A stretch of 64,000 nt of DNA, taken from the NCBI RefSeq assembly GCF_016889705.1, contig NZ_CP069526.1:4960001-5024000 (forward strand). Reading direction: 5' to 3'. Below the pieces are notes generated by a model, which saw nothing but the letters and a program-made list of their open reading frames with translations, did no database searches and was not told where the DNA came from. The stretch comes from Amycolatopsis sp. FDAARGOS 1241 (GTDB taxonomy: Bacteria; Actinomycetota; Actinomycetes; Mycobacteriales; Pseudonocardiaceae). Below are positions 1 to 64,000 of the stretch, piece by piece. Position 1 is the first letter of the stretch. Every line of letters starts with the position of its first letter. The translations under genes and the position numbers were made by a program.

Positions 1-858
1 GCGCCGGCGAAGTGGCCTGGTGAGCACACTCTTCAACGCCTGAAATGCGGAACGCTCGTGCTGCGCGCTCTCCGAGACGGCGACGGTCTGGCTGTCGACG
101 TAGTGGTGGATGTCGCCACTTCGGAGGCGCAGCCTTCCGGTCGCCAGTCGCGTGAGAGCTTCGTTCGTCTTCTCGATCTTGCCCCGGCTCAGGAGGTAAG
201 CCGGTGTCTCGGGTAGGTACCGCCTGAAGAAGAAAATCAGGACAGCCGGAAGGCCCAGCAAACCGAAGGCCCACCGCCAGGCGTTGTCGCCGGCGCCGAC
301 AGCGGAGGCGAGCGGGCCGATCACAAGCAACGTGTAGGCGTAGGCGAGGAACAACCCGACGCCCGCTGAGATCGTGTTGAACAGAGAAACGAATACACCC
401 CGGACCTTGGTCGGGGTCAACTCCGAGAGGTAGGTGAGCCCAACGGCGATCTCGCCGCCGACCCCGAGGCCGGTCACGATCCGCGTGAGGCCAAGAACGG
501 CCGAGTTCGGAGCCATCGCCGACAGTACCGAGCCCACGCAGTAGACCCCAAGACTGACGGCCAGCAGGCTCCTGCGACCCAGCATGTCGGCGATCACTCC
601 GCCGCTGATGCCACCGACGACAATCGCGATGAGACTTACGGTCGAGAGCAACGCCAAAGTGGAGGCATCGATCCCGAGGCTCTTTTCAAGGGAGGGTCCC
701 AGCGCCGAGAGAATGAGCTGTTCGAACACCTCGAAGAGCCCGCCCAGCACCACGAGGGCGAGCGCAAGATAATGGGTCCTGGTGAGTCCCATGTCGTCGA
801 TGATCTCACCGAGCGACCTGGGCTTTTGGCTCATGGCGGGCTTGGCGTCGAATGCCAT
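1..858 (-). CDS. MFS permease, N-terminal part (cut by window edge)
   Basis: The first 286 residues of a major facilitator superfamily transporter are present; the rest lies left of the window. The first helix (about 31-50) contains FEVFEQ. The loop between helices 2 and 3 carries the family A-motif, GGVIADMLGRRSL at 86-98, and RIVTGLGVGGEIA at 126-138 is typical of the metabolite:H+ symporter and sugar-porter groups. A long cytoplasmic loop begins after about residue 220. It is the last visible gene of a leftward operon behind the cupin gene (37-bp gap) and the GntR regulator, so it probably imports the compound that the regulator senses. The substrate cannot be read from sequence. The ATG has AGGAAG about 8 bases upstream. 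Confidence 0.88.
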   Translation of the reverse strand, partial: MAFDAKPAMSQKPRSLGEIIDDMGLTRTHYLALALVVLGGLFEVFEQLILSALGPSLEKSLGIDASTLALLSTVSLIAIVVGGISGGVIADMLGRRSLLAVSLGVYCVGSVLSAMAPNSAVLGLTRIVTGLGVGGEIAVGLTYLSELTPTKVRGVFVSLFNTISAGVGLFLAYAYTLLVIGPLASAVGAGDNAWRWAFGLLGLPAVLIFFFRRYLPETPAYLLSRGKIEKTNEALTRLATGRLRLRSGDIHHYVDSQTVAVSESAQHERSAFQALKSVLTRPLRRR

Positions 859-895
859 GATTCAACTTCCTGTTTCGAGGGTTGCCGATTGTTCC

Positions 896-1267
896 TCAAG
901 ACACCCTTTTGGCTTGCGTTGACGGCCGCGAAGGCGAGGGGAAGGAGAACACGGAGACGAGGTCCTCGGTTCCGGTGTTCTCCAGCGCGTGCCAGGAAGC
1001 CGCCGGGATGAAGATGGCCTGACCTCGCTCGAAGTCCAGGACTCCCTGGTCGGTGTGCAGTCGACCCACCCCTTGGGCAACGTACATGACCTCGGAAGTG
1101 GCGTGCGCGATGGTTTCCGTCCGGGGCGCCCCTGGTGGGATCGTCGCCACTCCGAGGCAATTTTGAATCTCGGGGACGTTGGTTCCACTCAACAACAGTC
1201 CGTCAGCCGGAGGGTTCGCGGGATCCACGGTGACCTGAACGTACTTTCCCGTGACACTGTCGGTCAT
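896..1267 (-). CDS. Small cupin-domain protein
   Basis: A 123-residue single-domain cupin. The stretch TIAHATSEVMYVAQG gives a partial His/Glu metal-site pattern, and IPAASWHALENTG supplies the second-motif histidine. Such proteins bind a metal and a small ligand, acting as isomerases, dioxygenases or sensors; no specific reaction can be assigned. I chose the ATG at 1267 because GAAGGGGAAG lies just upstream; a start 36 bases further up would overlap the regulator's coding end. It sits 20 bp after the GntR gene and 37 bp before the MFS gene on the same strand, so the three are probably co-transcribed. Confidence 0.8.
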   Translation of the reverse strand: MTDSVTGKYVQVTVDPANPPADGLLLSGTNVPEIQNCLGVATIPPGAPRTETIAHATSEVMYVAQGVGRLHTDQGVLDFERGQAIFIPAASWHALENTGTEDLVSVFSFPSPSRPSTQAKRVS

Positions 1268-1287
1268 GCTTCCCCTTCGAGATATTG

Positions 1288-2022
1288 TCAGAGTCCTGGC
1301 CACTCGATCCCGGCTTGCCCGGGGAAGAGCTGTTCCTTGTTCAGGCGCAAATGATCCCGCATGGCATCCTCAGCACCCTGGGGACCATCGCTGCGAATTG
1401 CGTCGAGGATGCGCTGATGGTCGGTGATCAGCTGGACACGATTTTTGTGGTCCTGAAGCACGATCTGGTTGATCAAGACCCACAAGGGCTGCCGGTCGAT
1501 CTCGACCAGCTCCGACGCGAAGTGACTGAGAAGGTGATTCGGGCACATTGCGGCCAGGTCGGCGTGGAAAGCCATCGAGTGATTGACGAAGTCGGGAAGC
1601 TGCGCCGGCTCGTCGATCAAGCCGATAGCCAGGTCAAGCTCGCGTTGCACCTTGTCCAGGTCAAGATCACCGGGACTTGCCGCAAGCAGACGGGAAACCG
1701 GTGGCTCGACCACCAGCCGAGCTGCGATGACGTGCTCGGGCGTTGAACCGATCTCACGCCCGGAGCGCTGGGACAGGCCCCGGCGCAGGTCCGCCACGTA
1801 GGTGCCGTCCCCGTGCCGCACCGTGATGGCACCGCTCAATTCCAGTGCAAAGAGCGCCTCACGAACGCTTGCTCTCGATACCTCGAACTTCGTGGCGAGT
1901 TCGCGGTCCGACGGCAGTCGAGCCCCCGCAGCCAGGCCCCCTTGCTGTATCTCACTCAGAAGCGCCTGAGCTACGCGCAAATACCGCCGCTGCGGCAGAG
2001 CTGACTGGTCTGACGACTGCAT
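1288..2022 (-). CDS. GntR-family regulator, FCD (FadR) subfamily
   Basis: A 244-residue transcription factor. Residues about 12-75 form the GntR winged helix, with LPSDRELATKFEVSRASVREAL as recognition region (quoted in two halves: LPSDRELATKF, EVSRASVREAL). Residues about 95-230 are the all-helical FCD ligand-binding domain, which in this family binds a small organic acid, often through a metal held by Asp/His residues. It heads the leftward cupin-MFS operon and probably represses it until the substrate is present. Two FadR-like sites straddle its own start codon, suggesting autoregulation. Confidence 0.88.
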   Translation of the reverse strand: MQSSDQSALPQRRYLRVAQALLSEIQQGGLAAGARLPSDRELATKFEVSRASVREALFALELSGAITVRHGDGTYVADLRRGLSQRSGREIGSTPEHVIAARLVVEPPVSRLLAASPGDLDLDKVQRELDLAIGLIDEPAQLPDFVNHSMAFHADLAAMCPNHLLSHFASELVEIDRQPLWVLINQIVLQDHKNRVQLITDHQRILDAIRSDGPQGAEDAMRDHLRLNKEQLFPGQAGIEWPGL

Positions 2023-2041
2023 CCTGAGAGGTTAGACCAGT
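2004..2041. promoter_or_regulatory. Candidate operator for the GntR/FCD regulator
   Basis: Perfect 8-base inverted arms, ACTGGTCT (2004-2011) and AGACCAGT (2034-2041), straddle the start codon of the GntR gene. The left arm is part of TGGTCTGACGA, which fits the FadR-type consensus TNGTNNNACNA; the opposite strand at the right arm reads TGGTCTAACCT, one base off. Location and fit suggest autorepression. An 8-bp match can arise by chance, so this is tentative. Confidence 0.4.
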
Positions 2042-2185
2042 GCCTCCAGGCGCACAAGGGCCCTGTCGCCGGCTTGGCCAGGACGATTTGCCCGGCTGTA
2101 TCAGCGAGCAGGCACTGGTAATGAAAGCTCCAAACACGAGGGCTGTCGGGGTACGGACCGTTCGTCCCAGCCCACCCGGCCGCGT

Positions 2186-2431
2186 TCACAGGCGACGTAG
2201 GTGGCGCCCAGACCGGCGGATGGCTGAATCCGGTCGGCGGGGATCGTCGGTATCCCACTTCGCCGGTTCCGCCTCGACACCGCGGACGCGGGCGACGGCG
2301 CCGTCCACGACCTGGACGATCACCTCCAGCCGTGGCCAGCGAGCGGGAGCGATCGGGAACCACTTGCGGTCGGCCTCCAGCTGCACCTTCTCGCCGGCGC
2401 AGGTCTCGCCGAGGTTCTTCTCGAAGATCAC
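2186..2431 (-). other. Open frame of unknown nature beside IS481 debris
   Basis: An 81-codon frame containing VIFEKNLGETCAG and KVQLEADRKWFPIAP reads like protein with a plausible hydrophobic pattern, but I do not recognise the family. It directly follows the IS481 remnant in the same direction and has no ribosome site, so it may be the tail of a gene whose head was lost when the element inserted or decayed. Whether it is translated is doubtful. The flanking bases 2042-2185 hold nothing I can support. Confidence 0.25.
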
Positions 2432-2700
2432 CTGGCCGTCCGCCAGCGCGCGAAGGTGAGCGGACGGCCATGCATGCGCTGGTGGAGAACGGTTTTGGTG
2501 CGCCGGCGAGGCTGCGAGCGGCAGGGCGGTCGGTCATGCCGGCCTCTCCCCCGGCACGGTGCCGTGCCGAGGGCGTGCCTGCGGTGCAGCGGGGCGACCA
2601 TGAACATCCGCGCCGCTGTGGCGACAGTCCAGCTGTCCTCGACGACCAACCGGGCAAGACGCAACCGCGCCAGGCGGCGTCAACGCAGCGTTAAGGTGGG
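2428..2700 (-). pseudogene. IS481-family transposase, N-terminal remnant
   Basis: Read leftward, the frame gives LTLR, a stop, then RLRLARLVVEDSWTVATAAR and MFMVAP, the helix-turn-helix start of IS481-type transposases. The next segment, GEAGMTDRP, appears only in another frame. So there is one nonsense codon and at least one frameshift, and the catalytic DDE domain is absent. Only about 80 codons of a usual 320-340 remain. This is an old, inactive copy. Confidence 0.7.
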
Positions 2701-2829
2701 ACACGAAGGCCTCCAGGTGGTGAAGCTGTTCCCCGACAGCTCCACTTCACAACCGGAAGCCTTCGCCGGCCTGCACGACAGACCGCCTCGCCTCAAGCGA
2801 GAACAGCGTCCCTGGACATCACGTCGAGG

Positions 2830-3288
2830 TCAGCCGGCGACGTCGTAGCGGCTGGTGATCGCGACGCGGTTGAAAGCGTTCATCACGACGACGATCCAGG
2901 CGACGGCCGAGATCTGGTCTTCGGTCAGTGCGGTGGCAGCGGCGTTGTAGTTCTCGTCGCTGACGTGTCCGTCGGAGACTTTGGTGATCGCTTCCACCAG
3001 ACGGAGGGCGGCACGGTCGGTTTCGGAGAAGTATCCGGTTTCCTCCCAGGCAGGCAGCACGGCGATCCGGTCGGGGTTTTCGCCCTTTTCGAGCGCGTCG
3101 CGGGTGTGCATGCGCAGGCAGAACGCGCAGCCGTTGATCTGGGAGGTGCGGATTCGCACCAGTTCGATCAGGAGCGGGTCGAGTCCCGCTGCGGCGGCGC
3201 TGTTGTCCGCTTCGGCGGAGAGGGCGATGAGGGCCTTGTAGGCGGCCGGGTGCTGCTTGTCGATGCGGACGCGCTGCGTGTTCGTCAC
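2830..3288 (-). CDS. AhpD-like carboxymuconolactone decarboxylase-family protein
   Basis: A 152-residue all-helical protein of the AhpD/CMD fold. Residues about 50-75 contain NGCAFCLRMHTRDAL, the CxxC plus downstream His signature of peroxidase-active AhpD-like proteins, where the two cysteines cycle through a disulfide. The family includes alkylhydroperoxidases and uncharacterised antioxidant proteins; enzymatic decarboxylase activity is unlikely with this motif. Translation probably starts at the GTG at 3288: upstream residues in the same frame are compositionally unlike protein and overlap the cupin lipoprotein gene. The next gene upstream, on the same strand 79 bp away, is that lipoprotein. 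Confidence 0.85.
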   Translation of the reverse strand: MTNTQRVRIDKQHPAAYKALIALSAEADNSAAAAGLDPLLIELVRIRTSQINGCAFCLRMHTRDALEKGENPDRIAVLPAWEETGYFSETDRAALRLVEAITKVSDGHVSDENYNAAATALTEDQISAVAWIVVVMNAFNRVAITSRYDVAG

Positions 3289-3367
3289 TGTTGCTCCGAT
3301 TCGTTGTGCGTGGCCTTGTCGGCCAACGGGGTTGTTCCTCGAGAATCCCGCCGTGGGCGGTGCGGGG

Positions 3368-3868
3368 TTACGAGTGCGGGTCGTCGACCTTGAGCTGGGC
3401 TCCAGGGTCGGCGACGAAGACCACCAGGAGCCTGGCCTGTTCCGTGGAGCTGGTGTTCTCCGTGAGGACGTGGTGCGCACCCGGCTGCTCGAACCAGTTC
3501 TGGCCCTGGTGGAAGGTGGTGACGGGTTGGCCTTCGAGCTGGCTACGCACGGTGCCTTCAAGGACGTAGGCGTAGACGAACGCGTCGCCGTGCCGGTGCG
3601 CGGCTGCGCGTGCGCCGGGTGGGAAAGTGACGATCGCCGACGTGAAGGTCTTGCCCTGCACATTCGGCAGGGCCTGCTGCAGCAGCGGAGTCAGGGATTC
3701 GGTGGGTGGCTGCGATGCCCCCGCGGACATGGTGGACATGGCAGGCATCGGCGCTGTGGTGGCCGTCGGCGCCGGAGCGGCGGCGGGCTGGTCCGAGGCA
3801 GCGCACGCCGTGGCGCCGGCCAGCGTGGCAACGGCAAGGACGCCACCGGCAATCCGCATTCCGATCAT
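3368..3868 (-). CDS. Exported cupin-domain lipoprotein
   Basis: A 166-residue protein with a signal peptide (residues 1-23, MRIAGGVLAVATLAGATAC) ending in a probable lipobox cysteine, then a Thr/Ala/Pro-rich linker to about residue 55. The cupin domain follows, with PPGARAAAHRHGDAFVYAY and VLEG giving the HxH..E metal ligands and GAHHVLTEN the second-motif His. It would be anchored outside the membrane. The ATG has AGGAG 7 bases upstream. It precedes the AhpD-like gene on the same strand, which suggests a paired role in peroxide or quinone handling, but no substrate is visible. Confidence 0.83.
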   Translation of the reverse strand: MIGMRIAGGVLAVATLAGATACAASDQPAAAPAPTATTAPMPAMSTMSAGASQPPTESLTPLLQQALPNVQGKTFTSAIVTFPPGARAAAHRHGDAFVYAYVLEGTVRSQLEGQPVTTFHQGQNWFEQPGAHHVLTENTSSTEQARLLVVFVADPGAQLKVDDPHS

Positions 3869-5118
3869 GAGGGATCTCCTGTTCAGCTCTGGGTAACGCG
3901 GGTGATTCGTCTTACTGGGGACGCTCGCCGGGGCGGAGAAGGCGCGCGTTCGTGGGCTGGACCTCGGGCGCGCGGCGATAGCGACGAGCGCGCCGCCGTC
4001 GCCCACCGGGGCTTGATCTGACGTTCGAGGAAGGGGCTGACGCGGCCGGTCAGTCCGAACACCGCGCCGGCCGACACTCAGGTCGGCAGCGCCGTACCCC
4101 GGTGCCACGACAACACCAGCCCCGCCGCGTGGAGGGCAGGTTCGCGAACGCCGGCTCCGCGACACCGACGGTTCGGCCTCGAACAGCAATGAAGCATGAA
4201 AGTCCTTACTGGGAGGGCGCTCGATCGAGCAGACCTGCTCGCGACATTCCCTCGTCGTCTCGTTGTGCGTGCTCATCAGGGAGACGAGTCAGCCCCTCAA
4301 GGTGTGACAGCTCAGACGTGGCGACAGTTTGTCCGGGTTGATCACCCCGCGGTACACGCTGCCCCGCCAGTGGGCCGCCGGGAGCAGGGCGGCAGATTCG
4401 GGCAGTGCGAGCACCGATGATCTCCGGCCTGTGGTGGCGGTCGGCCATACGACGGCCAGCTCGACGGTGTCCCTGCCAAGGCGGCTGTCTGTCCTGTTGC
4501 CCGCCTCGCCAAGTCGGCGGGAACGAGGTGAACGGCAGCCCCACTGGTGCCGGGCGTCTGCCACCGGGCGCTACTGCTTGACGGCCCAAACCCCACACGG
4601 CCCGCGCCACAATTTCACTTCCTGTCGAATATCCGGTTGAAGCCGAAGGCGAACATGCCGACGGGCGAGAGGGCCAGCAGCAGACCTCGTTCCCCCGACC
4701 GCGGCCGGCGGTCGGTTCACCGACCCCGCGGCCCGAGACATCCCGCCGAATGCGCGGAGGTCAGGGCACCGACCACTTCGACGACATCGCCGGAATCTGG
4801 CCCACTCGCCGCTACCCTGCGTTACCGCGGGGCCGCCGGGACACGCGCGGCACGAGCGTCCGGATGTGGAGCGGGCCCGAGACAAACCGCACGTCAACCA
4901 GGCTCTTCCCCGCTCCCCCAGGAATCCGGCTACCCGTCGTGGCCGAATACACCGTAGGCGCGGACTGGCCCCGCGAAGCGGGCGCACTCGTTGGCCGGCC
5001 GGGCGGGCCGACGTGATCGACCAGGCGCGCACGGTCGTGGGCCTCGTGCTGCAAGCCCCGCCCCGCAGCGCCAGTGTGCTCGTGGTGGGCGGTGGTCGTG
5101 CTGAAGACGGTGGCCGCT
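3869..5118. other. 1.25-kb stretch with no supportable gene
   Basis: Several frames are open here because of high GC, but none combines a ribosome site with protein-like composition on either strand. A frame near 4290-4560 (minus) contains a vaguely protein-like stretch ending HWRGSVYRGVINPDK that I cannot place in a family. No transposase signature, RNA gene or strong hairpin was recognised. It may be decayed coding DNA. Confidence 0.3.
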
Positions 5119-5757
5119 TCAGTTTGGCCAGGGGTTGCCGAGCATGAGCTCGACCGTGGTCGGCCGCCGGAAGCCTGGGACGAAGTGCTCGAGCACATCG
5201 GCGTTCACGGTGCCGTGCGTGGTGTCGGGGCGATCCTTGTTCCCGTCGACGTAGGCTTTCAGGAACTCGGACTTGAAGTCTTCCCGCGGGTGGACGCCGA
5301 CGATCTCCTTGATCTGATCCTGGTCGATCCAATCCAAACCTACGCCGAGAACATCGGTCAGCACGCCAAGATTGGTGGTCGCGATTTCCGCGCCCATCTT
5401 ACTGGGAATGCCCGGCGTCGTGTGCAGCGCGATCGCCGCCCACACCGTGTCGGTAGCGGCGGTCGAAAAACCGCGCTCGAGCAAGAACTTGCGGGCGTGG
5501 TCGGCGCCATCGACCTCGAAACGCTGTTCGACCTCGGAGAAGGGCTTCAGCAGGCCGGTGTCGTGGAACATCGCGGCCAGGTACAGCAGCTCCGGGTCCG
5601 GCTCCACGCCGAGCTTCTGCGCGTGAATCAGGCTGAAGAAGAAGACCCGCCGGGAGTGGTGGTAAATGAGAGGGTTCGTCGTTTCCTGGATGAGCTGGGT
5701 CGCTTCGGCGACTGCCGCCGTTTCAGGAACCTCCAACCCTGCGATGACTTGTGACAT
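5119..5757 (-). CDS. HD-domain phosphohydrolase-like protein
   Basis: A 212-residue soluble protein of the HD superfamily, metal-dependent hydrolases that include cyanamide hydratase-like enzymes. The metal ligands are visible in order: HSRRVFFFSLIHAQ, then AAMFHDTGL (the HD pair), then an ALHTTPG histidine further on. It has no nucleotidyltransferase or response-regulator partner domain. I place the start at MSQVIAGLE (5757), with AAAGG a few bases upstream; an in-frame ATG at 5793 is possible. It stands alone. The substrate is unknown; closest named relatives are plant and fungal cyanamide hydratase-type proteins. Confidence 0.8.
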   Translation of the reverse strand: MSQVIAGLEVPETAAVAEATQLIQETTNPLIYHHSRRVFFFSLIHAQKLGVEPDPELLYLAAMFHDTGLLKPFSEVEQRFEVDGADHARKFLLERGFSTAATDTVWAAIALHTTPGIPSKMGAEIATTNLGVLTDVLGVGLDWIDQDQIKEIVGVHPREDFKSEFLKAYVDGNKDRPDTTHGTVNADVLEHFVPGFRRPTTVELMLGNPWPN

Positions 5758-6206
5758 GACCTTTATGCCTTTCCGGACGGAGTGTGTGTGCATCCGCCCA
5801 TCATGCTGACGACTGCCCGCGTTCGGCGCCGCTCTCGTCCGGCCGGCAACCACTCAAATCAAGACATGGCGAAATTCCAGCCCGCCGGCCCGTCTGCCAC
5901 GGATTCGACCCGGTCATGGCCGTTGCCGGGAGAGCGGTGTGCTACCGATAGACGCTGCCTTCCGTTCGAGCGCCTCAGTGCCGGCGACCCGGCAAGCGCT
6001 CGGCTTTGTGAACGGTGGGCCTCAACGGTTCCAGTCGGGGTCGCCGATCACGACCGCACTTCCTTTCCGCGTCGTCGGGCTCGTGCCTTGCGGGCTCGGC
6101 GAGCTGGTTTCCCGGCACCGCGGCCGCGGCCGGTTCGGAGACCGCGATCCACAACTGCATGGGGCGACAGAAACCACCAGCGCACACTGTCCGATCGGTG
6201 GCGACC
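5758..6206. other. Gene-free stretch between HD protein and VOC operon end
   Basis: Both flanking genes run leftward, so this 450 bp holds the HD gene's promoter on its left side and the end of the long catabolic operon on its right. Open frames here lack ribosome sites and recognisable motifs. No strong terminator hairpin was seen. Confidence 0.3.
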
Positions 6207-6686
6207 TCAGCGCCGCATGATCCGGCGCCTGAGGTGCATCGACGAGATGTCGGCGCGTTCCGGGTCGAGTTCGACGGCGTCGAAACCGCCTTCGGGGACC
6301 GTGTACAGGCGGAGCGCGAGGCCGTCAGGAGTGGTGAAGTCGATCAGGTCTCCGATGAATCCGGAAATCACCGGTGTGTGCGCGACGCCGACCGCATCGA
6401 AGTGTTCGATCCACCGGTCGAGCGCGGCCCGATCGGTGACGCCGAAGGTCACCGGGTCGTATCCGGCGATGGCCTCAGCCGCAGCGGGCGCCAGCCGCAG
6501 CTCGATCGGCACCTCGACACCCGGCAGCATGATGATCACCGCGTAGCGTGCGCCCGTCTCGTCGTGATGGTCGAACCGTTCGATGTGCTGCGCGCCGAGC
6601 GCACATTCGAACCAGCTGAGACCGGCCGCGATGTCCCGGACGGGCAGCTTGAGGTGGTGGATGCCGGACAAGCTTGGCTGGGTCAA
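6207..6686 (-). CDS. VOC-fold (glyoxalase/dioxygenase superfamily) protein
   Basis: A 159-residue vicinal-oxygen-chelate protein with two beta-alpha-beta-beta-beta halves: GIHHLKLPVRDIAAGLSW starts the first, with a metal-ligand His, and YDPVTFGVTDRAALDRWI starts the second; DGLALRLYTVPEG ends with the usual acidic/Tyr strand. The start is an unusual TTG overlapping the stop of the preceding gene (TTGA), with AGGAG 8 bases before it. This coupling makes it the last gene of the LuxR-flavin oxidase-MFS-hydrolase operon. It is probably an isomerase or extradiol-type enzyme acting on the same catabolic intermediate; the reaction is not readable. Confidence 0.85.
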   Translation of the reverse strand: MTQPSLSGIHHLKLPVRDIAAGLSWFECALGAQHIERFDHHDETGARYAVIIMLPGVEVPIELRLAPAAAEAIAGYDPVTFGVTDRAALDRWIEHFDAVGVAHTPVISGFIGDLIDFTTPDGLALRLYTVPEGGFDAVELDPERADISSMHLRRRIMRR

Positions 6687-7558
6687 GGTTTCTCCTGCAT
6701 GGTGACGGTCAGGGTCGGGATGCCGGTGATGGTCGCGTCGATGCGGTCGCCTGGGCGCAGCCATCGGCCACCGTGGTCGGCCGCTGATCCCGCCGGTGAC
6801 CCGGTGAAGACGATGTCGCCGGGCACCAGCGTGGTGTGCCGGCTGATTTCTGCGAGCAGTTCGTCCACGGGATACAGCATTTCGCTGGTGGAGGCGGCCA
6901 TCATGGGTTCGCCGTTGACGGAAAGAGAGATGCACAGGTCACTGTCGTCGGGGATGAACTGCGCCGGCACGACTGCGGGGCCGCACGGGGCCATGGTGTC
7001 TTGTGCCTTCCCACGGGCGAGGTCGATCTTGAGGTCGTTGTCGACCCGGAGCAGATCACGGCAGGACAGATCCAGCCCGATCGTGTAACCCGCGATCGCC
7101 GCGCGGGCCTCGTCCGGTGAAGCGTTCCGGAGTTGGTGCCCGAGGACGACCGCGAGTTCACACTCCCAGTCGAAGCGGGAGGTCGTGTCCGGGATCCGGA
7201 CAGTGTCGCCGGGCCCCACGAGGCAGGTGCGCGGCGGACGGTGGAAGTAGGGCATGGTGGCCCACCGCTCGACGGTCAAGCCCATCTCCCGCAGATGCCC
7301 CGCGTAGTTCGCCCCTACCGCGAGCAGTGCATCGGGATACCGGACCGGGGTCAGCACCCTGGTGCCCGCCGGCAGCGAAGGACCAGGTGCCTCGGCGAGA
7401 CCTGTCAGCAGGGGCAGGGCGGCGGCCCAGTCGTCGAGGAGGTCCCGCACCGTTGTCGTGCCCAGTTCCGCCGGCGCGCTCAGCTTGCCGTCCTCCAGCA
7501 GCAACCCCGGGCGAGCGCATCCGTCGAAGTCCACTGTGGTCAGGGCGAACCAGGTCAT
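6683..7558 (-). CDS. Fumarylacetoacetate hydrolase-family enzyme
   Basis: A 291-residue FAH-fold protein. An N-terminal lead-in of about 70 residues is followed by the catalytic domain: ALLAVGANYAGHLREMGL, then FDWECELAVVLG holding the E.E metal ligands, YTIGLDLSCRD with the third carboxylate, and IVFTGSPAGSA near the end. The family hydrolyses carbon-carbon bonds in 2,4-diketo acids or decarboxylates them at the end of aromatic catabolism. Its ATG overlaps the MFS stop (ATGA) and its own stop overlaps the VOC start, so the genes are translationally coupled. Confidence 0.9.
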   Translation of the reverse strand: MTWFALTTVDFDGCARPGLLLEDGKLSAPAELGTTTVRDLLDDWAAALPLLTGLAEAPGPSLPAGTRVLTPVRYPDALLAVGANYAGHLREMGLTVERWATMPYFHRPPRTCLVGPGDTVRIPDTTSRFDWECELAVVLGHQLRNASPDEARAAIAGYTIGLDLSCRDLLRVDNDLKIDLARGKAQDTMAPCGPAVVPAQFIPDDSDLCISLSVNGEPMMAASTSEMLYPVDELLAEISRHTTLVPGDIVFTGSPAGSAADHGGRWLRPGDRIDATITGIPTLTVTMQEKP

Positions 7559-8886
7559 TTCATCAGCTCCTTCGCGGTGACGACTGCGGATCGGGGCGCG
7601 CTCGCCCCTACCGGGATGATTGTCACGGCTGCCAGTACCGCGGCGACCGCGGTGATGAGGAAGATCGTCGAGGAGGCGTACCCCGCGCCGAGGAGGATGC
7701 CGCCCAGGACCGGGCCGGCGATGCCGCCGATCCGGCCAGCCCCCATCGCCGCCCCGACACCGGTCGCTCGGGACGACGTCTCGTAGAAGCCCGCGCACAC
7801 CGCGGCCAGGCACATCTGCGAGCCGATCGCGAAGAAGCCGGCCACGAACGTCGCGGCGAGCAGCGCGCCGGTCGTGGTGCCGACGACGCCGACCGCGGCG
7901 ATGGCCAGTGCCCCGAGCACGAAACCCGAGCCGACCACGACGGTCGGACGGCGTGTATCGGCGATCCGGCCCAGCAGCAAGCAGCCGGTGATGGCACCGA
8001 CGTTCAACGTGGCCACCGCGAGCGACGCGCCGGCTGCGTTCGCACCGGCCGCGCGGCTCACCAGCGGGATCCAGTTGACGAGCAGGTACGCGAGCATCAG
8101 GGCGAGGAAGAGCGTCAGCCACAGCAGCACCGTGCCGCGCGCGCGTCCGTCGGCGAACAGCCGGGCGATCGGCGAGCGGGCAGGGGCCGGCACTGCAGCT
8201 ACCTGGACACCGTGCGTGCCCAGCCGGTCCAGCACGCGGTCGAGGCCGATCCGGTCGGCGTGGTCGAGCAGGTGCTGCGGCGACTCCGGCATCGCCCGCC
8301 ACATCACCGGGAACAGAGCCAGCGGAACCACGCCGCCGACTACGAAAACACTTGCCCAGCCGAACGCGGGCACGAGCGGAGCCGCGAGCACACCGGCGAG
8401 CACGCCACCGAAGGGGAACCCGCAGAACATCAAGCCGACGAAGGAGCCGCGACGAGCGGAAGGCGCGTACTCGGCGGTCAACGTGATCGCGGCGGGCAGG
8501 GCCCCGCCCAGCCCGATGCCCGTGAGCAGGCGGGCCACGACCAACACCGGCATGGAGTCCGCGAGTGGGGTGAGCAGCGAGCAGACGGCGAAGAGCGCGA
8601 CGGACAACATCAGGATGCGCCGCCTGCCATACCGATCGCCGAGCCTGCCGAGCAGGACGGTCCCGACGAGACTGCCCGCCAGGCCGATGCCGAACACGGT
8701 GCCGAACGCGGCCGCGGGCACGTCCCACTCGCGGGAGATGGCCGGGGCGGCGAGGGCGATCGATTGGGTGTCGAAGCCGTCGAGAGTGGTGACGAGAGCG
8801 CAGAGCACCAGCACTACCCTGCGAAGCGGGCGCGCGCCGGGCCGATCGAGCAGCTCTTCGAAGGTGAGTCGGGCAGGAACCGTCAT
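7555..8886 (-). CDS. MFS permease, aromatic acid:H+ symporter type
   Basis: A complete 443-residue, 12-helix major facilitator protein. Helix 1 contains TLDGFDTQSIALAAP, the DGxD signature of the aromatic acid:H+ symporter group (PcaK, BenK). LGRLGDRYGRRRILM is the A-motif, and a shorter repeat, GRIADTRRPTVVV, sits after helix 8. It would import an aromatic or cyclic acid at the membrane. It lies 30 bp after the flavin oxidase gene and overlaps the FAH gene by 4 bp, which strongly implies a shared substrate pathway. Confidence 0.92.
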   Translation of the reverse strand: MTVPARLTFEELLDRPGARPLRRVVLVLCALVTTLDGFDTQSIALAAPAISREWDVPAAAFGTVFGIGLAGSLVGTVLLGRLGDRYGRRRILMLSVALFAVCSLLTPLADSMPVLVVARLLTGIGLGGALPAAITLTAEYAPSARRGSFVGLMFCGFPFGGVLAGVLAAPLVPAFGWASVFVVGGVVPLALFPVMWRAMPESPQHLLDHADRIGLDRVLDRLGTHGVQVAAVPAPARSPIARLFADGRARGTVLLWLTLFLALMLAYLLVNWIPLVSRAAGANAAGASLAVATLNVGAITGCLLLGRIADTRRPTVVVGSGFVLGALAIAAVGVVGTTTGALLAATFVAGFFAIGSQMCLAAVCAGFYETSSRATGVGAAMGAGRIGGIAGPVLGGILLGAGYASSTIFLITAVAAVLAAVTIIPVGASAPRSAVVTAKELMK

Positions 8887-8916
8887 GTCACAAGCCTCAC
8901 TGCTCGGGTCCGGGGA

Positions 8917-10245
8917 TCAGGGGGTGATGTGAAGAGCTGGGCGGAAGACGTCGTCCGGGTCGTGGCGGCGTTTCACGTCGCGGAGACGGTTGTGCACATC
9001 CGGACCGAGAACCGCGGCAAGGTCCAAGTGCCGATCCGCGAAGTTGAGGTAGGCACCGCCGGGGCCCAGCCCGGCGATCGCGGCGTGCGCCGCGCGTGCC
9101 CAGCCGCTCTGCGTGCCACTCGCGGCCGGGTCGTCCCAGCAAGCGGAGACGTTGACCGCGAACGCCGCCGCGCGCCCGGGGAACGAAGTGGCCTCCTGCG
9201 GGACGTCGGTGATCGCGCCACGCAGCCGCAGCACTTCGAGCTGCGGATCGCCCTCGGGCAGCCGGGCCGCGCATTCGACGAGAGCGTCGGCTTCGGCCGC
9301 ACCGAGGGTGGCGAGCTGGGTCGGCTTGAGGAAGTAGTGACGGCCGTGCGGGAAGCGGTGGTCCTGGGCCGCCTGGACCTCGGTGAACCGGCAGGTGCGC
9401 GCGTCTGCGCGGCCGAGGCCGAGCGGAGCGGTCCCGGCCGCGGCGAGCGCGGGGTCGCCGGACCAGACCCACTCGACGCCGAGCACCGGCGTATCCGCTT
9501 TCCGTTCGAAGCGGGCGAGGACACCGAGCTCCCGGGGAAGGTGTTCCGCGTGCTCGCCGAGCCGGCGCAAGACGGCGGCGGCGCGGCCGAGCCCGACCTC
9601 GTCGCGGCCCGCGACGACGGGGCCCTGTGGATGCGTCCGGAACACGAGCCGGGTGGCGACGCCGAAGTTCGGCCCCAGTCCGCGCAGGGCCCAGAAGAGA
9701 TCCGGATCCCGCTCCGCATCGACCATGCGGATCTCGCCGGACGCGGTCACGAGTTCGACGGCAAGCAGCGAATCACACGTCAGACCGAGCTTGGCGGACA
9801 GCCAGCCCACGCCGCCGCCGAGCGTCAGGCCACCGACACCGGTGTGCGACACCGTCCCCGCCGGCACCACCCGGCCGACGCGGGCCGTGGCACGGTCGAG
9901 GTCGCCGAGCAGCGCACCGCCTCCGGCGATCACCGTCCCGTCCGCGCACACGTCGGCGGCCCGCATCGGCGACAGGTCCAGCACCAGACCGTCCGCGACG
10001 ACGGCGGCCCCGGCGATCTGGTGTCCTCCGCCCCGGACAGACACCGGCAGTCCCTCGTCGCGCGCGATCTGCAGGGCGAGCGCAACCTCGGGCGCATCCG
10101 CGCACCGCACGACCGCGGCCGGGCGAGTGTCGATCATTCCGTTCCAGACCATCCTGACCGCCTCGAAGCGAGAGTCGCCGGGCAGGATGGCCCGGTCTCC
10201 GAAGTGCCGCACGAGGGCGGGCAGGCGGGTGGCTACTGCGGTCAA
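8917..10245 (-). CDS. FAD-linked oxidase with BBE C-terminus
   Basis: A 442-residue flavoprotein of the berberine-bridge/6-hydroxynicotine oxidase group. The FAD_binding_4 domain runs from about residue 30 to 200: PVSVRGGGHQIAGAAV contains the His used for covalent FAD attachment, and VGGLTLGGGVGWLSAKLGL is the adenine-binding region. The BBE motif is near the end (GGAYLNFADRHLD and NRLRDVKRRHDPDDVF). No second-site Cys is obvious, so FAD is probably singly bound. The start is TTG, decided by AAGGAGG 6 bases upstream. It follows the LuxR gene and likely performs the first oxidation in the operon's pathway. Confidence 0.9.
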   Translation of the reverse strand: MTAVATRLPALVRHFGDRAILPGDSRFEAVRMVWNGMIDTRPAAVVRCADAPEVALALQIARDEGLPVSVRGGGHQIAGAAVVADGLVLDLSPMRAADVCADGTVIAGGGALLGDLDRATARVGRVVPAGTVSHTGVGGLTLGGGVGWLSAKLGLTCDSLLAVELVTASGEIRMVDAERDPDLFWALRGLGPNFGVATRLVFRTHPQGPVVAGRDEVGLGRAAAVLRRLGEHAEHLPRELGVLARFERKADTPVLGVEWVWSGDPALAAAGTAPLGLGRADARTCRFTEVQAAQDHRFPHGRHYFLKPTQLATLGAAEADALVECAARLPEGDPQLEVLRLRGAITDVPQEATSFPGRAAAFAVNVSACWDDPAASGTQSGWARAAHAAIAGLGPGGAYLNFADRHLDLAAVLGPDVHNRLRDVKRRHDPDDVFRPALHITP

Positions 10246-10258
10246 CGGTGGCCTCCTT

Positions 10259-10294
10259 CTCAAGGTCGCGCACAGTGTGCGACGCGAGCTTGAG
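10259..10294. promoter_or_regulatory. Nested inverted repeat before the flavin oxidase gene
   Basis: A perfect 13-base palindrome, CGCACAGTGTGCG (10269-10281), sits inside outer arms CTCAAG (10259-10264) and CTTGAG (10289-10294), 14-50 bases upstream of the oxidase start and after the LuxR coding end. This is where an operator for the operon's own regulator could lie. No binding consensus for this regulator is known to me. Confidence 0.4.
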
Positions 10295-10352
10295 GCGCGA
10301 CCACGCATCAATGACGTGCGACAACGCAGCGAAAGACCCACAAATGTGGGTG

Positions 10353-11405
10353 TCAGACCTCGAGCAGCCCGGACCGCGAGGCCTTGGCCACCGCTTCACC
10401 ACGGGAATGCACACCGAGCTTCGCGTAGAGGCCGCGTGAATAGCTGCGCACAGTCGCCGCGGACAGCTGGAGCCGCGTGGCGATCTCCTTGTAGGACCGG
10501 CCGGTGGCGAGTTCGCGAAGCAGTTCGAACTCGCGGGTGGACAGTCCGGGACCCGGCGCCGCCGGCCGGTCAGCTCCGGCCACACTCGACGCCCGGGCCA
10601 CCGCGACCACCAATGACCGGGGCGCCGCTTCCCGGCTCACCACGTTCCCGGACGCGGGGACGGGCCCCGGATGGTCGTGCACTACGACGAGCCCTTCGAG
10701 GTCTTTCGCCCATTCCACGACCGAGTCGGCGACGATCACGTCGGCTTTGGCGACCAGCTCACCGAGCCGGGGATCCCACAGGCCGGCCGCCACGTCGACC
10801 TCTGCGGGCAGCCCGCGCTCCACGACCCGAGCCAGGCCGTGGGCGACCAGCGGGTCGGGGTGCACCACGACGACCCGGAGTGGCTCACCGTGGCCACGGC
10901 CGAAGCCGAGCAGTGCGCCCAGCAAGCCGGCTGATTCGCCGATCGCGGCCGACAGCGGTGCCCAGTCCCGGCCGGGCGTGGTGCTGCTGAGCAACACCGC
11001 TCCGACAGGCCGGCCACGCAGGGTGAGCGGAAATCCGGCGCCGGCCCGAATCCCGAGGCTCAGGTACAGCTGGTCGATCGGCCGATCGAACCCCGGCTCC
11101 CGGCTCAGGTCGGCCGAGGACCACTCCCGGCCGGCCGACACCGCGACCAGCCGGCTCGACACCACCGCGGGCGACCTGGTCCCGATCGCCAGCAGATCCG
11201 CACCCGCCGTCGCGACGACCGAGCAAATGCCGGACTCGATCTCGACCAACGCCACGTGATCGACCGCGCACACCGCGCGCACCGCCTCCGCGACTACGGC
11301 GGGATTGGCGCGCGGTCGGTCCGCGAGTAGAGCAGCGAGACGCTCCGCCAGCACCGACCTCACAGACGTCACGTCAGTGTCGTCGATGTCGTCGGTGCCG
11401 ATCAT
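10353..11405 (-). CDS. LuxR-family transcriptional regulator
   Basis: A 350-residue regulator. Residues about 30-180 look like a GAF-type sensory domain (AVRAVCAVDHVALVEIESG at its start). A middle section with LRVVVVHPDPLVAHGLARVV resembles the first half of a receiver domain but lacks a clear phosphoacceptor. The C-terminal LuxR helix-turn-helix is clear: LSTREFELLRELATGRSYKE followed by IATRLQLSAATVRSYSRGLY. The ATG at 11405 has GGAGG 7 bases upstream. It is the first gene of the flavin oxidase-MFS-FAH-VOC operon (107-bp gap) and most likely its ligand-responsive regulator. Confidence 0.88.
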   Translation of the reverse strand: MIGTDDIDDTDVTSVRSVLAERLAALLADRPRANPAVVAEAVRAVCAVDHVALVEIESGICSVVATAGADLLAIGTRSPAVVSSRLVAVSAGREWSSADLSREPGFDRPIDQLYLSLGIRAGAGFPLTLRGRPVGAVLLSSTTPGRDWAPLSAAIGESAGLLGALLGFGRGHGEPLRVVVVHPDPLVAHGLARVVERGLPAEVDVAAGLWDPRLGELVAKADVIVADSVVEWAKDLEGLVVVHDHPGPVPASGNVVSREAAPRSLVVAVARASSVAGADRPAAPGPGLSTREFELLRELATGRSYKEIATRLQLSAATVRSYSRGLYAKLGVHSRGEAVAKASRSGLLEV

Positions 11406-11540
11406 CCGATGACCTCCAGGGTTGCCTGCACCATGGTGACATGGCCGCCGAAGTGCCACCGCCGGTGTTCACGACAGAGACCTCGTCCAGGTCTACTGGC
11501 AACAGCTCACCGGAAGAGCTTCGCAACGCCACCTAGCGCG

Positions 11541-11981
11541 TCAACGTGGTTCAGGCTGCGCCTGCCCAGGTGATGCACAAACGATCGTGCGACATATGTG
11601 GTCGAAGCACTGTTTCTTGTTCTTGATCAGCAACGGCCGGTAGGTCGACCCCGCGCCCGAGTCGCCCGGGCCGAGGGACAACGTGACGTCGGGCGCCTTG
11701 CACAGCCCGTTGGCGACGGGCTGGCCGGTGGCCGGCGCTTCGTCCGAAGAGGACTCCGGCGACGACGTGGCCGTGGCCGTAAGCGCGGACGACGTCGCCG
11801 AAGTGCTCGACGACGGGTCAGAGCTGGGGGTGCTGTTCGCGCTCGGCGTGGTCCCGCCGCCGCACGCCGGCAACAGCAGCACACCGGACGCGCTCACACC
11901 CGCGAGAAAGACCAGAGATTCCCTCGTGCTTAATTCCGCAGGAGCGATCTGTAAAGCGTGCCGTGTCCGCTCCGAGGTCAC
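11541..11981 (-). pseudogene. Truncated DUF4232-type lipoprotein
   Basis: The frame encodes a signal peptide with lipobox (VLLLPACGGG), a Ser/Thr-rich linker and then CKAPDVTLSLGPGDSGAGST, the opening of DUF4232 domains found in actinobacterial lipoproteins. After about ten more residues (YRPLLIKN) the similarity stops and 20-odd unrelated residues run to the stop, so most of the roughly 130-residue domain is missing. The start is uncertain (a GTG at 11981 is used). Resolvase debris lies immediately upstream, which may explain the damage. Confidence 0.5.
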
Positions 11982-12013
11982 GTTCTCGGCGTTTTCGAGA
12001 CGGTCTGGACCAT

Positions 12014-12334
12014 GATCGCCAGCTGTGGGTGTCCACTCGCGACCAGCGCCCCGCGCCCCAGCGCGACGCCCTCGCGGCGGCCGGGTGCGACGGGTTCTCC
12101 CTCGACAAGGCCTCCGGCAAGCTCGCCGCCGATCGCGGCTGGACACAGGCCGCTGTTAGCCAACCGGGCCGGCGACCAGCTCGCGGTGACCAAGCTCGAC
12201 CGGCTCAGCTGGTCATTTGGCGCACCTGTGCCGGCAGCTACAGGCGAAGGCGGTTGACCTGGGTGTTGCTCGACCAGGGCGTCGACACCTCCACCACGGC
12301 CGGACGGATGTTCTTCGCTGGAAGACGGGATTGA
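12014..12334 (+). pseudogene. Serine resolvase/invertase remnant, copy 1
   Basis: Three frames together spell most of a serine recombinase catalytic domain: VSTRDQRPAPQRDALAAAGC and DKASGKLAA; then, shifted, LANRAGDQLAVTKLDRLS; then VLLDQGVDTSTTAGRMFF. The N-terminal Tyr-Ala-Arg-Val lead with its region around the active Ser is partly degraded and the DNA-binding tail is gone. At least three frameshifts make it non-functional. A second, different relic of the same family lies at about 31.2 kb. Confidence 0.75.
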
Positions 12335-12503
12335 TCGGCAGCGGACCGCCCATCGTGACCAAGACCGCGGTGACCACCAGCGCCAGGCTCCCGGTCTTGA
12401 ACGCGAACGCAGGCAAACGCCGGTGATCCGCTGGTGATGCCGTCGAGAGCGGCGCAATCGGCGGTTGCTCAGCGCGTGTGGACGGAGGCTTCGCGGGTAG
12501 CCG

Positions 12504-13404
12504 TTGACTGTGACACTGAGTGTGATCCTCGCCCTCCTGGCGGCCGTGGCCAACGCGACGGCCTCAGTGCTGCAACGCAAGGCGACTCGTCGTGAGCCGG
12601 ATGGCGACTCGTTGTCGGTGCGGCTGGTGTGGGATCTGGTTCGACAGCCGGTGTGGCTGGGGGGTATCAGCGCCATCGTAGTCGGGTTCGCGTTGCAGGC
12701 CGCCGCGCTGGCGACCGGGCCGATCCTGCTGGTCCAGCCCGTTCTCGTGGTCGAATTGGGGTTCACACTGGTGTTGTCGAGTGTGGTATTCCACGCTCGG
12801 TTGCGGGCCCGGGAATGGGGTGCGGTGGCGGGCATGACCGGTGGGGCGGCGTTGCTGCTCGTGGGTTTCGCTCCGCACGGCGGGAATCCGCGCGGTGCGC
12901 CCGCGCCGGCTTGGGCTTGGGGATGTGCGGTCACCGTACTGGTGGTGGGTACGCTGATAGTCCTGGGATATCGCAACCGCCATGCGGGGCGGGCAGCGTA
13001 CCTTGGGGGTGGCGGTGGGTGTCTGGTTCGGGTTTACCGCGGCCCTGGTGGCCGCGATGACCGCGGCTTTCAACGAGGGCATCGGCGAAGCCGTGCGGAC
13101 CTGGCAGACCTGGGCTCTGCTGGTGGTCGGTCCCACGGGGTTTCTCCTCCTGCAGAACGCATTGCGTGCCGGCCGGCTGGTGGCCTCACAGCCCGGCTTC
13201 ACCCTGGCCAACCCGCTGGCTTCGATCGGCTGGGGAGTCGCGGTGTTCGGGGAGCAGGTGCGAGACGGGGTTTGGATCCTGGCGCAGGCCGGCGGGGCGG
13301 CCTTGGTCGCAGCCGGCACCTTACTTCTGGTCCGCTCGCCGCTGCTTCACGGTCCGCAGGGCGCAACGGAGCAGGCCGACCAGCCGCGCGCTCAACGGCC
13401 GTGA
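12504..13404 (+). pseudogene. DMT-family permease with a one-base frameshift
   Basis: A 10-helix drug/metabolite-type transporter of about 300 residues is encoded in two frames. The first (from TTG 12504) starts LSVILALLAAVANATASVLQ and runs through six helices to LVVGTLIVLGYRN. The second continues LGVAVGVWFGFTAALVAAMT to the stop at 13404. Removing one G from the run of five at 13005-13009 joins them perfectly. Otherwise the gene looks healthy, so this is either a recent mutation or a sequencing error. GGAGG lies 15 bases before the TTG, rather far. Confidence 0.75.
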
Positions 13405-13839
13405 ATGCGCCCTTGACCCGGATTTCGATCGCGCCCCAGCCCCTCTTCCGCATAGCACAGGAGCAAACGTGGGCCGGGACGACGACATTGGGCTGCTGCC
13501 GGCGCTGCGGGATCCCGGCGTTCGACGAAGCAGCTGATGCGTAACCGGTTGCTTGACGCCAAGCAGGATCAGAAGCGCGCCGCTGGGGAAAATCCCGTAG
13601 TGGGCCGGCGGCACGCCACGAGCGCATGGGGTCGCTGCGGCGTGTGCTCGAAAACGGCCATGCTCGCTGTGGCGGCCTTGGCTGGGCTGCGGCCGGCACC
13701 GCGAAGCGCGCCTGAACTGCGGATCTTCGGCCTTGTGGTGGCTGTCGCCGTTGGAGCGATCAGAGGCCGCGGACGGCAACAGCCACGGGAACCTCCTTCG
13801 TCCTCGGGCTGGCCGCGCCGGTCACGTTGATCGCGTTCC
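13405..13839. other. Gene-free stretch
   Basis: Follows the DMT stop. Open frames on both strands have no ribosome site or recognised motif. The right-hand part may be the eroded upstream portion of the DUF421 remnant, but I could not align a membrane segment convincingly. Confidence 0.25.
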
Positions 13840-14140
13840 ATGGTGCTGGGCCGATTGAGGCTTTTCCCACCGGTGATCCGGTTGCTGGACCACCGCGTTC
13901 AGATTCTGGTGACCGACGGCGAGATCGACCGTCGCAGGCTGCGCGTGTCACCTCACCGAGGACGACCTGCGTGCCGCCCTGCGGCAACGCGGCACCTACT
14001 CGCCGGCCGACATCCGGTTCGCGCTGTTCGAATCCCGTGGCGGGTTCACCGCCGGACGGGTATCACGTCCCGAGGACCGGCAATCTGCCTTCATCCAGAC
14101 CTTCCGGGCGACGCACGCCGCCCCGCAGTCCGCAAGATAG
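13840..14140 (+). pseudogene. DUF421 (YetF-like) membrane protein, C-terminal remnant
   Basis: The frame from 13840 reads RLFPPVIRLLDHRVQILVTD and GEIDRRRLR, the linker and cytoplasmic part of DUF421 proteins. A two-frame jump then gives HLTEDDLRAALRQRGTYSPA and DIRFALFESRGGFT, the conserved end of that domain, stopping at 14140. The N-terminal membrane helices are absent. A frameshift near 13943 separates the two parts. It is a non-functional remnant. Confidence 0.6.
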
Positions 14141-14501
14141 GTTCAGGGGCGGCATGTTCGATCCAGCCGAACTCGTTCAGCCGTGACCTCAGCGTCGCGT
14201 CAAATGCGCGGCGCCGACGTAAGGTACTGGGCTCGACCCAATCCTTGTCGCTCGACTCGAAGCGTTCTCGTTCGTCTCAAGTGGACTTGCCGACGTCGAG
14301 GTAATCGCTGAACTCGACGCTCAGGCTTCACCGGAACACCGTGCTGCCGCCTGTCACCGGGTACCGCGCGAGCGATTGCGCGGTACCCGGTCCGACGGTC
14401 GCTGTCGGACACACCGCCCGGACCGCGGCGGCGACTCGCAGTGGTGACTTCCACCCGATCACGCAGTCGCGGCCGGGCCGGCTTGTGTGCGGCCTGCGGC
14501 T

Positions 14502-15221
14502 CTACTGCCCGGCTTTGATGCCGGGGTCGCCGAACTCGTACTGGATGGGTTGTCGCGGAATCGCACCCGGCTTGTTCGGCGCCGGGCCGATCTTCCCCAT
14601 CGGCAGGATGACGCGCTTGTACGTCGCCTCCAGGACCATGGCGGAAGCGGTGTACCAGGCCAGCACCGCTGAGGCGAGCAGGAAGTAGGCGGCGATGGTT
14701 TCGATCGTCGGGAAGCTGCCGATCAGGGCAATGGCCAGCAGCGTCGAACCGGCGGCGAGGGCCAGCAGGACCAGGGCGACAGACGCGTTTTCGGCCAGTG
14801 CGCCGAAGAACCCGGTCCAGGTGATCGCGGCGAGTCCGATGAACCAGAACCCGAACGCGGTCGCGGCCAGCGGGCTGGCCGCGATTCCGGGCAGCCCGCC
14901 CAGCCCGACGAACAGCTGGAACAGCCCGTAGCCGAACCAGAACGCACCCCACGCACCCTGGACGGCGGTGGCGAGTGGGTCGCGGGCACGGTAGGACCAC
15001 ATCGCGGCCAGCAACTGAGCGATCCCACCGAAGGCGAACGCGAACGGTGCCAGCAGCAACGGGGTGGTCGTGTTGTCGCCGAACCAGCCGGCCATGTTCG
15101 CGGCGACCATGAACGTCGACGCGGCGAACCCGAACAGGCCCAGGATCGACGGGGCAGCGATCGGGCTGAGGTTGATGTGCGTGTGCTCTCGCCAGAAGGC
15201 GAGATCCGGAGCGGTGGCCAC
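14502..15221 (-). CDS. Acetate/succinate transporter, GPR1/FUN34/YaaH family
   Basis: A roughly 239-residue, six-helix membrane protein. The family signature near the first helix is present in modified form (NLSPIAAPSILGLFGFAAST) and later helices include AFGFWFIGLAAITWTGFFGA and IETIAAYFLLASAVLAWYTA. The family moves acetate or succinate with protons. The start is uncertain: the GTG at 15221 is used because a longer frame would cover the STAS gene on the other strand; it has only GGAG immediately before it. The C-terminal tail (from about YKRVILPMGKIGP) is longer than usual. Confidence 0.8.
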   Translation of the reverse strand: MATAPDLAFWREHTHINLSPIAAPSILGLFGFAASTFMVAANMAGWFGDNTTTPLLLAPFAFAFGGIAQLLAAMWSYRARDPLATAVQGAWGAFWFGYGLFQLFVGLGGLPGIAASPLAATAFGFWFIGLAAITWTGFFGALAENASVALVLLALAAGSTLLAIALIGSFPTIETIAAYFLLASAVLAWYTASAMVLEATYKRVILPMGKIGPAPNKPGAIPRQPIQYEFGDPGIKAGQ

Positions 15222-15227
15222 CTCCGG

Positions 15228-15534
15228 ATGACCGTTGGTCGCGAGGGCGTGGTGATCGCCGTCCGCGGTGAGTTCGACGCGCTCACCACCCCAGTCCTGC
15301 AGGAGGCGATCCACGACGCCCTCGCCGAAGGCCCTCGTGTGCTGGTGATGGACCTGAGCGAGACCGCGTTCTTCTCCTCGACCGCGATCGGGGCCCTCGT
15401 CGACGCCGAGCTCACGGCCGGTGAATCGACCCCCGTGCGGCTCGCCGCTTCCCCCCGCACACTGCAGGTTTCTGGGTCTCGGCCGGCACTTCGACTACTA
15501 CGACACCATCCACGACGCCCTCCAGCCGCGCTGA
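15228..15534 (+). pseudogene. STAS-domain anti-sigma antagonist, one-base frameshift
   Basis: The frame from ATG 15228 gives a STAS domain: VVIAVRGEFDALTTPVLQEA, VLVMDLSETAFFSSTAIGAL with the phosphorylatable Ser region, then TPVRLAASPRTLQV. The ending GLGRHFDYYDTIHDALQPR appears one frame on, to the stop at 15534. Deleting one T from 15469-15471 rejoins the protein. The family switches anti-sigma kinases off by partner exchange. The neighbouring HATPase gene on the same strand would be its natural partner and is also broken. The start codon lies 6 bp from that of the divergent transporter, which is unusually close. Confidence 0.65.
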
Positions 15535-15643
15535 ACCGCGCCGCGCGGGGGCCACAACCCACCGCGGGCATACTCGCCCGGCACGCGGATATGCCATGGC
15601 ATGCGCCACCGCTGATCAGCGGAGATCAAGGAGCAGCCACGGG

Positions 15644-16059
15644 ATGCGTTCGGCCGGCGACCCGGACGGTGAGCCTCCGCCGGCGCTGCACCTGCGACAC
15701 CCGGCCAGCCTCGAGGATGCGGCCGTCCTCCGGAAAGCCCTTGTCCGCTGGGCCCGCGCCCGCCACGTGCCCGACGCCCTGATCGGCGACCTTGAACTCG
15801 TGGCCTACGAGGGCTTGGTCAACGCCGCCGAGCACGCCTACCCGACGGCACGATCGATGTGCGCGCTCACCGCCAGGACCAGCACGTGCGCATCACCGAC
15901 CACGGCGGCTGCCGCCCCCATCCCGCACCCGACCCGCTACGCGGGCGCGGGGCCCCTGATCCACCTGCTCGCCCACCACGCCGCCATCGACGCCACCGGA
16001 AAGGCACCGCAGTCACCATGACTCGGCAACTCACCCGCCACGTCGAAGAGCACCCGTGA
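15644..16059 (+). pseudogene. RsbW-like anti-sigma/HATPase protein, multiple frameshifts
   Basis: Begins well: LEDAAVLRKALVRWARARHV then LVAYEGLVNAAEHAY, the N-box helix of serine-kinase anti-sigma factors. After Tyr-Pro the frame jumps to DGTIDVRAHRQDQHVRITDH (beta strand and G1 region), then back for LIHLLAHHAAIDAT, then again for KGTAVTMTRQL. Three frame changes in about 200 bases mean it is not a functional kinase unless the sequence has errors. It follows the STAS gene and would have formed a partner-switching pair. Confidence 0.6.
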
Positions 16060-16182
16060 TCTGCGCCCCCATGACCAAGCTGCGGTAACCGAACGCGGCG
16101 ACACCGCGATGCCGCCCACGCCACATTGCGCGAGCGCCTGTCGGACACCGCTCGTCGAGCGACACAGGCTTAGCGGCACGGC

Positions 16183-16362
16183 GTGACCGAGCAAGAGCAC
16201 CCGTCGAACCGGTGCCTCCGGTGCGGGAAGTCCGAGCCCGGCAGCGGGTGGTGCGCTGTGCCCCGGCCGCAAAATCGAGATCTCTGCTGCCTCCGTGGCC
16301 TACGACGTCGCGCCGGCGAACGCGAAGGGGCTGCCGGGCCAGTACCGCCGATGAGCCGGTGA
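16183..16362 (+). CDS. Possible 59-residue cysteine-rich small protein
   Basis: Starting at GTG 16183, this short frame contains NRCLRCGKSEPGSGWCAVPR then DLCCLRGLRRRAG: a CxxC knuckle, a further Cys and a CC pair that could bind zinc. It has no clear ribosome site and I recognise no family. The Cys spacing is orderly enough to record, but chance cannot be excluded. Confidence 0.3.
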   Translation: MTEQEHPSNRCLRCGKSEPGSGWCAVPRPQNRDLCCLRGLRRRAGEREGAAGPVPPMSR

Positions 16363-16663
16363 GTCTGCGTTCACCGCGTCGGCCCCGTGCGGTCGTCGCG
16401 TCGGGCGAAGCCGAACCTGCTCGGTGGGCACGGAGCCATCAGCGGTGGGTGACGGTTGCCCGAGGACGCGCCCCATCCCACTACGGCGTGCGTGGTGGTC
16501 CCCTGCCTCGTCACCGCGACGATCGCGTGAATTTCCGGCCTTCTTCGCAAGGTTCTTTTGGGAGAGTCACCGAGAAATTCGGGTGTATCGGGCGCACGGG
16601 ACGGGTAGACGGTGCCCCAATCGGGTGGCCGTCGGGGACACCCATGTGAACAGGGAGCAATTC
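16363..16663. other. Upstream region of the membrane-protein gene
   Basis: Three hundred bases with no convincing gene. It ends in CAGGGAG, the ribosome site of the next gene, and must hold its promoter; no clear -35/-10 pair was identified. Confidence 0.35.
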
Positions 16664-17518
16664 ATGGCCACCTACTCATTGGCTGCCATTGATGTCGGGC
16701 GTGGCATCTCCGACGCGTGGGCCAGCGTCGCGACTTTCGTGCCGAAACTGGTCGTGTTCCTGATCATTCTCGTCATCGGGTGGCTGATCTCGAAGGCGAT
16801 CGCGAAACTGGTCGACAAGGTCCTGCGTCGGGTCGGGTTCGACCGCCTCGTCGAGCGCGGCGGGATCAAGACGATGCTGGAGAAGTCGAAGTTCGACGCC
16901 TCCAACCTCATTTCGAAGCTGCTGTTCTACGCGCTGCTGCTGATCACCCTGGAGATCGCGTTCGGGGTGTGGGGCCCGAACCCGGTGTCGGCGCTGCTGA
17001 CCGCGATCGTCGCCTGGCTGCCCCGCGCGGCCGTCGCGATCATCATCATCGTCGTGGCCGCCGCCATCGCCCGCGCCGTCAAGGACCTCATCTCCGGAGT
17101 GTTGTCCGGCGCGTCCTACGGCAAGGTGCTGGCCACGATCGCCTCGGTGTTCATCTGGGGCCTGGGCATCATCGCCGCGGTGAACCAGATCGGGATCGCC
17201 ACCACCGTCACCACGCCGGTCCTGGTCACCGTGCTGGCCACCATCGGCGGCATCGCCGTGGTGGGCTTCGGGGGCGGGCTGATCCGGCCGATGCAACAGC
17301 GCTGGCAGCGCTGGCTCGACCGCGTGGACGAGGAGATCCCGCGCGCGGCCGGACAGGCCCGCCAGCGTGGCCGCGAAGACGCAGCCGCCCGCTCCGAAGC
17401 GCCCACGGAGGCATCCGCCACACCGGCCGGCACCACCACAGCGCCCGCCCGCGACACTGCCCCGGACCACGCCCGCTCGACCGCAGACGACGTCCCTCCG
17501 CCCGGCACCCGGCCCTGA
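16664..17518 (+). CDS. Mechanosensitive-channel-like membrane protein
   Basis: A 284-residue protein of the conserved TM-helix/MscS-related group. Helices are visible at about 24-45 (LVVFLIILVIGWLISKAIAK), 80-100, 118-142 (AAVAIIIIVVAAAIARAVKD), 160-180 and 190-215, the last rich in Gly (GGIAVVGFGGG) like a pore-lining helix. The tail from about 225 is basic then Ala/Thr/Pro-rich and probably disordered. It lacks the full MscS beta domain, so channel activity is inferred. ATG 16664 has AGGGAG 6 bases upstream. It converges on the next gene through a strong hairpin. Confidence 0.82.
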   Translation: MATYSLAAIDVGRGISDAWASVATFVPKLVVFLIILVIGWLISKAIAKLVDKVLRRVGFDRLVERGGIKTMLEKSKFDASNLISKLLFYALLLITLEIAFGVWGPNPVSALLTAIVAWLPRAAVAIIIIVVAAAIARAVKDLISGVLSGASYGKVLATIASVFIWGLGIIAAVNQIGIATTVTTPVLVTVLATIGGIAVVGFGGGLIRPMQQRWQRWLDRVDEEIPRAAGQARQRGREDAAARSEAPTEASATPAGTTTAPARDTAPDHARSTADDVPPPGTRP

Positions 17519-17527
17519 TCGCCCCCG

Positions 17528-17565
17528 GCTGCGTGGCCGGGCCGCTCGCGGCCCGGCCACGCAGC
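17528..17565. terminator. Bidirectional terminator hairpin
   Basis: Two perfect 18-base arms (17528-17545 and 17548-17565) separated by only TC form a very stable GC-rich stem between convergent genes, ending right at the stop codon of the minus-strand gene. There is no T-run, as is common in actinobacteria. Confidence 0.8.
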
Positions 17566-17994
17566 TCAGGCCAGCGAGGGCAGCCCGGCCTGATCGTCGG
17601 TGAGCGGACCGGAGCGGTGCCCGCGGGCGAGCTGGCACACCGCCAGCAACCGCAGCTGCAGCCACGACGGCATCGCCCACCCGGCCGCGTCGACGGCGGG
17701 CGACCAGGCACGACCGGAATCCAGCTCGACCTGCTCGATCAGCCCGCGCGCGTAGGACGCCAGCAGCACCGCCGCGGCCACCGACGCCGAACCCTCCACC
17801 CCCAGCACGAGGATGTCGCGCACCGCCGCGGCGTGCTGGTCCACCGCCGCGGCCAGCGCCGGAACCGCGGCCATCCCCGCCAGTCCCGTCATCCCCAGCT
17901 CATCGGCCAAATCCGCCAGATACCGCCGAGCCCGGCCCTCGAACCATCCACTCAACACTCGCCCACGGTAACGCCGGCCGAGAACCGCCGGCAT
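17566..17994 (-). CDS. Small actinobacterial protein, DUF6401-like
   Basis: A 142-residue protein, mostly helical. The middle reads GMAAVPALAAAVDQHAAAVR then LASYARGLIEQVELDSG; the VDQHAAAVRD block resembles a small uncharacterised actinobacterial family that I believe is DUF6401, recalled from memory and not checked. No catalytic motif or membrane segment is evident. The ATG at 17994 is used but lacks a strong ribosome site; a GTG about 14 codons in is an alternative. It converges on the mechanosensitive-type gene. Confidence 0.6.
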   Translation of the reverse strand: MPAVLGRRYRGRVLSGWFEGRARRYLADLADELGMTGLAGMAAVPALAAAVDQHAAAVRDILVLGVEGSASVAAAVLLASYARGLIEQVELDSGRAWSPAVDAAGWAMPSWLQLRLLAVCQLARGHRSGPLTDDQAGLPSLA

Positions 17995-18178
17995 GTGTCG
18001 CGCCGCTCACCCGGCGCAGGACAGCGCCCGCGGTGCTGTAGCGGCATGTCCGACGGGCAGTCGCTGTGGCGTGGGGAGCTCGTCGGCGCGATGCCGGTCG
18101 TCGTCGGTCGCCGGACGTTTGATGCTGGTGAAGTGGGTATACCGGCGGTATCGATACTGCAGGACGGGAGTGAGTTCC

Positions 18179-18739
18179 ATGGCCTCCGAACAAGACACTG
18201 ATCTGATCACAGTGATCACCGAGGACCATCGGGCGGTGGAAGCGGTGTTCGCCGAGCTGGAAAGCGGTACCGACTGGGCACACCGCAAGGACCTGACCGA
18301 CCACGTCATCGCAGAGCTCGTACGCCACTCGGTCGCCGAGGAACAGTTCATGTATCCGGCGGCGCGCAAGTACCTGGAGAACGGCGACGAGCTGGCCGAC
18401 AAGGAGCTTCAGGAACATGCCGAAGCAGAACAGGTCATGAAGGAACTCGAAGGACTGCAGCCGGACGACTCGCAGTTCGACGAACTGCTCGATAGATTGA
18501 TCCGGGACATCCGCCACCACATCGAGGACGAGGAGAAGGTCCTCCTGCCCAAGCTCCGAGCCGCGTGCTCGGTCGAGGAGCTGGGCCGGCTGGGCCGCAA
18601 GGTCCTGGACGCGAAGAAGACGGCCCCCACCCGGCCCCATCCCTCGGCGCCGGACAAACCGCCGGCCAACCGGCTGCTCGCCCCGGGCGCAGCTTTCATC
18701 GACAAGATCCGCGACGCACTGTCCAGCCGATCTACCTGA
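18179..18739 (+). CDS. Hemerythrin-domain protein
   Basis: A 186-residue protein. Residues 1-135 form a four-helix hemerythrin domain with the di-iron ligands in order: ITEDHRAVEAVFAEL, HVIAELVRHSVAEEQFMYP, LQEHAEAEQVMKEL and IRHHIEDEEKVLLPKL. In this cation-binding HHE family the iron senses or binds oxygen or nitric oxide. The tail is Pro/Lys-rich and ends in a short helix. GGGAG precedes the ATG. It stands alone and is followed by a strong hairpin. A stress role is inferred from the many stress genes nearby. Confidence 0.9.
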   Translation: MASEQDTDLITVITEDHRAVEAVFAELESGTDWAHRKDLTDHVIAELVRHSVAEEQFMYPAARKYLENGDELADKELQEHAEAEQVMKELEGLQPDDSQFDELLDRLIRDIRHHIEDEEKVLLPKLRAACSVEELGRLGRKVLDAKKTAPTRPHPSAPDKPPANRLLAPGAAFIDKIRDALSSRST

Positions 18740-18758
18740 CCACGGGCCAGGCGCGCGG

Positions 18759-18782
18759 CGCTTGCGGCGGCCGCCGCAAGCG
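18759..18782. terminator. Terminator hairpin after the hemerythrin gene
   Basis: A perfect palindrome with 12-base arms and no loop begins 20 bases after the hemerythrin stop codon. The composition is almost pure GC and no T-run follows. Confidence 0.6.
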
Positions 18783-19146
18783 GCGGGAGACGCCGCGACG
18801 GGGTCGGGTAATGCCTGGTCAGTGGTCATTATCGGCGACGGCGCGGCCGAGAAACCACGTTCTTCGATGGCTACCAGCGAGCGGGTCGCGGGCACCGGCG
18901 CCGGCTGCTCCCGGTCTCAGGGTCCTGCTCGAGCGATGTTTCCAGACGCCGATGCAGCAGTTCGCCGGGAGACGATCGCCACGAACATGGCGCGCGACGA
19001 TGTACACACATGAGGCGTACGCGGACGGCGCCTGGACGGCGACGAATTCCCGATCGCCGGCGCAGCGGTGACAAACGCGGCTGGTGATCAGCTGCCTCCC
19101 GCAGCCGTGCAAAGAGCTCGCTGGTCCAGGGCCTTGGTCTCGCTCC
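18783..19146. other. Gene-free stretch between convergent genes
   Basis: Lies between the hemerythrin terminator and the stop of the ANTAR regulator. Open frames here show no ribosome site or known motif. Confidence 0.3.
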
Positions 19147-19851
19147 TCACAGGTCTCGGCGGTGTTCGACGAGCCAGGTGGCGACCTGGTGCAGTTTCAT
19201 GTTGCCGTGCTGGGAAGCGTCGACGAGCATGCGGAAGGCGTGGGTGGCGTCCACGTCGTGGCCTTGCATGAGGATGCCCTTGGCCATGCCGATGACGTCT
19301 CGGTTTTCCATGGCGGCGTGCAGGTGGGCTTCGGTCTGGGCACCGACGAGCGCGATCGCGGCGTGGGTGGCGAACATGCGCCCGTGCTGCTCGGTTTCGT
19401 CGCTGAAGGCGTCGGTTCTGGTGGAGTAGAGGTTGAGCGCGCCGAGGGTGTCCGCGGACGTGAACAGCCGGTAGGACAGCATCGATCGCACCCCGGTCTT
19501 CGCGGCGGCCGGCGCGAACTGCGGCCAGCGGTGTTCCCCGGTCAGGTCGCCGGTGCGGTAGATCTCGTGATCGTAGCTCGCGTCGACGCATGGTCCTTCG
19601 TGCAGCCGGTACTGCAACTGGTCGATCTCGGTGACCAGCTCGTCGGTCGGGGCGACGGTGCGGATGCGCCTGCGCTGCTCGACCAGCGAAACCCCGGCGT
19701 ATTCGGCACCGTCGACGTGGTCAACGGCGGCCTTGACGATCGCAGCCAGGGTCGTGTCGACGTCGGGTTCGGCCTGCAGCGTCCGGGCGATCTCGCTGAG
19801 CACCTCTGCCAAACCGGTGGTGCTGTGCTCAATGCTTTCCGGGTGGCTCAT
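19147..19851 (-). CDS. GAF-ANTAR RNA-binding antitermination regulator
   Basis: A 234-residue cytoplasmic regulator. Residues about 20-165 form a GAF sensory domain (LVEQRRRIRTVAPTDELVTE, LHEGPCVDA, TLGALNLYSTRTDAFSDE). Residues about 175-230 are an ANTAR domain: NRDVIGMAKGILMQGHDVDA then AFRMLVDASQHGNMKLHQVA. ANTAR proteins bind paired stem-loops in nascent RNA and prevent termination. The ATG at 19851 has GGAGCGGAA just upstream. It is transcribed alone, away from the YrhK gene. Its ligand and RNA targets are not visible. Confidence 0.9.
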   Translation of the reverse strand: MSHPESIEHSTTGLAEVLSEIARTLQAEPDVDTTLAAIVKAAVDHVDGAEYAGVSLVEQRRRIRTVAPTDELVTEIDQLQYRLHEGPCVDASYDHEIYRTGDLTGEHRWPQFAPAAAKTGVRSMLSYRLFTSADTLGALNLYSTRTDAFSDETEQHGRMFATHAAIALVGAQTEAHLHAAMENRDVIGMAKGILMQGHDVDATHAFRMLVDASQHGNMKLHQVATWLVEHRRDL

Positions 19852-20329
19852 TTCCGCTCCCCTCCTCACTGCCACCCGCTGGATACCCGCTCTGTCGCCG
19901 CTGCCACGCTCGCGCTCGAACGGGCAGATGCCCAGTTCAACGATCAAGATCGAAGGCAGCAGCCGGGCAGCAAGATCCCCGGTTGGCTGAAGCTCGGCAG
20001 CTGCGGGTTCTGCCTGGCCCGGCCGGGTACGCCCTGGGCCATCCAGCGGCGCCGCATCGCCGCGATCTCCAGACCGGCGCGAAAGGCTCGGCGTCGACGT
20101 CGCGGTGCCACTCGGCCGGCAGCCGCGCCAGCCAGTCGTCGATCGAGGCCTCACGGCGCACACCAAGTCTGCCGGCCGCGGCCGGTATGCGGCGAGATCG
20201 TTGGCAGGGTGGGCGACTGTCGTGCGGCGATCGCGAAGACGCTGGTTGCGGAACTCGCCGCGTGGCGGACGCTTGGGGACGACCTGCGGTCGGCGGTTTT
20301 CTCCGCCAGAACGTGGGTACGCGACCTGG
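19852..20329. other. Divergent intergenic region
   Basis: Separates the ANTAR regulator (leftward) from the YrhK-domain gene (rightward) and should hold both promoters. Frames open upstream of the YrhK start are out of register with protein-like composition. No paired stem-loops typical of ANTAR targets were recognised by eye. Confidence 0.3.
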
Positions 20330-20662
20330 ATGGTGCACACCGACGAACGCGCGGCCCCCGGTGGACCGCCAGATCCGGGCTATACACGCGGACAGGATTT
20401 CGTGCTGACGTTCGGCCACGACGAGCTGATCATCCGCCGGCGGTACGAGGACCTGAGCATCGCGGAGCACATCCTCGTTGCCCTGTGGCTCGTCGCGGGC
20501 AGTGTGCTGTTCCTCTCGGGATCCCTGGGCACGCTCGCGACGTGGCTCTTCCTCATCGGCAGCGTCGAGCTGCTGGTCCGACCGGGGATCCGCCTGACTC
20601 GCGCCGTGCACCTGCGTCGCATCCGCCGCGACGGGGCGGTGGATTCCACACCCGACTTCTGA
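20330..20662 (+). CDS. YrhK-domain membrane protein
   Basis: A 110-residue protein with two membrane helices. The YrhK domain spans about 40-100: RRRYEDLSIAEHILVALWLV, AGSVLFLSGSLGTLATWLFL and IGSVELLVRPGIRLTRAVHL. The short acidic/Pro-rich N-terminus is probably cytoplasmic. The family is widespread but without a known role. It ends 16 bp before the amidotransferase gene, so the two are probably co-transcribed. The ATG at 20330 is taken because upstream sequence in frame is not protein-like. Confidence 0.8.
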   Translation: MVHTDERAAPGGPPDPGYTRGQDFVLTFGHDELIIRRRYEDLSIAEHILVALWLVAGSVLFLSGSLGTLATWLFLIGSVELLVRPGIRLTRAVHLRRIRRDGAVDSTPDF

Positions 20663-20678
20663 AGGGGCCCGAGCGCTC

Positions 20679-21548
20679 ATGTGTCGTCTGTTCGGCCTGT
20701 CCGCCGGTACCGAGCGGGTTCACGCCACGTTCTGGTTGCTGAACGCGCCCGACAGCCTCGCGGCCCAAAGCCACCGAGACCCCGACGGGACAGGGCTCGG
20801 AACGTTCGACGCTGATGGCACGCCCCGGATCCGCAAGCAGCCCTTGGCCGCCTACGCCGACCGCGCGTTCGCGCGCGAGGCCAAGGATTGCGAATCGCGG
20901 ACGTTCCTCGCGCACATCCGGTTCGCCTCCACCGGCGGGCTGGAACCGCGCAATACCCACCCCTTCACCCAGCACGGGCGTCTGTTCGCGCACAACGGCG
21001 TCATCTCCGACCTGGACGTGCTCGACGCGCAGCTCGGCGACTACCGGGACCTGGTCAAGGGCGACACCGACTCCGAACGGTTCTTCGCCCTGATCACCAA
21101 GCACACCGACGAACGCCACGGCAACGTGAGCGCCGGCCTCACCAGCGCCGCCCGCTGGGTCGCCGCGCACCTGCCGCTCTACGCCCTCAACGTCATCCTC
21201 ACCACGCCCGACGAGCTGTGGGCTCTGCGCTACCCCGGCACCCACCACCTCTACTACCTGCACCGCCCCGCCGGCGGCGTATCCGGCGACCGGCACCTCG
21301 AGCACACTGGTACCGCGGGCCGCATCCGCGCCCACTGCGCCCCACTGGCCCAGCGTCGCTGCGTCACGGTGGCCAGCGAGCCCATGGACGACGAACCCGG
21401 CTGGATCGACCTGCAGCCCGGGCGGCTGCTGCACGTCGCCCCGGACCTGACCGTCACGCGGCGCACCGTCCTCGAACAGCCGCCCCGGCACCTGCTCACA
21501 CTCGACGACCTCGGCGCACACGCCGCCGCCTCACAGCAAAGCGCCTGA
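20679..21548 (+). CDS. Class II glutamine amidotransferase
   Basis: A 289-residue Ntn-type amidotransferase of the YafJ/EgtC-like group. The catalytic Cys is residue 2, exposed after Met removal (MCRLFGLSAG). AHIRFASTGGLEPRNTHPFT and HNGVISDLDVLD carry the substrate-binding Arg, Asn and Gly residues, and DTDSERFFALI is the conserved acidic stretch. It releases ammonia or hydrolyses a gamma-glutamyl amide; no synthase partner is fused or adjacent. EgtC-type function would require ergothioneine genes, which are not in this window. It is coupled to the YrhK gene. Confidence 0.88.
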   Translation: MCRLFGLSAGTERVHATFWLLNAPDSLAAQSHRDPDGTGLGTFDADGTPRIRKQPLAAYADRAFAREAKDCESRTFLAHIRFASTGGLEPRNTHPFTQHGRLFAHNGVISDLDVLDAQLGDYRDLVKGDTDSERFFALITKHTDERHGNVSAGLTSAARWVAAHLPLYALNVILTTPDELWALRYPGTHHLYYLHRPAGGVSGDRHLEHTGTAGRIRAHCAPLAQRRCVTVASEPMDDEPGWIDLQPGRLLHVAPDLTVTRRTVLEQPPRHLLTLDDLGAHAAASQQSA

Positions 21549-21611
21549 ACCCGGCGTACTACGAGCCACACGGCGACGAGACGGCGCCCAAGTACAACCG
21601 GGCCGTGCCCC

Positions 21612-21900
21612 CTCCCGGACCGAACAAGTTGCGACCACCATGTTCGAGTCGGAGCTGCCGGCGGTGCAGGACTGGCACTTCGGCGCGGATCAAGTCGGCA
21701 CGATCGCGCAGCCGGTCCTCTACGTCCTCGCCCTCGGCTCAGAAGCCTCCCGCTCTTCGCGGACGGCGGCGACCTGGTCGCACAGGGCTCGCCCGGATCG
21801 AAGGCGTCGAACTGCCGGAAGTCCACCGCCTGCTCCCGATCCGCGATCCGGCCACAGTGGCCCCGACGCCGGCCGGTTTCCATTCCCGCGCGGTGATCAG
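21612..21900 (+). pseudogene. Alpha/beta-hydrolase C-terminal remnant
   Basis: RTEQVATTMFESELPAVQDW and FGADQVGTIAQPVLYVL match the region before the catalytic Asp in alpha/beta hydrolases; two frame changes then give LFADGGDLVAQ and IEGVELPEVHRLLPIRDP, the segment around the catalytic His (here Pro-Glu-Val-His). The nucleophile half of the protein is absent. It is a decayed tail directly after the amidotransferase gene. Confidence 0.55.
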
Positions 21901-21980
21901 AGTCGTGCCTCGACGCCGGTCACATCGACGGGGAACATCGGCGGGGAACATCGGCAGCCGACGCCTCCCCCTCGGGCGCG

Positions 21981-22223
21981 TCAGGTCACCGCAGGGCCGG
22001 ACGCGGACGTGCCCGAGAGTTCGCTGATGAACTCGTGGCACTGCTTGGCCCGCGCCGAGTCCTCTTCCATCACGCGACGGATGAAGTCGGCGATGTCCTG
22101 GCGGTCGGCGTTTTCGGCGTCGCGGACGTATTGGCCGTAGTCGTGGCCGGCTTTCAACGAGTGGTACTGCACGGACACCAGGTCGTACGTGACGTCGTCG
22201 AAACCGGTTTCTCCGGTAGCCAT
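21981..22223 (-). CDS. Small conserved helical protein
   Basis: An 80-residue acidic, helical protein: DDVTYDLVSVQYHSLKAGHD then YVRDAENADRQDIADFIRRV and MEEDSARAKQCHEFISEL. The spaced His/Glu residues resemble a short ferritin-like helical pair, and similar small proteins are common in actinobacteria without assigned role. AAAGGAG lies 7 bases before the ATG, so translation is well supported. Upstream on the same strand is non-coding sequence. Confidence 0.7.
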   Translation of the reverse strand: MATGETGFDDVTYDLVSVQYHSLKAGHDYGQYVRDAENADRQDIADFIRRVMEEDSARAKQCHEFISELSGTSASGPAVT

Positions 22224-22581
22224 GGCTGACTCCTTTCGCCTCGGATTACGGCACCTGTATCGGCCATGGACGAGTGATGCCCACGCGACCGCCGCGCAAA
22301 CATCGGGCGTGTGGCGGTTTCCCTCGCGCGTACGGGTAGCTCCCGCCGCTGCAGAGACGAAGGTGGTTGCGATGGGCAGACGGGAGCAGGCAACGCGATC
22401 CACGGCATTGACCTACGGCATCGTGCTGGTGGTGTGTGCCCTCCGTGTGGGTGGCCACGGTGCGGATGGCCACGGGCTCCGTCGCGCACGCGGCGCTCGA
22501 CTTCGACCCCGCCCAGGCCACGCCGGCACCTCGATTCCCCCCGCGGCGCCGAGCGAGGATCCCAGGACCGGGCAGTCCTTT
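22224..22581. other. Intergenic region with a doubtful broken membrane ORF
   Basis: On the plus strand an ATG at 22372, preceded by GAAGGTGG, opens LTYGIVLVVCAL; a shifted frame continues VWVATVRMATGSVAHAAL, hinting at a frameshifted one-helix protein. This is too weak to call a gene. Otherwise nothing is recognised. Confidence 0.25.
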
Positions 22582-23592
22582 TCAGCGAGGATCGGCCGTG
22601 CGCAGCGAGTAGCGGCGCTCGGCGTAGGCGAGGTCGTCACGCCAGAGGCGCTCGGCTGTGCGGCGGATCAGCGGGCGCAGCGCACCGGCGGCCTTGCGCA
22701 CGACCGCGAACCCGGCCCGCTCGGACACCGCGACAACCGCCTCGATGACCGCCGTCCTCGCCCGCCCGTCCACACCGACGCCCAACGGGGTGGCGTGGGT
22801 CTCGACCACGCTGCCTACCCCCTCGCCGTCGACAATGCGCATCACCACGGTGCGAGGGCCGGGGCAGAAGAATTCGGCCACCACCGGCACTCCCCAGCGC
22901 CCCGCCAGCCGAAAGGTCACCTCGACGAGGAACCGGTCCTCGACGTCTGTGCCCAGGGGTGCTTCAAGCACCTTGAGCCGCGCGAACGAGTACGGGTGGA
23001 ACCAGGCGCCGTGCCAGGGATCAAGGCGGTTCGCGACGACGTCGGCGGGCTCGCACACGCCCGTCACGGTCGCCACTGCGTCCACGCTGCCGCTCTGCTG
23101 GGGTCGAGGCGGGACAGCGGGCCGCGCGGTGGGAGGTTCACCGCCAAGCTCATCCAGCCGTGTCCAGACCAGCACACCGTCGTCGAAAACCGGCACCGGC
23201 GACCAACCCGCCCGCGGCCCGCCGCCGACCCGTAGGCCGTGCCATCGGCAGACCAGCTCGTCGCAGTCGAGCCGGGCTTCGGCCAGCGGCGCGCCCAGGT
23301 GGGGGCATACGCCCGGTCCGGCCCGTACCTCGCCGCAGCGAGTCCGCCAGGCGACCAATTCCCGGCCGCCGATGCTCCGGCCGAAGGGCCGGTCCGGCCG
23401 GACCTGACGGCTTGCTGCCAGCACGTACCAGTTCCCGGACTGGCGGGCCTCCGCCCGTTTCACGGCGTCGGCGATCACAGCCGGGCTGCATTCGGCGAAG
23501 GTGGGAGGCTGCGCGGCCCACCGCGGCTCACCGAAAGGCCGGACCGGCCAGCCCGCCGGCCACCGCCGGTCGAGCCGCTGCCTGAACGTCAT
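22582..23592 (-). CDS. Rieske [2Fe-2S] protein of the carotenoid locus
   Basis: A 336-residue protein. A Rieske domain occupies about residues 40-130, with both ligand motifs intact: CPHLGAPLAE and, 15 residues on, CRWHGLRV. The rest (about 150-320) resembles the uncharacterised C-terminal domain that I recall as DUF5914, found with such Rieske modules beside actinobacterial aromatic-carotenoid genes. It is probably an oxygenase-like or electron-transfer partner in ring modification. AGGAG lies 8 bases before the ATG. It diverges from crtE across a 160-bp shared promoter region. Confidence 0.82.
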   Translation of the reverse strand: MTFRQRLDRRWPAGWPVRPFGEPRWAAQPPTFAECSPAVIADAVKRAEARQSGNWYVLAASRQVRPDRPFGRSIGGRELVAWRTRCGEVRAGPGVCPHLGAPLAEARLDCDELVCRWHGLRVGGGPRAGWSPVPVFDDGVLVWTRLDELGGEPPTARPAVPPRPQQSGSVDAVATVTGVCEPADVVANRLDPWHGAWFHPYSFARLKVLEAPLGTDVEDRFLVEVTFRLAGRWGVPVVAEFFCPGPRTVVMRIVDGEGVGSVVETHATPLGVGVDGRARTAVIEAVVAVSERAGFAVVRKAAGALRPLIRRTAERLWRDDLAYAERRYSLRTADPR

Positions 23593-23752
23593 GCACCACG
23601 CTCCTGTCTGCACTTCACTGGCCTCGGCCGGGGGCCGTCGTCGAAGTCGCTCGCCCCGAGACGCATACCCGGCCGCGGGCGGGGTAACCGGCCCCGACGG
23701 GGGCCGGCGAACCATCCGCGTGAACAGACCGGCCGACATGAAGGGGAACTGG

Positions 23753-24850
23753 ATGGCGACCAAGGCGGCGAGCGTCATCCCGGCACAGGCCGGCCCGCGC
23801 GATTGGCTGACCGTGCTCGGCGAGGAACTTTCCACCCACGTCGGTGAATTCGTGACCCGGCGCTGCGATGAGCAGTTCACCGGCCGGGGTGAAGGTGCGC
23901 TCGCCGTGACAGCCCTACCGGAGTTCGTCCGCGGCGGCAAGTTCCTGCGGTCGATGTTCGCCTACGTCGGCTGGTGCTGCAGCGCGCCGGAGAACGACGC
24001 CGCCGTGCGGGCGGTCGCCAGTCTCGAACTACTGCATTGCTTCGCCCTCGCGCAGGACGACGTCATGGACGCGTCGCAGCTGCGCCGAGGTCGGCCGGCC
24101 CTGCACACCCAGTTCGCCCGCTGGCACCGCGACCAAGGTTGGAGCGGCTCGCCGGCCCGGTTCGGCGAGGCCGCGGCGATACTGTCCGGCGACCTGTTCC
24201 TGGTCTGGTCCGAACAGATGCTGCGCGAAAGCGGGCTGCCCGCCGGAACGCTGTCGCGTGGGTGGCCGCTCTACGACGCCATGCGTGCGGAACTGGCCGC
24301 GGGGCAGCTCGCCGACCTGGTGAACGACGCCCGAACCGTGCCTGACTGGGAGTCGGTACTGGACGTGCTCCGCCGCAAGTCCGGCAACTACACCGTCCGC
24401 CGGCCGCTGGAGCTCGGCGCCACGCTGGCCGGCTGCGACACCCGGATTTCGCGGGCCCTCGGCGTTTACGGCGGACTCGTCGGCGAGGCGTTCCAGTTCC
24501 GCGACGACGTCCTGGGCATCTTCGGTGACCCGGACGTGACCGGCAAACCCGTGGGACAGGACCTGCGCGACAGGAAAGCCTCCAGTGTCGTTGCGCTCGC
24601 GGTCACCATGGCCGACACCACGCTGCGGCGAGAGCTCGAGCGCCTCCTGAGCCGCGACGCCATCGACGACGACACCGTAGCCGCACTGCGCGACGCCATC
24701 ATCGCGTCCGGTGCCCTGGATCAGCTGGAGAAGCTGATCGACAAGCAGGTGCGGAAAGCCCTGGACGTGATCGACAGCGCGGACGTGCCGGCCCGGATGG
24801 CCGAAACGCTCGCCGTGCTCGCCGCCCGCTGCACGGAGCGTGTCCGATGA
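23753..24850 (+). CDS. crtE: Geranylgeranyl diphosphate synthase
   Basis: A 365-residue trans-prenyltransferase, longer than the typical 300 mainly at the N-terminus. The first Asp-rich motif is ALAQDDVMDAS (DDxxD), preceded by GGKFLRSMF; the second is FQFRDDVLGIFGD. Small residues before the first motif fit a C20 product, but chain length is inferred. It condenses isopentenyl and allylic diphosphates to supply phytoene synthase. ATG 23753 follows AAGGGG; an ATG at 23738 is possible. It is the first gene of the crt operon and its end overlaps the crtI remnant by 4 bp. Confidence 0.92.
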   Translation: MATKAASVIPAQAGPRDWLTVLGEELSTHVGEFVTRRCDEQFTGRGEGALAVTALPEFVRGGKFLRSMFAYVGWCCSAPENDAAVRAVASLELLHCFALAQDDVMDASQLRRGRPALHTQFARWHRDQGWSGSPARFGEAAAILSGDLFLVWSEQMLRESGLPAGTLSRGWPLYDAMRAELAAGQLADLVNDARTVPDWESVLDVLRRKSGNYTVRRPLELGATLAGCDTRISRALGVYGGLVGEAFQFRDDVLGIFGDPDVTGKPVGQDLRDRKASSVVALAVTMADTTLRRELERLLSRDAIDDDTVAALRDAIIASGALDQLEKLIDKQVRKALDVIDSADVPARMAETLAVLAARCTERVR

Positions 24851-25896
24851 GGGCAGGACCGGGCAGGACCGACCGGGTTGCCGTCGTCGGCGCGGCCGGG
24901 TACTACCGGTTGCGGACGCGGCTCACGCGGCTCTCCCAGGCCCAGTTCGACCGCTTCGTCGCCTCGGACATCGACTCGCCGCTGAGCCTCGTCTCCCGCG
25001 ACCTGGCCCGGTTGGTCGCGCCCGGCGGGCCGCGCCACGTGTTCACCTTCCAGGCCCGCCACGCGGGCCAATCGCCGATTCGGGCGCCGGCTCTCTACGC
25101 CGTGATCTCCTCCATGGACATCGGCGGCTGCGTGTACTTCCCCGACGGTGGTAGTGCCGCCCGGCCCCGGGCCCTCGCCCCTGCCGCCGAGGTGCAGTTG
25201 CGTTATGGGGAACGGGCCGACTCGCTCGAACGGCGCGGCGCCCGCGAGTCGGCGATGCCGACGGGCTCGGAAGGCCGGCTCCCGTGCGACGCCGTCGTCC
25301 TCACCGGCGAGCTCCCCGAGGGCTGTCAGTTGCTCGGCCGAGCCCCGCGGCGACCAGTGCGGCTCTTCCCCTCGCCGTCCGCGCTCGTCGTTCACCTGGC
25401 CGCGGCCGGAGACTGGCCTGACGTCGGGCACCACATCATCTCGTTCGGCGACGCGGTCGACCGCCGGCCGCCCGGACGCCAGCCCGGTCGGAACCCCGGC
25501 GCCGGCGAGCACGCTGTCTTCCGCGCCTCGCGGGAGGTTGCGCGGGCGGACCGGTCCCGGTTGGCCGAACGAATGCCCTTAGCTGAAGGGCGTGCCCGCG
25601 ACCATGCGCGGCGCAGCCCACTTCGCAGGGCTGAGCACGTGCGAGGCCTCCGCGTCGGGCGCCGGCAGGAGTTGTTTGCGGAATACCTCGAGCAGCGCCG
25701 CCGCGCCGGGCTCGGCTTCGCCGCTCCGGTCGATCGCCCCGCGTTCGAGGTTCGGCGCCGGCGCGAGGATCGAGAACAGGTGCCGGTGCGCCGGGGCGAG
25801 GGCCGGGTCGCTGGTGGGAAGCCGGGTGAGGAGCAGCGACGGGTCGACCGCGTCACCGGGCCGGGGCCGCGCCACGCAGCGGTGGGTCCGCGATGA
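24847..25896 (+). pseudogene. crtI: Phytoene desaturase, deleted and internally inverted
   Basis: The plus frame starts TDRVAVVGA, where the Rossmann GxGxxG should begin, then jumps to AGYYRLRTRLTRL: about 100 residues of FAD domain are missing. It continues DSPLSLVSRDLARLV, VFTFQARHAG and DAVVLTGELPEG up to HHIISFGDAVD at about 25462. From there to 25841 the CrtI C-terminus is on the minus strand: PSLLLTRLPTSDPALAPAHR, ILAPAPNLERGA, AAPRMVAGTPFS, a TAA stop, then FRPRNLPRGAE-like sequence and VLAGAGVPTGLASG. Inverted repeats GACGCGGTCGACC (25450-25462 and complement 25842-25854) bound the flipped piece. The true ending VTGPGPRHAAVGPR returns on plus, its stop overlapping the crtB ATG. It cannot make active enzyme. 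Confidence 0.85.
25450..25854. repeat. 13-bp inverted repeats bounding the flipped crtI segment
   Basis: GACGCGGTCGACC occurs at 25450-25462, and its exact complement at 25842-25854, enclosing 379 bp. Reading through either copy after reversing the enclosed segment keeps the crtI frame. The core GGTCGACC is itself palindromic. These are the likely crossover points of the inversion. Confidence 0.8.
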
Positions 25897-26852
25897 CCCG
25901 CCGGGAACTCGACGCCGCCGGCATCCACGACCCGGCCTTACGCTCGGCCTACCAGCGATGCCGGACGGTCAACGCGCGCCACGGCCGCACCTACTTCCTC
26001 GCGACCCGATTGCTCTCACCGGCCCAGCGCCCGCCCGTCCACGCGCTCTACGGGTTCGCTCGGCGGCTGGACGACATCGTCGACAAGCCGGCCGGGGGAG
26101 CCACCCCCGCCACTATCACCGCGGAGCTCGACGCGGTGGAACGGGACTTCTTCTCGGCCCTCGCCGCCAGGCACAGCGACGATCCACTGCTCGCGTCCGT
26201 CATCGACACCTGCGCGAGGTACGAGATCGCGACCCGGCACTTCCGTGCGTTCTTCCGCTCGATGCGGATGGACCTCACCGTGACCGACTACCCGCGGCGC
26301 TCGGCGCTCGACGAGTACGTGCACGGCTCGGCGGAGGTGATCGGTCTGCAGGTGTTGCCCGTGCTCGGCACCGTCACGGGCCGCGACGAGGCGGCGCCCC
26401 ACGCGGCGGCGCTGGGCAAAGCGTTCCAATTGACGAATTTCCTGCGCGACGTCGCGGAGGACCTCGCCCGCAACCGCGTCTACCTCCCCGCCGACGAGCT
26501 CGCCGCCTTCGGTGTGGACCGCGACCGCCTGGGCTGGTGCGCCGACCGCGGCCTCGTGGACCGGCAGGTGCGGGCGGCTCTCGCAGCCCAGATCGCCGTC
26601 ACCCGGACGCTTTACGATCGGGCGCGGCCGGGGATCTGCATGCTGCACCCGGTGTCGCGGGCCTGCGTCGGCACCGCTTTCCAGCTCTACGCGGAGATCC
26701 TCGACCGCATCGAACGCGCCGGGTACAACGTCTTCGGCCACCGGGCGGTGGTGCCGCGCCGACGTCGGCTGCTGGTCGCGGCCGGCGCGCTCGGCCGGGC
26801 CCGGTGGCTGCAGCTGCGGAACCCGTCGCCGTTGCCGCCGGCGGGGGCGTGA
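25893..26852 (+). CDS. crtB: Phytoene synthase
   Basis: A 319-residue squalene/phytoene synthase-family enzyme that joins two geranylgeranyl diphosphates head to head into phytoene. Both Asp-rich diphosphate-binding motifs are intact: RRLDDIVDKP at about residue 53 and FLRDVAEDLARNRVYLP at about 185. The domain is complete and of normal length. The ATG overlaps the crtI stop (ATGA) and its own stop overlaps the crtYc GTG, so translation is coupled. The 5' coupling now depends on the disrupted crtI frame, which may lower its expression. Confidence 0.95.
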   Translation: MTRRELDAAGIHDPALRSAYQRCRTVNARHGRTYFLATRLLSPAQRPPVHALYGFARRLDDIVDKPAGGATPATITAELDAVERDFFSALAARHSDDPLLASVIDTCARYEIATRHFRAFFRSMRMDLTVTDYPRRSALDEYVHGSAEVIGLQVLPVLGTVTGRDEAAPHAAALGKAFQLTNFLRDVAEDLARNRVYLPADELAAFGVDRDRLGWCADRGLVDRQVRAALAAQIAVTRTLYDRARPGICMLHPVSRACVGTAFQLYAEILDRIERAGYNVFGHRAVVPRRRRLLVAAGALGRARWLQLRNPSPLPPAGA

Positions 26853-27196
26853 CCGTGGGCAAGCTGGAATACCTCGCCGTGCTCGGTGCCTGCGTCCTGA
26901 TCACGCTGCCGCTCGAACTGGCGGGAGCCAGGGTCTACCGGCGCCCGCGCCGGCTGGCGCGCGCCGTGGGGCCCGTGGCTCTCGTGTTCCTGGTGTGGGA
27001 CGCCGTCGCCATCGCGGGCGGGGTATGGGACTACGCGCCCCAGAGCCTCAGCGGGATCCGAGCACCGTTCGGCGTCCCGCTCGAAGAGGTCCTGTTCTTC
27101 GTCGTCATTCCGATCTGCGGCCTCCTGACCTACGAGGCAGTGGGCCTGACGCTCACGGCGGTGCGCCGTCTCGGCCGGCGGCGGGTGCGGCGGTGA
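26849..27196 (+). CDS. crtYc: Lycopene cyclase subunit
   Basis: A 115-residue protein of the small heterodimeric lycopene cyclase family with three membrane helices: LEYLAVLGACVLITLPLELA, ARAVGPVALVFLVWDAVAIA and LEEVLFFVVIPICGLLTYEA. The PLEEVLFF and WDYAP signatures are present. With its partner it cyclises lycopene ends to beta-rings in the membrane. The start is a GTG overlapping the crtB stop, and the stop overlaps the partner's GTG. Confidence 0.92.
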   Translation: MTVGKLEYLAVLGACVLITLPLELAGARVYRRPRRLARAVGPVALVFLVWDAVAIAGGVWDYAPQSLSGIRAPFGVPLEEVLFFVVIPICGLLTYEAVGLTLTAVRRLGRRRVRR

Positions 27197-27513
27197 TCCC
27201 CTGGGGTTACACCGTGCCCGCGGTCGCCTCGGTGCTGGCGGTGGTCGCACTGGAGCTGTGGGCCTTGCGGACCGGCCTGTTCCGCAAGCCCGGCTACTGG
27301 ATCACCATCGCCGTCGTGGCCGGATTCCAGATCCCCGTGGACGGGTGGCTGACCAAGACCTCACACGCGATTGTGCGCTACGCGCCCGAACACCTCTCCG
27401 GGCTCCGCTTCCCCTGGGACATCCCGATCGAGGACTTCCTCTTCGGGTACGCATTGGTGACGGCCGTTCTGCTCCTGTGGGAGCGGGCGGCGCAGAAGGA
27501 GGACACCGAGTGA
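27193..27513 (+). CDS. crtYd: Lycopene cyclase subunit
   Basis: A 106-residue partner of CrtYc with the same architecture: AVASVLAVVALELWALRTGL, WITIAVVAGFQIPVDGWLTK and PWDIPIEDFLFGYALVTAVL. The P-I-E-D-F-LFG signature is intact, as expected for the second half of the split cyclase. It starts at GTG overlapping crtYc and ends overlapping the next gene, with AAGGAGG inside its tail serving that gene. Confidence 0.92.
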   Translation: MIPWGYTVPAVASVLAVVALELWALRTGLFRKPGYWITIAVVAGFQIPVDGWLTKTSHAIVRYAPEHLSGLRFPWDIPIEDFLFGYALVTAVLLLWERAAQKEDTE

Positions 27514-28247
27514 GCCCGCTCGCCGAAGACGGCCTGCCCCGAGCGCAGGTGCCGGCGGCGTTCGACACCGAAGCCGCCTCCTACGACCGGCTCGTCGGCG
27601 CGAACCCCGGCTACCACGACCACCTCCGGCTTTCCGCCCGGCGCCTCGGCCTGACCGGGGGCGGCGCGGGCTTGCAAGTGCTCGACGCCGGGTGCGGCAC
27701 CGGCGCGTCCACCGCAGCCCTGCTAGAGGTGCTGCCGGACGCCGAAATCACCGCATTCGACGGGTCGGCGGCGATGCTGGCGTGGGCACGGCGCAAGGAC
27801 TGGCCCCCGAACGTGCGATTCGTGCACAGCACGATCGAAAGCCTGGGACGCTCGGGAATCACGGGTCCGTTCGACGCGGTACTCGCTGCCTACCTGATCC
27901 GCAACCTCGCCGACCCGGACACCCAGTTGCGCGCCTTGCGCGCGCTGCTTCGTCCCGGTGCGCCGATCGCCGTCCACGACTATTCCGTCGCCGACTCGCG
28001 GCGGGCCAGGTTCATCTGGAACTGCGTGTGCGCCGCGATCATCATCCCTTGGGGCAAGGTCACCACCGGAGACGCGACGCTCTACCGGCACCTGCGGCGC
28101 AGCGTGTTGCGGTTCGAGGGCACCGGCGCACTGACCACCCGCATCGCCGCTGCCGGGTTCACCGCCACCCGCTGCGCGACCATGCCCGGCTGGCAGCGCG
28201 GGATCGTGCACACCGTCGTCGGCGTCCGGCCCGGGGAGACCCCGTGA
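27510..28247 (+). CDS. SAM-dependent methyltransferase of the carotenoid operon (CrtT-like)
   Basis: A 245-residue class I methyltransferase. Motif I is LQVLDAGCGTGAS, followed by an acidic ligand in ITAFDGSAAML and FDAVLAAYLIRNLADPD as motif II/III. It resembles UbiE-type enzymes, and by position between the cyclase and CrtU it corresponds to CrtT of Streptomyces isorenieratene clusters. Its precise role there is unclear, so I infer only a carotenoid or quinone methylation. Start GTG 27510 overlaps crtYd, with AAGGAGG 9 bases upstream; the stop overlaps the crtU start. Confidence 0.85.
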   Translation: MSPLAEDGLPRAQVPAAFDTEAASYDRLVGANPGYHDHLRLSARRLGLTGGGAGLQVLDAGCGTGASTAALLEVLPDAEITAFDGSAAMLAWARRKDWPPNVRFVHSTIESLGRSGITGPFDAVLAAYLIRNLADPDTQLRALRALLRPGAPIAVHDYSVADSRRARFIWNCVCAAIIIPWGKVTTGDATLYRHLRRSVLRFEGTGALTTRIAAAGFTATRCATMPGWQRGIVHTVVGVRPGETP

Positions 28248-29785
28248 CCGCGCCCGTCGGCCGTGATCGCCGGCTCGTGGTCCACCCGGCTCCGGGTGGG
28301 CTCGACTCCGCCGGCAGGCTCGGCCGGCGCCCCCGCGTCGCTGTCGTCGGTGCCGGCATCGCAGGCCTCACCGCGGCGACCGGACTGGCCGAACGCGGGG
28401 TCGAGGTGACGCTCTACGAGCGCGAAGACCACCTCGGCGGCCGCGCCGGCGGCTGGCCCGCCCGGCTCCCCGACGGCACCGCCGTCACGATGAGCCGGGG
28501 TTTTCACGCCTTCTTCCGGCAGTACTACAACCTGCGCGCGCTGCTGACCCGCACGGACCCCCGGCTCGAACGGCTCACCCCACTTGAGGACTACCCGCTG
28601 CTCGACGCCTGCGGCCGCACCGATACCTTCGGCGGACTCCCCGCCTCTCCCCCGTGGAACGCGCTCGCGTTCGCCTTGCGCAGCCCCACTTTCCGGCTCC
28701 GGAACCTGCTCGCCCTCGACGGCCGCGCCGCGCTGCCCCTGGCGACCGTCGACGTGCCCGGCATCTACGAGCGGCTCGACCACGTCGGCGCCGCCGCCTT
28801 CCTCGAGCGCATCAATTTCCCGCACGCGGCACGGCACCTGGCGTTCGAAGTGTTCTCGCGAAGCTTCTTCGCCGACCCGCGCGAATTGTCCGCGGCGGAA
28901 CTCGCCGTGATGTTCCACCTGTACTTCCTGGGATCGAACGAAGGCCTGCTCTTCGACGTGCCGACCGAGCCATTCCCCCAAGCGCTGTGGTCGCCCTTGG
29001 CCGAATACCTGACCGCCCGAGGCGTGAGGATCAACCTCCTGACGGACGTCGAGAACGTCGCCAAGTCCCGTGGCACCTTCCGCGTCACCGCAGGGGTGGA
29101 AGAGGACTTCGACGCCGTCGTGCTGGCGTGCGAGGTAGGCGGGCTGCAGTTGCTGGTCGAGGCGTCGCCTGGCCTCGGTACCGACGCCTGGCGGGCGCGG
29201 ATCGCGGGGCTCCGAAGGGCGCCCGGTTTCCTCGTCCGCCGGCTGTGGCTCGACCGTGCGTTGGCTGCGACACGGCCACCGTTCCTAGGCACGGGCGGCA
29301 CCCCACCGGTGGACAACATCAGCGTCCTCGACCGCTACGAAAGCGAAGCACGCTTCTGGGCGAGAAAAACCGGCGGCTCAGTGGTCGAAGTGCACGCCTA
29401 CGCCGCCACCACGACCGATGTCGACGCCCTGTCGAGACAGATGGACGAACAGCTCCGCGAGATCTACCCGGAAACCGCCACCGCTCGTGCGGTCGGCGAG
29501 ATCACGCTCTGGCGGGAGGACTGTCCGCTGTTCGGGATCGGCAGCTTCGCGAACCGTCCCACCGTCACCACGACCACCCCAGGACTGGTGCTGGCCGGCG
29601 ACGGCATCCGGATCGATCTGCCGGTCGCCTTGATGGAACGGGCTGCGGCCACCGGCTGGGCCGCCGCGAACTCACTGCTGACGAGCTGGGGCATCGCGGG
29701 ACACCCGCTCCACTCCGTCCCCAACCGCGGGCGGCTCGCGCTGCTCAACCACCTCGTCCCCTGGCTGGAACGCGGATCGCGATGA
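28244..29785 (+). CDS. crtU: Isorenieratene synthase-like FAD oxidoreductase
   Basis: A 513-residue flavoprotein of the CrtU desaturase/methyltransferase group. The intact Rossmann motif VAVVGAGIAGLTAATGLAE lies at about 30-50, then REDHLGGRAGGWPARLPDG and MSRGFHAFFRQYYNLRALL, characteristic of CrtU. The C-terminal FAD-binding segment GLVLAGDGIRIDLPVALMER is complete. It converts beta-rings to aromatic phi-rings, making isorenieratene from beta-carotene. It ends the operon. Because crtI is broken, this is the only intact amine-oxidase-type flavoprotein in the cluster. Confidence 0.9.
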   Translation: MTAPVGRDRRLVVHPAPGGLDSAGRLGRRPRVAVVGAGIAGLTAATGLAERGVEVTLYEREDHLGGRAGGWPARLPDGTAVTMSRGFHAFFRQYYNLRALLTRTDPRLERLTPLEDYPLLDACGRTDTFGGLPASPPWNALAFALRSPTFRLRNLLALDGRAALPLATVDVPGIYERLDHVGAAAFLERINFPHAARHLAFEVFSRSFFADPRELSAAELAVMFHLYFLGSNEGLLFDVPTEPFPQALWSPLAEYLTARGVRINLLTDVENVAKSRGTFRVTAGVEEDFDAVVLACEVGGLQLLVEASPGLGTDAWRARIAGLRRAPGFLVRRLWLDRALAATRPPFLGTGGTPPVDNISVLDRYESEARFWARKTGGSVVEVHAYAATTTDVDALSRQMDEQLREIYPETATARAVGEITLWREDCPLFGIGSFANRPTVTTTTPGLVLAGDGIRIDLPVALMERAAATGWAAANSLLTSWGIAGHPLHSVPNRGRLALLNHLVPWLERGSR

Positions 29786-30099
29786 AGACCCGGGTCACAC
29801 TCACTACCCCGTCGGTGTCCGGCGACCACTGGACACAGTGGCCACCGATCGCCGTCCGGGCCTACGGTCGCACCCCCGGTACGGCGCGACCGGTGATCAC
29901 GAGTACGACGAGACCACCGTCGCCGTAGGCTCGGACCGAGGCGGGTTCAGCTCAACTCGGCAAGCCCGTGACGCCGGCGTCGCTGCCGTCCGGCCAAGAC
30001 TTGTTCCCACCGAGGGGTGCCGCGTCTCCCAGCGCGTCTTTCGCGGTGTGCGCGCGAGCACGGGCCTGTTTCTCGGTGGAGCCAATCGATGAACGCGTG
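29786..30099. other. Stretch after the crt operon without a gene
   Basis: Holds the end of the crt operon and the eroded downstream part of the PP2C remnant. No terminator with a strong stem was recognised. Confidence 0.3.
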
Positions 30100-30290
30100 G
30101 TCGTTCCAGCGCCTGGTTGCAGACCCGCTCGGCCGTGGTGACCAGCTGCTGGCGCAGCAGTACCCGCAGCCGTCCCATCGTGGCCGACACGGCGATCCCG
30201 TGCCCGACGACGTCGCCGACCACCAGGCCGACGCGGCCATCGGTAGGGGAAGCGCGTCGGCCCAGTCCCCACCGGCCGCGAAGGGGTGGG
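30100..30290 (-). pseudogene. PP2C/SpoIIE-type phosphatase remnant
   Basis: Read leftward, GGDWADALPLP is followed, after a frame change, by VGDVVGHGIAVSATMGRLRV and LLRQQL. These are the metal-binding GGDWYD and GDVxGHG motifs of RsbU/SpoIIE phosphatases. Only about 60 of the usual 220 residues remain and the end is scrambled. It may once have served the same stress partner-switch as the broken STAS and HATPase genes at 15-16 kb. Confidence 0.6.
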
Positions 30291-30318
30291 CGACACCGGG
30301 TGCGCGCGTGGCAAAAGC

Positions 30319-30780
30319 ATGACGACCAAGGCGCTACGCGAGACGGGCGAGGACTGGTGCGACACCCTTCCGGACGCCATCCGCCGCCGTGACCTTCGCG
30401 AACCCAGCCCGAAGCTACCGTTGCCGCCGCCCGTGTGGCAGCGGGGCTGCGCGATCGTGGTCGACTTCGCGCTCCACCTGACGATCGCGATCAGCACTCG
30501 ACCTGCCGGCCCTGGTCACGCTGATCGGGACGTACACCGTGGTGTCGTTCGTCCACCGGGTCTTGCTCCAGTGGTGGTGGGGCGCCACGCTCGGCCGGGC
30601 ACTCTTCGCCCAGCGCTGCGTGGTGACGGCCACGGGGGCGAAGCCAAGCCTCGGCGCTCTGCTGAAAACGTGGCTCGTCCTGGGCTTCTTCGCCGTGTTC
30701 AGCACGCTCGGAGGCCAGACCCCGGGGCATGATCACCCGGTCGACGACATCGCCGTGAGGCGCGGCGACGCCCGCACGGC
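30319..30780 (+). pseudogene. RDD-family membrane protein, frameshifted
   Basis: From ATG 30319 the frame gives a soluble head, then VWQRGCAIVVDFALHLTIAI, the first RDD helix with its Arg/Asp. After a frameshift near 30497 it continues LPALVTLIGTYTVVSFVHRV, then WWWGATLGRALFAQRCVV (the GxTxGK-like loop) and LKTWLVLGFFAVFSTL. No proper C-terminus is visible before the VOC gene on the other strand. The function of the family is unclear. Confidence 0.6.
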
Positions 30781-30787
30781 TCTCGTC

Positions 30788-31159
30788 TTAGCTGCTCAGG
30801 CGCGCTTGCCGGAGGCAGAATACATTGCCTTCGGGGTCGGCCAGGACGTGCCAGGGCTCCTCTCCGGTCTGGCCGAAGTCGGCCGGGCGCGCCCCGAGCT
30901 TCAGGAGGCGTTCGAGTTCGGCGTCCTGATCGCGGTCCGTGGAGTTGACGTCGAAGCTCAGCCGCTGCCCCGCCTCGGACTCGACAGCGGGGCTGAACAC
31001 CAGAGTCGGCTGCAATCCTCCGAACCCTTCCCGCGGCCCGATCTCCACCGCACCTTCGTCGGTGTCGAGCACGCTGAACCCCAGCACCTCGCACCAGAAC
31101 GCCGCCAGCCGTTGCGGATCCAGGCACTTCACTCTCAACTCAGAAATGCGACAAGCCAT
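30788..31159 (-). CDS. VOC-fold protein (glyoxalase-like)
   Basis: A 123-residue single-module VOC protein: ELRVKCLDPQRLAAFWCEVL, then VDIGP-like EIGPREGFGGLQPTLVFSP, and HVLADPEGNVFCLRQA as the closing strand with Glu. Such proteins are often resistance or isomerase proteins; metal ligands here are incomplete (no clear first His), so catalysis is uncertain. The start ATG abuts the resolvase remnant on the opposite strand and has only a weak AGGG, so its original promoter may have been replaced. Confidence 0.72.
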   Translation of the reverse strand: MACRISELRVKCLDPQRLAAFWCEVLGFSVLDTDEGAVEIGPREGFGGLQPTLVFSPAVESEAGQRLSFDVNSTDRDQDAELERLLKLGARPADFGQTGEEPWHVLADPEGNVFCLRQARLSS

Positions 31160-31498
31160 GATCGACACCCTACGGGCCTTCGACCGCAGGCAGCTCGTCG
31201 TGGCCAAGCTCGACCGGCTCAGCCGGTCACTGGAGCACCTGCTCGAGCTGTCCAGACAGCTACACGCGAAGGCGTGGACCTGCTGGTGCTCGACCAGGGC
31301 ATCGACACCTCCACCGCGGCCGGACGGATGTTCTTCCAGATCGTGGGCTCGAACGCCGCGTTCGAACAGGCCCTGAGGTCCGAACGCGCCGTCGACAGCC
31401 TGGCCGAGGCTCGCGCGCGGGCGCACTGGTGGGCAGAAGCCGAAGCTCGGGGCTCGCCAGGTGCAGCCGGCCAGGCACAGGTACGAGGAGTGCGGTGA
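31157..31498 (+). pseudogene. Serine resolvase/invertase remnant, copy 2
   Basis: The first frame gives DRRQLVVAKLDRLSRSLEHL and LELSRQLHAK. After a frameshift near 31258 the next gives EGVDLLVLDQGIDTSTAAGR, MFFQIVGSNAAFEQALRSER and AVDSLAEARARA. The N-terminal active-site serine region and the helix-turn-helix are lacking. It is closely related to the relic at 12 kb but preserves a different portion, so the two are separate decayed copies. Confidence 0.75.
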
Positions 31499-31649
31499 CG
31501 CAAGCGGACAGTTCGACCGCGTTTATCTGAAGTGTGCCACGCCAATTTTGCGTTGCGGTGAATTCGCGCTGTGCTCGTCACTGTTGCCGACGAGTTCCTT
31601 GCGATCACCCGCGACGGCCTGTTCGACGTTGTTGATGAATTTGGTGACC

Positions 31650-32468
31650 TCAGCTCTTGAGGAACCCCAAGATATCGGCGTTGAGTTGTTCGGCGTGGGT
31701 GACGTACAGGCCGTGCCCCGCCGTGGGGTACTCCCGGTAGACGGCATGGGGCACCATCTTCCGGGTACGACGGCCGGTGACGCCGATGGGTGCGGACTGG
31801 TCGGCCACTCCGTGCACAACCAGCGTCGGAATGGTGATGTGACGCAGGTCCGGGCGGAAGTCGGTGTGGAAGTTCGAGCGGAACATCGCGGCCGTCGCGA
31901 ACGGCGATGCCGACAGGCAGCGCCGGACCTCGTGCTCGATCAGTGCCGGTGAGACGTCGTTGCCCAGATGCGTGGCGAAATAGCCCTGTGCTCGATCGGC
32001 GAACCACTTCGGCCGGTCCTTGCGCAACTGCGCCAGCGTCGCCTCGTTGACCGCCTCGGGAATTCCCTCGGGATTGTCCTCGGTCGATTTGAGGTACGGC
32101 AACGTCGACGCCAGGAACGCGACACGCAAGACCCGCTCCGCACCGTGCCGGGACAGGTAGCGTGCGGCCTCGCCACCGCCGGCCGAGTGGGCGACGAGCG
32201 TGATGCCCCGCAGGTCCAGATGCTCGATCAACGCGGCCAGATCGTCGGCGCCGGTGTCCGCGTCGTAGCCGGAGGAGGGGCGGTCCGAGCGGCCATGCCC
32301 CCGCCGGTCCAGCAGGACACACCGGAACCCGTGCTCGACGAAGAACGGGACCTGGTACTCCCACATGTCGGCGTTCAGCACCCAACTGGAGACGAACACC
32401 ATCGGCGCGCCCGCACCGTAATCCTCGTACGACAGGCGGGTCCCGTCACCGACCTCGAAGAAAGGCAT
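31650..32468 (-). CDS. Alpha/beta hydrolase (haloperoxidase-like)
   Basis: A 272-residue hydrolase of the non-heme haloperoxidase/esterase group. The nucleophile elbow is TLVAHSAGGGEAARYL (Ser about 96), the oxyanion strand is MVFVSSWVLNADMWEYQ, and the later DQSAPIGVTG and TAGHGLYVTH segments supply the acid and catalytic His (about 250). All triad residues are present. The ATG has GAGGAG about 8 bases upstream. It is a single-gene unit bounded by debris on both sides. Substrate unknown. Confidence 0.9.
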   Translation of the reverse strand: MPFFEVGDGTRLSYEDYGAGAPMVFVSSWVLNADMWEYQVPFFVEHGFRCVLLDRRGHGRSDRPSSGYDADTGADDLAALIEHLDLRGITLVAHSAGGGEAARYLSRHGAERVLRVAFLASTLPYLKSTEDNPEGIPEAVNEATLAQLRKDRPKWFADRAQGYFATHLGNDVSPALIEHEVRRCLSASPFATAAMFRSNFHTDFRPDLRHITIPTLVVHGVADQSAPIGVTGRRTRKMVPHAVYREYPTAGHGLYVTHAEQLNADILGFLKS

Positions 32469-32795
32469 TTTCAGCTCCTCACCATTGTGTTATGGCCCAA
32501 TATTCGCGGAAGCCGAGAGGCCAGTCGATTACCTCGCAGGTAGCGATCCCGGCGGCTGCTCGCGGGCGTACGTGCCGTCGAGGTTCGCGCCCATCACCTC
32601 GTCGACGACGCCGGCGCTACCACCGGCGCGCCGCCGCGACCGATCGACCCCGAGCGCTGGCACCAGCACGCATCCGAGCCAACGAGCCTCAAGGGAACAC
32701 GCTCGCCGCGGCCCGCGGGTTGCCCGGCGGTGAGGTGGTTTCGATCCCACTGTTTTTCCTGGTGCGCAAGGATTTTCCGGTCGTACGCTCGACGG
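32469..32795. other. Divergent intergenic region
   Basis: Between the leftward hydrolase and the rightward DUF3592-like gene; it must hold both promoters. No recognised gene or repeat. Confidence 0.35.
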
Positions 32796-33400
32796 ATGCG
32801 ACTGGGGATGGACGACGATGGAGGAAGCGACAGAGCGCGGGGGCAGGACTCCGGCGGCGGGGAGCCGCGCCGCGCGCCCGGTCGCCGGCGGCCGACCGGC
32901 AAGCGCGAGCGGCGGCTCCGAAGCGCCCGCGGGGTCACCATCCCGGCCGGTAAGCACGAGCGGCGGCTCCGAAAGGCCCGCGGCGTCACCATCCCGGCCC
33001 GCAAACACGAGCGACGGCTCCGAAAGGCCCGCGGGGTCACCATCCCGCCCGGCTCGATCGACCTGGCCGCCGAGATTCCGCGATTGCGTATGCGTGCGTT
33101 GCGCATGCTGGCCGTGGCGGCTCTGCTTGTCGCCCTGGTCGTGGCCACCGAAGTCACCCTCGGCGTGCTCCTGCAGCGTTCCGAGGACCTGCTGAAGACG
33201 GGGAGGCAGGCCGAAGGCGTGGTGGTCACTTTCTTCGACGCCGACCGCGGCCACTCGTCGACGTCGGTGGACTATTGGGTTGGCAGCGAGGTGCGCCGGG
33301 CGCGTGTCGTCGTCGACAGCGGTCGTGACTACGCGCCGGGCGAGCCGGTGACGGTGTTCTACGACCCTGCCGATCCCGCGCGCGGGCCGCGGCAGACGAG
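32796..33400 (+). pseudogene. DUF3592-like membrane protein, 3' end replaced by IS3
   Basis: The protein opens with a Gly/Arg-rich head and three 17-residue basic repeats (residues about 36-86), then one membrane helix (LRMLAVAALLVALVVATEVT) and an extracytoplasmic-type beta domain: GRQAEGVVVTFFDADRGHSS, VDYWVGSEVRRARVVVDSG, YAPGEPVTVFYDPADPARG, as in DUF3592 proteins. At about 33400 the sequence switches to the IS3 transposase. The frame runs on for some 58 foreign codons to 33575. Normal DUF3592 proteins have a second helix after this domain, which is missing. The start may be 32796 or 32808. Confidence 0.6.
32901..33053 (+). repeat. Three tandem 51-bp repeats inside a gene
   Basis: Units at 32901-32951, 32952-33002 and 33003-33053 are about 90 percent identical and encode the basic peptide ERRLR-ARGVTIP with Lys/His-Glu leads. 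The period is a multiple of three, so copy number can change without shifting the frame. Confidence 0.85.
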
Positions 33401-34170
33401 GGGTTGGCCGCCGAGATCGCCGAGGTCCACGTGCGTCACCGAGGCGCCTACGGGCGTCCGCGGATCGTCGCCGTGCTGCACCGCCGCGGCCGTCGGGTCA
33501 ACCACAAACGGGTCGGACGGGTCATGCGCGAGCACGGGGTCGTCGGTCTCACCCGCAGGCGGCGCAGGTCTCTGACCAGGCCCGATGTTGTCGCGGCGTC
33601 GGTGCCGGACCTGATCGGTCGGGACTTCACCTCCCCGTCGCCGGGGAGGCGGTTGGTGGGCGACATCACCTACCTGCCCACCCGGGAGGGCTGGCTCTAC
33701 CTGGCCACGGTGATCGACCTGCACACCCGAGAAATGGTCGGGCACGCGATGGCCGACCACATGCGCGCCGACCTCGTCCGCGACGCCCTCGACCTCGCCG
33801 TCAGACGTGGCCTGATCAGCGGTGACGCGGTTTTCCACGCCGATCGCGGGACGCAGTACACCTCTGGGCGGTTCCGGTCCGCACTTGCCGAGCACGGCAT
33901 GCGCCCGTCGGTGGGCCGGACCGGGTCGTGCTTCGACAACGCCGTCGCGGAGTCGTTCTTCGCCACCCTCAAAACCGAGATCGGCACCGCCGTGTGGGCG
34001 ACCCGCGACGACGCCCGACGGGACGTTTTCGCCTACCTGGGCTACTACAACCACGACCGTCTACATTCGACACTCAACTACCGCACCCCGCACGAAGTCC
34101 GCGTCGGCTATCGTCAAGGTCTCACCCTCGTGGCATGAAATCCGGTGTCCGGCCTTCGGGAACAACCTCA
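33401..34170 (+). mobile_element. IS3-family element, left-truncated
   Basis: The transposase orfB frame (33404-34138, 244 residues) contains the HTH_21 start GAYGRPRIVAVLHRRGRRVN and the rve domain with DITYLPTREGW, FHADRGTQYTS and the catalytic Glu in FDNAVAESFFATLKTE. All three DDE residues are present. orfA and the first 40 or so residues of orfB are missing: the element joins the DUF3592-like gene abruptly near 33400. The right end probably lies at 34170, where sequence ends in CA as in this family. With no left end or orfA it should be unable to move itself. Confidence 0.8.
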
Positions 34171-34298
34171 GAACGACCCCGGTATGTGCGATGTCTGGAC
34201 GCGCCAACCGCGGCAGCCCTGCCCGGGACACCGACCGGCCACCTCGGCCTCTACGACCTGCTCCCGAGCATCGCGCCGGGCCCGATGATGGCTGGCCA

Positions 34299-34334
34299 GG
34301 CGCGGCGGGGCCTCCTGGTGGTCCCCGCCGCGCC
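34299..34334. terminator. Hairpin after the methyltransferase gene
   Basis: Perfect 12-base arms GGCGCGGCGGGG and complement with a 12-base loop lie 7 bases beyond the methyltransferase stop (which is at 34341-34343, minus). It would end leftward transcription and also face the IS3 element. Confidence 0.6.
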
Positions 34335-34340
34335 CTGGAC

Positions 34341-35444
34341 TCACGGCAGCAGCTCGTAAACCGCGTTCTGTTCGTTGGACGTCGCGATCCGGGCGTCGTT
34401 GAACCCCGCCTCCTTGGCCAGGCTCACGATGCGCGCGGGTCCTGCCTGGTTGCCCAGCCCGTACGCCGGTGAGCCGGCCAGCCCGCTGGGCAGGCAGACG
34501 AACAGCGAGGCACCGGCCATCACACGCCCCATCGGGCTGCTGATGGTTTCCTCGACCGTGTCCCAGCTCATCGGCTCGACCAGCATGACCCGGCCCTCAG
34601 GCGCCAACGCCGCACGCGCCGCCCGCAACGCCGAAACCGGGTCCGGCATGTCGTGCAGAGAGTCGAAAAAGGCGATGAAGTCGTAACTGCCCTCCAGGTC
34701 GGCCGCCCCCGCGTTCCGGAACGTGATCCGGTCGGCCACCCCGGCCGCGGCCGCCCGTTCACGGGCCTGCGCGATCGACGGCGCGTGGGAGTCGATCCCG
34801 ACGAATGTCGAGTTCGGATACGCCTCCGCCATGATGATCGTCGACGCCCCGAACCCGCAGCCGACATCGGCGACCCGGGTACCGCGCTGGAGCCGTTCCT
34901 CGACTCCCGTGAGCGACGGAATCCACGAGCTGGTCAGGTTGGCCACATAAACCGGGCGGAAGGCCCGCTCCGTGCCCTCGAACTGGTCCTGATGGTGCTC
35001 GTGCCAGCCAATTCCCTCGCCGGTCCGGAACACCTCGGTGAGCCGGTCGACGACGCGCGCGCCCGCAGTGAAGGCCTGGAACAGCCCCGCGACATAGGCG
35101 GGGCTGTCGGCGTTGGTGAACACCTCGGCCTGCTCGGGGGACAGCCGATAGCGAGCGGTCCGTTTGGCTTCCGGCCCCGAACCGCCCTCCGTATACGTGA
35201 CGTAACCAGCAGCGGCCATCGCCAGCAGCCACTCGCGGAGATACCGCTCGGCCAGGCCGGTCCGCTCGGCCAGTTCCGCCGACGTGACCGACCCCCCGGC
35301 GGCCAAGGCGGAGAACAACCCCAGCCGGTCCCCCACCAACGCCAAGGGCAACGCCACCGCCCCCGCCGCATCCCTCCCGACCTCCCCGAGCAGCTTCTCC
35401 AGCCGAGGTTGATCGACAGCCGTGGTATTGATCGCCTCTGTCAT
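34341..35444 (-). CDS. SAM-dependent methyltransferase with winged-helix N-terminus
   Basis: A 367-residue protein of the Rv2258c-like actinobacterial group. Residues about 20-90 form a winged-helix dimerisation domain (LFSALAAGGSVTSAELAERT and YLREWLLAMAAAGYV). The methyltransferase domain follows from about 165: VADVGCGFGASTIIMAEAYP is motif I, VGIDSHAPSI the acidic ligand, and DFIAFFDSLHDMPDP motif III. Such enzymes methylate small hydroxylated molecules. GAGGACGA precedes the ATG. It is transcribed alone and ends in a strong hairpin. Confidence 0.9.
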   Translation of the reverse strand: MTEAINTTAVDQPRLEKLLGEVGRDAAGAVALPLALVGDRLGLFSALAAGGSVTSAELAERTGLAERYLREWLLAMAAAGYVTYTEGGSGPEAKRTARYRLSPEQAEVFTNADSPAYVAGLFQAFTAGARVVDRLTEVFRTGEGIGWHEHHQDQFEGTERAFRPVYVANLTSSWIPSLTGVEERLQRGTRVADVGCGFGASTIIMAEAYPNSTFVGIDSHAPSIAQARERAAAAGVADRITFRNAGAADLEGSYDFIAFFDSLHDMPDPVSALRAARAALAPEGRVMLVEPMSWDTVEETISSPMGRVMAGASLFVCLPSGLAGSPAYGLGNQAGPARIVSLAKEAGFNDARIATSNEQNAVYELLP

Positions 35445-35829
35445 TCGTCCTCTTCACATGGGCCCCGGAAAGCTCCGGAGACCCGGTTGCGCTCGCCCCG
35501 GAATCCGGGGCGACCTTTGTCCGTTTGCCAGGGGTAGGTGCAACGGTGACCGAATGCCCCACCGAGACCGCCGAAGCGCACCGATGTCCCTACCTCCTCC
35601 GGTGAGTAGTGGCACGTACCAGGTGTGCACGGTCGGCAAACCCTGAAATACTCACCCGAATACAGGCACGAATTGATCGTCCTATCGGTTCACCGAGGGA
35701 ATGCGATTTGCGCCACGCTGCTCGCCCAACATCCGTAATGGCCGGACAAAGTTCGCGTCGAACTTGGGCCGCGCGGTCCGGGCGAACAGGAAATTCCGGC
35801 GGAATAAGGCGGGGCAGTGTGAAGCTCGG
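35445..35829. other. Intergenic stretch
   Basis: Upstream region of the methyltransferase; it contains its promoter, but no motif stands out and no other gene is seen. Confidence 0.3.
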
Positions 35830-36010
35830 TGTCGTCGGTCATCGGGTTCGGGGTGAGGTCGACGGCGATGATCGAGGCGTCACCGTCGCGGCGGATCCCG
35901 GTGGTCTGCACGATGTAGTCGCGGCCGGCGGGCTGTCCGCCGAAGTCGTGGTTGGCGAACACGCCTCCGATCAGGTCCTGGGCGGTGAGCTTCACGAACG
36001 TTGCGGGCAG
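35830..36010 (-). other. Protein-like fragment of unknown family
   Basis: Leftward frame with VKLTAQDLIGGVFANHDFGG, YIVQTTGIRRDGDASIIAVD and LTPNPMTDDTELHTAPPYSA. The composition and low codon bias noise look like real protein, but there is no start codon with a ribosome site; it may be the second half of the gene that starts at 36294, after a frameshift. I do not recognise it. Confidence 0.3.
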
Positions 36011-36030
36011 CCGGGTCACCGGCCGCCGCG

Positions 36031-36294
36031 TTAGCGACTGAGGGCGCCGGCGTGGTCGTCCACCAGGCGCACGTGCGCGTCGGCGTGCTCGTCGAGGGCT
36101 TGGGTGCGCGCGGCGAGGGCGGTGCGCTGGGCCAGCGGGTCGTTGCCGCAGCGGAGTTCGTACAGGATCGCCGGCAGCAGCTCGGTGTCCGCCGGGGCTT
36201 TCGGGCGCCCGCAACGATGGGCGGTGAAGGTGATACGGGTGGCGCACGAGGGACTGTCGGAAATCTCGTCACCCCGGCCCCAGCGCACACTCAC
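36031..36294 (-). CDS. Hypothetical 87-residue protein
   Basis: Begins VSVRWGRGDEISDSPSCATR (GTG start) and continues ELLPAILYELRCGNDPLAQR then LDEHADAHVRLVDDHAGALS. It appears soluble and mostly helical in its second half. It has no recognised domain and no strong ribosome site. A protein-like frame continues just downstream, so this may be the front part of a broken longer gene. Function not assigned. Confidence 0.35.
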   Translation of the reverse strand: MSVRWGRGDEISDSPSCATRITFTAHRCGRPKAPADTELLPAILYELRCGNDPLAQRTALAARTQALDEHADAHVRLVDDHAGALSR

Positions 36295-36339
36295 GGTGGC
36301 AGTTCGGCTGCGGTGCCGCGGCGTTAGGTTGGGTCGGGC

Positions 36340-36512
36340 GAGGGTGCCTCCCGTGAGGGATTGGCGCGGCTCGACACGGCGCTGGATGAGGTGTGCCTGT
36401 TCGGGGCGCAGGCGACGCGGGACGCCACGACGGCGCTGCTGACCGTGGATCCCGGGCTGGCCGAGCCGGTCATCGCCCGGGACGCCGAGCTGGATTCGCG
36501 GCGCGCAGATCC
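36340..36512 (+). pseudogene. PhoU N-terminal remnant
   Basis: REGLARLDTALDEVCLFGAQ and TTALLTVDPGLAEPVIARDA match the first two helices of PhoU phosphate-regulators, which usually run to about 220 residues. The frame leaves the family after AELDSRRADP and no later PhoU helices are found. The Ala-Thr-Arg-Asp-Ala-Thr helix is well conserved, so the identification is fairly secure, but the gene is broken. Confidence 0.5.
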
Positions 36513-37119
36513 CAGGCCGGGCTCACCGTGGTGTCGGTGGCGGTGGGCCGGCTTGCTGGTGCAATGGCGGGAAATGCCCTCCGCGATCGACGCGCCCCGA
36601 GCATTTTGTGCGCGGTCCGGCTGCCGTCGGCGAACGCTCGTATCGCTTCCGGTTGGGCTGACGCCGCCGAGAGGGCCCACGTGCGGAAAGGTCAGTGGAT
36701 TCCGTCTGCTGGGCGACCAGCCGCTTGGGTGCCTGCATACGCCACGCCCGCTCGACCAACCGGTTGGTACGGTCTTCGGAGACGTTGCTCAGGACGATGC
36801 CGCGTCCGAGTATCCACCTGGCGAGGTTGTGGCGGGAAATACGAACGGGCAGTTGCGGCACTGCCCGGGCGGCTGCCGCAGGTGCTCCTCGGTGCAGGCG
36901 CTGACCGCTGTCCGGGCGCCGTCGAAATTGGCGTCGTGGGGGTGGATGGTCGAGGAGTCGCGCACGGGCGCGTGCAGCAGAGGTCGCGGAGGGGCAGGCA
37001 CACCCCGCTCGGACGCACCGATGTGCTCCCCACGCCTCCGGCGTACAACACCCCCCGCTGGTGGCCAGAGATCGGGCCGCGCTTGCGCCGATGCCGTCCT
37101 GGCCGCCAGCCACCTCACT
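36513..37119. other. Scrambled coding debris
   Basis: On the minus strand two protein-like pieces lie in different frames: NFDGARTAVSACTEEHLRQ (about 36900) and RWILGRGIVLSNVSEDRTNR (about 36760). They look like parts of one decayed small actinobacterial protein that I cannot name. No intact gene is supported. Confidence 0.3.
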
Positions 37120-37377
37120 GTTCACGACTGTTCACGACGGGCAATCCGATCGCGGATCGGACCATGGACCTGGCAGTCGCGATTCGGGCATTCGGCCGCG
37201 TGCCGCTCGTTCCAGGCCGTGCGCATCTTTTCGTTCCGCGCCAAGAACTGGGCGTCGCGCCGGGCCCTCCACGGCGACGGGGCCAGGCGGCCGGTGACCA
37301 GGAGCTGGTTCGGCGAGTAATCGTCGGCGGTCCGTTCGACCGCCAGCCCGGTCGCGGCGAGGATCGCGAACGACCGG
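37120..37377 (-). other. Fragment with a CPNRDC motif
   Basis: Directly after the metallophosphatase, a leftward frame reads LAVERTADDYSPNQLLVTGR, PWRARRDAQFLARNEKMRTA and AAECPNRDCQVHGPIRDR, ending at a TGA near 37120. It has no start codon of its own within reach, so it seems to be the tail of a truncated gene. The CxxxxC-H pattern might bind zinc. Family unknown. Confidence 0.3.
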
Positions 37378-38889
37378 TCAGCCCCGCGTGCGGGTCCCGG
37401 CGCGTTCGGGCCGGCGGAGGCCGGAGAGATCGACCTTCTTGACGATGTTGCGATCCACCACGTTGTTCCCCAGCGCGAATTGGGCCCATGTCCCCGCGAG
37501 TTCCTGACGGCTGCGCTCGCTCCACTCGCGGGCCAGGTCGCTGCGCGACTTGTGGAAGTTCAGCGCAAACCCTTCGCTGTGCAGCCGGAGGATCGAGAAG
37601 CCGCCCGGGTACTCCTTGGCCGCGGCGACCTCCTGCAGGGTCACCCGCGGTGCGGTCGGGCTGACCGTGTGGTGGTTGCGGTGAGTGTGTCCCGCGTGGT
37701 GGAGGAAGACACCCGGAGTCTTCGCGTAGGTCTCCAGGATCGACGCGGCCTGGGCGGCGTCCAGCGAGCTGCTCGACTTGATCGGCTTCGACGACTCCTG
37801 CACGACGAGCGGGTGGTGACCGAACACGAGGGTCGGCTGCTCCTTGTGCTCGGCCAGGTCCTTCATGAACCAGGCATACTGCTCCACCGCCAGCGCACCC
37901 GCGTCGCCTCCGCCACCGGCCTTGTCGTACGTGTCGAGCCCGATCACGTGCAGACCGGAGAGGTCGGTCGAGTAGAAAGCGACCTCGTCGTCGGGGAAGT
38001 AGCGGTCCTGGAAGCAGTCGTTGCCCTGCCAGCGACCGACCCGGCAGTTCGCGTAGGGGTCACCGATGTGCGCGCGGTCGTGGTTGCCGCGCGTGAGGAA
38101 GTAGTCCTCGCGGTACGTGCCGAACCGGTCGAGCAGCTGACCGGCTCGGCTGAGGTCGCCGGGTACGGCCTCGGCGGAGATGTCACCCGCGGCGAGGAGG
38201 TAGGTCGGGTCGAAGCTCCGGACGTCGCGCACCAGGGATTCCAGCATGACCTCGGGATACGGCGGCTCGCCCGGGACCTGGACGATCGGGATGACCGACG
38301 GGTCCCCCCCGACGAGCCCCGCCTGCGTCTCGCCCATGTGAAGGTCGTTGCACAGCACCATGGAGAAGAGATAGCGCCCCGGCGGCGGCTGCGGCGTGGT
38401 GAACGAGAACGGGCCGCCCGGAGTGCCGAGGCCATAGCCGTTGGTGCCGACGGCGTTGCCGGCAATGAGCGTGAACACCATGGGGGCGGCCAGCTTCCCG
38501 CGGGAGCGCGCCTGGTAGTAGTACGTCTGGCCCGGCTCGAGGCCGGTCAGCTCGACGTGGTGGTAGGGGGTAGGCCGACCACTCTGGCCGGCGACGCGGT
38601 TGAGCCGGCGGGGGTTGGTGCCGTACCAGACCTCACCGTCGGCGGGCAGCGGCACCATCCTGCCCGTGCCGTCGTTCGTGCCTGCCTCACCGGTGTACCA
38701 GGTCACCACGGCCCGGTCCTCAGTCAGTGTCACCAGTTCCAGGTTGACTGGCACGACCTCACCTGTCCCGGCAGCGCCGGTGGACGCGGTGCTTCGAGCG
38801 GGATCGACCACTCCTAGCAGCGGTATGGCTGCCGTAGCGATCGCGCTCCAGCGAAGAATGTCCCGACGGGTCACATCACAACCAGGCAC
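37378..38889 (-). CDS. Tat-exported metallophosphoesterase
   Basis: A 503-residue secreted phosphatase of the purple-acid/calcineurin type. The signal carries the twin-arginine motif VTRRDILRW followed by a hydrophobic core (residues about 6-30). A fibronectin-like domain (about 45-170) precedes the catalytic domain, whose metal ligands are visible: CNDLHMGE, LLAAGDISAEA, TRGNHDRAH, FGHHPLVV and HHAGHTHRNHH. The GTG at 38889 was chosen because GGAGG lies 6 bases before it. It would be folded in the cytoplasm with metals bound, exported, and release phosphate outside the cell. No pho-box was identified by eye. Confidence 0.92.
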   Translation of the reverse strand: MPGCDVTRRDILRWSAIATAAIPLLGVVDPARSTASTGAAGTGEVVPVNLELVTLTEDRAVVTWYTGEAGTNDGTGRMVPLPADGEVWYGTNPRRLNRVAGQSGRPTPYHHVELTGLEPGQTYYYQARSRGKLAAPMVFTLIAGNAVGTNGYGLGTPGGPFSFTTPQPPPGRYLFSMVLCNDLHMGETQAGLVGGDPSVIPIVQVPGEPPYPEVMLESLVRDVRSFDPTYLLAAGDISAEAVPGDLSRAGQLLDRFGTYREDYFLTRGNHDRAHIGDPYANCRVGRWQGNDCFQDRYFPDDEVAFYSTDLSGLHVIGLDTYDKAGGGGDAGALAVEQYAWFMKDLAEHKEQPTLVFGHHPLVVQESSKPIKSSSSLDAAQAASILETYAKTPGVFLHHAGHTHRNHHTVSPTAPRVTLQEVAAAKEYPGGFSILRLHSEGFALNFHKSRSDLAREWSERSRQELAGTWAQFALGNNVVDRNIVKKVDLSGLRRPERAGTRTRG

Positions 38890-39191
38890 GCACAGCCTCC
38901 GGAAGGTCTCCCCGGGCCGAGTCGCCGGGGGCGTCAACATCCCACCGCACCACGCCTGGGCGTGAGAAGAACCCACCTTGTGAACACCATGTGTCTGCAC
39001 CGGATCACCGACACGAACAACCTCGCCAGACGGTCAACAACGACCGGCGCCCAACTCCCAGTGCGCGCAGGTCACAAGTCGCGCGGCGTCAGGGCCGGCC
39101 CGGCTTGTTGGATTAAGCGATCTCGTGCAGCTTGGCGCTGCCGCTTGATCGTGTCTTCCAGATCCTCGAAGGGACTGCCGGAGTAGTGGCG
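38890..39191. other. Intergenic region upstream of the phosphatase
   Basis: Should hold the phosphatase promoter. No gene is supported; no direct repeats typical of phosphate boxes were recognised. Confidence 0.3.
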
Positions 39192-39434
39192 TCAACGGCC
39201 GGGCTGCGTCCCGTAGGCCTTTGCCTGGTGTTCGACGCGCTGGGCGTCGTCAGCGAGGATGCCACCGTTGATCGCCACGGTGGTCAGCGAGTGCTCGTGG
39301 AGGAAGACGGCGAAGTCCGGGAGATGGTAGGCGTCCGCCACGGCAGCGTTGATCTTCTCCAGCATCGCGCGCGTGGCGTCGATGTCGCCACCGCGCGGGA
39401 CGTGCACGACGAAGACTGGGCGCTCCACGGCCAA
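39192..39434 (-). CDS. Hypothetical 80-residue protein
   Basis: VERPVFVVHVPRGGDIDATR, MLEKINAAVADAYHLPDFAV and FLHEHSLTTVAINGGILADD alternate strand and helix like a small alpha/beta domain. There is no ribosome site at the TTG/GTG start, and IS5 debris lies 80 bp upstream, so the N-terminus may have been lost. I do not recognise the family. Confidence 0.45.
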   Translation of the reverse strand: MAVERPVFVVHVPRGGDIDATRAMLEKINAAVADAYHLPDFAVFLHEHSLTTVAINGGILADDAQRVEHQAKAYGTQPGR

Positions 39435-39514
39435 CCAGTTTTGGCACCACCCTCACAAAGCTTGTGCCGTGGGTCGTGCCTGCTGAACAGGCGCATAGAC
39501 CTCTCGCACCGTGC

Positions 39515-39810
39515 GTGACCAGGAGCTGCCCTGAAAGTCATCGGAGCCAGCGGATGAGGGCGGCGATGGTGCGTTCGGCCTCGTAGTGGGCGGCGCGTTT
39601 GGTGTAGCGGGTGGACAAGTCGCATCGGCAGCCCTCGCCCGTCGACGGCGAGATGAATCGTGGTGCTCAGTCCGCCGCGGGAGCGTGCGAGCGTGCTGCT
39701 GGGCCCGAACCACGGAGGAATCCACACTGAGGACCCACTCCGCGCGACGTCCACAGAACCGCATCCAGGACCTGCCGGTGCTCCCGCCACCGCCGACCTC
39801 GACCCCGACA
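39515..39810 (-). pseudogene. IS5-family transposase remnant, copy 1
   Basis: Leftward, one frame reads WVLSVDSSVVRAQQHAR with the first catalytic Asp; another gives RGGLSTTIHLAVDGRGLPMR, typical of IS5-family transposases. The rest of the catalytic domain is deleted; the ending AERTIAALIRWL-like tail is just visible. At least two frameshifts are present. Confidence 0.65.
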
Positions 39811-40113
39811 CCGGCTCCGGGCCCACGCCCGATCCGCGACCTCATCCCGACCCCGGGTCAAACCAGAACCGCAGCTCGATCAATTGCAAGACACGGACTA
39901 GTCAGCGTGCTTGTCGTTGCACCTCGCTGCGGCGATGACCGGCAGTCTCTACCGGTCGTTGATGTGCTCGAAGCCTGCGGAAGGGAGCGCCCACGGTGCG
40001 TCGAGAGGTGACGTGCGCGCGACGTTGTGCGAAAGCTCGGTAAGGACGAGGTATTCCGCTGCCACTGTTAGCCAGCGTCTGAAGGTTTGTGAAGACGATG
40101 GAGGGATGGAACA

Positions 40114-40563
40114 GTGCCTCTTGAGGGTGAGTACGAGCCGAGCCCGGTGGAGTATGTGCGTGATCAGGTGGAGTTGTATGAGAGCTCCGGTGGGACGGAG
40201 GGGACCGTCTCACCTGATGTCGGGTTGCCGGTCGTGATCTTGACGACGCGGGGCGCGAAAAGTGGGAAGATCCGCAAGACGCCGTTGATGCGGGTGGCGC
40301 ACGAGGGGGTGTACGTGGCGGTTGCGTCGCAGGGTGGCGCGCCGAAGCATCCGGTGTGGTACTTCAACGTCAAGGTCGATCCGCACGTGGAATTGCAGGA
40401 CGGCCCGGTCCGGCGGGACATGCGGGCACGCGAGGTCAGCGGAGCGGAGAAGGCCGCGTGGTGGGAGCGGGCGGTTGCCGTGTATCCGCCATACGCGGAG
40501 TACCAGCGCAGGACCGACCGGGAGATTCCCGTGTTTGTGCTGGAGCCGGTTGAGGGCAGCTGA
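40114..40563 (+). CDS. Deazaflavin (F420)-dependent nitroreductase-family protein
   Basis: A 149-residue split-barrel protein of the Ddn/F420H2-dependent quinone reductase family. The cofactor-binding region is intact: [20 protein letters not shown], then [20 protein letters not shown] and DPHVELQDG. The Arg-x-Thr-Pro and Pro-x-Trp-x-x-Asn signatures fit F420 binding. [20 protein letters not shown] is the C-terminal helix. These enzymes reduce quinones or nitro compounds with F420H2 in actinobacteria. It starts at GTG with GGAGGG about 11 bases upstream. It is a single gene. Confidence 0.9.
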
Positions 40564-40819
40564 CCTGTCTCAGCACGGTGATTTCCGGAACGATCGCCGT
40601 GACGGAGCCGTCGTTCGGGGTTTGTGCGAGCCGGCGCGAGCGGCCGTGCCTCAAGACCGTTGCGTTTCCCTGCTGCCGTGGGGTTCCGCCGCGCCGTGAC
40701 GGTCAGTCGGTGACGTCGATAAAGACCTGGCCGACGAACGGGCGGCTGAGATCGCCGACGGCATCCGCCCGCTCGCCGACCGGGGCGGCCGCCAGCGGCC
40801 GGCGTTGCGGGGGCGGGCT
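40564..40819. other. Short gene-free stretch
   Basis: Contains nothing recognised apart from the eroded upstream part of a DUF5996-like remnant. Confidence 0.3.
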
Positions 40820-40990
40820 GAGTCGCGGCCCGCGACACCCTGCACACGCGGGACCGAGATCATCGGGGAGAGCAGGCTCGTGCATGCGTCATTGGTCAAC
40901 CAGTGGTGGCAGGTCGCCCTCCAAGGCAGCACCCGGGGTGACCCCTCAGTGGTTTTACGGCCGCCGACCCCGACCAGGGGCTGCGCGAGT
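40820..40990 (+). pseudogene. DUF5996-like remnant, copy 1
   Basis: A frame with RDTLHTR shifts to TEIIGESRLVHASLVNQWWQ and VALQGSTRG. This matches, from memory, the N-terminal WxxTxxTLHLxxQIxGKxRLxxxPxxNHWW region of DUF5996 proteins. Only about 45 residues remain. A very similar stub lies at 59.4 kb. Confidence 0.45.
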
Positions 40991-41172
40991 TCCCTGCAGA
41001 AGACTTATGAGGCCGCGGCCGAACTTGGCCACCGAGACGACAAGCGTCTCAACCATGATTAAAGGCACGAACCAGCCCGGACTGGGCAGCGCTCCAGGTT
41101 CGCGAATCCACCTGACCCGTGCCCCCGAGTCGCGGGGATCCAGCGACACCTCGATGACTCTCAGGAGGAACG

Positions 41173-41370
41173 ATGAACGACAAGCCCAGACCCACGATCC
41201 ACGACCTCCACGAAGTGGTCGATCTCGAACTTGCCGAGGTCGCCAACAGCGTCGACCCCGACGGCGACGACGTGCCAGAGCGTGAAGTCTACGAGGCGGA
41301 ACTACGCAGCTTCCATGACGCGGTTGTGGTCGAAGAGAAGTCGGAGGAGGAACGCAACTCGGAAAGTTGA
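41173..41370 (+). CDS. Small acidic protein of unknown function
   Basis: A 65-residue, strongly acidic, helical protein: RPTIHDLHEVVDLELAEVAN then REVYEAELRSFHDAVVVEE. AGGAGGAACG immediately before the ATG gives one of the best ribosome sites in the area, so it is probably expressed. I know no family. It lies alone between remnants. Confidence 0.6.
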   Translation: MNDKPRPTIHDLHEVVDLELAEVANSVDPDGDDVPEREVYEAELRSFHDAVVVEEKSEEERNSES

Positions 41371-41493
41371 TCGTGCGGCACCTGTCTCGTCTCGCACCAA
41401 GCCGCGGCAACCACCGGCGGTGCCATGCGCGTGAACGGCAGGGTCGCGAACTCGATCGTTCCGTGAGTCTTTCGTTCGTAGAGAAGGGTTTGC

Positions 41494-41640
41494 GTGTTGA
41501 CCACCGTTACCGTGCTGAAGTTGAACAACGGCGTCGAGATGCCGCAGCTCGGCTTCGGCGTGTTCCAGGTCCCGCCGGCCGAAACGAAGGCGACGGTCAA
41601 GACCGCCCGGGACGCCGGCTACCGCTTCGCTGTCGGCCCT
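41494..41640 (+). pseudogene. Aldo/keto reductase, N-terminal stub
   Basis: From GTG 41494 (GAGAAGGG upstream) the frame reads [20 protein letters not shown] and [16 protein letters not shown], the first strand and helix of 2,5-diketogluconate-type aldo/keto reductases, then leaves the family just before the catalytic Asp. Some 230 residues are missing. The start signals are intact, so it may be a recent truncation. Confidence 0.65.
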
Positions 41641-42139
41641 CGACCGCGGCCTCCGCAGGGGCCCCGACCCAGACACGTTCGATCTGAGGTGAGTTCTCGG
41701 CGGAGGGCGCCTTCCCAGCCCGGCCATGTCAGGCGCACGGCGAGGCTGCGGTTTCTTGGATGAAGCCACCCTTCGTGCCGCTGTCTGTCCAGGTTGGCCG
41801 GTCAGGCCGCGGGTCATCGGAAGGCTCAGGCGTTCCAGGAACATCGGAACGGAAACCAGCGCCAAGTCCGAAGCTCGCTGCTCAACAAGGTTTGTGTGCG
41901 ACGAACCTCAAGCACTTTTGTGACTGTGGCAGTTCAGGCCGGCTGTCCCCAGCGTCTCGTCGGTGTGCCGTTGCCGCCGACGAGGTGGCGAATCTTGGTG
42001 CTCCAGCGTCCGCGGGAACGGCCGATCGCGTGGTCAGGCGGAGTAAGACGACCGCGCAACGCGCCGCAAAGTGAAGCGAGCCCTGTCAAAATCCTCAGCC
42101 CCGTCAAAACCCTCAGCGCAGTCGAACGAAGCACAGGTG
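41641..42139. other. Gene-free stretch
   Basis: Follows the aldo/keto reductase stub. Frames here show no motif. The last part leads into the stress-protein gene and may code a short Ser/Lys extension if its start lies at 42071. Confidence 0.3.
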
Positions 42140-42664
42140 ATGATCGTGACCAATCCATTCTCGTCGGGACGGCCGGCGCCCGGACTGCCCAGTCTGCCGA
42201 CGCCACCCTCGGGTTGGCCGATCGGTTCGTACGGCACCTATGAAGAAGCACAGCGCGCGGTCGAGTATCTCGTCGACAACGAGTTCACCGTTCAGGACCT
42301 GACGATCGTCGGTGTCGACCTCATGCTCGTCGAGCGTGTCATCGGCAGGCTCACCTGGGGCAAAGTGCTGGGCACCGGTGTGCTGTCCGGCGCCTGGTTC
42401 GGGCTGTTCGTCGGCCTGCTGCTGGGTCTGTTCAACAACACCAACGGCATGGCCGCGGCACCGATGATCGTGGGCCTCGCCGCCGGAGCCCTGTTCGGCG
42501 GCGTGTTCGCAGCGCTCGGCTATACGGCCTCCCGCGGGCGCCGCGACTTCTCCTCTGCCAGCCAGCTCGTTGCCGGCCGCTACGACGTCCTGTGCGAGCC
42601 GCGTAATGCGGAGAAGGGCCGGGAGCTGCTGGCCAAGCTCTCTGTAGGCGCTCAGCGCAGTTGA
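42140..42664 (+). CDS. General stress protein, YflT/17M-like
   Basis: A 174-residue protein. An N-terminal alpha/beta domain (YGTYEEAQRAVEYLVDNEFT, VQDLTIVGVDLMLVERVIG) as in heat-induced stress YflT domains is followed by two glycine-rich hydrophobic helices (VLSGAWFGLFVGLLLGLF and IVGLAAGALFGGVFAALGY) and a basic tail, RGRRDFSSASQLVAGRYDVL. It is probably membrane-associated. The start is put at ATG 42140; 42071 would add 23 low-complexity residues. A stress role is by family only. Confidence 0.82.
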   Translation: MIVTNPFSSGRPAPGLPSLPTPPSGWPIGSYGTYEEAQRAVEYLVDNEFTVQDLTIVGVDLMLVERVIGRLTWGKVLGTGVLSGAWFGLFVGLLLGLFNNTNGMAAAPMIVGLAAGALFGGVFAALGYTASRGRRDFSSASQLVAGRYDVLCEPRNAEKGRELLAKLSVGAQRS

Positions 42665-42786
42665 GGATTGGGGCAAGGCTCATAGTCGCGGTGTTCGAGC
42701 AATGGTCCTGACTTCGGGCCGTGGATGTCGCGGAACCTTGTCGGTAGCTCGCCACTGACGTAGGACTCGACGCCCGAATGCGGCAT

Positions 42787-43140
42787 TCACTCAAGGTCGA
42801 TGGCGCGCGGATGCCGTGGTTCGTAGATTCCCACCGTGCTGCCACCGGGTAGCCGGAACCCACTCAGTCGTCCCCACCGCGCTTCGCTGACGGCCGTGCA
42901 GACGACTCCGTTGGCCGCCAGCTCGCCCATCGTGGCGTCCAAGTCGTCGCACATCAAGTACAACTCGTGCGATGGCAATCCATCGCCAGGATGTACGGCG
43001 ATCTCGGCCGGAGGAAGTTTGAAGATCAGCCAACCGCCGCCAGCGTCGACGTGCCGGTAGCCGAGTACGTCGCGAAAAAAGGACCGATCCGCTTCGGCAT
43101 CGTAGCTGTAGACGATCACATGAGCTCCACAAATCGACAT
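42787..43140 (-). CDS. VOC-fold protein
   Basis: A roughly 117-residue glyoxalase/bleomycin-resistance-type protein: VIVYSYDAEADRSFFRDVLG, HVDAGGGWLIFKLPPAEIAV and HELYLMCDDLDATMGELAAN, closing with GFRLPGGSTVGIYEPRHPR. Conserved His and Glu metal ligands are visible (HELYLM and GIYEP). Start taken at MSICGAH; an ATG six codons up is possible. It is a lone gene next to IS5 debris. Substrate unknown. Confidence 0.82.
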   Translation of the reverse strand: MSICGAHVIVYSYDAEADRSFFRDVLGYRHVDAGGGWLIFKLPPAEIAVHPGDGLPSHELYLMCDDLDATMGELAANGVVCTAVSEARWGRLSGFRLPGGSTVGIYEPRHPRAIDLE

Positions 43141-43249
43141 GTAGTCACCGTCGCACACACCTCGACAGGAAACGACCGGTCGAAGCTCGGCAATCGGACG
43201 ATCAGTCGCCCCAGCTCGTCGAGCCGGCCAGCCCAGTGACTCGACTTTA

Positions 43250-43590
43250 GAGGTCAGGCGAGAATGAGTTTGCGTAGGCAGATGACTGAGCAGGCCAGGC
43301 TGATGACGGCTTGGCGGACATCGGCTCGGCGTTCGGTGCGGATGCGCAGGCGGCGGAAAAGCCTTTGAGCCAGGCGAAGGAGCGTTCGACCGGCCAGCGG
43401 ATGGTGCGCAGGCCGGAGCCGTGCTCGGCGCCGCGGCGGGCGATCATGGGGATGATGCCGTGGTCGCGGACCAGGTGTCGGTACTTGTCGCGGTCGTAGC
43501 CGCGATCAACGTAGAGTCGCAGCGGTCGTCGCCGCGGTTTGCCGACTGTGCCGCGCATCGGCGGGATAGCCTCGATCAGCGAGATCAACA
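43250..43590 (-). pseudogene. IS5-family transposase remnant, copy 2 (C-terminus)
   Basis: LRLYVDRGYDRDKYRHLVRD, HGIIPMIARRGAEHGSGL and RWPVERSFAWLKGF cover the last third of an IS5-type transposase with the catalytic Glu (VERSF). A frameshift follows; the shifted tail reads RRLRIRTERRADVRQAV and ends near 43257. The first two catalytic Asp residues are absent. It is unrelated in frame to the remnant at 39.6 kb. Confidence 0.75.
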
Positions 43591-44550
43591 GACCCGCTGT
43601 TCCTACAGGTCAAGGAGGCGACAGCGTCGGTGCTGGGCCGCATGCCGGCAAGAGCTGCTACCGACAGCACGGCGAGCGGGTGGTACGGCGCAGCGGATGA
43701 TGCAGGCGGCCAGCGACATCTGCCTCGGCTGGACTACCGGCCTGGACACGCGGCGCCACTTCTACTGGCTGCGGGCGACCCCGGACCGTGTGAGGCAGGG
43801 CTCGGACCGGAATGCCGCGCCGCTCCGTCGAGACAGCCCAGGACGGACGAGCACGTGAACCGGATTTTTCAGCGGGGTCCACCCCGGGCCGGTCAGGGAT
43901 CTGCCCCAGTAGGTTGTCGACTGCGGCCTCCGTCGAGAACCAGCTCAACACCGATCAGGTGCGGCACGCGGCCGGACCGGGCTCGCGCCCGCCAAGATCG
44001 CCACCGTTGTCGCGTCGGGCGTGCTCTGACTGGGCAACGGCAACCTGGCCGGCGGATCCAAGCTCAAGCACCGACGCTTCGGCCAACAGCCACGGTTCCG
44101 AGCCGGTCCGAACCGCGACATCACCGCGCGGCGTTCGCGCCCAAGCCACACCGGATCGCAGGTTCGGCGGCGCCGCGAAGATGGGCCTGATCATGATGGC
44201 GGTGACCGGGATGGCCCGCCCATCCGCCGATCCGCTTCCAGGAGTCCCGGCGACGGACCGACGCCTGGTTCTGCTCCGTCTCGAGGAGAGACACAACCCT
44301 CGACGAGAGCCGTGTGGTGACCGCTTCTCAGCGGCGAACACCTTGCACGGGGTGGCTGGCTTGATGAGGGGCGCGGCCGGCGCGCAGGCTGGATCTGAAC
44401 GGCAACCCGGTGCGGCGCCGCACTGACCAGACCGCGGTCGGCTCGGCGGCCTGCCTCCGGCGGTGTACGTGATCACGGCGCACGTGCTCTCGGCGGCGGC
44501 CGTCGGCCGATCCGGCCCGGCACGCCGGCGCCGGTTAGAGAGGGGCAGGT
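43591..44550. other. 0.96-kb stretch without a recognised gene
   Basis: Several frames are open, but no start with a ribosome site leads to a recognised domain on either strand. A plus-strand piece near 43980-44050 looks faintly protein-like. Probably decayed sequence plus the promoter of the antiporter gene. Confidence 0.3.
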
Positions 44551-46311
44551 ATGAGCACCGACCAGATCCTGTTCGGCGTGGCCCTGATCGTGGTACTCGC
44601 GGTGGGCTCACAGGTCCTGGCGAGCCGGCTGCGCATCCCGGCGCTGATCCTCTTGCTTCCCGCAGGGTTCACCGCCGGCGCGCTGACCACCGACGTCAAT
44701 CCGGAGCGCCTGCTGGGGGCGGCGTTCCAGCCGTTGGTCTCGCTCGCGGTGGCGGTGATCCTCTACGACGCCGGCTTGTCGCTGGAGTGGGGCAAGGTCG
44801 CCGGGCGCGCTCGCCACGTGGTACCCCGCCTGGTGATCTGGGGGGTGCCGGTCACGATGGCGACCACCACGGTGCTGGCCGGCCCGCTACTGGGCATGTC
44901 GGCCGGGGCAGCGCTGATGACCGGGGCGATCCTGGTGGTGTCCGGGCCGACCGTCGTGGGCCCGCTGCTGGCCTTCGTGCGGCCCTCCGATCGCCTCCAG
45001 AGGATATTGTCCTGGGAGGGCTCGCTGATCGACCCGGTCGGCGGCGTCCTGGGCGCGGTGGTGTTCCACGCCGTCCTGGCGAGCACCAGCCACGGATTCG
45101 CATACCAGCTGGGCCAGTTCCTGATCTCCGTCGGGATCGGCGCGGCAGGCGCCGTGGTCGGCGGGGCCGTGCTGTGGGTGTGCCTGTGCAAGCTCGACCT
45201 GGACGGTGTGCTCAACACCCTCTGCCAGCTCGGATGCGTGGTGGCTGTCGCGGCCGTTTGCGACATCGTCCGCGACGACGCCGGGCTCATCGCAGCGATT
45301 TTCATGGGGCTCGCGGTCGCGAACCTGCGCGCCTTCGACGTCCCGGCCCGCCGACCGTTCTTCGAGACCTTGGTGCAGCTGATCATCGGGCTCATGTTCG
45401 TGACCATCTCGGCGACCGTCACCCCCGAGGCGCTGCACCACCTCGTGTTGCCGGCCCTCGGCCTGGTGGCCGTCCTGGTGCTGGTGACCCGCCCGCTGGT
45501 TGCCTTCTTCGCCACCATCAGGACCGAGCTGCCCCGGGGGGAACGCACGTTCGTCGGGTGGATGGCGCCCCGCGGCATCGTCGCGGCAGCCACGGCCTCA
45601 ACCTTCGGAGCCGAGCTGGCAGCCCACCGAATCGGCGGCGCCGCCAACATCCTGCCCGTCACCTTTCTCGTCATCGTCGCCACCGTGGCCCTGTACGGCC
45701 TGACCGCGGTCCCGGCGGCCCGACGGCTCGGTGTCACCCGCTCTACCCGCAGCCGGCCGCTGCTGGTCGGCGGCGACCCGTGGGTCATCGACCTGGCACG
45801 CGCCTTCCGCGCTACCGGCCTCGACGTCCTCATGTGGACCCCGTCCGACGGCCAGCGCAGTCAAATCGAGCAAGCGAGCCTCGAACTGGCCGCCGGCGAG
45901 CAACTCGGTGCTGCCATCGCCCAAGGCACCGCAATCGACGGCGTCACCACCGTCCTCCTGCTCACCGGCGAAGACCACTACAACGCTCTGGCCGCCACCA
46001 CCCTCTCGGGCAACTCCGACACCCCCCTCTACCGGCTGGCTCCCAGCCACGGCACCGCGGCCTCCCACGTCGCGGGTGAACCCCTGTTCACCCCCGCCCT
46101 CAACCACGCGGCCCTGACCGCCCGATACACCGCCGGCGCCCGCATCACCACCCATTCGTCCGACGGCGGGATCCCCCCTGCCACCGACCTGCTGTTCCTG
46201 ATCAACGCCGAAGGCACCCTGATCCCGGTGACAACCTCTCCCCCGCCCCGCCCCCAGCCGGGCGACACCCAGGTCCTCCTGGGCCGGGCCGGAAACGAAA
46301 CGCCACAGTGA
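44551..46311 (+). CDS. Cation:proton antiporter with C-terminal nucleotide-binding-like domain
   Basis: A 586-residue CPA1-type Na+(K+)/H+ antiporter. About twelve helices fill residues 1-405; LASRLRIPALILLLPAGFTA is the first pair, GAILVVSGPTVVGPLLAFVR and SWEGSLIDPVGGVLGAVVFH carry the helix-5/6 motifs with the ion-binding Asp, and GWMAPRGIVAAATASTFGAE is the conserved Arg helix. Residues about 420-560 resemble a TrkA-N/RCK regulatory domain (PLLVGGDPWVIDLARAFRAT). It exports cations for pH or salt homeostasis. The ATG has AGAGGGG upstream. Confidence 0.92.
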   Translation: MSTDQILFGVALIVVLAVGSQVLASRLRIPALILLLPAGFTAGALTTDVNPERLLGAAFQPLVSLAVAVILYDAGLSLEWGKVAGRARHVVPRLVIWGVPVTMATTTVLAGPLLGMSAGAALMTGAILVVSGPTVVGPLLAFVRPSDRLQRILSWEGSLIDPVGGVLGAVVFHAVLASTSHGFAYQLGQFLISVGIGAAGAVVGGAVLWVCLCKLDLDGVLNTLCQLGCVVAVAAVCDIVRDDAGLIAAIFMGLAVANLRAFDVPARRPFFETLVQLIIGLMFVTISATVTPEALHHLVLPALGLVAVLVLVTRPLVAFFATIRTELPRGERTFVGWMAPRGIVAAATASTFGAELAAHRIGGAANILPVTFLVIVATVALYGLTAVPAARRLGVTRSTRSRPLLVGGDPWVIDLARAFRATGLDVLMWTPSDGQRSQIEQASLELAAGEQLGAAIAQGTAIDGVTTVLLLTGEDHYNALAATTLSGNSDTPLYRLAPSHGTAASHVAGEPLFTPALNHAALTARYTAGARITTHSSDGGIPPATDLLFLINAEGTLIPVTTSPPPRPQPGDTQVLLGRAGNETPQ

Positions 46312-46744
46312 CGAGCACCGCCGGCGGCTCGAGGTCCTCTCCCGAGCGGCCGGTCAAGGGTGGCGATCGTCCGCAGGCCGCCGACTCCGTTGACCGGATC
46401 CGGGTGGCCATCCGGACCGGGACACCGGTGACGACGCCGGCTGCGTGCTGCACAGGGCCGGCCTCGGCCTCAGCCGCGGCGGACGCGAGTCTGCGAGAGT
46501 CACGGGGCGCGCGGTGCGGATGCAGAGCGTCAACGGCCGAAGACGAGGACTTCCTCGGCCGACGTCACCCGTCGCAGATGAGGTCGACGAGACGCGCCCG
46601 CGCTCAAACCTCGCGGTGGTGCCTCGTAAGGAGGTTGCGGTCGTGGATTGCGGCACAGCGCGGTCGTCGAAGCAGGCTCCCCTCGCGCTCGTGATGGTCG
46701 GAGGAGTCCCGCTGCATGAGCATGGGGACACTCCTGGACTCGCG
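46312..46744. other. Gene-free stretch before the channel remnant
   Basis: Nothing is recognised on either strand. Its right part may be the eroded front of the interrupted channel gene. Confidence 0.3.
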
Positions 46745-46885
46745 GTCGTGATGGTTCTCAGCGTGCCGATCGTGACCGCCACGTTCCTGGTCGTGCTCTA
46801 CCGGATCCCGCTCGCCGCGGTGGCGGCGGTCGCCCGTTCAACCCGAAGAGCGCCGTCGAAACTGGCATCGCCTTGTCGATCTTGC

Positions 46886-48011
46886 TAGTGTCGCGTGTCG
46901 TTAGTTGTTTGACGGTTGGGTGGGTGTCAGAATGCGGTATGGCGAATCGACCGGCTGCCGCGCTGTCTCTTCGTGATGGTGATCGTGAGCGGTTGCTGTC
47001 GTTGACCAGGAGTTCGTCGGTGCGGGCGGGCCTGGCGCAGCGGGCGCGGATCGTGCTGCTGGCCGCCGAGGGTGTGGCGAACAGTGTGATCGCCGAACGG
47101 GTCGGGGTGTCGCGGCCGACCGTGATCGGCTGGCGGGAACGTTATGAGGGTGGTGGGATCGACGGCCTGCACGACGAGGCGCGCTCGGGGCGGCCCCGGC
47201 TGGTGGACCATCGAGAGATCGTTGCGGCCACGCTGAAGCCGCCGCCGAAGAAGCTCGGCGTGACGCACTGGTCGAGCCGGCTGCTGGCCGCCCGGCTGCG
47301 GATCAGCAACGGCACGGTGGCCCGCGCGTGGCGGGACTACGGGGTGCAGCCTTGGCGGAGCGAGACGTTCAAGTTCTCCACCGACCCAGAGCTGGTCGCC
47401 AAGGTCACCGACGTGGTGGGGTTGTATCTGGCGCCGCCGGAGAACGCGATCGTGCTCTGTGTCGACGAGAAGTCCCAGGTCCAAGCGTTGGACCGGACCC
47501 AGCCAATGCTGCCGATGCAACCTGGACAGGTCGAGCGGCGCACCCACGACTATGTCCGGCACGGCACCACCACCCTGTTCGCCGCGCTGGAAATCGCCAC
47601 CGGCAAGGTCACTGGCGCAGTCAAACCGCGGCACCGGCACCAGGAGTTCCTGGTATTCCTCAAACAGCTCGCCCGCGCCTACCCCGACGACGAGCTACAC
47701 CTGGTGATGGACAACTACGCCACGCACAAGCGTCCCGAGATCCGCGACTGGCTCGCGGCGAACCCGCGAATCCACGTCCATTTCACACCAACCTCAGGCT
47801 CCTGGCTCAACCTGGTCGAGGTCTGGTTCGGCATCATCGAACGCCAAACCATCCGCCGCGGCAGCTTCCGCTCCGTCCACGACCTCAACGCCAAGATCCG
47901 CGCCTTCATCGACGGCTGGAACGAACGCTGCCACCCCTTCATCTGGACCAAAACCGCCGACGAGATCCTCAAGAAGTCCAACCGTCAGACCACTTCAAAC
48001 ACAGACCACTA
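46886..48011 (+). mobile_element. Complete IS630-family insertion sequence
   Basis: About 1.12 kb bounded by TA dinucleotides (46886-46887 and 48010-48011), the target duplicated by this family. Imperfect 35-base terminal inverted repeats share CTAGTG at the outer end and TGACGGTTGG at the inner end. It contains one intact transposase gene. Intact ends and gene suggest it is recent and possibly still mobile. Confidence 0.85.
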
Positions 48012-48012
48012 G
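46939..48012 (+). CDS. IS630-family transposase
   Basis: A 357-residue transposase. Residues about 20-130 form the paired helix-turn-helix DNA-binding part (GVANSVIAERVGVSRPTVIG, WSSRLLAARLRISNGTVAR). The DDE catalytic domain shows all three acids: IVLCVDEKSQVQ, LHLVMDNYATHK and SWLNLVEVWFG. The start is ATG 46939. The stop TAG (48010-48012) is made of the duplicated target TA plus the first host base, so the element carries no stop of its own in this frame. Confidence 0.92.
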   Translation: MANRPAAALSLRDGDRERLLSLTRSSSVRAGLAQRARIVLLAAEGVANSVIAERVGVSRPTVIGWRERYEGGGIDGLHDEARSGRPRLVDHREIVAATLKPPPKKLGVTHWSSRLLAARLRISNGTVARAWRDYGVQPWRSETFKFSTDPELVAKVTDVVGLYLAPPENAIVLCVDEKSQVQALDRTQPMLPMQPGQVERRTHDYVRHGTTTLFAALEIATGKVTGAVKPRHRHQEFLVFLKQLARAYPDDELHLVMDNYATHKRPEIRDWLAANPRIHVHFTPTSGSWLNLVEVWFGIIERQTIRRGSFRSVHDLNAKIRAFIDGWNERCHPFIWTKTADEILKKSNRQTTSNTDH

Positions 48013-48287
48013 TGGCCGTAGCCGTCCTGTTGACCTTGCAGGTGCGCGGTATTCTCCAGGCGCCCTATCCGCAAGTGCGGGCGGTCGAAACAGTAGCCAC
48101 CACGTTCCCCTCTTCGTGCTGGTCTCCTCCACCGCGTACTTCGTGATGGGCGAAAGTGCCTTGGGAAACTTCTCGGAGGCTGCAAATGGTTCTCGGCCTT
48201 TTGCTCCTCGGCCTTGTGGTCAGAGTGATCTACCAGGCGGCGCAGGCCGGCCTGGCTCGACGACGCAGTGATTCCGCCGACCAGTAA

Positions 48288-48696
48288 CCACCGGATCGGA
48301 GAGCGCAGCCGAGCGGAGCAAGTTGGTGGTCATCTCCACCTGCCGTCAAGCCCGGTCATGGCGGGCCGGCACCGAGCAGATAGAGCTGTTTCTCTGCGCC
48401 CGCCCGCATCCCACGGTTGATCACTGTCGAGAGTGGCCTCAACGACGGCATCGCCACCCCGATCGTCGTGCTCGCGCTCGCCGGGGCAGCCTCCGCCGAG
48501 GACCACAAGCGACCGCTGCCGCGCGCGACAGGAATGGACGTGCGAATTTCCGGTCTTCCCGGCATTGGTCATTCTCATACGGATGGTTTCACTCCGCCGG
48601 GCGGCCGGGAAGCGAGCGGGCCGGCGCCGGGCGCGCATCGTGTCGCGCGCCCGCGCCGGCCACCGATGCCCGAGGACCGGATGGGCTCAGTTCCCG
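48288..48696. other. Debris including a second antiporter fragment
   Basis: Plus-strand 48417-48510 reads TVESGLNDGIATPIVVLALA, the conserved core of NhaP/CPA1 antiporters, with no recognisable sequence on either side. The rest holds nothing supportable. It lies just downstream of the broken channel gene. Confidence 0.5.
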
Positions 48697-49635
48697 CTAC
48701 GCCCCGGTCCCGACGTGGAGCACGACCGGACCGCCCTTGTTGCCCGAAACAGCGCGCTCGAGCGCGGTCGCCGCCTCGGCCAGCGGCAGTACGGTGCCGA
48801 CCGACAGGGTCAGCCGGCCCTCGGCCAGCAGCCCGCAAAGCTGCGCGAGCTGGGCGGGGTCCGGGCGCACGTAGACGTCGGCAACGCTGATACCACGCTC
48901 GGCCGCCGGCGGGTCGCCGGTGATGGTCGCCATCCGGCCCCCCTCCCGCACAGCCACCATGGCCTCGGCGCTACCTGCGGGGACCGCGTTGACGGCGGCG
49001 TCGACCCCGACGCCGCCGGTCAGTTCACGGACCCGATCGGGCCACCGGCTGTCGTGGTAGTCGACGACCTCGGCCGCCCCGGCCCGCGCGACCCGCCCCG
49101 CGCTCGACGGCCCGGCCGTAGCGACCACCCGGACCCCCCGCCCGGCGGCCAGCTGCACCACCAACCCCCCGGTCGTGCTACCGCCACCGTGGACCAGCAG
49201 CGTCTCGTCCTCGGCGACCGTGAGCGACTCGGCAAGAACCTGCTCCGCAGTCAGCGCAGGCACCGAAAACGCCGCCGCCGTCTCCCACGACACCCCCCGA
49301 GGCTTCACCACCACCAGCCCCGCGTCGACGACCACACGCTCCGCCCAGCAACCCTGGTGACGCAGGGGAAGCGGATGACCGAGCACCGCGTCGCCGACCC
49401 GCAAGTCCGCGACCTGCGAACCGACCGCGATCACCGTGCCCGCGACTTCCACACCCAGTGCCATCGGCGGTCTCAACCCGACATTCCACGCACCAGCTCG
49501 GACGATGTCGTCCCAGTTGCCGACACCCGCCGCCGCAACCTCGATCACCACCTCGCCCGGACCCGGACCATCCGGCTCGGGCAACTCCAGCACCTCGACT
49601 TGGCCACCGATTTCACGCACTCCAGCAACACGCAT
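48697..49635 (-). CDS. Zinc-free NADP-dependent quinone oxidoreductase-type MDR enzyme
   Basis: A 312-residue medium-chain dehydrogenase/reductase. The GroES-like N-terminal domain has PPMALGVEVAGTVIAVGSQV; the Rossmann domain has ETLLVHGGGSTTGGLVVQLA (a variant of the AxxGxxG loop) and VRVVATAGPSSAGRVARAGA. The zinc-binding Cys/His set is missing, as in quinone reductases. It reduces a quinone, enone or similar with NADPH. The ATG overlaps the upstream gene's stop (TGATG), so it is co-translated with the pyridoxamine-oxidase-like gene. Confidence 0.88.
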   Translation of the reverse strand: MRVAGVREIGGQVEVLELPEPDGPGPGEVVIEVAAAGVGNWDDIVRAGAWNVGLRPPMALGVEVAGTVIAVGSQVADLRVGDAVLGHPLPLRHQGCWAERVVVDAGLVVVKPRGVSWETAAAFSVPALTAEQVLAESLTVAEDETLLVHGGGSTTGGLVVQLAAGRGVRVVATAGPSSAGRVARAGAAEVVDYHDSRWPDRVRELTGGVGVDAAVNAVPAGSAEAMVAVREGGRMATITGDPPAAERGISVADVYVRPDPAQLAQLCGLLAEGRLTLSVGTVLPLAEAATALERAVSGNKGGPVVLHVGTGA

Positions 49636-50105
49636 CACATTTTCTCCATTTCACTCTGGCGAGCCTGGTATTTCTTCGACCACTCGGCGACGAGCGCGGT
49701 TTCCTCCGCGCCACCGAAGGCATAAGCGGGCGACATGATCGGCTGGACGCGGTCGACGTGGACCAAGACCGCCTCGTGCGCGGGGTAACCTGGTCCGTTC
49801 AGGTCGAGCAGCCAACTGTGCAGCCACTGGTAAACCGGCGTTTCACCACCATGAATCGTCGCCGTCCCGGTGAACCGGTAGCCCCGGCGCCGGAAGACAT
49901 CCACCGCATTCATCTCCACACGCGGATCCGCGGTCAGGTTCGCGACCGTCCCGGGCGAGGCGATGTTCATGAACGCGATGTGCTCATCGTCATACACCCG
50001 CGCCGACGCCTTCGGCGACAAGCTGGGCGAGCCATCCGGCCGAACCGTCGCAACAAAAGTAAGCTTCGCAGCCTCCACAATCAACCGCATATCAGCGTCG
50101 ATCAT
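49635..50105 (-). CDS. Pyridoxamine 5'-phosphate oxidase-family flavoprotein
   Basis: A 156-residue split-barrel protein: LTFVATVRPDGSPSLSPKAS, YDDEHIAFMNIASPGTVANL and DPRVEMNAVDVFRRRGYRFT give the conserved FMN-binding barrel. A helical tail (ETALVAEWSKKYQARQSEM) follows. The family reduces or binds FMN/F420 and often acts on small molecules. The ATG at 50105 has GGGGAGC upstream. It forms a two-gene unit with the quinone oxidoreductase. Confidence 0.85.
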   Translation of the reverse strand: MIDADMRLIVEAAKLTFVATVRPDGSPSLSPKASARVYDDEHIAFMNIASPGTVANLTADPRVEMNAVDVFRRRGYRFTGTATIHGGETPVYQWLHSWLLDLNGPGYPAHEAVLVHVDRVQPIMSPAYAFGGAEETALVAEWSKKYQARQSEMEKM

Positions 50106-50336
50106 GCTCCCCGCTCCTCTCAATTTCGAATATGCCCCAACCGCCCGCGAGCGGCCTGGAGAAGTGAAAAGCGCTGACAGAAAAGCCCGCCTGGCTCGCC
50201 GTGGCCGAGCAGCCCGGTGAGTCGGCCGTGGCGCTCGCGCGTGCTCGAGGGGCACGTTGCGCGCCGAAAGACGATCCCAAGCGTGCGCAGGACGAGGTCT
50301 TCCCGAGCTGTGCGCGCCGCCTTACCAGCGTCACGG

Positions 50337-50885
50337 TCAGCTGGGCGCACCGGCCGAGTCGACGGCGGGGATGTCGATCTCGGTCTCGTTGACGTTGTTG
50401 ATGAAGTTGGTGAACAGGGCCTGCACCGCGACCGCGACGATCGCCAAGATCTGCGGGTCGGTATACCCGGCGCCTCGCACAGCCGCGAGATCTGCGTCAC
50501 TGACCCGCCCACGACTCTCAACCACTCGCTGGGCGAACCGAGCGACTGCAGCACGCTTGGGATCGACCGAGCTCCCGGCACGACCGAGGGCGATGTCCTC
50601 ACTCGACATACGACCGAATTCGGACGATACGTACGTGTGGATCGCCAAGCAGTAATCGCAGCCGTTGGCCTCCGACACCGCCAGCGCGATGCTGTGCCGG
50701 GTCTTCGCGTCCAGCACTCGGCTCAAGGTGCCCTGCAGAGTCGTGACAGCCTCAAGAACAGTCGGGTTCGACGCGATGACCTTGAACATGTCCGGCACGA
50801 AACCGAGCTGCGCGCCAACACCGGCGAGAATCCTCTGCACGCCGGCGGGCGCATCATCCAGAGCGGGAACATTCAGTCGTGGCAC
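50337..50885 (-). CDS. Peroxidase-related carboxymuconolactone decarboxylase-family protein
   Basis: A 182-residue all-helical CMD-fold protein. VSEANGCDYCLAIHTYVSSE carries the ExxxCxxCxxxH active-site pattern of AhpD-like proteins, and ALFTNFINNVNETEIDIP is the family's C-terminal signature. The two cysteines suggest thiol peroxidase activity. It is separated by about 230 bp from the downstream flavoprotein genes on the same strand, so co-regulation as an oxidative-stress group is possible. Confidence 0.88.
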   Translation of the reverse strand: MPRLNVPALDDAPAGVQRILAGVGAQLGFVPDMFKVIASNPTVLEAVTTLQGTLSRVLDAKTRHSIALAVSEANGCDYCLAIHTYVSSEFGRMSSEDIALGRAGSSVDPKRAAVARFAQRVVESRGRVSDADLAAVRGAGYTDPQILAIVAVAVQALFTNFINNVNETEIDIPAVDSAGAPS

Positions 50886-50959
50886 AGCGAATCAACCTCC
50901 AATAGATGCGTTATTGGTCGGCGTCGAGCCCACGTCGACTCTTACCGTCGCAGGGTCAC

Positions 50960-51510
50960 GTTCACGTTTGCGGTTGTGCGCCCTGGCGGCTACGGGGCCA
51001 CGAACACCAGGGCCGAGCTGAACCGCCACGGTGTGGAAGTGTTTCGGTACACGGTCGAGCTGTCCATGCGGGAGACCGGTTTCGCGGTTGCTGCGGACAA
51101 GTCGCCACCCACCACTCACCGAGCCGCCGAGACCGGCCGGCCGGGTGATCCGGTCGAACGCGACTTCGCAGCAACCAGACCGAACCGGGTTGTGGGTCAC
51201 GGAGCCACCTTGGAGTGCAGCACCGGACGATCCGCCACCTCAGCGCCTCGCCGACGCCGGCACGCTCTCCTCGGTCGGGTCCAGAGACGACTCCTACGAC
51301 AACGCGATGACCGAGGCGGTCAAAGTCCCTCCACAAGGCCGAACTGGTCCGCAACAGGGGCCGCTCGCGAAGGATGACGACCTGAGAATTGCGACGGTGG
51401 AGCGCATTGACTGGTACAAAAACCGGTGTCTGCTCGGCGAAGTCGGACACGTCCCACCCGCCGAATACCATGACCCGGCAAAGTGTTCGATCACACGTCT
51501 CAACGTTTTG
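50960..51510 (+). pseudogene. IS3-family orfB remnant
   Basis: Reads RAELNRHGVEVFRYTVELSM and DPVERDFAATRPNRV; then in another frame SSVGSRDDSYDNAMTEAVK and IATVERIDWYKNRCLLGEVG, HVPPAEY. The central piece with two catalytic Asp residues is deleted, but the Glu region and the C-terminal WYNxxRxH-like motif remain. It is from a different IS3 subgroup than the element at 33.4 kb. Inactive. Confidence 0.7.
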
Positions 51511-51645
51511 GGAACCGGCTCCGACCGGCAAGATCTTTGCTCGACCAGCCGGGCTGATCGTATATCTTGCTCCCGGTAGCGATTGTATCCTTACAACGGC
51601 GTAGGCGTGTTTGCCGAAGCTGTACTCAAACAAGGAGTGGACCTC

Positions 51646-52503
51646 ATGACAGACCCCGCGATCGTCGTCGGCGTCGATGGATCGGACCAGGCGTTGGACG
51701 CCGTACGCTGGGCCGCCGCCGAAGCGGCACCCCGGGCCCTACCGCTGCGGCTGGTGTCCGCCGTCGACCCGGCGATCGCCGTCACCACAGCCGGCCCGCC
51801 CGTCGTGGAAGAGGCGATCGAGGCCATCGAGCACGTCGCTCAGGCGGACCTCGAGAAGGCCGCGCAGCTCGCCCGTGAGACCGCAGACATCACCGCCCGC
51901 ACCGAGTACCTCCCCACCCCGGCGATCCCGGTACTGATCGAGCAGTCCAAGCACGCTCGCCTGCTCGTCCTCGGCGCGTCCGGGCGCGGCGGGTACGCCG
52001 GCATGCTGCTCGGGTCCACCGCGGTGTCCGTGGTGGCACACAGCGAATGCCCCGTCGTGATCGTCCGCCCGGCCGCCGAGCCCACAGGTCCGGTGGTAGT
52101 CGGCGTCGACGGCAGCGAGACCAGCCTCGGAGCGCTGGCGGCGGCCTTCGACGAGGCGGCCTGGCGGCGGGCGCCCTTGGTCGCCGTGCACTCCTGGTTC
52201 GACTCGGACTACCTGCTCGCCACCCAGTACGGCGTGCTCGACGGTGAGCCGGAATCGGAGGAGCAGGCTCAGGTGCTGGCCGAAAGCCTCGCGGGGTGGC
52301 AGGAGAAATACCCCGACGTGACGGTTCAGCGCGTCGTGGTCCGCGACCAGCCTCGCCACCAGCTGCTCGATTGGAGCCGCAAGGCCCAGCTCGTCGTGGT
52401 CGGTAGCCGGGGCCGCGGCGGCTTCAAGGGGCTCGTGCTCGGTTCGACGAGCCAGGCGCTGATTCAGCACGCGCCCTGTCCCGTCATGGTCGTGCGCGGG
52501 TAG
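51646..52503 (+). CDS. Tandem universal stress protein
   Basis: A 285-residue protein of two UspA domains (about 5-140 and 150-285). Each begins VVGVDGS and ends with an ATP-binding loop: GASGRGGYAGMLLGSTAVSV and GSRGRGGFKGLVLGSTSQAL, matching GxxGxxx9-GS. So both halves probably bind ATP. In actinobacteria such proteins accumulate in hypoxia or stationary phase. ATG 51646 has AAGGAG 9 bases upstream. The gene is followed by a strong hairpin. Confidence 0.93.
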   Translation: MTDPAIVVGVDGSDQALDAVRWAAAEAAPRALPLRLVSAVDPAIAVTTAGPPVVEEAIEAIEHVAQADLEKAAQLARETADITARTEYLPTPAIPVLIEQSKHARLLVLGASGRGGYAGMLLGSTAVSVVAHSECPVVIVRPAAEPTGPVVVGVDGSETSLGALAAAFDEAAWRRAPLVAVHSWFDSDYLLATQYGVLDGEPESEEQAQVLAESLAGWQEKYPDVTVQRVVVRDQPRHQLLDWSRKAQLVVVGSRGRGGFKGLVLGSTSQALIQHAPCPVMVVRG

Positions 52504-52608
52504 CGGGAGAGTCCGCGCGCGAAGAGAGCGACGTAAAAGCCGGCAGCCGCACACTCGTTTTGTCTCGTGACCCCACTGGTCTGGACAGAGCGGCGCTGGG
52601 AACGCCGA

Positions 52609-52635
52609 ACCTCCGGGGCCACTGGCCCCGGAGGT
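52609..52635. terminator. Terminator hairpin after the usp gene
   Basis: A perfect palindrome with 13-base arms (52609-52621 and 52623-52635) around a single C, 105 bases after the universal stress protein stop. Very GC-rich stem, no T-run. Confidence 0.7.
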
Positions 52636-53006
52636 CATTCCTCACACCGTCGACGTCGAACATGATCCTGCCGCGCAGGGCACCGTTTCAGGACCGTGGC
52701 TGTACGGTCTGGACGGGCGCCACCAGCCCCTCCTCGTGCGGGGCAATGATCGAACCTGGTGACCTGACTGGACGCGGCCGTGCACACTCGTGTCCGAGCG
52801 CTGACTCCCGGCGCGGCGAATGGAGAACCCGGCCGTGACCAACCTCGGGCGATCAGGCCCTCGCGAAGCGCGGCGGCGATCTGCTCTGGCGCGTGACGAG
52901 CCCCGCCAACTGCGCAACCTGCGGGCACCCACGGCGAATTGTTCCCGGTCAATCCAGTCCGATGTGGATCTGAACACTTGCTTGGCCCGCGCGGATTGCC
53001 GGTCGG
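52636..53006. other. Gene-free stretch between convergent genes
   Basis: Lies between the usp terminator and the end of the MFS gene. No coding or structural feature is recognised. Confidence 0.3.
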
Positions 53007-54245
53007 CTACTTACCGTCCCGGCTGGTCCGGGACGCGTCGGCCCGCGGGTTGCGTGCGGCGATGACGGTGAACAGGGTGGCGATGAGGGCGAGTCCGCCG
53101 TAGCCGAGGGCGATCTGCGGCAGCGAGAAGGTGGTGGAAAGTTGCCCCGCGATCAGCGCCGGGATCGTGGCACCACTGTAGCTGAGGAGGTAGACGACGC
53201 TGAAGATCGGTGCGCGGTCCGCCAGGGTGCTGCCCGACAGCAGGCAACGGGTGGAGGCGCTCATGGCGATGCCTTGGCTGGCGCCGGCGACGATGGTTGC
53301 GGTGATGAAAAGCACCAGTGCACCAGTGGCGATCGCTGCGATGATGCCGATCATGCCGGCCAGGAAAGCAATCATGCCAAGCCGTTGGGCCACCGCCGGG
53401 GTGAACCGGCCGCTGAGCGGAGCGCCGAGAACGCTGGGACCCATGTAGGCGGCGAACACGAGTCCGAGGACGAGCGGGCTCCGGGTATGGAGCTGGTCTT
53501 CGACCAGCGCGGGCACGAAGGCTTGGTAGAAGGCCCCGGTCGCCCAGGTGGCCAGCAACACTGCTGCCGCAACGGGAAGCAGGTGCCTGGCCCGCGCGGG
53601 TACCCCGACCCGGGGGCGCAGCGATCGCCAAGCGCCCGGCGTCGGAGTGGCCGTTTCCGGGCTGACGACGATGAGCGCGATGGAAACCAGAAGCAGGCCG
53701 ATCACGACCAGGTAGATGAGATCGCGTGGCCAGGGGCCGAACTGGACGAGGGCGCCAGAGGTGATGGCGCCGACCGCGAGGCCGAGCATGACCGTCTGGC
53801 TGGAAGCGACCGAGGCCAACCAGGCCGGCCTTACTGGTGCGGCGTCGACGATGTAGGAGGTGAGGCTGCTGCTCGCCAGCCCGGCGCCGAAGCCCATCAG
53901 GAGCCGACCCGCGATCAAGATGCCGATGTGGTGCACGTTCAACAGCAGCAGGCAGCCCAGCAGGAGGAGGCCGAGGCTGGCGATCGAAGTGGGCCGTCGC
54001 CCCAGGTGATTGGACAGTCGCCCCAGCGCCAGCAGTGTGGTGAGGGTGGCGGCGGAGTAGGCGACGACGGTGATCGAGATGTCGGCGTTGGTGAACCCGT
54101 CCTCCGCCCGGTAGACGTTGAACAGCGGGATCGTCGAACCCACCGCCACAAACACGGCCACCAGGGAAACCACCGCGGACAAGAATGCCAGCCGGAGTGA
54201 TCTGACCTTAATGGCACGGTTGGTCACTGGTGCCGCGTTGTGCAT
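53007..54245 (-). CDS. MFS permease (drug-efflux type)
   Basis: A complete 412-residue, 12-helix transporter. LGRLSNHLGRRPTSIASLGL is the A-motif and GRLLMGFGAGLASSSLTSYI helix 4/5. Its overall pattern, with short loops and no large soluble domains, resembles DHA1-type efflux pumps or sugar-efflux proteins; the substrate is unknown. The start ATG lies 13 bases from the divergent non-coding side. A decayed SnoaL-like gene lies upstream on the same strand. Confidence 0.88.
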   Translation of the reverse strand: MHNAAPVTNRAIKVRSLRLAFLSAVVSLVAVFVAVGSTIPLFNVYRAEDGFTNADISITVVAYSAATLTTLLALGRLSNHLGRRPTSIASLGLLLLGCLLLLNVHHIGILIAGRLLMGFGAGLASSSLTSYIVDAAPVRPAWLASVASSQTVMLGLAVGAITSGALVQFGPWPRDLIYLVVIGLLLVSIALIVVSPETATPTPGAWRSLRPRVGVPARARHLLPVAAAVLLATWATGAFYQAFVPALVEDQLHTRSPLVLGLVFAAYMGPSVLGAPLSGRFTPAVAQRLGMIAFLAGMIGIIAAIATGALVLFITATIVAGASQGIAMSASTRCLLSGSTLADRAPIFSVVYLLSYSGATIPALIAGQLSTTFSLPQIALGYGGLALIATLFTVIAARNPRADASRTSRDGK

Positions 54246-54349
54246 CGAGCTACGTCTTTCTCGTGTTGGGTACGCCTAAGGGTTTTGTGCGGTTCCGATC
54301 GAAGTGCGCGGGCTGTCTCACGACCAGGAGCGTCACGGGCAGCGGGGCA

Positions 54350-54581
54350 GGTGCCGGAGCGATCGCGTCGGCCGAGACACAGATCCAGGTGCCCTCACGC
54401 GTCCTGTGCACGTCGGTGTACAGCGTTTGCTACTTCGCGCCATCGGCAAGCTGCACGAGGAAATCTTCAGCGAGCACCTCTCTGAAGCAAGCGGCATCGC
54501 TGGCCTGGTCGGCCTCGGCGTAGTGAAGGTTGAGCGGCTCGAGGATCGCCAGTCCTCGAGTGACTGCTTGGTTTCGCTCAT
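54350..54581 (-). pseudogene. SnoaL/DUF4440-like (NTF2-fold) remnant
   Basis: GAGGAAA precedes the ATG at 54581, giving MSETKQSLE. One frame on comes LHYAEADQASDAACFREVLA and EDFLVQLADGAK, a typical NTF2-fold opening, then a stop, then YTDVHRTREGTWICVSADAI, the last strand. The middle half is deleted and the frame is shifted and stopped. A decayed small ketosteroid-isomerase-like protein. Confidence 0.6.
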
Positions 54582-55413
54582 TTTCCTCTGCCCCTCCTGC
54601 CTGCGGTTCAGCGGTCGTTGTAGGCGCGCACAGCGACCGGCGCCATCGTGCAACTGCTTAGCAGCGGCCCGTCGCGCCGTCTTACCAACAGTGAGGTTTT
54701 CCCGGTAAGTTGATCAACCTGCGAAACTTACGGCGAAGCTTGTGCGAGCGCTCCGTCCGGCAAGTCGGCCAGCTGCGGCGCGTACGTCCAACTGGCCGGC
54801 GAGAGCAATCGTCCGCCGGGCCAGGACCATCCGATCTGGCGGCGCCGTCTTCGCTACCGCGGCCACGACCTGCGGACACGACCCAGCTTGGGCCGATTCC
54901 AGGGGCGAATACGACCTGCAAGGCCCAGCTGATCAGATGACCGGCAAGCTGCGCGGTGACGTCGCGCACGAGCGGACCGCAGCCACGACCTCACCCGCGG
55001 TCTTCACACCGCTGGAGGCTACCTTCGCTGGCCTTCTGCTCAGATTGCAGCAGTGCGGACAGGTCCCGGAAGCGGTGCCGGTACGCGTCCACCGCAGGTC
55101 CCGACTACGACTTCAGATCAGCTGACACCGCGTCGTTCAGGTCGGACGAGACGCTCCCGCTGCCCGCTTGGACAGTGCTGTGGTGTCCGTGCTGCCCCAC
55201 AACGTGGTGCGGGCGTGCCAGACAACCAACGCACCGTTGAGGCGGCGCGGGTCGCGCGCTTCATCCGACACGGCCCCTGCGACGAAGGTCGTCGGCTTCA
55301 CCGCGCAACACACGGGAGAACCCTGCCAAGTGCTCGGGTACGATCGCCGGCTCGTTTCCCCTTCGCGCGTATCCGGCGGTCCTCCTCTACCGCCTGGTGG
55401 CGAGAATGACCGG
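54582..55413. other. 0.83-kb stretch without a recognised gene
   Basis: Open frames on both strands lack ribosome sites and motifs. A minus frame around 55190-55290 (RLNGALVVWHARTTLWGST) has a protein-like patch that I cannot place. Confidence 0.3.
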
Positions 55414-56118
55414 TCAGTCACGGGGGCGCATGACCGACGCCAAGGCCACGAGATTTGCAGACGTAAACTCGCCGGGTGCGAACGCGTGGGCGCCGAGCAT
55501 CGCGGTAAACGCGGCCAGAGCGTGTAGCGCGATCAGGTCTCCGGCCGAACCGTCGCCGAACGCTGCGGCCGCCGCGCGGAACCGCCCTTCGAAGAGCGCG
55601 TCCAACGCGGCCGACACTGCCAGCTCATGGTGCGGCGGCACCGTCGGGGCCAGCCGCGACAGCACCCCTGCCCTGATCCGCTCGGCCCTCAATCGGGCGC
55701 CCGCGGCCCGAGCCTCGGCAGTGAGATACGAGGTGAACCGCGTGGCCTCGGCGAGTACCTCGCCCACGCGCCCGCTTGCGTCAACCTGACCGGCGACCTG
55801 AGCGACCCGGTCGGCATCGCCTTCCACGTACCCACCGATCAATTCGAACAACAGCGCCGCGCACTGGCGGCGGTGTGCCTGCTCACCAAGCTTGACGCCG
55901 CCCTCGTCGTCTCCGTCGGTGAGCAGCGGTCCGTCGACGCTACCGGTGTCCATGGCGCAGCCGCCGGTTCCGGTCCCGCCCTGGGTCTCGAGCAGAGATT
56001 CCGTGACGACCTTAAGGAGCGATGATGCAAGCTGCGGGCGCCTCCCGTATATGGTGGCCGTGTCACTGGCGGCACCCGATCCAATGATGATCAGGTTCCT
56101 GATTTCCTCAGCAGCCAC
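55414..56118 (-). CDS. Chimera: thioredoxin reductase N-terminus fused to unknown helical protein
   Basis: Translation should begin at GTG 56118 with GGAGG 7 bases upstream. Residues 1-35, EEIRNLIIIGSGAASDTATI then YGRRPQLASSLL, are the FAD-binding start of thioredoxin reductase, but the GSGPAG turn is GSGAAS and the rest of TrxB is missing. From about residue 60 a different protein follows in frame: CAALLFELIGGYVEGDADRV, ATRFTSYLTAEARAAGARLR and AALDALFEGRFRAAAAAFGD, mostly helical and Ala-rich, of no family I know. An internal ATG at 55953 lacks a ribosome site. The chimera may be expressed but cannot be a reductase. Confidence 0.6.
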   Translation of the reverse strand: MAAEEIRNLIIIGSGAASDTATIYGRRPQLASSLLKVVTESLLETQGGTGTGGCAMDTGSVDGPLLTDGDDEGGVKLGEQAHRRQCAALLFELIGGYVEGDADRVAQVAGQVDASGRVGEVLAEATRFTSYLTAEARAAGARLRAERIRAGVLSRLAPTVPPHHELAVSAALDALFEGRFRAAAAAFGDGSAGDLIALHALAAFTAMLGAHAFAPGEFTSANLVALASVMRPRD

Positions 56119-57274
56119 CCGTGAACCTCCGCTCGTAGTATGTATCGGCCTGCCCTCGACGGCGATGTGCGCGTTACCGCTGCAGAGCGCGGTTCCGAGG
56201 CCGTCCCACTGCCGCGTTCCTCAGCCGGTGAGTCGATCACAGTCGACGCCTGTTTGTCGTCGACCCGCGCAACGCGCGCCTCTTTCGCACGCCGGCGCCA
56301 GCCCACCCGACGCAGCCGTACGGGCTGCGGCGTTGTTGAGCATGACGACTGCAGCCGCCAGGCCAGATGGCGTTCATCACGTCGATGTAGGGTCCCTGGC
56401 CTGCGACCCGTTCGCGCCGCATCACAGAGCCAAGCGCAACGCTACGACCGGATTGGACGACCTCAGGGGCCGCTGATGAGCCTCGGCTTTCACGGTCGAC
56501 GTGGCGGTCGAGGTGTTAGCCCGAAGGTCCAAGTCCGGCGGAGCGAAACGACCAAGCCTGCTCGGCCTCTCGACGAGAACGCGCGCCAGAGCAGGCACGA
56601 CGGGCGGAACATCGACGGCGGAGTTCCCCTGCACCGTTTGCTTCGACCATATGCCCCTCCTCTGTGACTCGGCTTCATATTGGCGTCAGCCGACGATCGG
56701 TTCTTACCGCCCGATGACGCCGACGTACCAACTATCGATTGGCCCGCTCGGATTGCCCGGCGCCGAGCAGGCGGCAACCTGGTAGCCGCAGCAGCGCGCC
56801 AAGTACGAGACCTACGCCGAGGCCCGCCACTCACGCATCGGCAAGACCCGCACCCCAGCCGGCCTGACGTTCGCGAACAGGCGCACTGACCGGACCGAGA
56901 AGCCCTCCGCCAATCCTGCTACCGGTGGGCTCGAGGGAAAGGGCTGCAGCATGCGGTGAGCCGCCGAGCCGGGTGGGCTTCTCCGTCTTGCACTGGTCGG
57001 GCAGGTCCTCGTGCACATGACCCGGCCCGAGCATCGGCTTCCGTCGCACGGTCGCATACTCCCGTTGATGATCGAAAGGAGCGGTAGCGCGCCCGGCCAA
57101 TCGAAGTCCAGATGACAGTCCACCCCGGGCTCGCCGCGCGGGGACCGTCACCTCGGTGTAGATGCGGCAGCAGTCCCTCCGGCAGGGGTACGAAGCAAAC
57201 CCCAGTCGTCGGTGGTCGCAGGGTTTGCGCCGCTTCCCGAGCTGGTTTTGGTCAGCTCGGTTGGCACATCCGAT
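56119..57274. other. 1.15-kb stretch of unassigned sequence
   Basis: No intact gene is supported. A plus-strand piece near 56790-56950 reads YETYAEARHSRIGKTRTPAG and LTFANRRTDRTEKPS, protein-like but unidentified; a minus-strand piece near 56370 reads GQGPYIDVMNAIWP. Both are probably remnants. It also holds the promoter of the TrxB chimera. Confidence 0.3.
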
Positions 57275-58176
57275 TCAGGTGATCCCGAATTTGTCGGCGA
57301 CGAGTTCGGGACGCTCTTCGGGGAGGTGGTGTCCTGCGTCGTCGACCACTTCGACGCGCAGGTCTGCGGCATGCTGCGTGGCGTCACCCAGCATTGCCGG
57401 TGGCGTGAACGGGTCGGCTCCGCCGGCGAGCAAGAGCGCGGGCGGGCGAAGCCTGCGGGTCTCCGCGTGCCGCAGCATCGGGATGAACTCTTTGTATGCG
57501 AACTGGTACATGAGCTGTTCACCGGCGCGTGCGATATCGGGTTGGCGCAGCACATCCACGTACGCGGCGACGGCGTCGGCCGGCATCGACGCCCGGTCGG
57601 TGACACCGCGACGCAGCCAGGCCCGGGTGAAGAACGGGAGGTGCGCCAGGACGAAGCGGCCGACCAGAGGTGTCTCGACGAACGGTGTCCACCCATAGCG
57701 CCAGGCGTTGCGGGCCACCCGTCGGACATCGAGGTAGGGGTGGAGTTCGTCAGGGCGACGACACGGGTGACGCGGTCGGGATCGTCGAACGCGAGCTGGA
57801 AGGCCAGGGCGGCACCACGGTCGTGCCCGACGAGAGCGATCCGGCCCAGCCCCAAGGAATCCAGCAGTGCCCGCAGATCGTCGACGAGCTCGGCGGTGCG
57901 GTAACCCTGCCTCGGCGCGTCCGACCAGCCGGCTCCGCGCAGGTCGGCCGCGATGAGCCGGTGCGAGTCACTCAGGAGGGGCATGACGTGCCGCCACATG
58001 TACCAGTGCTTCGCCCAGCCGTGCAGCAGCAGGACAGGGGATCCGGCACCTGTCTCGGCGACGTGCGTGCGCAGCCGCCCCGTGTCGATGTAGCGGTGAC
58101 GGACACCGGGGACCTGCAGCGCTTCGGGGAGACCCCGTGCCGTCGTGTCCGGTGCTTCGCGCTTTCGTGCGCTCAT
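57275..58176 (-). pseudogene. Alpha/beta hydrolase with a one-base deletion
   Basis: From ATG 58176 (AGGGGA upstream) the frame gives an epoxide-hydrolase-like protein: LLLHGWAKHWYMWRHVMPLL, RLIAADLRGAGWSDAP and RIALVGHDRGAALAFQLAFD with nucleophile Asp (GHDRG). After VVALTN the frame breaks at about 57745 and resumes one frame on with HPYLDVRRVARNAWRYG, LLLAGGADPFTPPAMLG and DDAGHHLPEERPELVADKFG, including the catalytic His. Adding one base joins them into about 300 residues. It is a recent mutation or sequencing error; the enzyme would otherwise be complete. Confidence 0.8.
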
Positions 58177-58781
58177 TCGTGTCCCCTGCCGGCGGGCTCG
58201 GCGACCGTGAGCGGGTCGCCGGCGTCGGAGTCGAACGCGACCGATCCCGGAGCCGCCCGCCAATGCCCGCCACCGCACACAGCGGCGGAGGAGGGGCGGA
58301 TGGGACGGGCCGTTGTGATCATGCCTGCGACTCTAATAGGGAAGCTGTGATCACGCCTCCGGGTCTGGAAGGGAAGCAGCTCAAACGTGGGACCACTTGC
58401 GCCCGCTCCTTCAGGACCATGTACCTCACTTCCGTCACCGCAGCCACGCCACGGTGCAGGTAGGCCGCCATAACGAGTGAGAGTGCGCTGGGACTGCACC
58501 TGGGCGACCGGTTCGAGCGCATCAATTCGGCGCAATGACTGCCCCACCGCGGTCCGCGCCAATTCAGTTCGTCCGGCGATGATCACCAACGGTGGCCGCG
58601 GTCGACATCGCCACGGTCGAGGCGCTCAGATCCCCACCGACGTCGAAGGGAAGGCGTGTGTAACGCCAATCCGGCGTCGCCTGGGCCAACGGCGATAGGG
58701 TGGTCGCAGCTTTGGACCATTTAGTCCCAATGGGGCTGTCACCTGGTGACCAACACCTGGGAGATGGGGAGGCTCTACATC
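58177..58781. other. Divergent intergenic region
   Basis: Between the leftward hydrolase and the rightward coiled-coil gene. It must contain both promoters; no gene is recognised. Confidence 0.35.
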
Positions 58782-59081
58782 ATGGCGACACTCCAGGAGC
58801 TGGAGAAGCGGCTGGCGGCTCTTGAAGAGCGCGTGGCGGAGATCAAGCGGGACGCCGCGGCCGCTCGCGTGCTGGCCAGTGACTCCGATCGGGACGTCAC
58901 TCTTTTGGGGGAGGAGATCGCCGCTCACACCCGTGTGCTCAGCGCGATGCGCGGGACACAGCTCGAGCACGGAAGGGTGATCGACACGCTGGCCGACCAC
59001 GCGGACGAATGTTCGGGAAAACTGGCTGCAGATCTCACTGACATTGCCCGCTTGCTCCGTGAGCTCATCGACCGTCAGTGA
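58782..59081 (+). CDS. Small coiled-coil protein
   Basis: A 99-residue protein with continuous heptads: LQELEKRLAALEERVAEIKR, then a short break, LGEEIAAHTRVLSAMRGTQL and LAADLTDIARLLRELIDRQ. It should form a dimeric coiled coil, perhaps a scaffold or regulator. GGGGAGG lies 9 bases before the ATG. No membrane or catalytic part, and no named family. The next gene, a broken DUF1490-like ORF, starts 18 bp later on the same strand. Confidence 0.7.
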   Translation: MATLQELEKRLAALEERVAEIKRDAAAARVLASDSDRDVTLLGEEIAAHTRVLSAMRGTQLEHGRVIDTLADHADECSGKLAADLTDIARLLRELIDRQ

Positions 59082-59099
59082 CTGCATGCGGTAACGAAG

Positions 59100-59309
59100 T
59101 TGCCGGACATCTCGCACCATGAGCCAACGGAATCGCCACTGATCCGCATGATTCCTGGCTTGATCGTCAAGACGGCGAAGGTGGTGGCCACGGGCCTCAC
59201 TGGCGCGGCGGCCTATGGCGAGCTGACGCGGGCCGTCCGATCGGATGCGGTTCGCGGCGCGACGGTGACTGTGACTGTGACTGGGACTGGGACCGGGACT
59301 GGGACGTGA
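59100..59309 (+). pseudogene. DUF1490-like protein ending in a hexanucleotide repeat
   Basis: IPGLIVKTAKVVATGLTGAA, AYGELTRAVRSDAVRGATV matches the first half of small DUF1490-type actinobacterial proteins. The second half is replaced by TVTVTVTGTGTGTGT, encoded by a 6-bp tandem repeat, then a stop. Family members usually have a further charged helix of about 40 residues. Start uncertain (TTG 59100 or ATG 59148). Confidence 0.5.
59262..59306 (+). repeat. Hexanucleotide tandem repeat
   Basis: About seven units of GACTGT/GACTGG with slight variation (GACGGT, GACCGG). It encodes alternating Thr-Val and Thr-Gly at the end of the DUF1490-like frame. Slippage in steps of six would not shift the frame. 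Confidence 0.85.
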
Positions 59310-59324
59310 GGATTACGCGGTGTC

Positions 59325-59450
59325 CTCGCGGCTGTCGTAGAGGGTGACGGGCCACCACTGGTTGACCAACGGCGCATGAGCTTGATCGTCCCGATGATCT
59401 CGGTCCGCGTGTGCAGGGTGTCGCGGGTCAGGACCCAACACCGCACCGGC
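59325..59450 (-). pseudogene. DUF5996-like remnant, copy 2
   Basis: Leftward, LTRDTLHTRTEIIGTIKLM is followed after a frame change by APLVNQWWPVTLYDSRED and a stop. This is the same portion of the domain as the stub at 40.8 kb and shares the DTLHTR..TEIIG and LVNQWW strings. The rest of the roughly 300-residue protein is absent. Confidence 0.5.
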
Positions 59451-59779
59451 CGTTGACGACCGCTTGGCGCCAAGGTCGAACCTACGAGCGAGCCCAAGCA
59501 CTCGAAAGCGGCGCGCTACTCCTTGGTCGCGCTTCCCCGTCCCGATCATGGTCACGGCGCACGCCTCGCCAACCTGACCCCGACACTCCAGGTAGACCGC
59601 ACCCCACGTGGACCCGATGGTCCTCTTTGGGGCATGATGGGAGCAGGAAAACGACGTGCCCTCCGGCGAGCCCGACGACTGCCGGCGAGTTCCCCTTGCA
59701 ACCCTTGGCACCCCGCCGGGGCTCGGCGCGACGCCGCGAACCGTCCAACCGAGACGACAACCGAAGTGGAGTGATCACC

Positions 59780-60526
59780 ATGTCGGCGCGTACAGCTCTG
59801 ATCACCGGCGGCACCAGCGGGATCGGGAAGGCCGCCGCTGAGACTCTGCACAGCCGCGGTTACCGCGTTGCCGTCACCGGACAACGTCCGGAAAGCGTCG
59901 CTCGGGCACGCGAGGAGCTGCCCGAAGACGTCCTGGTCTTGCAGGCTGACGCGCGCTCGCTCGCCGACACCGACAAGGTGGTGGCCGAGGTCCGAGCACA
60001 ATTCGGGAGCCTGACGACGCTGTTCCTGAACGCCGGCGTCAGCCTTCCGATGACGCTGGACAATTGCGACGAAGCCGCTTTCGACGAAGTGTTCGCCGTC
60101 AACACCAAGGGCCAGTTCTTCACGCTGGTCAAGTCGCTGCCGCTACTGTCCGACGGTGCTTCGGTCATCGTCACCGTGGGTATCGGAGCTACTCGCAGCC
60201 TGACCGGCAACAGTGTCGCGGCCGGGTCGCACGGCGCGATGCTGGCCATGATCCCGACGCTGGCCCTCGAACTCGCCCCGCGCCGCATCCGGGTCAACGC
60301 GGTCAGCCCGGGATTCACCGACACCCCCATGACGCGGACCGCGCTCCGCACGCAAACCGATGACGTCGCGGCGACGATGGCGGCTATGGCCGACAAGAAC
60401 CCCCTCGGTCGCCTCGGCACACCCGAGGATATCGCCGGGACCGTCGCGTTCCTGGCGTCGGACGAGGCCGCGTACATCACCGGGCAAGAGATCGTGGTGT
60501 CCGGCGGCGCCGGGCTGGCCATCTGA
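59780..60526 (+). CDS. SDR-fold protein with altered catalytic residues
   Basis: A 248-residue short-chain dehydrogenase/reductase. The cofactor loop TALITGGTSGIGKAAA, the LFLNAGVS (NNAG-equivalent) and the C-terminal RIRVNAVSPGFTDTPM and ITGQEIVVSGGAG segments are normal. At the active site, where SxxxxxxxxxxxYxxxK is expected, it reads VGIGATRSLTGNSVAAGSHG: the Tyr position aligns with Ala and the Lys with His. It may bind NAD(P) without classical catalysis, or belong to a divergent subgroup. The ATG has GGAG 9 bases upstream. It is a single gene. Confidence 0.85.
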   Translation: MSARTALITGGTSGIGKAAAETLHSRGYRVAVTGQRPESVARAREELPEDVLVLQADARSLADTDKVVAEVRAQFGSLTTLFLNAGVSLPMTLDNCDEAAFDEVFAVNTKGQFFTLVKSLPLLSDGASVIVTVGIGATRSLTGNSVAAGSHGAMLAMIPTLALELAPRRIRVNAVSPGFTDTPMTRTALRTQTDDVAATMAAMADKNPLGRLGTPEDIAGTVAFLASDEAAYITGQEIVVSGGAGLAI

Positions 60527-60849
60527 CCGGACTGACGCCTTTCGACGGACACACTTGCGTCCTTATCCCGTTCGAGGAGCTCGCACACGAGGTAGCCGAC
60601 CCACGACGGACGGCAGGCTTCTTCGTCCTGCCGTGCGCTCTCACGTTGTCGAGTCGCCCGGCCCAATAGGCGCGTTCCCCACCGATCAGCTGTTCGTCGA
60701 TGGCTGCGATCCGGTTCATGGTCGAGATCGACTCGCGCGTCTGTAGCGGAGGGGCGTACGCCAGGGACGGCGTTCGTAGGTGCTGGGCCCGAAAGGCCGA
60801 TCCCACGGGGCAAGCCCGCCGACCACGAGACGGCAGGAGTCGAGCACGA
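60527..60849. other. Gene-free stretch
   Basis: Downstream of the SDR-fold gene; frames here, including a minus frame with EQLIGGERAYWAGRLDNVRA, are not recognised. Confidence 0.25.
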
Positions 60850-61000
60850 GCTCCGTCATGAGCATGAAGACCTTGCCGCGCACTTGGTAGAGGTCCCAGT
60901 CGGGGCCGGAACGACGCTCGAGGTCGGTGCCCGGAAGTCCCGCGGTGTGGTCGCCGGCGATCTCCTGCGCTGCGTGTTTCGCTCGCCACGTACTGAGCCG
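60850..61000 (-). pseudogene. MmcQ/YjbR-family remnant
   Basis: KHAAQEIAGDHTAGLPGTDL, ERRSGPDWDLYQVRGKVFML and MTE match the first strands of MmcQ/YjbR (CyaY-like fold) proteins, where WxxxKVxGKxFA is characteristic. The second half, about 70 residues, is missing. No start with a ribosome site remains. Confidence 0.5.
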
Positions 61001-61139
61001 CCCGGGCAGCCTAGGTTCTTACTGCGGGGAAGACCCGTCGACCGGGCATCGGACCCGTGAACCTCACCTGCAGGAACCGGCAACGGTGTCCGGCCTCGGC
61101 GGCCGTCGCTACCGCCGAGGCCGGGCAGGCCGACGCGAA

Positions 61140-62610
61140 TCACTCCAGCACGACGGTGACGGCTTTGGTCTCGGTGTAGGACAACAACTCGTCCACTGAC
61201 TCTTCACGGCCGACACCGGACGCCTTGACGCCTCCGAACGGGAGCCCCCAGTAGTGGCGGGAACTCCCGTTGATCCACACGTACCCGGCTTCCAGCTCCC
61301 CTGCGATCCGATGGGCGCGGGTCACGTCGCTGGTGAAGACACCCGCGGTCGGTCAGTCCGTACTCGCTGCTGTTGGCAATGGCCACGGCTTCGGCTTCGT
61401 CTCGGAAGGTCAGCACGGTCAGAACCGGACCGAAGATCTCGTTCACCGCAGCCGGGTTGTCGGGTGAGACACCCGCCAGCACCGTCGGGGAGAGGTACCA
61501 GCCATCCGGTCCGACGGTGTCGGGGCGACCGCCTCCCGCGAACGCCTTGCCGCCGGCAGAAGTCGCCGCTGCGATGGCCTCCAGAGATTTGTCGTACTGG
61601 TTGCAGGAGATCACGGGGCCCATCTGCGTGCCCGCATCGAGCGGGTGGCCGACGCGGATCGACCGAACGTGTCCGACGACAGCCTCGAGAACCTGATCGG
61701 CGACTGATTCGTGAAGCAGCAGCCGGCTCGTCGAGCCACAAGACTGGCCGGCCGTGGCCGTGTAGTTCATGCCGAGCACCGCGCTCTCGACGGCTCGATC
61801 CAGATCGGCGTCGGGCAGCACGATCAGTGCGTTCTTACCGCCGAGCTCGAGACTGACGTACTTGACGCCGGATTCTGCCGCGGAGCGCTGAATCATCCGG
61901 CCTGTGTCGGGTGCACCGATGAACCCGATGCGCCGAATGAGCGGGTGCGCGACGAGTGCGGTGCCGCTGACCGCGCCCCGCCCGCTGATGACCGCGCACA
62001 GGTCGGGACCGAAGACTTCGGCCGCCAGCTCCGCCATTCTCAAGGCTGACAGAGGCGTTTGGTCAGGAGCCTTGAGCACGACCGCGTTGCCTGCAACCAG
62101 CGGCGCCGCAACCTTGGAGGCAGCGAAGAACAGCGGGTGGTTGAACGGCACGATCCGGGCGACGACCCCATACGGCTCCTGCACGCTGTAGTGCAGATTA
62201 CCCGACAACGGGTATGTCGATCCGCCAAGTTGCAGAGCGTGGTCGGCCATGATGTCCACGATCGTCGCCGCGGCGCCGACGTCGGCCCGCATGACGGGCA
62301 GTGGAAAGCCGGCATCGATCGTGTCGATCGTCGCCAGCTCTTCCTCGTGCGCACGCAAAACCTCGGCGAAGGCACGAACCTTCGCGGCCCGGGCCCGCAC
62401 GGGCAGTTGTGCCCACGGTCGCTGAGCTTCGGCTGCCGCGCGGATGATCTCGTCGACTTCATCGGCCGAGCAGTCGGGTGCGTCGGTCAGGCGACGGCCG
62501 GTCGTGGGGTCTTCGATCTGGCACCGGTTCCGGGTCGGCATCGGACGGCCGTGAAGTTGCATCTCCCAAGACCGGTCAACGATCACGGAGAGCTGGTCTT
62601 GCGCGGTCAT
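61140..62610 (-). pseudogene. Aldehyde dehydrogenase with a 4-bp duplication
   Basis: From ATG 62610 a full aldehyde dehydrogenase: [20 protein letters not shown] (cofactor Asn), [30 protein letters not shown] (general-base Glu) and [17 protein letters not shown] (catalytic Cys), then [13 protein letters not shown]. At SSEYGL the frame breaks: GGTC is duplicated (61347-61354). One frame on come [20 protein letters not shown] and [20 protein letters not shown] to the stop at 61140. Removing four bases restores a 489-residue enzyme. It follows the SDR gene (28-bp gap) and would oxidise its aldehyde product. Confidence 0.85.
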
Positions 62611-62638
62611 GCGGTGAGTCCTTCACTGGTCGGAGAGG

Positions 62639-63400
62639 TCATCGGTGGAGCAGCCCGCCGCTGACCGACAGAACCTGTCCGGTCATGAAACGGCTGTCGT
62701 CCGAGAGCAGGAACGCGACCACACCGACCATGTCCTCAGGTCCGGCATCCCGGTGGAGTGCTTGTGCGGCGTGCATCGCTTCCTTTTGAGCTGCGGAGAC
62801 GGTGCCCCGAGGTATCTCGGTGTAAGTGGGACCAGGTGAGATCGCGTTCACGCGGATTCCGTCGCCGCCCAGTTCGCGCGACATCGAATACGTCATTCCG
62901 GTCACGCCGGCCTTGCTTGCGGTGTAGTGCAGGTATCCCGCACGGCCCAGCCAGACCGCGTCGGAGGCGACGTTGACGATGCTCGAATCGCTGCCCTGTC
63001 GTAGGGCCGGCAGCAATGCGCCGGTCAGCAGGAACGGTCCGCGGAGGTTGACGGCCATGAGGCGGTCCCACTCCTCGAGCGGGATTTCCCAGAACGGGCG
63101 CATCACGATCGTGGAGAAGATGGCGGCGTTGTTGACCAACCCGTGCAGGCTGCCGAACTCGGTGTTGACGAACTGAGCGAAGGCCGAACACGAGGCCGGA
63201 TCAGCGACGTCGAGGTAGTGGAAGCAGGCCTTGCCGCCGGCGTCTGTGATCTCCGTAGCGACTCGTTCCCCGGGCTCGGTGTTGATGTCGGCGACGACGA
63301 CGGTTCCTCCATCGGCCGCGACCCGTTGGGCATAGGCCCGACCAAGGCCCTGACCTCCGCCGGTGATGACGATGGTGCGGCCCGCCAGTCGTGTGTTCAT
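62639..63400 (-). CDS. Short-chain dehydrogenase/reductase
   Basis: A 253-residue classical SDR with all motifs: TIVITGGGQGLGRAYAQRVA (NAD(P) loop), VADINTE (an Asp after strand 2, favouring NAD), LVNNAAIF, IVNVASDAVWLGRAGYLHYT with catalytic Ser and Tyr, ASKAG with Lys, and RVNAISPGPTYTEIP. It oxidises an alcohol to a carbonyl. The ATG overlaps the stop of the zinc-ribbon gene by 4 bp (ATGA), and the aldehyde dehydrogenase follows, so it belongs to the carboxylase-type operon. Confidence 0.92.
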   Translation of the reverse strand: MNTRLAGRTIVITGGGQGLGRAYAQRVAADGGTVVVADINTEPGERVATEITDAGGKACFHYLDVADPASCSAFAQFVNTEFGSLHGLVNNAAIFSTIVMRPFWEIPLEEWDRLMAVNLRGPFLLTGALLPALRQGSDSSIVNVASDAVWLGRAGYLHYTASKAGVTGMTYSMSRELGGDGIRVNAISPGPTYTEIPRGTVSAAQKEAMHAAQALHRDAGPEDMVGVVAFLLSDDSRFMTGQVLSVSGGLLHR

Positions 63401-63690
63401 GCGCGCACCGCCAGCGAGCGGTGCCGTGACGACGGTTCGTCGCCGGGCACGATCTCGGCCTGGAGCTGGGTCAGGCAGGTCGGGCAGAAGGTTTGCCGGA
63501 AGATCACAGGACGGTCGGTGAACCGGCTCGCGTTCTCGCGGACGGACGGTCCGGCGGTGGCCGGTGTTGTTTCCCGGACCAGGGCTTCGCGCAGTGGCTG
63601 TGCCGCATCGCCGAGGACGTGCCCGCAATGCCGGCAAACGACGCGCCCGTCGGGCTGCTGTTCGAGATTGTCGTCGATGAAGACGGTCAC
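63397..63690 (-). CDS. Acetone carboxylase gamma-like zinc-ribbon protein
   Basis: A 97-residue protein with two Cys pairs: GRVVCRHCGHVLGDAAQPLR and RQTFCPTCLTQLQAEIVPGD, forming a four-cysteine zinc site like the small gamma subunit of acetone/acetophenone carboxylases. The GTG start overlaps the hydantoinase-B-type gene's stop (GTGA) and has GGAGG about 7 bases upstream. Its stop overlaps the SDR start. Position and motif support a subunit role with the neighbour; substrate unknown. Confidence 0.8.
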   Translation of the reverse strand: MTVFIDDNLEQQPDGRVVCRHCGHVLGDAAQPLREALVRETTPATAGPSVRENASRFTDRPVIFRQTFCPTCLTQLQAEIVPGDEPSSRHRSLAVRA

Positions 63691-64000
63691 GCGGTGGCCT
63701 CCGTGCGGTCGTCGTCCAGTCCGGCGCGGATGCGTCGGAGTGCGTTGCGGCGGGTACGGGTGCCCTCGTCGTCGACGGTGCCGTCTGTCCCGAGGACGAC
63801 GCCGTAGACATCGGTGGCACCCCTTGGGGAGACTTTGTGCGCGAGAACGTCGGCCGCGACAGCCGATGGGTCGCGTAACAGCGGATCTCCGTATCCACCG
63901 CCGCCTTGCCAGTGGGTGAAGTAGACGTCCGCCTCCCCCAGTTCGGTCTCGTGGTGCGTCGGCAGCACATCGGGCGTGCCGCCGAGTTCGGCAAGTGACG
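63687..64000 (-). CDS. Hydantoinase B/oxoprolinase-family subunit, C-terminal end
   Basis: Only the last 103 codons lie in the window: ELGEADVYFTHWQGGGGYGD, LLRDPSAVAADVLAHKVSPR and DVYGVVL match the C-terminus of HyuB-type subunits (GGGGYGDPL..RDP..V..D...G.VS...A...YGV). With the gamma-like neighbour it suggests an acetone/acetophenone-carboxylase-type ATP-dependent enzyme. The remainder and probably the alpha (HyuA) subunit lie to the right of the window. Confidence 0.85.
   Translation of the reverse strand, partial: SLAELGGTPDVLPTHHETELGEADVYFTHWQGGGGYGDPLLRDPSAVAADVLAHKVSPRGATDVYGVVLGTDGTVDDEGTRTRRNALRRIRAGLDDDRTEATA

Follow-up and report, generated by a model that had tools for sequence, protein, structure and literature searches.

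Decay of an Amycolatopsis crtI gene with an inverted internal segment, and an inverted repeat that is more likely a by-product of the inversion than its substrate

Introduction

Intragenic invertons, reportedly described by Chanin et al. in 2024, are said to be segments within genes that lie between short inverted repeats and flip reversibly. Inversions with short inverted repeats at their edges have also been attributed to DNA synthesis that changes its template. According to PMC7954356, which presents a four-point template-switch model, perfect inverted repeats are often generated by template switching. PMC8755829 deals with microinversions of 17-33 nt between human and chimpanzee, which are mostly cleanly copied; it describes a double switch but considers this process doubtful where the repeats are very short, and favours break-induced replication. 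Loss of crtI from a carotenoid pathway has been described in actinobacteria as well. PMC9241763 gives crtI pseudogenes for Mycobacterium shottsii and M. ulcerans, and names a premature stop there as at least part of the reason for the lack of pigment.

The locus presented here lies in a window of 64 kb (the whole stretch of DNA that was analysed), which is part of the 9.8-Mb genome of an Amycolatopsis, a soil bacterium, assembled in 2 contigs and listed as 100% complete. Its crtI gene shares with CrtI-type phytoene desaturases (TIGR02734) the middle, the C-terminal part and the place between crtE and crtB, but it differs from them in that its FAD region is deleted, its C-terminal part lies on the opposite strand, it carries a stop and its substitutions are neutral. 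The window gene is like the mycobacterial pseudogenes in the loss of crtI from an actinobacterial carotenoid pathway, but it carries an inversion and deletions, and its genome has an intact second crtI. Its segment edges abut short inverted repeats, as do those of the microinversions and of the template-switch model. Compared with the microinversions of PMC8755829, the segment is 379 nt long, bacterial and accompanied by a 48-nt loss at one edge. An intragenic segment between short repeats is also what the locus has in common with intragenic invertons, and nothing was found in the window gene that indicates reversibility. No title or abstract reporting this crtI inversion was found among the matches listed in literature searches on crtI decay, coupled pseudogenes, template switching and invertons.

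Structure of the crtI locus

The carotenoid operon has the order crtE-crtI-crtB-lycopene cyclase-methyltransferase-crtU, and the flipped segment sits in crtI (Table 1). In the profile search, crtE matches polyprenyl synthase families, each under its cut-off; the CrtU name of the last desaturase is one that we take from gene order. The stop of crtE shares an ATGA at 24847 with the start of crtI, the stop of crtI overlaps the start of crtB in an ATGA at 25893-25896, 2 bases separate crtB from the first cyclase gene, and GTGA overlaps follow at 27193, 27510 and 28244.

Table 1 Features of the crtI locus and its surroundings, in window coordinates
Feature	Position	Strand	Basis or remark
crtE, polyprenyl (geranylgeranyl) diphosphate synthase, 365 aa, intact	23753..24850	+	frame open
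crtI relic, 349-codon open frame	24847..25896	+	profile matches, codon alignment
Junction, 330-nt in-frame deletion removing FAD-binding region	24891..24892	+	after residue 15
Junction, 48-nt in-frame deletion	25029..25030	+	alignment to relatives
Junction, 9-nt in-frame deletion	25191..25192	+	alignment to relatives
Left copy, 13-bp inverted repeat GACGCGGTCGACC	25450..25462	+	perfect match
Inverted segment, CrtI C-terminal part, model positions about 346-492	25463..25841	-	profile match, relatives
Junction, 18-nt in-frame deletion inside inverted segment	25497..25498	-	alignment to relatives
TAA in original CrtI frame	25579..25581 (read 25581-25579)	-	TTA (Leu) in present plus-strand frame
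Right copy, 13-bp inverted repeat, complement	25842..25854	-	perfect match
crtB, phytoene synthase-like, 319 aa, intact	25893..26852	+	top family 15-cis-phytoene synthase, under equivalog cut-off
Lycopene cyclase domain subunit 1	26855..27196	+	TIGR03462, over cut-off
Lycopene cyclase domain subunit 2	27193..27513	+	TIGR03462, over cut-off
Methyltransferase, UbiE-like	27510..28247	+	scores under cut-offs
CrtU-like FAD-dependent desaturase, open	28244..29785	+	top family HpnE, under cut-off
Serine recombinase fragment, frameshifted	31152..31426	+	PF00239 positions 53-144 of 145, two frames

The crtI frame begins with a stub of the CrtI N-terminus and the CrtI middle, continues as the antisense of the C-terminal part and closes with the genuine CrtI tail. 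Plus strand 24997-25455 aligns with positions 165-330 of TIGR02734 (crtI_fam), and the tail beyond the inverted segment is again on the plus strand and reaches the ATGA overlap with crtB. The C-terminal part aligns from the minus strand: 25848-25438 matches positions 346-492 of the model and contains one TAA. Both the placing of the CrtI middle and the true C-terminal end on the plus strand and that of 25463-25841 on the minus strand between 13-bp repeats, as given in a preliminary description of this DNA, are thus borne out, and the flipped segment aligns with the C-terminal part of CrtI, as had been proposed there. As it stands, the 349-codon frame has no Pfam match at E 0.001. Against the complete family it scores 86.8 bits (cut-off 238.1) over model positions 165-330 alone, the FAD region being deleted.

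The 379-bp segment inside crtI is flanked by a perfect 13-bp inverted repeat, which is 17 nt long if one mismatch is allowed. Among 2000 random 1050-nt sequences drawn from the dinucleotide frequencies of the window, a perfect inverted repeat of at least 13 nt with arms 50-500 nt apart was present in 1.85%. At such a chance rate the repeat by itself is weak evidence for an inversion, and it is homology that decides.

The inversion is one of several lesions. Codon alignment with the three nearest genomes (G010, G068 and G066) reveals that the plus part has lost 110, 16 and 3 codons and the flipped part 6; a gap of 69 codons listed for the flipped part is a slip of the alignment at the first residues and is left out of the count. 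The 48, 9 and 18 nt deletions are visible directly in the nucleotide alignment, and the 330-nt loss is derived from the number of codons before the AAGY motif, which is 125 in the relatives and 15 in the window. The in-frame loss of 330 nt and the TAA confirm the earlier view that a stop and an absent FAD domain reflect more than one event. TTA codons, such as the one that the TAA forms in the present frame, are rare in actinomycetes and often regulatory.

Comparison with relatives

The orientation of the two crtI parts relative to crtB was recorded in 109 relative loci, 80 of which came from a crtB search and 29 from a genus search using the window sequence. Both parts lie on the crtB strand in 102 loci, seven are incomplete (one or both parts not found within 3.5 kb), and none is inverted. 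When loci with identical crtB are merged, the counts become 91 on the same strand, 7 missing and 0 inverted. The first 19 relatives among the matches listed in the crtB search, which may omit the own genome, are all Amycolatopsis and 67-73% identical; further Amycolatopsis, Nocardia and mycobacteria appear among the lower matches. The genus searches took in 80 genomes, the own genome included. When the window sequence is used as a query, G010, G068 and G066 match its left part on one strand and its right part on the opposite one at 70-81% identity; on these alignments, such strand-split matches are what the native gene order is expected to give. By the profile match and this comparison, the inversion in the window crtI is real, the original observation is correct, and the inversion is found in this genome alone among the relatives examined. 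None of the 109 loci has an intermediate form, and such a form would hardly be expected with one genome per species.

At the window's locus in 29 relatives, crtI is open over at least 492 codons in frame into crtB in 28. The exception is G010, the nearest of the relatives compared, whose crtI is open for 298 codons because a single nucleotide is missing from a run of C (L090, about 2030). The database protein P0002 from Amycolatopsis sp. NPDC023774, the best match in the database, is intact and 97-98% identical to the two G010 frames, so that the missing nucleotide may reflect a recent change or an error of sequencing. In another genome of the genus, the sole crtI listed at E 1e-30 (G060:C1:1191168-1192624) is split into two overlapping matches, to model positions 1-367 and 364-496, which suggests a frameshift.

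Neutral drift of crtI and a second carotenoid set

Substitutions on the window branch were counted with G010, G068 and G066 as outgroups by a parsimony that skips sites where the outgroups disagree, and the counts are small. The plus part of crtI has N40:S17 and an omega of about 0.92, with 16, 21 and 20 changes at the three codon positions. Read in its original frame, the flipped part has N29:S11 and an omega of about 1.04, with 15, 12 and 13 changes. This part sits in exact antisense register, so that reversing the position order gives the counts for the present frame, which are flat too. These values show no purifying selection on the crtI protein, whereas the omega values of the six other operon genes range from 0.12 to 0.43 on the same branch (crtE 0.39, crtB 0.26, the cyclase subunits 0.41 and 0.12, the methyltransferase 0.21 and crtU 0.43).

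On the branch common to the window and G010, changes in the plus part are biased to the third position (6, 0 and 11), indicating that crtI was probably used then; those in the flipped part (1, 3 and 4) are too few to judge. The window gene was thus probably still in use on the branch shared with G010 and has been drifting for most of the time since. A loss of crtI before the split from G010 is unsupported in the plus part, which kept its third-position bias. On its own branch, the crtI of G010 has an omega of 0.63 in the plus part, where the changes are spread evenly over the codon positions (5, 7 and 6), and 0.18 in the counterpart of the flipped segment. The losses in the window and in G010 may share an earlier cause, but the intact P0002 speaks against it. 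Relaxed constraint on the window crtE and crtB has at most weak support: their omega values are above those on the G010 branch (0.09 and 0.08), but not clearly above those on the G068 branch (0.42 and 0.21).

The genome has a second crtI (C1:6815725-6817188), which scores 465 bits against the cut-off of 238 and has a window-branch omega of 0.16. The lone TGA counted in its match is the C-terminal end of the gene, and the frame is otherwise open. It is followed by a crtB that is 54% identical to the window crtB, and a crtE-like frame was recognized by eye ahead of it. G010, G068 and G066 each have a second crtI copy, that of G010 being intact, and 77 of the 80 genus genomes, the own genome included, have a crtI match over the cut-off. 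Because the second crtI is intact and constrained, loss of the window crtI is tolerable. The second crtE-crtI-crtB set can, we infer, compensate for it, and a duplicated carotenoid set lets one crtI decay within an operon of otherwise constrained genes. The window crtI is mostly a case of ordinary, if well-preserved, gene decay.

Origin of the inversion

In each of the 29 relatives, the two site regions share an inverted match of no more than 5-7 nt, and in the window the longest is 13 nt. In G010, G068 and G066, the left site has 16 codons between the FGDA motif (FGDR in G066) and the (D/G)PSLL motif. When the left site of the window is read on the minus strand, GTC alone stands in place of the 16 codons and 48 nt are missing. 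The two sites are 460 apart in G010 and 397 apart in the window, and the difference of 63 equals the 18-nt deletion plus 45; distances for L091 and L092, which begin at a chance upstream match, were set aside. The short matches in all relatives, together with the reduction of 16 codons to one, make the 13-bp repeat likelier to be a by-product than a substrate. A repeat-mediated inversion is conservative and explains neither the 48-nt loss nor the GTC, unless there was a separate earlier deletion. The preliminary description had put forward a single inversion at the 13-bp repeats; its inversion and its decay by several lesions stand, but its use of the repeats as substrate is unsupported, in view of the 5-7 nt in the relatives and the lost 48 nt.

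In G068, the sequence of the left site is GGCGACGC and the complement of the right site is GGTGACGC, which suggests that a GACGC microhomology may well have been present at both sites before the flip. Short junction microhomology (GACGC) and a newly made inverted repeat, the marks of an inversion by template switching or microhomology, are both found here. From these comparisons it is more likely that the 13-bp repeat is a by-product of one non-reciprocal, microhomology-guided event and not its substrate. In such an event, the last bases of a nascent strand, or of a broken end, at the left site would be ...GACGC(G). This end would continue at the right site on the opposite strand, where the same bases occur in complement. 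The segment would then be copied backwards to the DPSLL codons, followed by a return to the right site. As a result, 48 nt would be skipped at the left, and the bases around GGTCGACC would be written twice, giving rise to the 13-bp inverted repeat. Such a single event would need no untemplated bases. End joining of two breaks with fill-in would be expected to leave a similar mark, and two Ku matches indicate that end joining is available. The event may have been a double template switch, break-induced replication or end joining. We regard it as likely that the window crtI is a pseudogene that has decayed since the split from G010, that its loss was tolerable owing to the second set and that its segment was flipped in one non-reciprocal event.

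Alternative explanations

A different order of events would also account for the present arrangement: a 48-nt deletion at the left site may have created the 13-bp repeat by chance, with inversion between the repeats as a later step. This comes close to the proposal of the preliminary description and leaves the decay of the gene as it is. One or two base changes would turn the codons that relatives have there into GTC, the residue that precedes the D or G of the PSLL motif is S, G or T depending on the relative, and the four other deletions show that deletions are frequent in this crtI. However, such a history demands one more event and a coincidental 13-nt match of a kind present in so few of the random sequences, so we judge it rather unlikely. 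Moreover, the 13-mer is not special in the genome: GACGCGGTCGACC has 11 occurrences, both arms included, compared with 10 for the reversed control. This lack of enrichment also disposes of GACGCGGTCGACC as a recombinase site, which bears on the possibility that the segment is a reversible intragenic inverton flipped by a recombinase to turn CrtI on and off. A perfect 13-bp inverted repeat around 379 bp within a gene is what an inverton would have, and homology to a serine recombinase lies 5.3 kb away. This homology, downstream of the inversion, is a fragment without the first 52 domain positions, and it was rejected as the flipping enzyme because its PF00239 match is broken into two frames; a tyrosine recombinase (PF00589) has no match in the window, and recombinase matches exist elsewhere in the genome. 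The gene itself also argues against a switch. The opposite orientation would still be without the FAD region and with the TAA, the segment has an 18-nt deletion, substitutions are neutral in both readings, and none of the 109 relative loci is inverted. Compared with G010, G068 and G066 the exchange was not conservative, with 48 nt lost and GTC gained, although a separate deletion could explain this. Reversibility of the crtI flip is thus unlikely, and an on/off switch of CrtI is a very improbable account of the locus. The inversion is known from one genome, as would be the case if the segment had been placed in the wrong orientation during assembly. A misjoin is not expected to delete 48 nt at one edge, the remainder of crtI is broken and drifting too, and the genome has 2 contigs and is listed as 100% complete, which leaves an assembly artefact with hardly any likelihood.

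The open frame runs from the ATGA of crtE to the ATGA of crtB and could be that of a new functional protein of 349 aa. The changes are flat over codon positions in the plus part and in either frame of the flipped part, as would not be expected of such a protein. An open frame is not a sign of function here: the antisense register is free of stops in 41 of 47 segments from relatives (48 loci tried, duplicates of some genomes included), whereas both other registers contain stops in all 47, and a neutrally changing sequence would stay free of new stops with a probability of 0.51 in the plus part and 0.54 in the flipped part. Among the best 48 of at least 7994 candidate database proteins, one is the window's own frame, and the other 47 listed cover 36-58% of the frame (the best one 49%), that is, at most the plus part. 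A new chimeric protein is therefore extremely unlikely. More weight, if still not much, belongs to the view that crtI, though dead, persists as a translated linker, its frame being selected for the translation of crtB through the ATGA overlap. All four simple deletions (330, 48, 9 and 18 nt) are multiples of three, the tail is still in frame after the inversion, whose net effect on the distance is 45 nt, and amino acids drift freely while crtB is constrained. The ribosome-binding match of crtB is weaker in the window, at -7.2 kcal/mol, than in three relatives, at -10.2 to -12.0 kcal/mol, as computed with an assumed 16S end. Had the TAA arisen before the flip, the inversion would even have taken it out of the reading frame in use. 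On the other hand, four of four deletions in frame amounts to 1 in 81 by arithmetic, in one gene and post hoc, the absence of stops adds little at the chances given above, and the frameshift in the same gene of G010 is a counter-example unless it is a sequencing error. Selection of the frame for crtB translation is thus doubtful. The variant in which an untranslated stretch would stop transcription, hence the open frame, is equally doubtful. If true, selection on the frame only would make the action of translational coupling visible in a dead gene.

For the preferred reading, that of a decayed crtI flipped in one event, the relatives let the inverted repeat at a bacterial inversion be read as a likely product and not the cause. 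Caution is thus advisable where scans of single genomes take short inverted repeats as the sign of an inverton.

Surroundings of the operon

A Rieske [2Fe-2S] protein with DUF5914 is encoded divergently from crtE (window 22582-23520, minus strand), and a frame resembling it was seen by eye beside crtE in G010. Downstream of crtU in G010, a transposase-like ORF was noticed by eye (L159, 13809-14942, minus strand). In the window, 32818-33195 contains tandem repeats within a reading frame, with units like SGGSERPAGSPSRP, also identified by eye.
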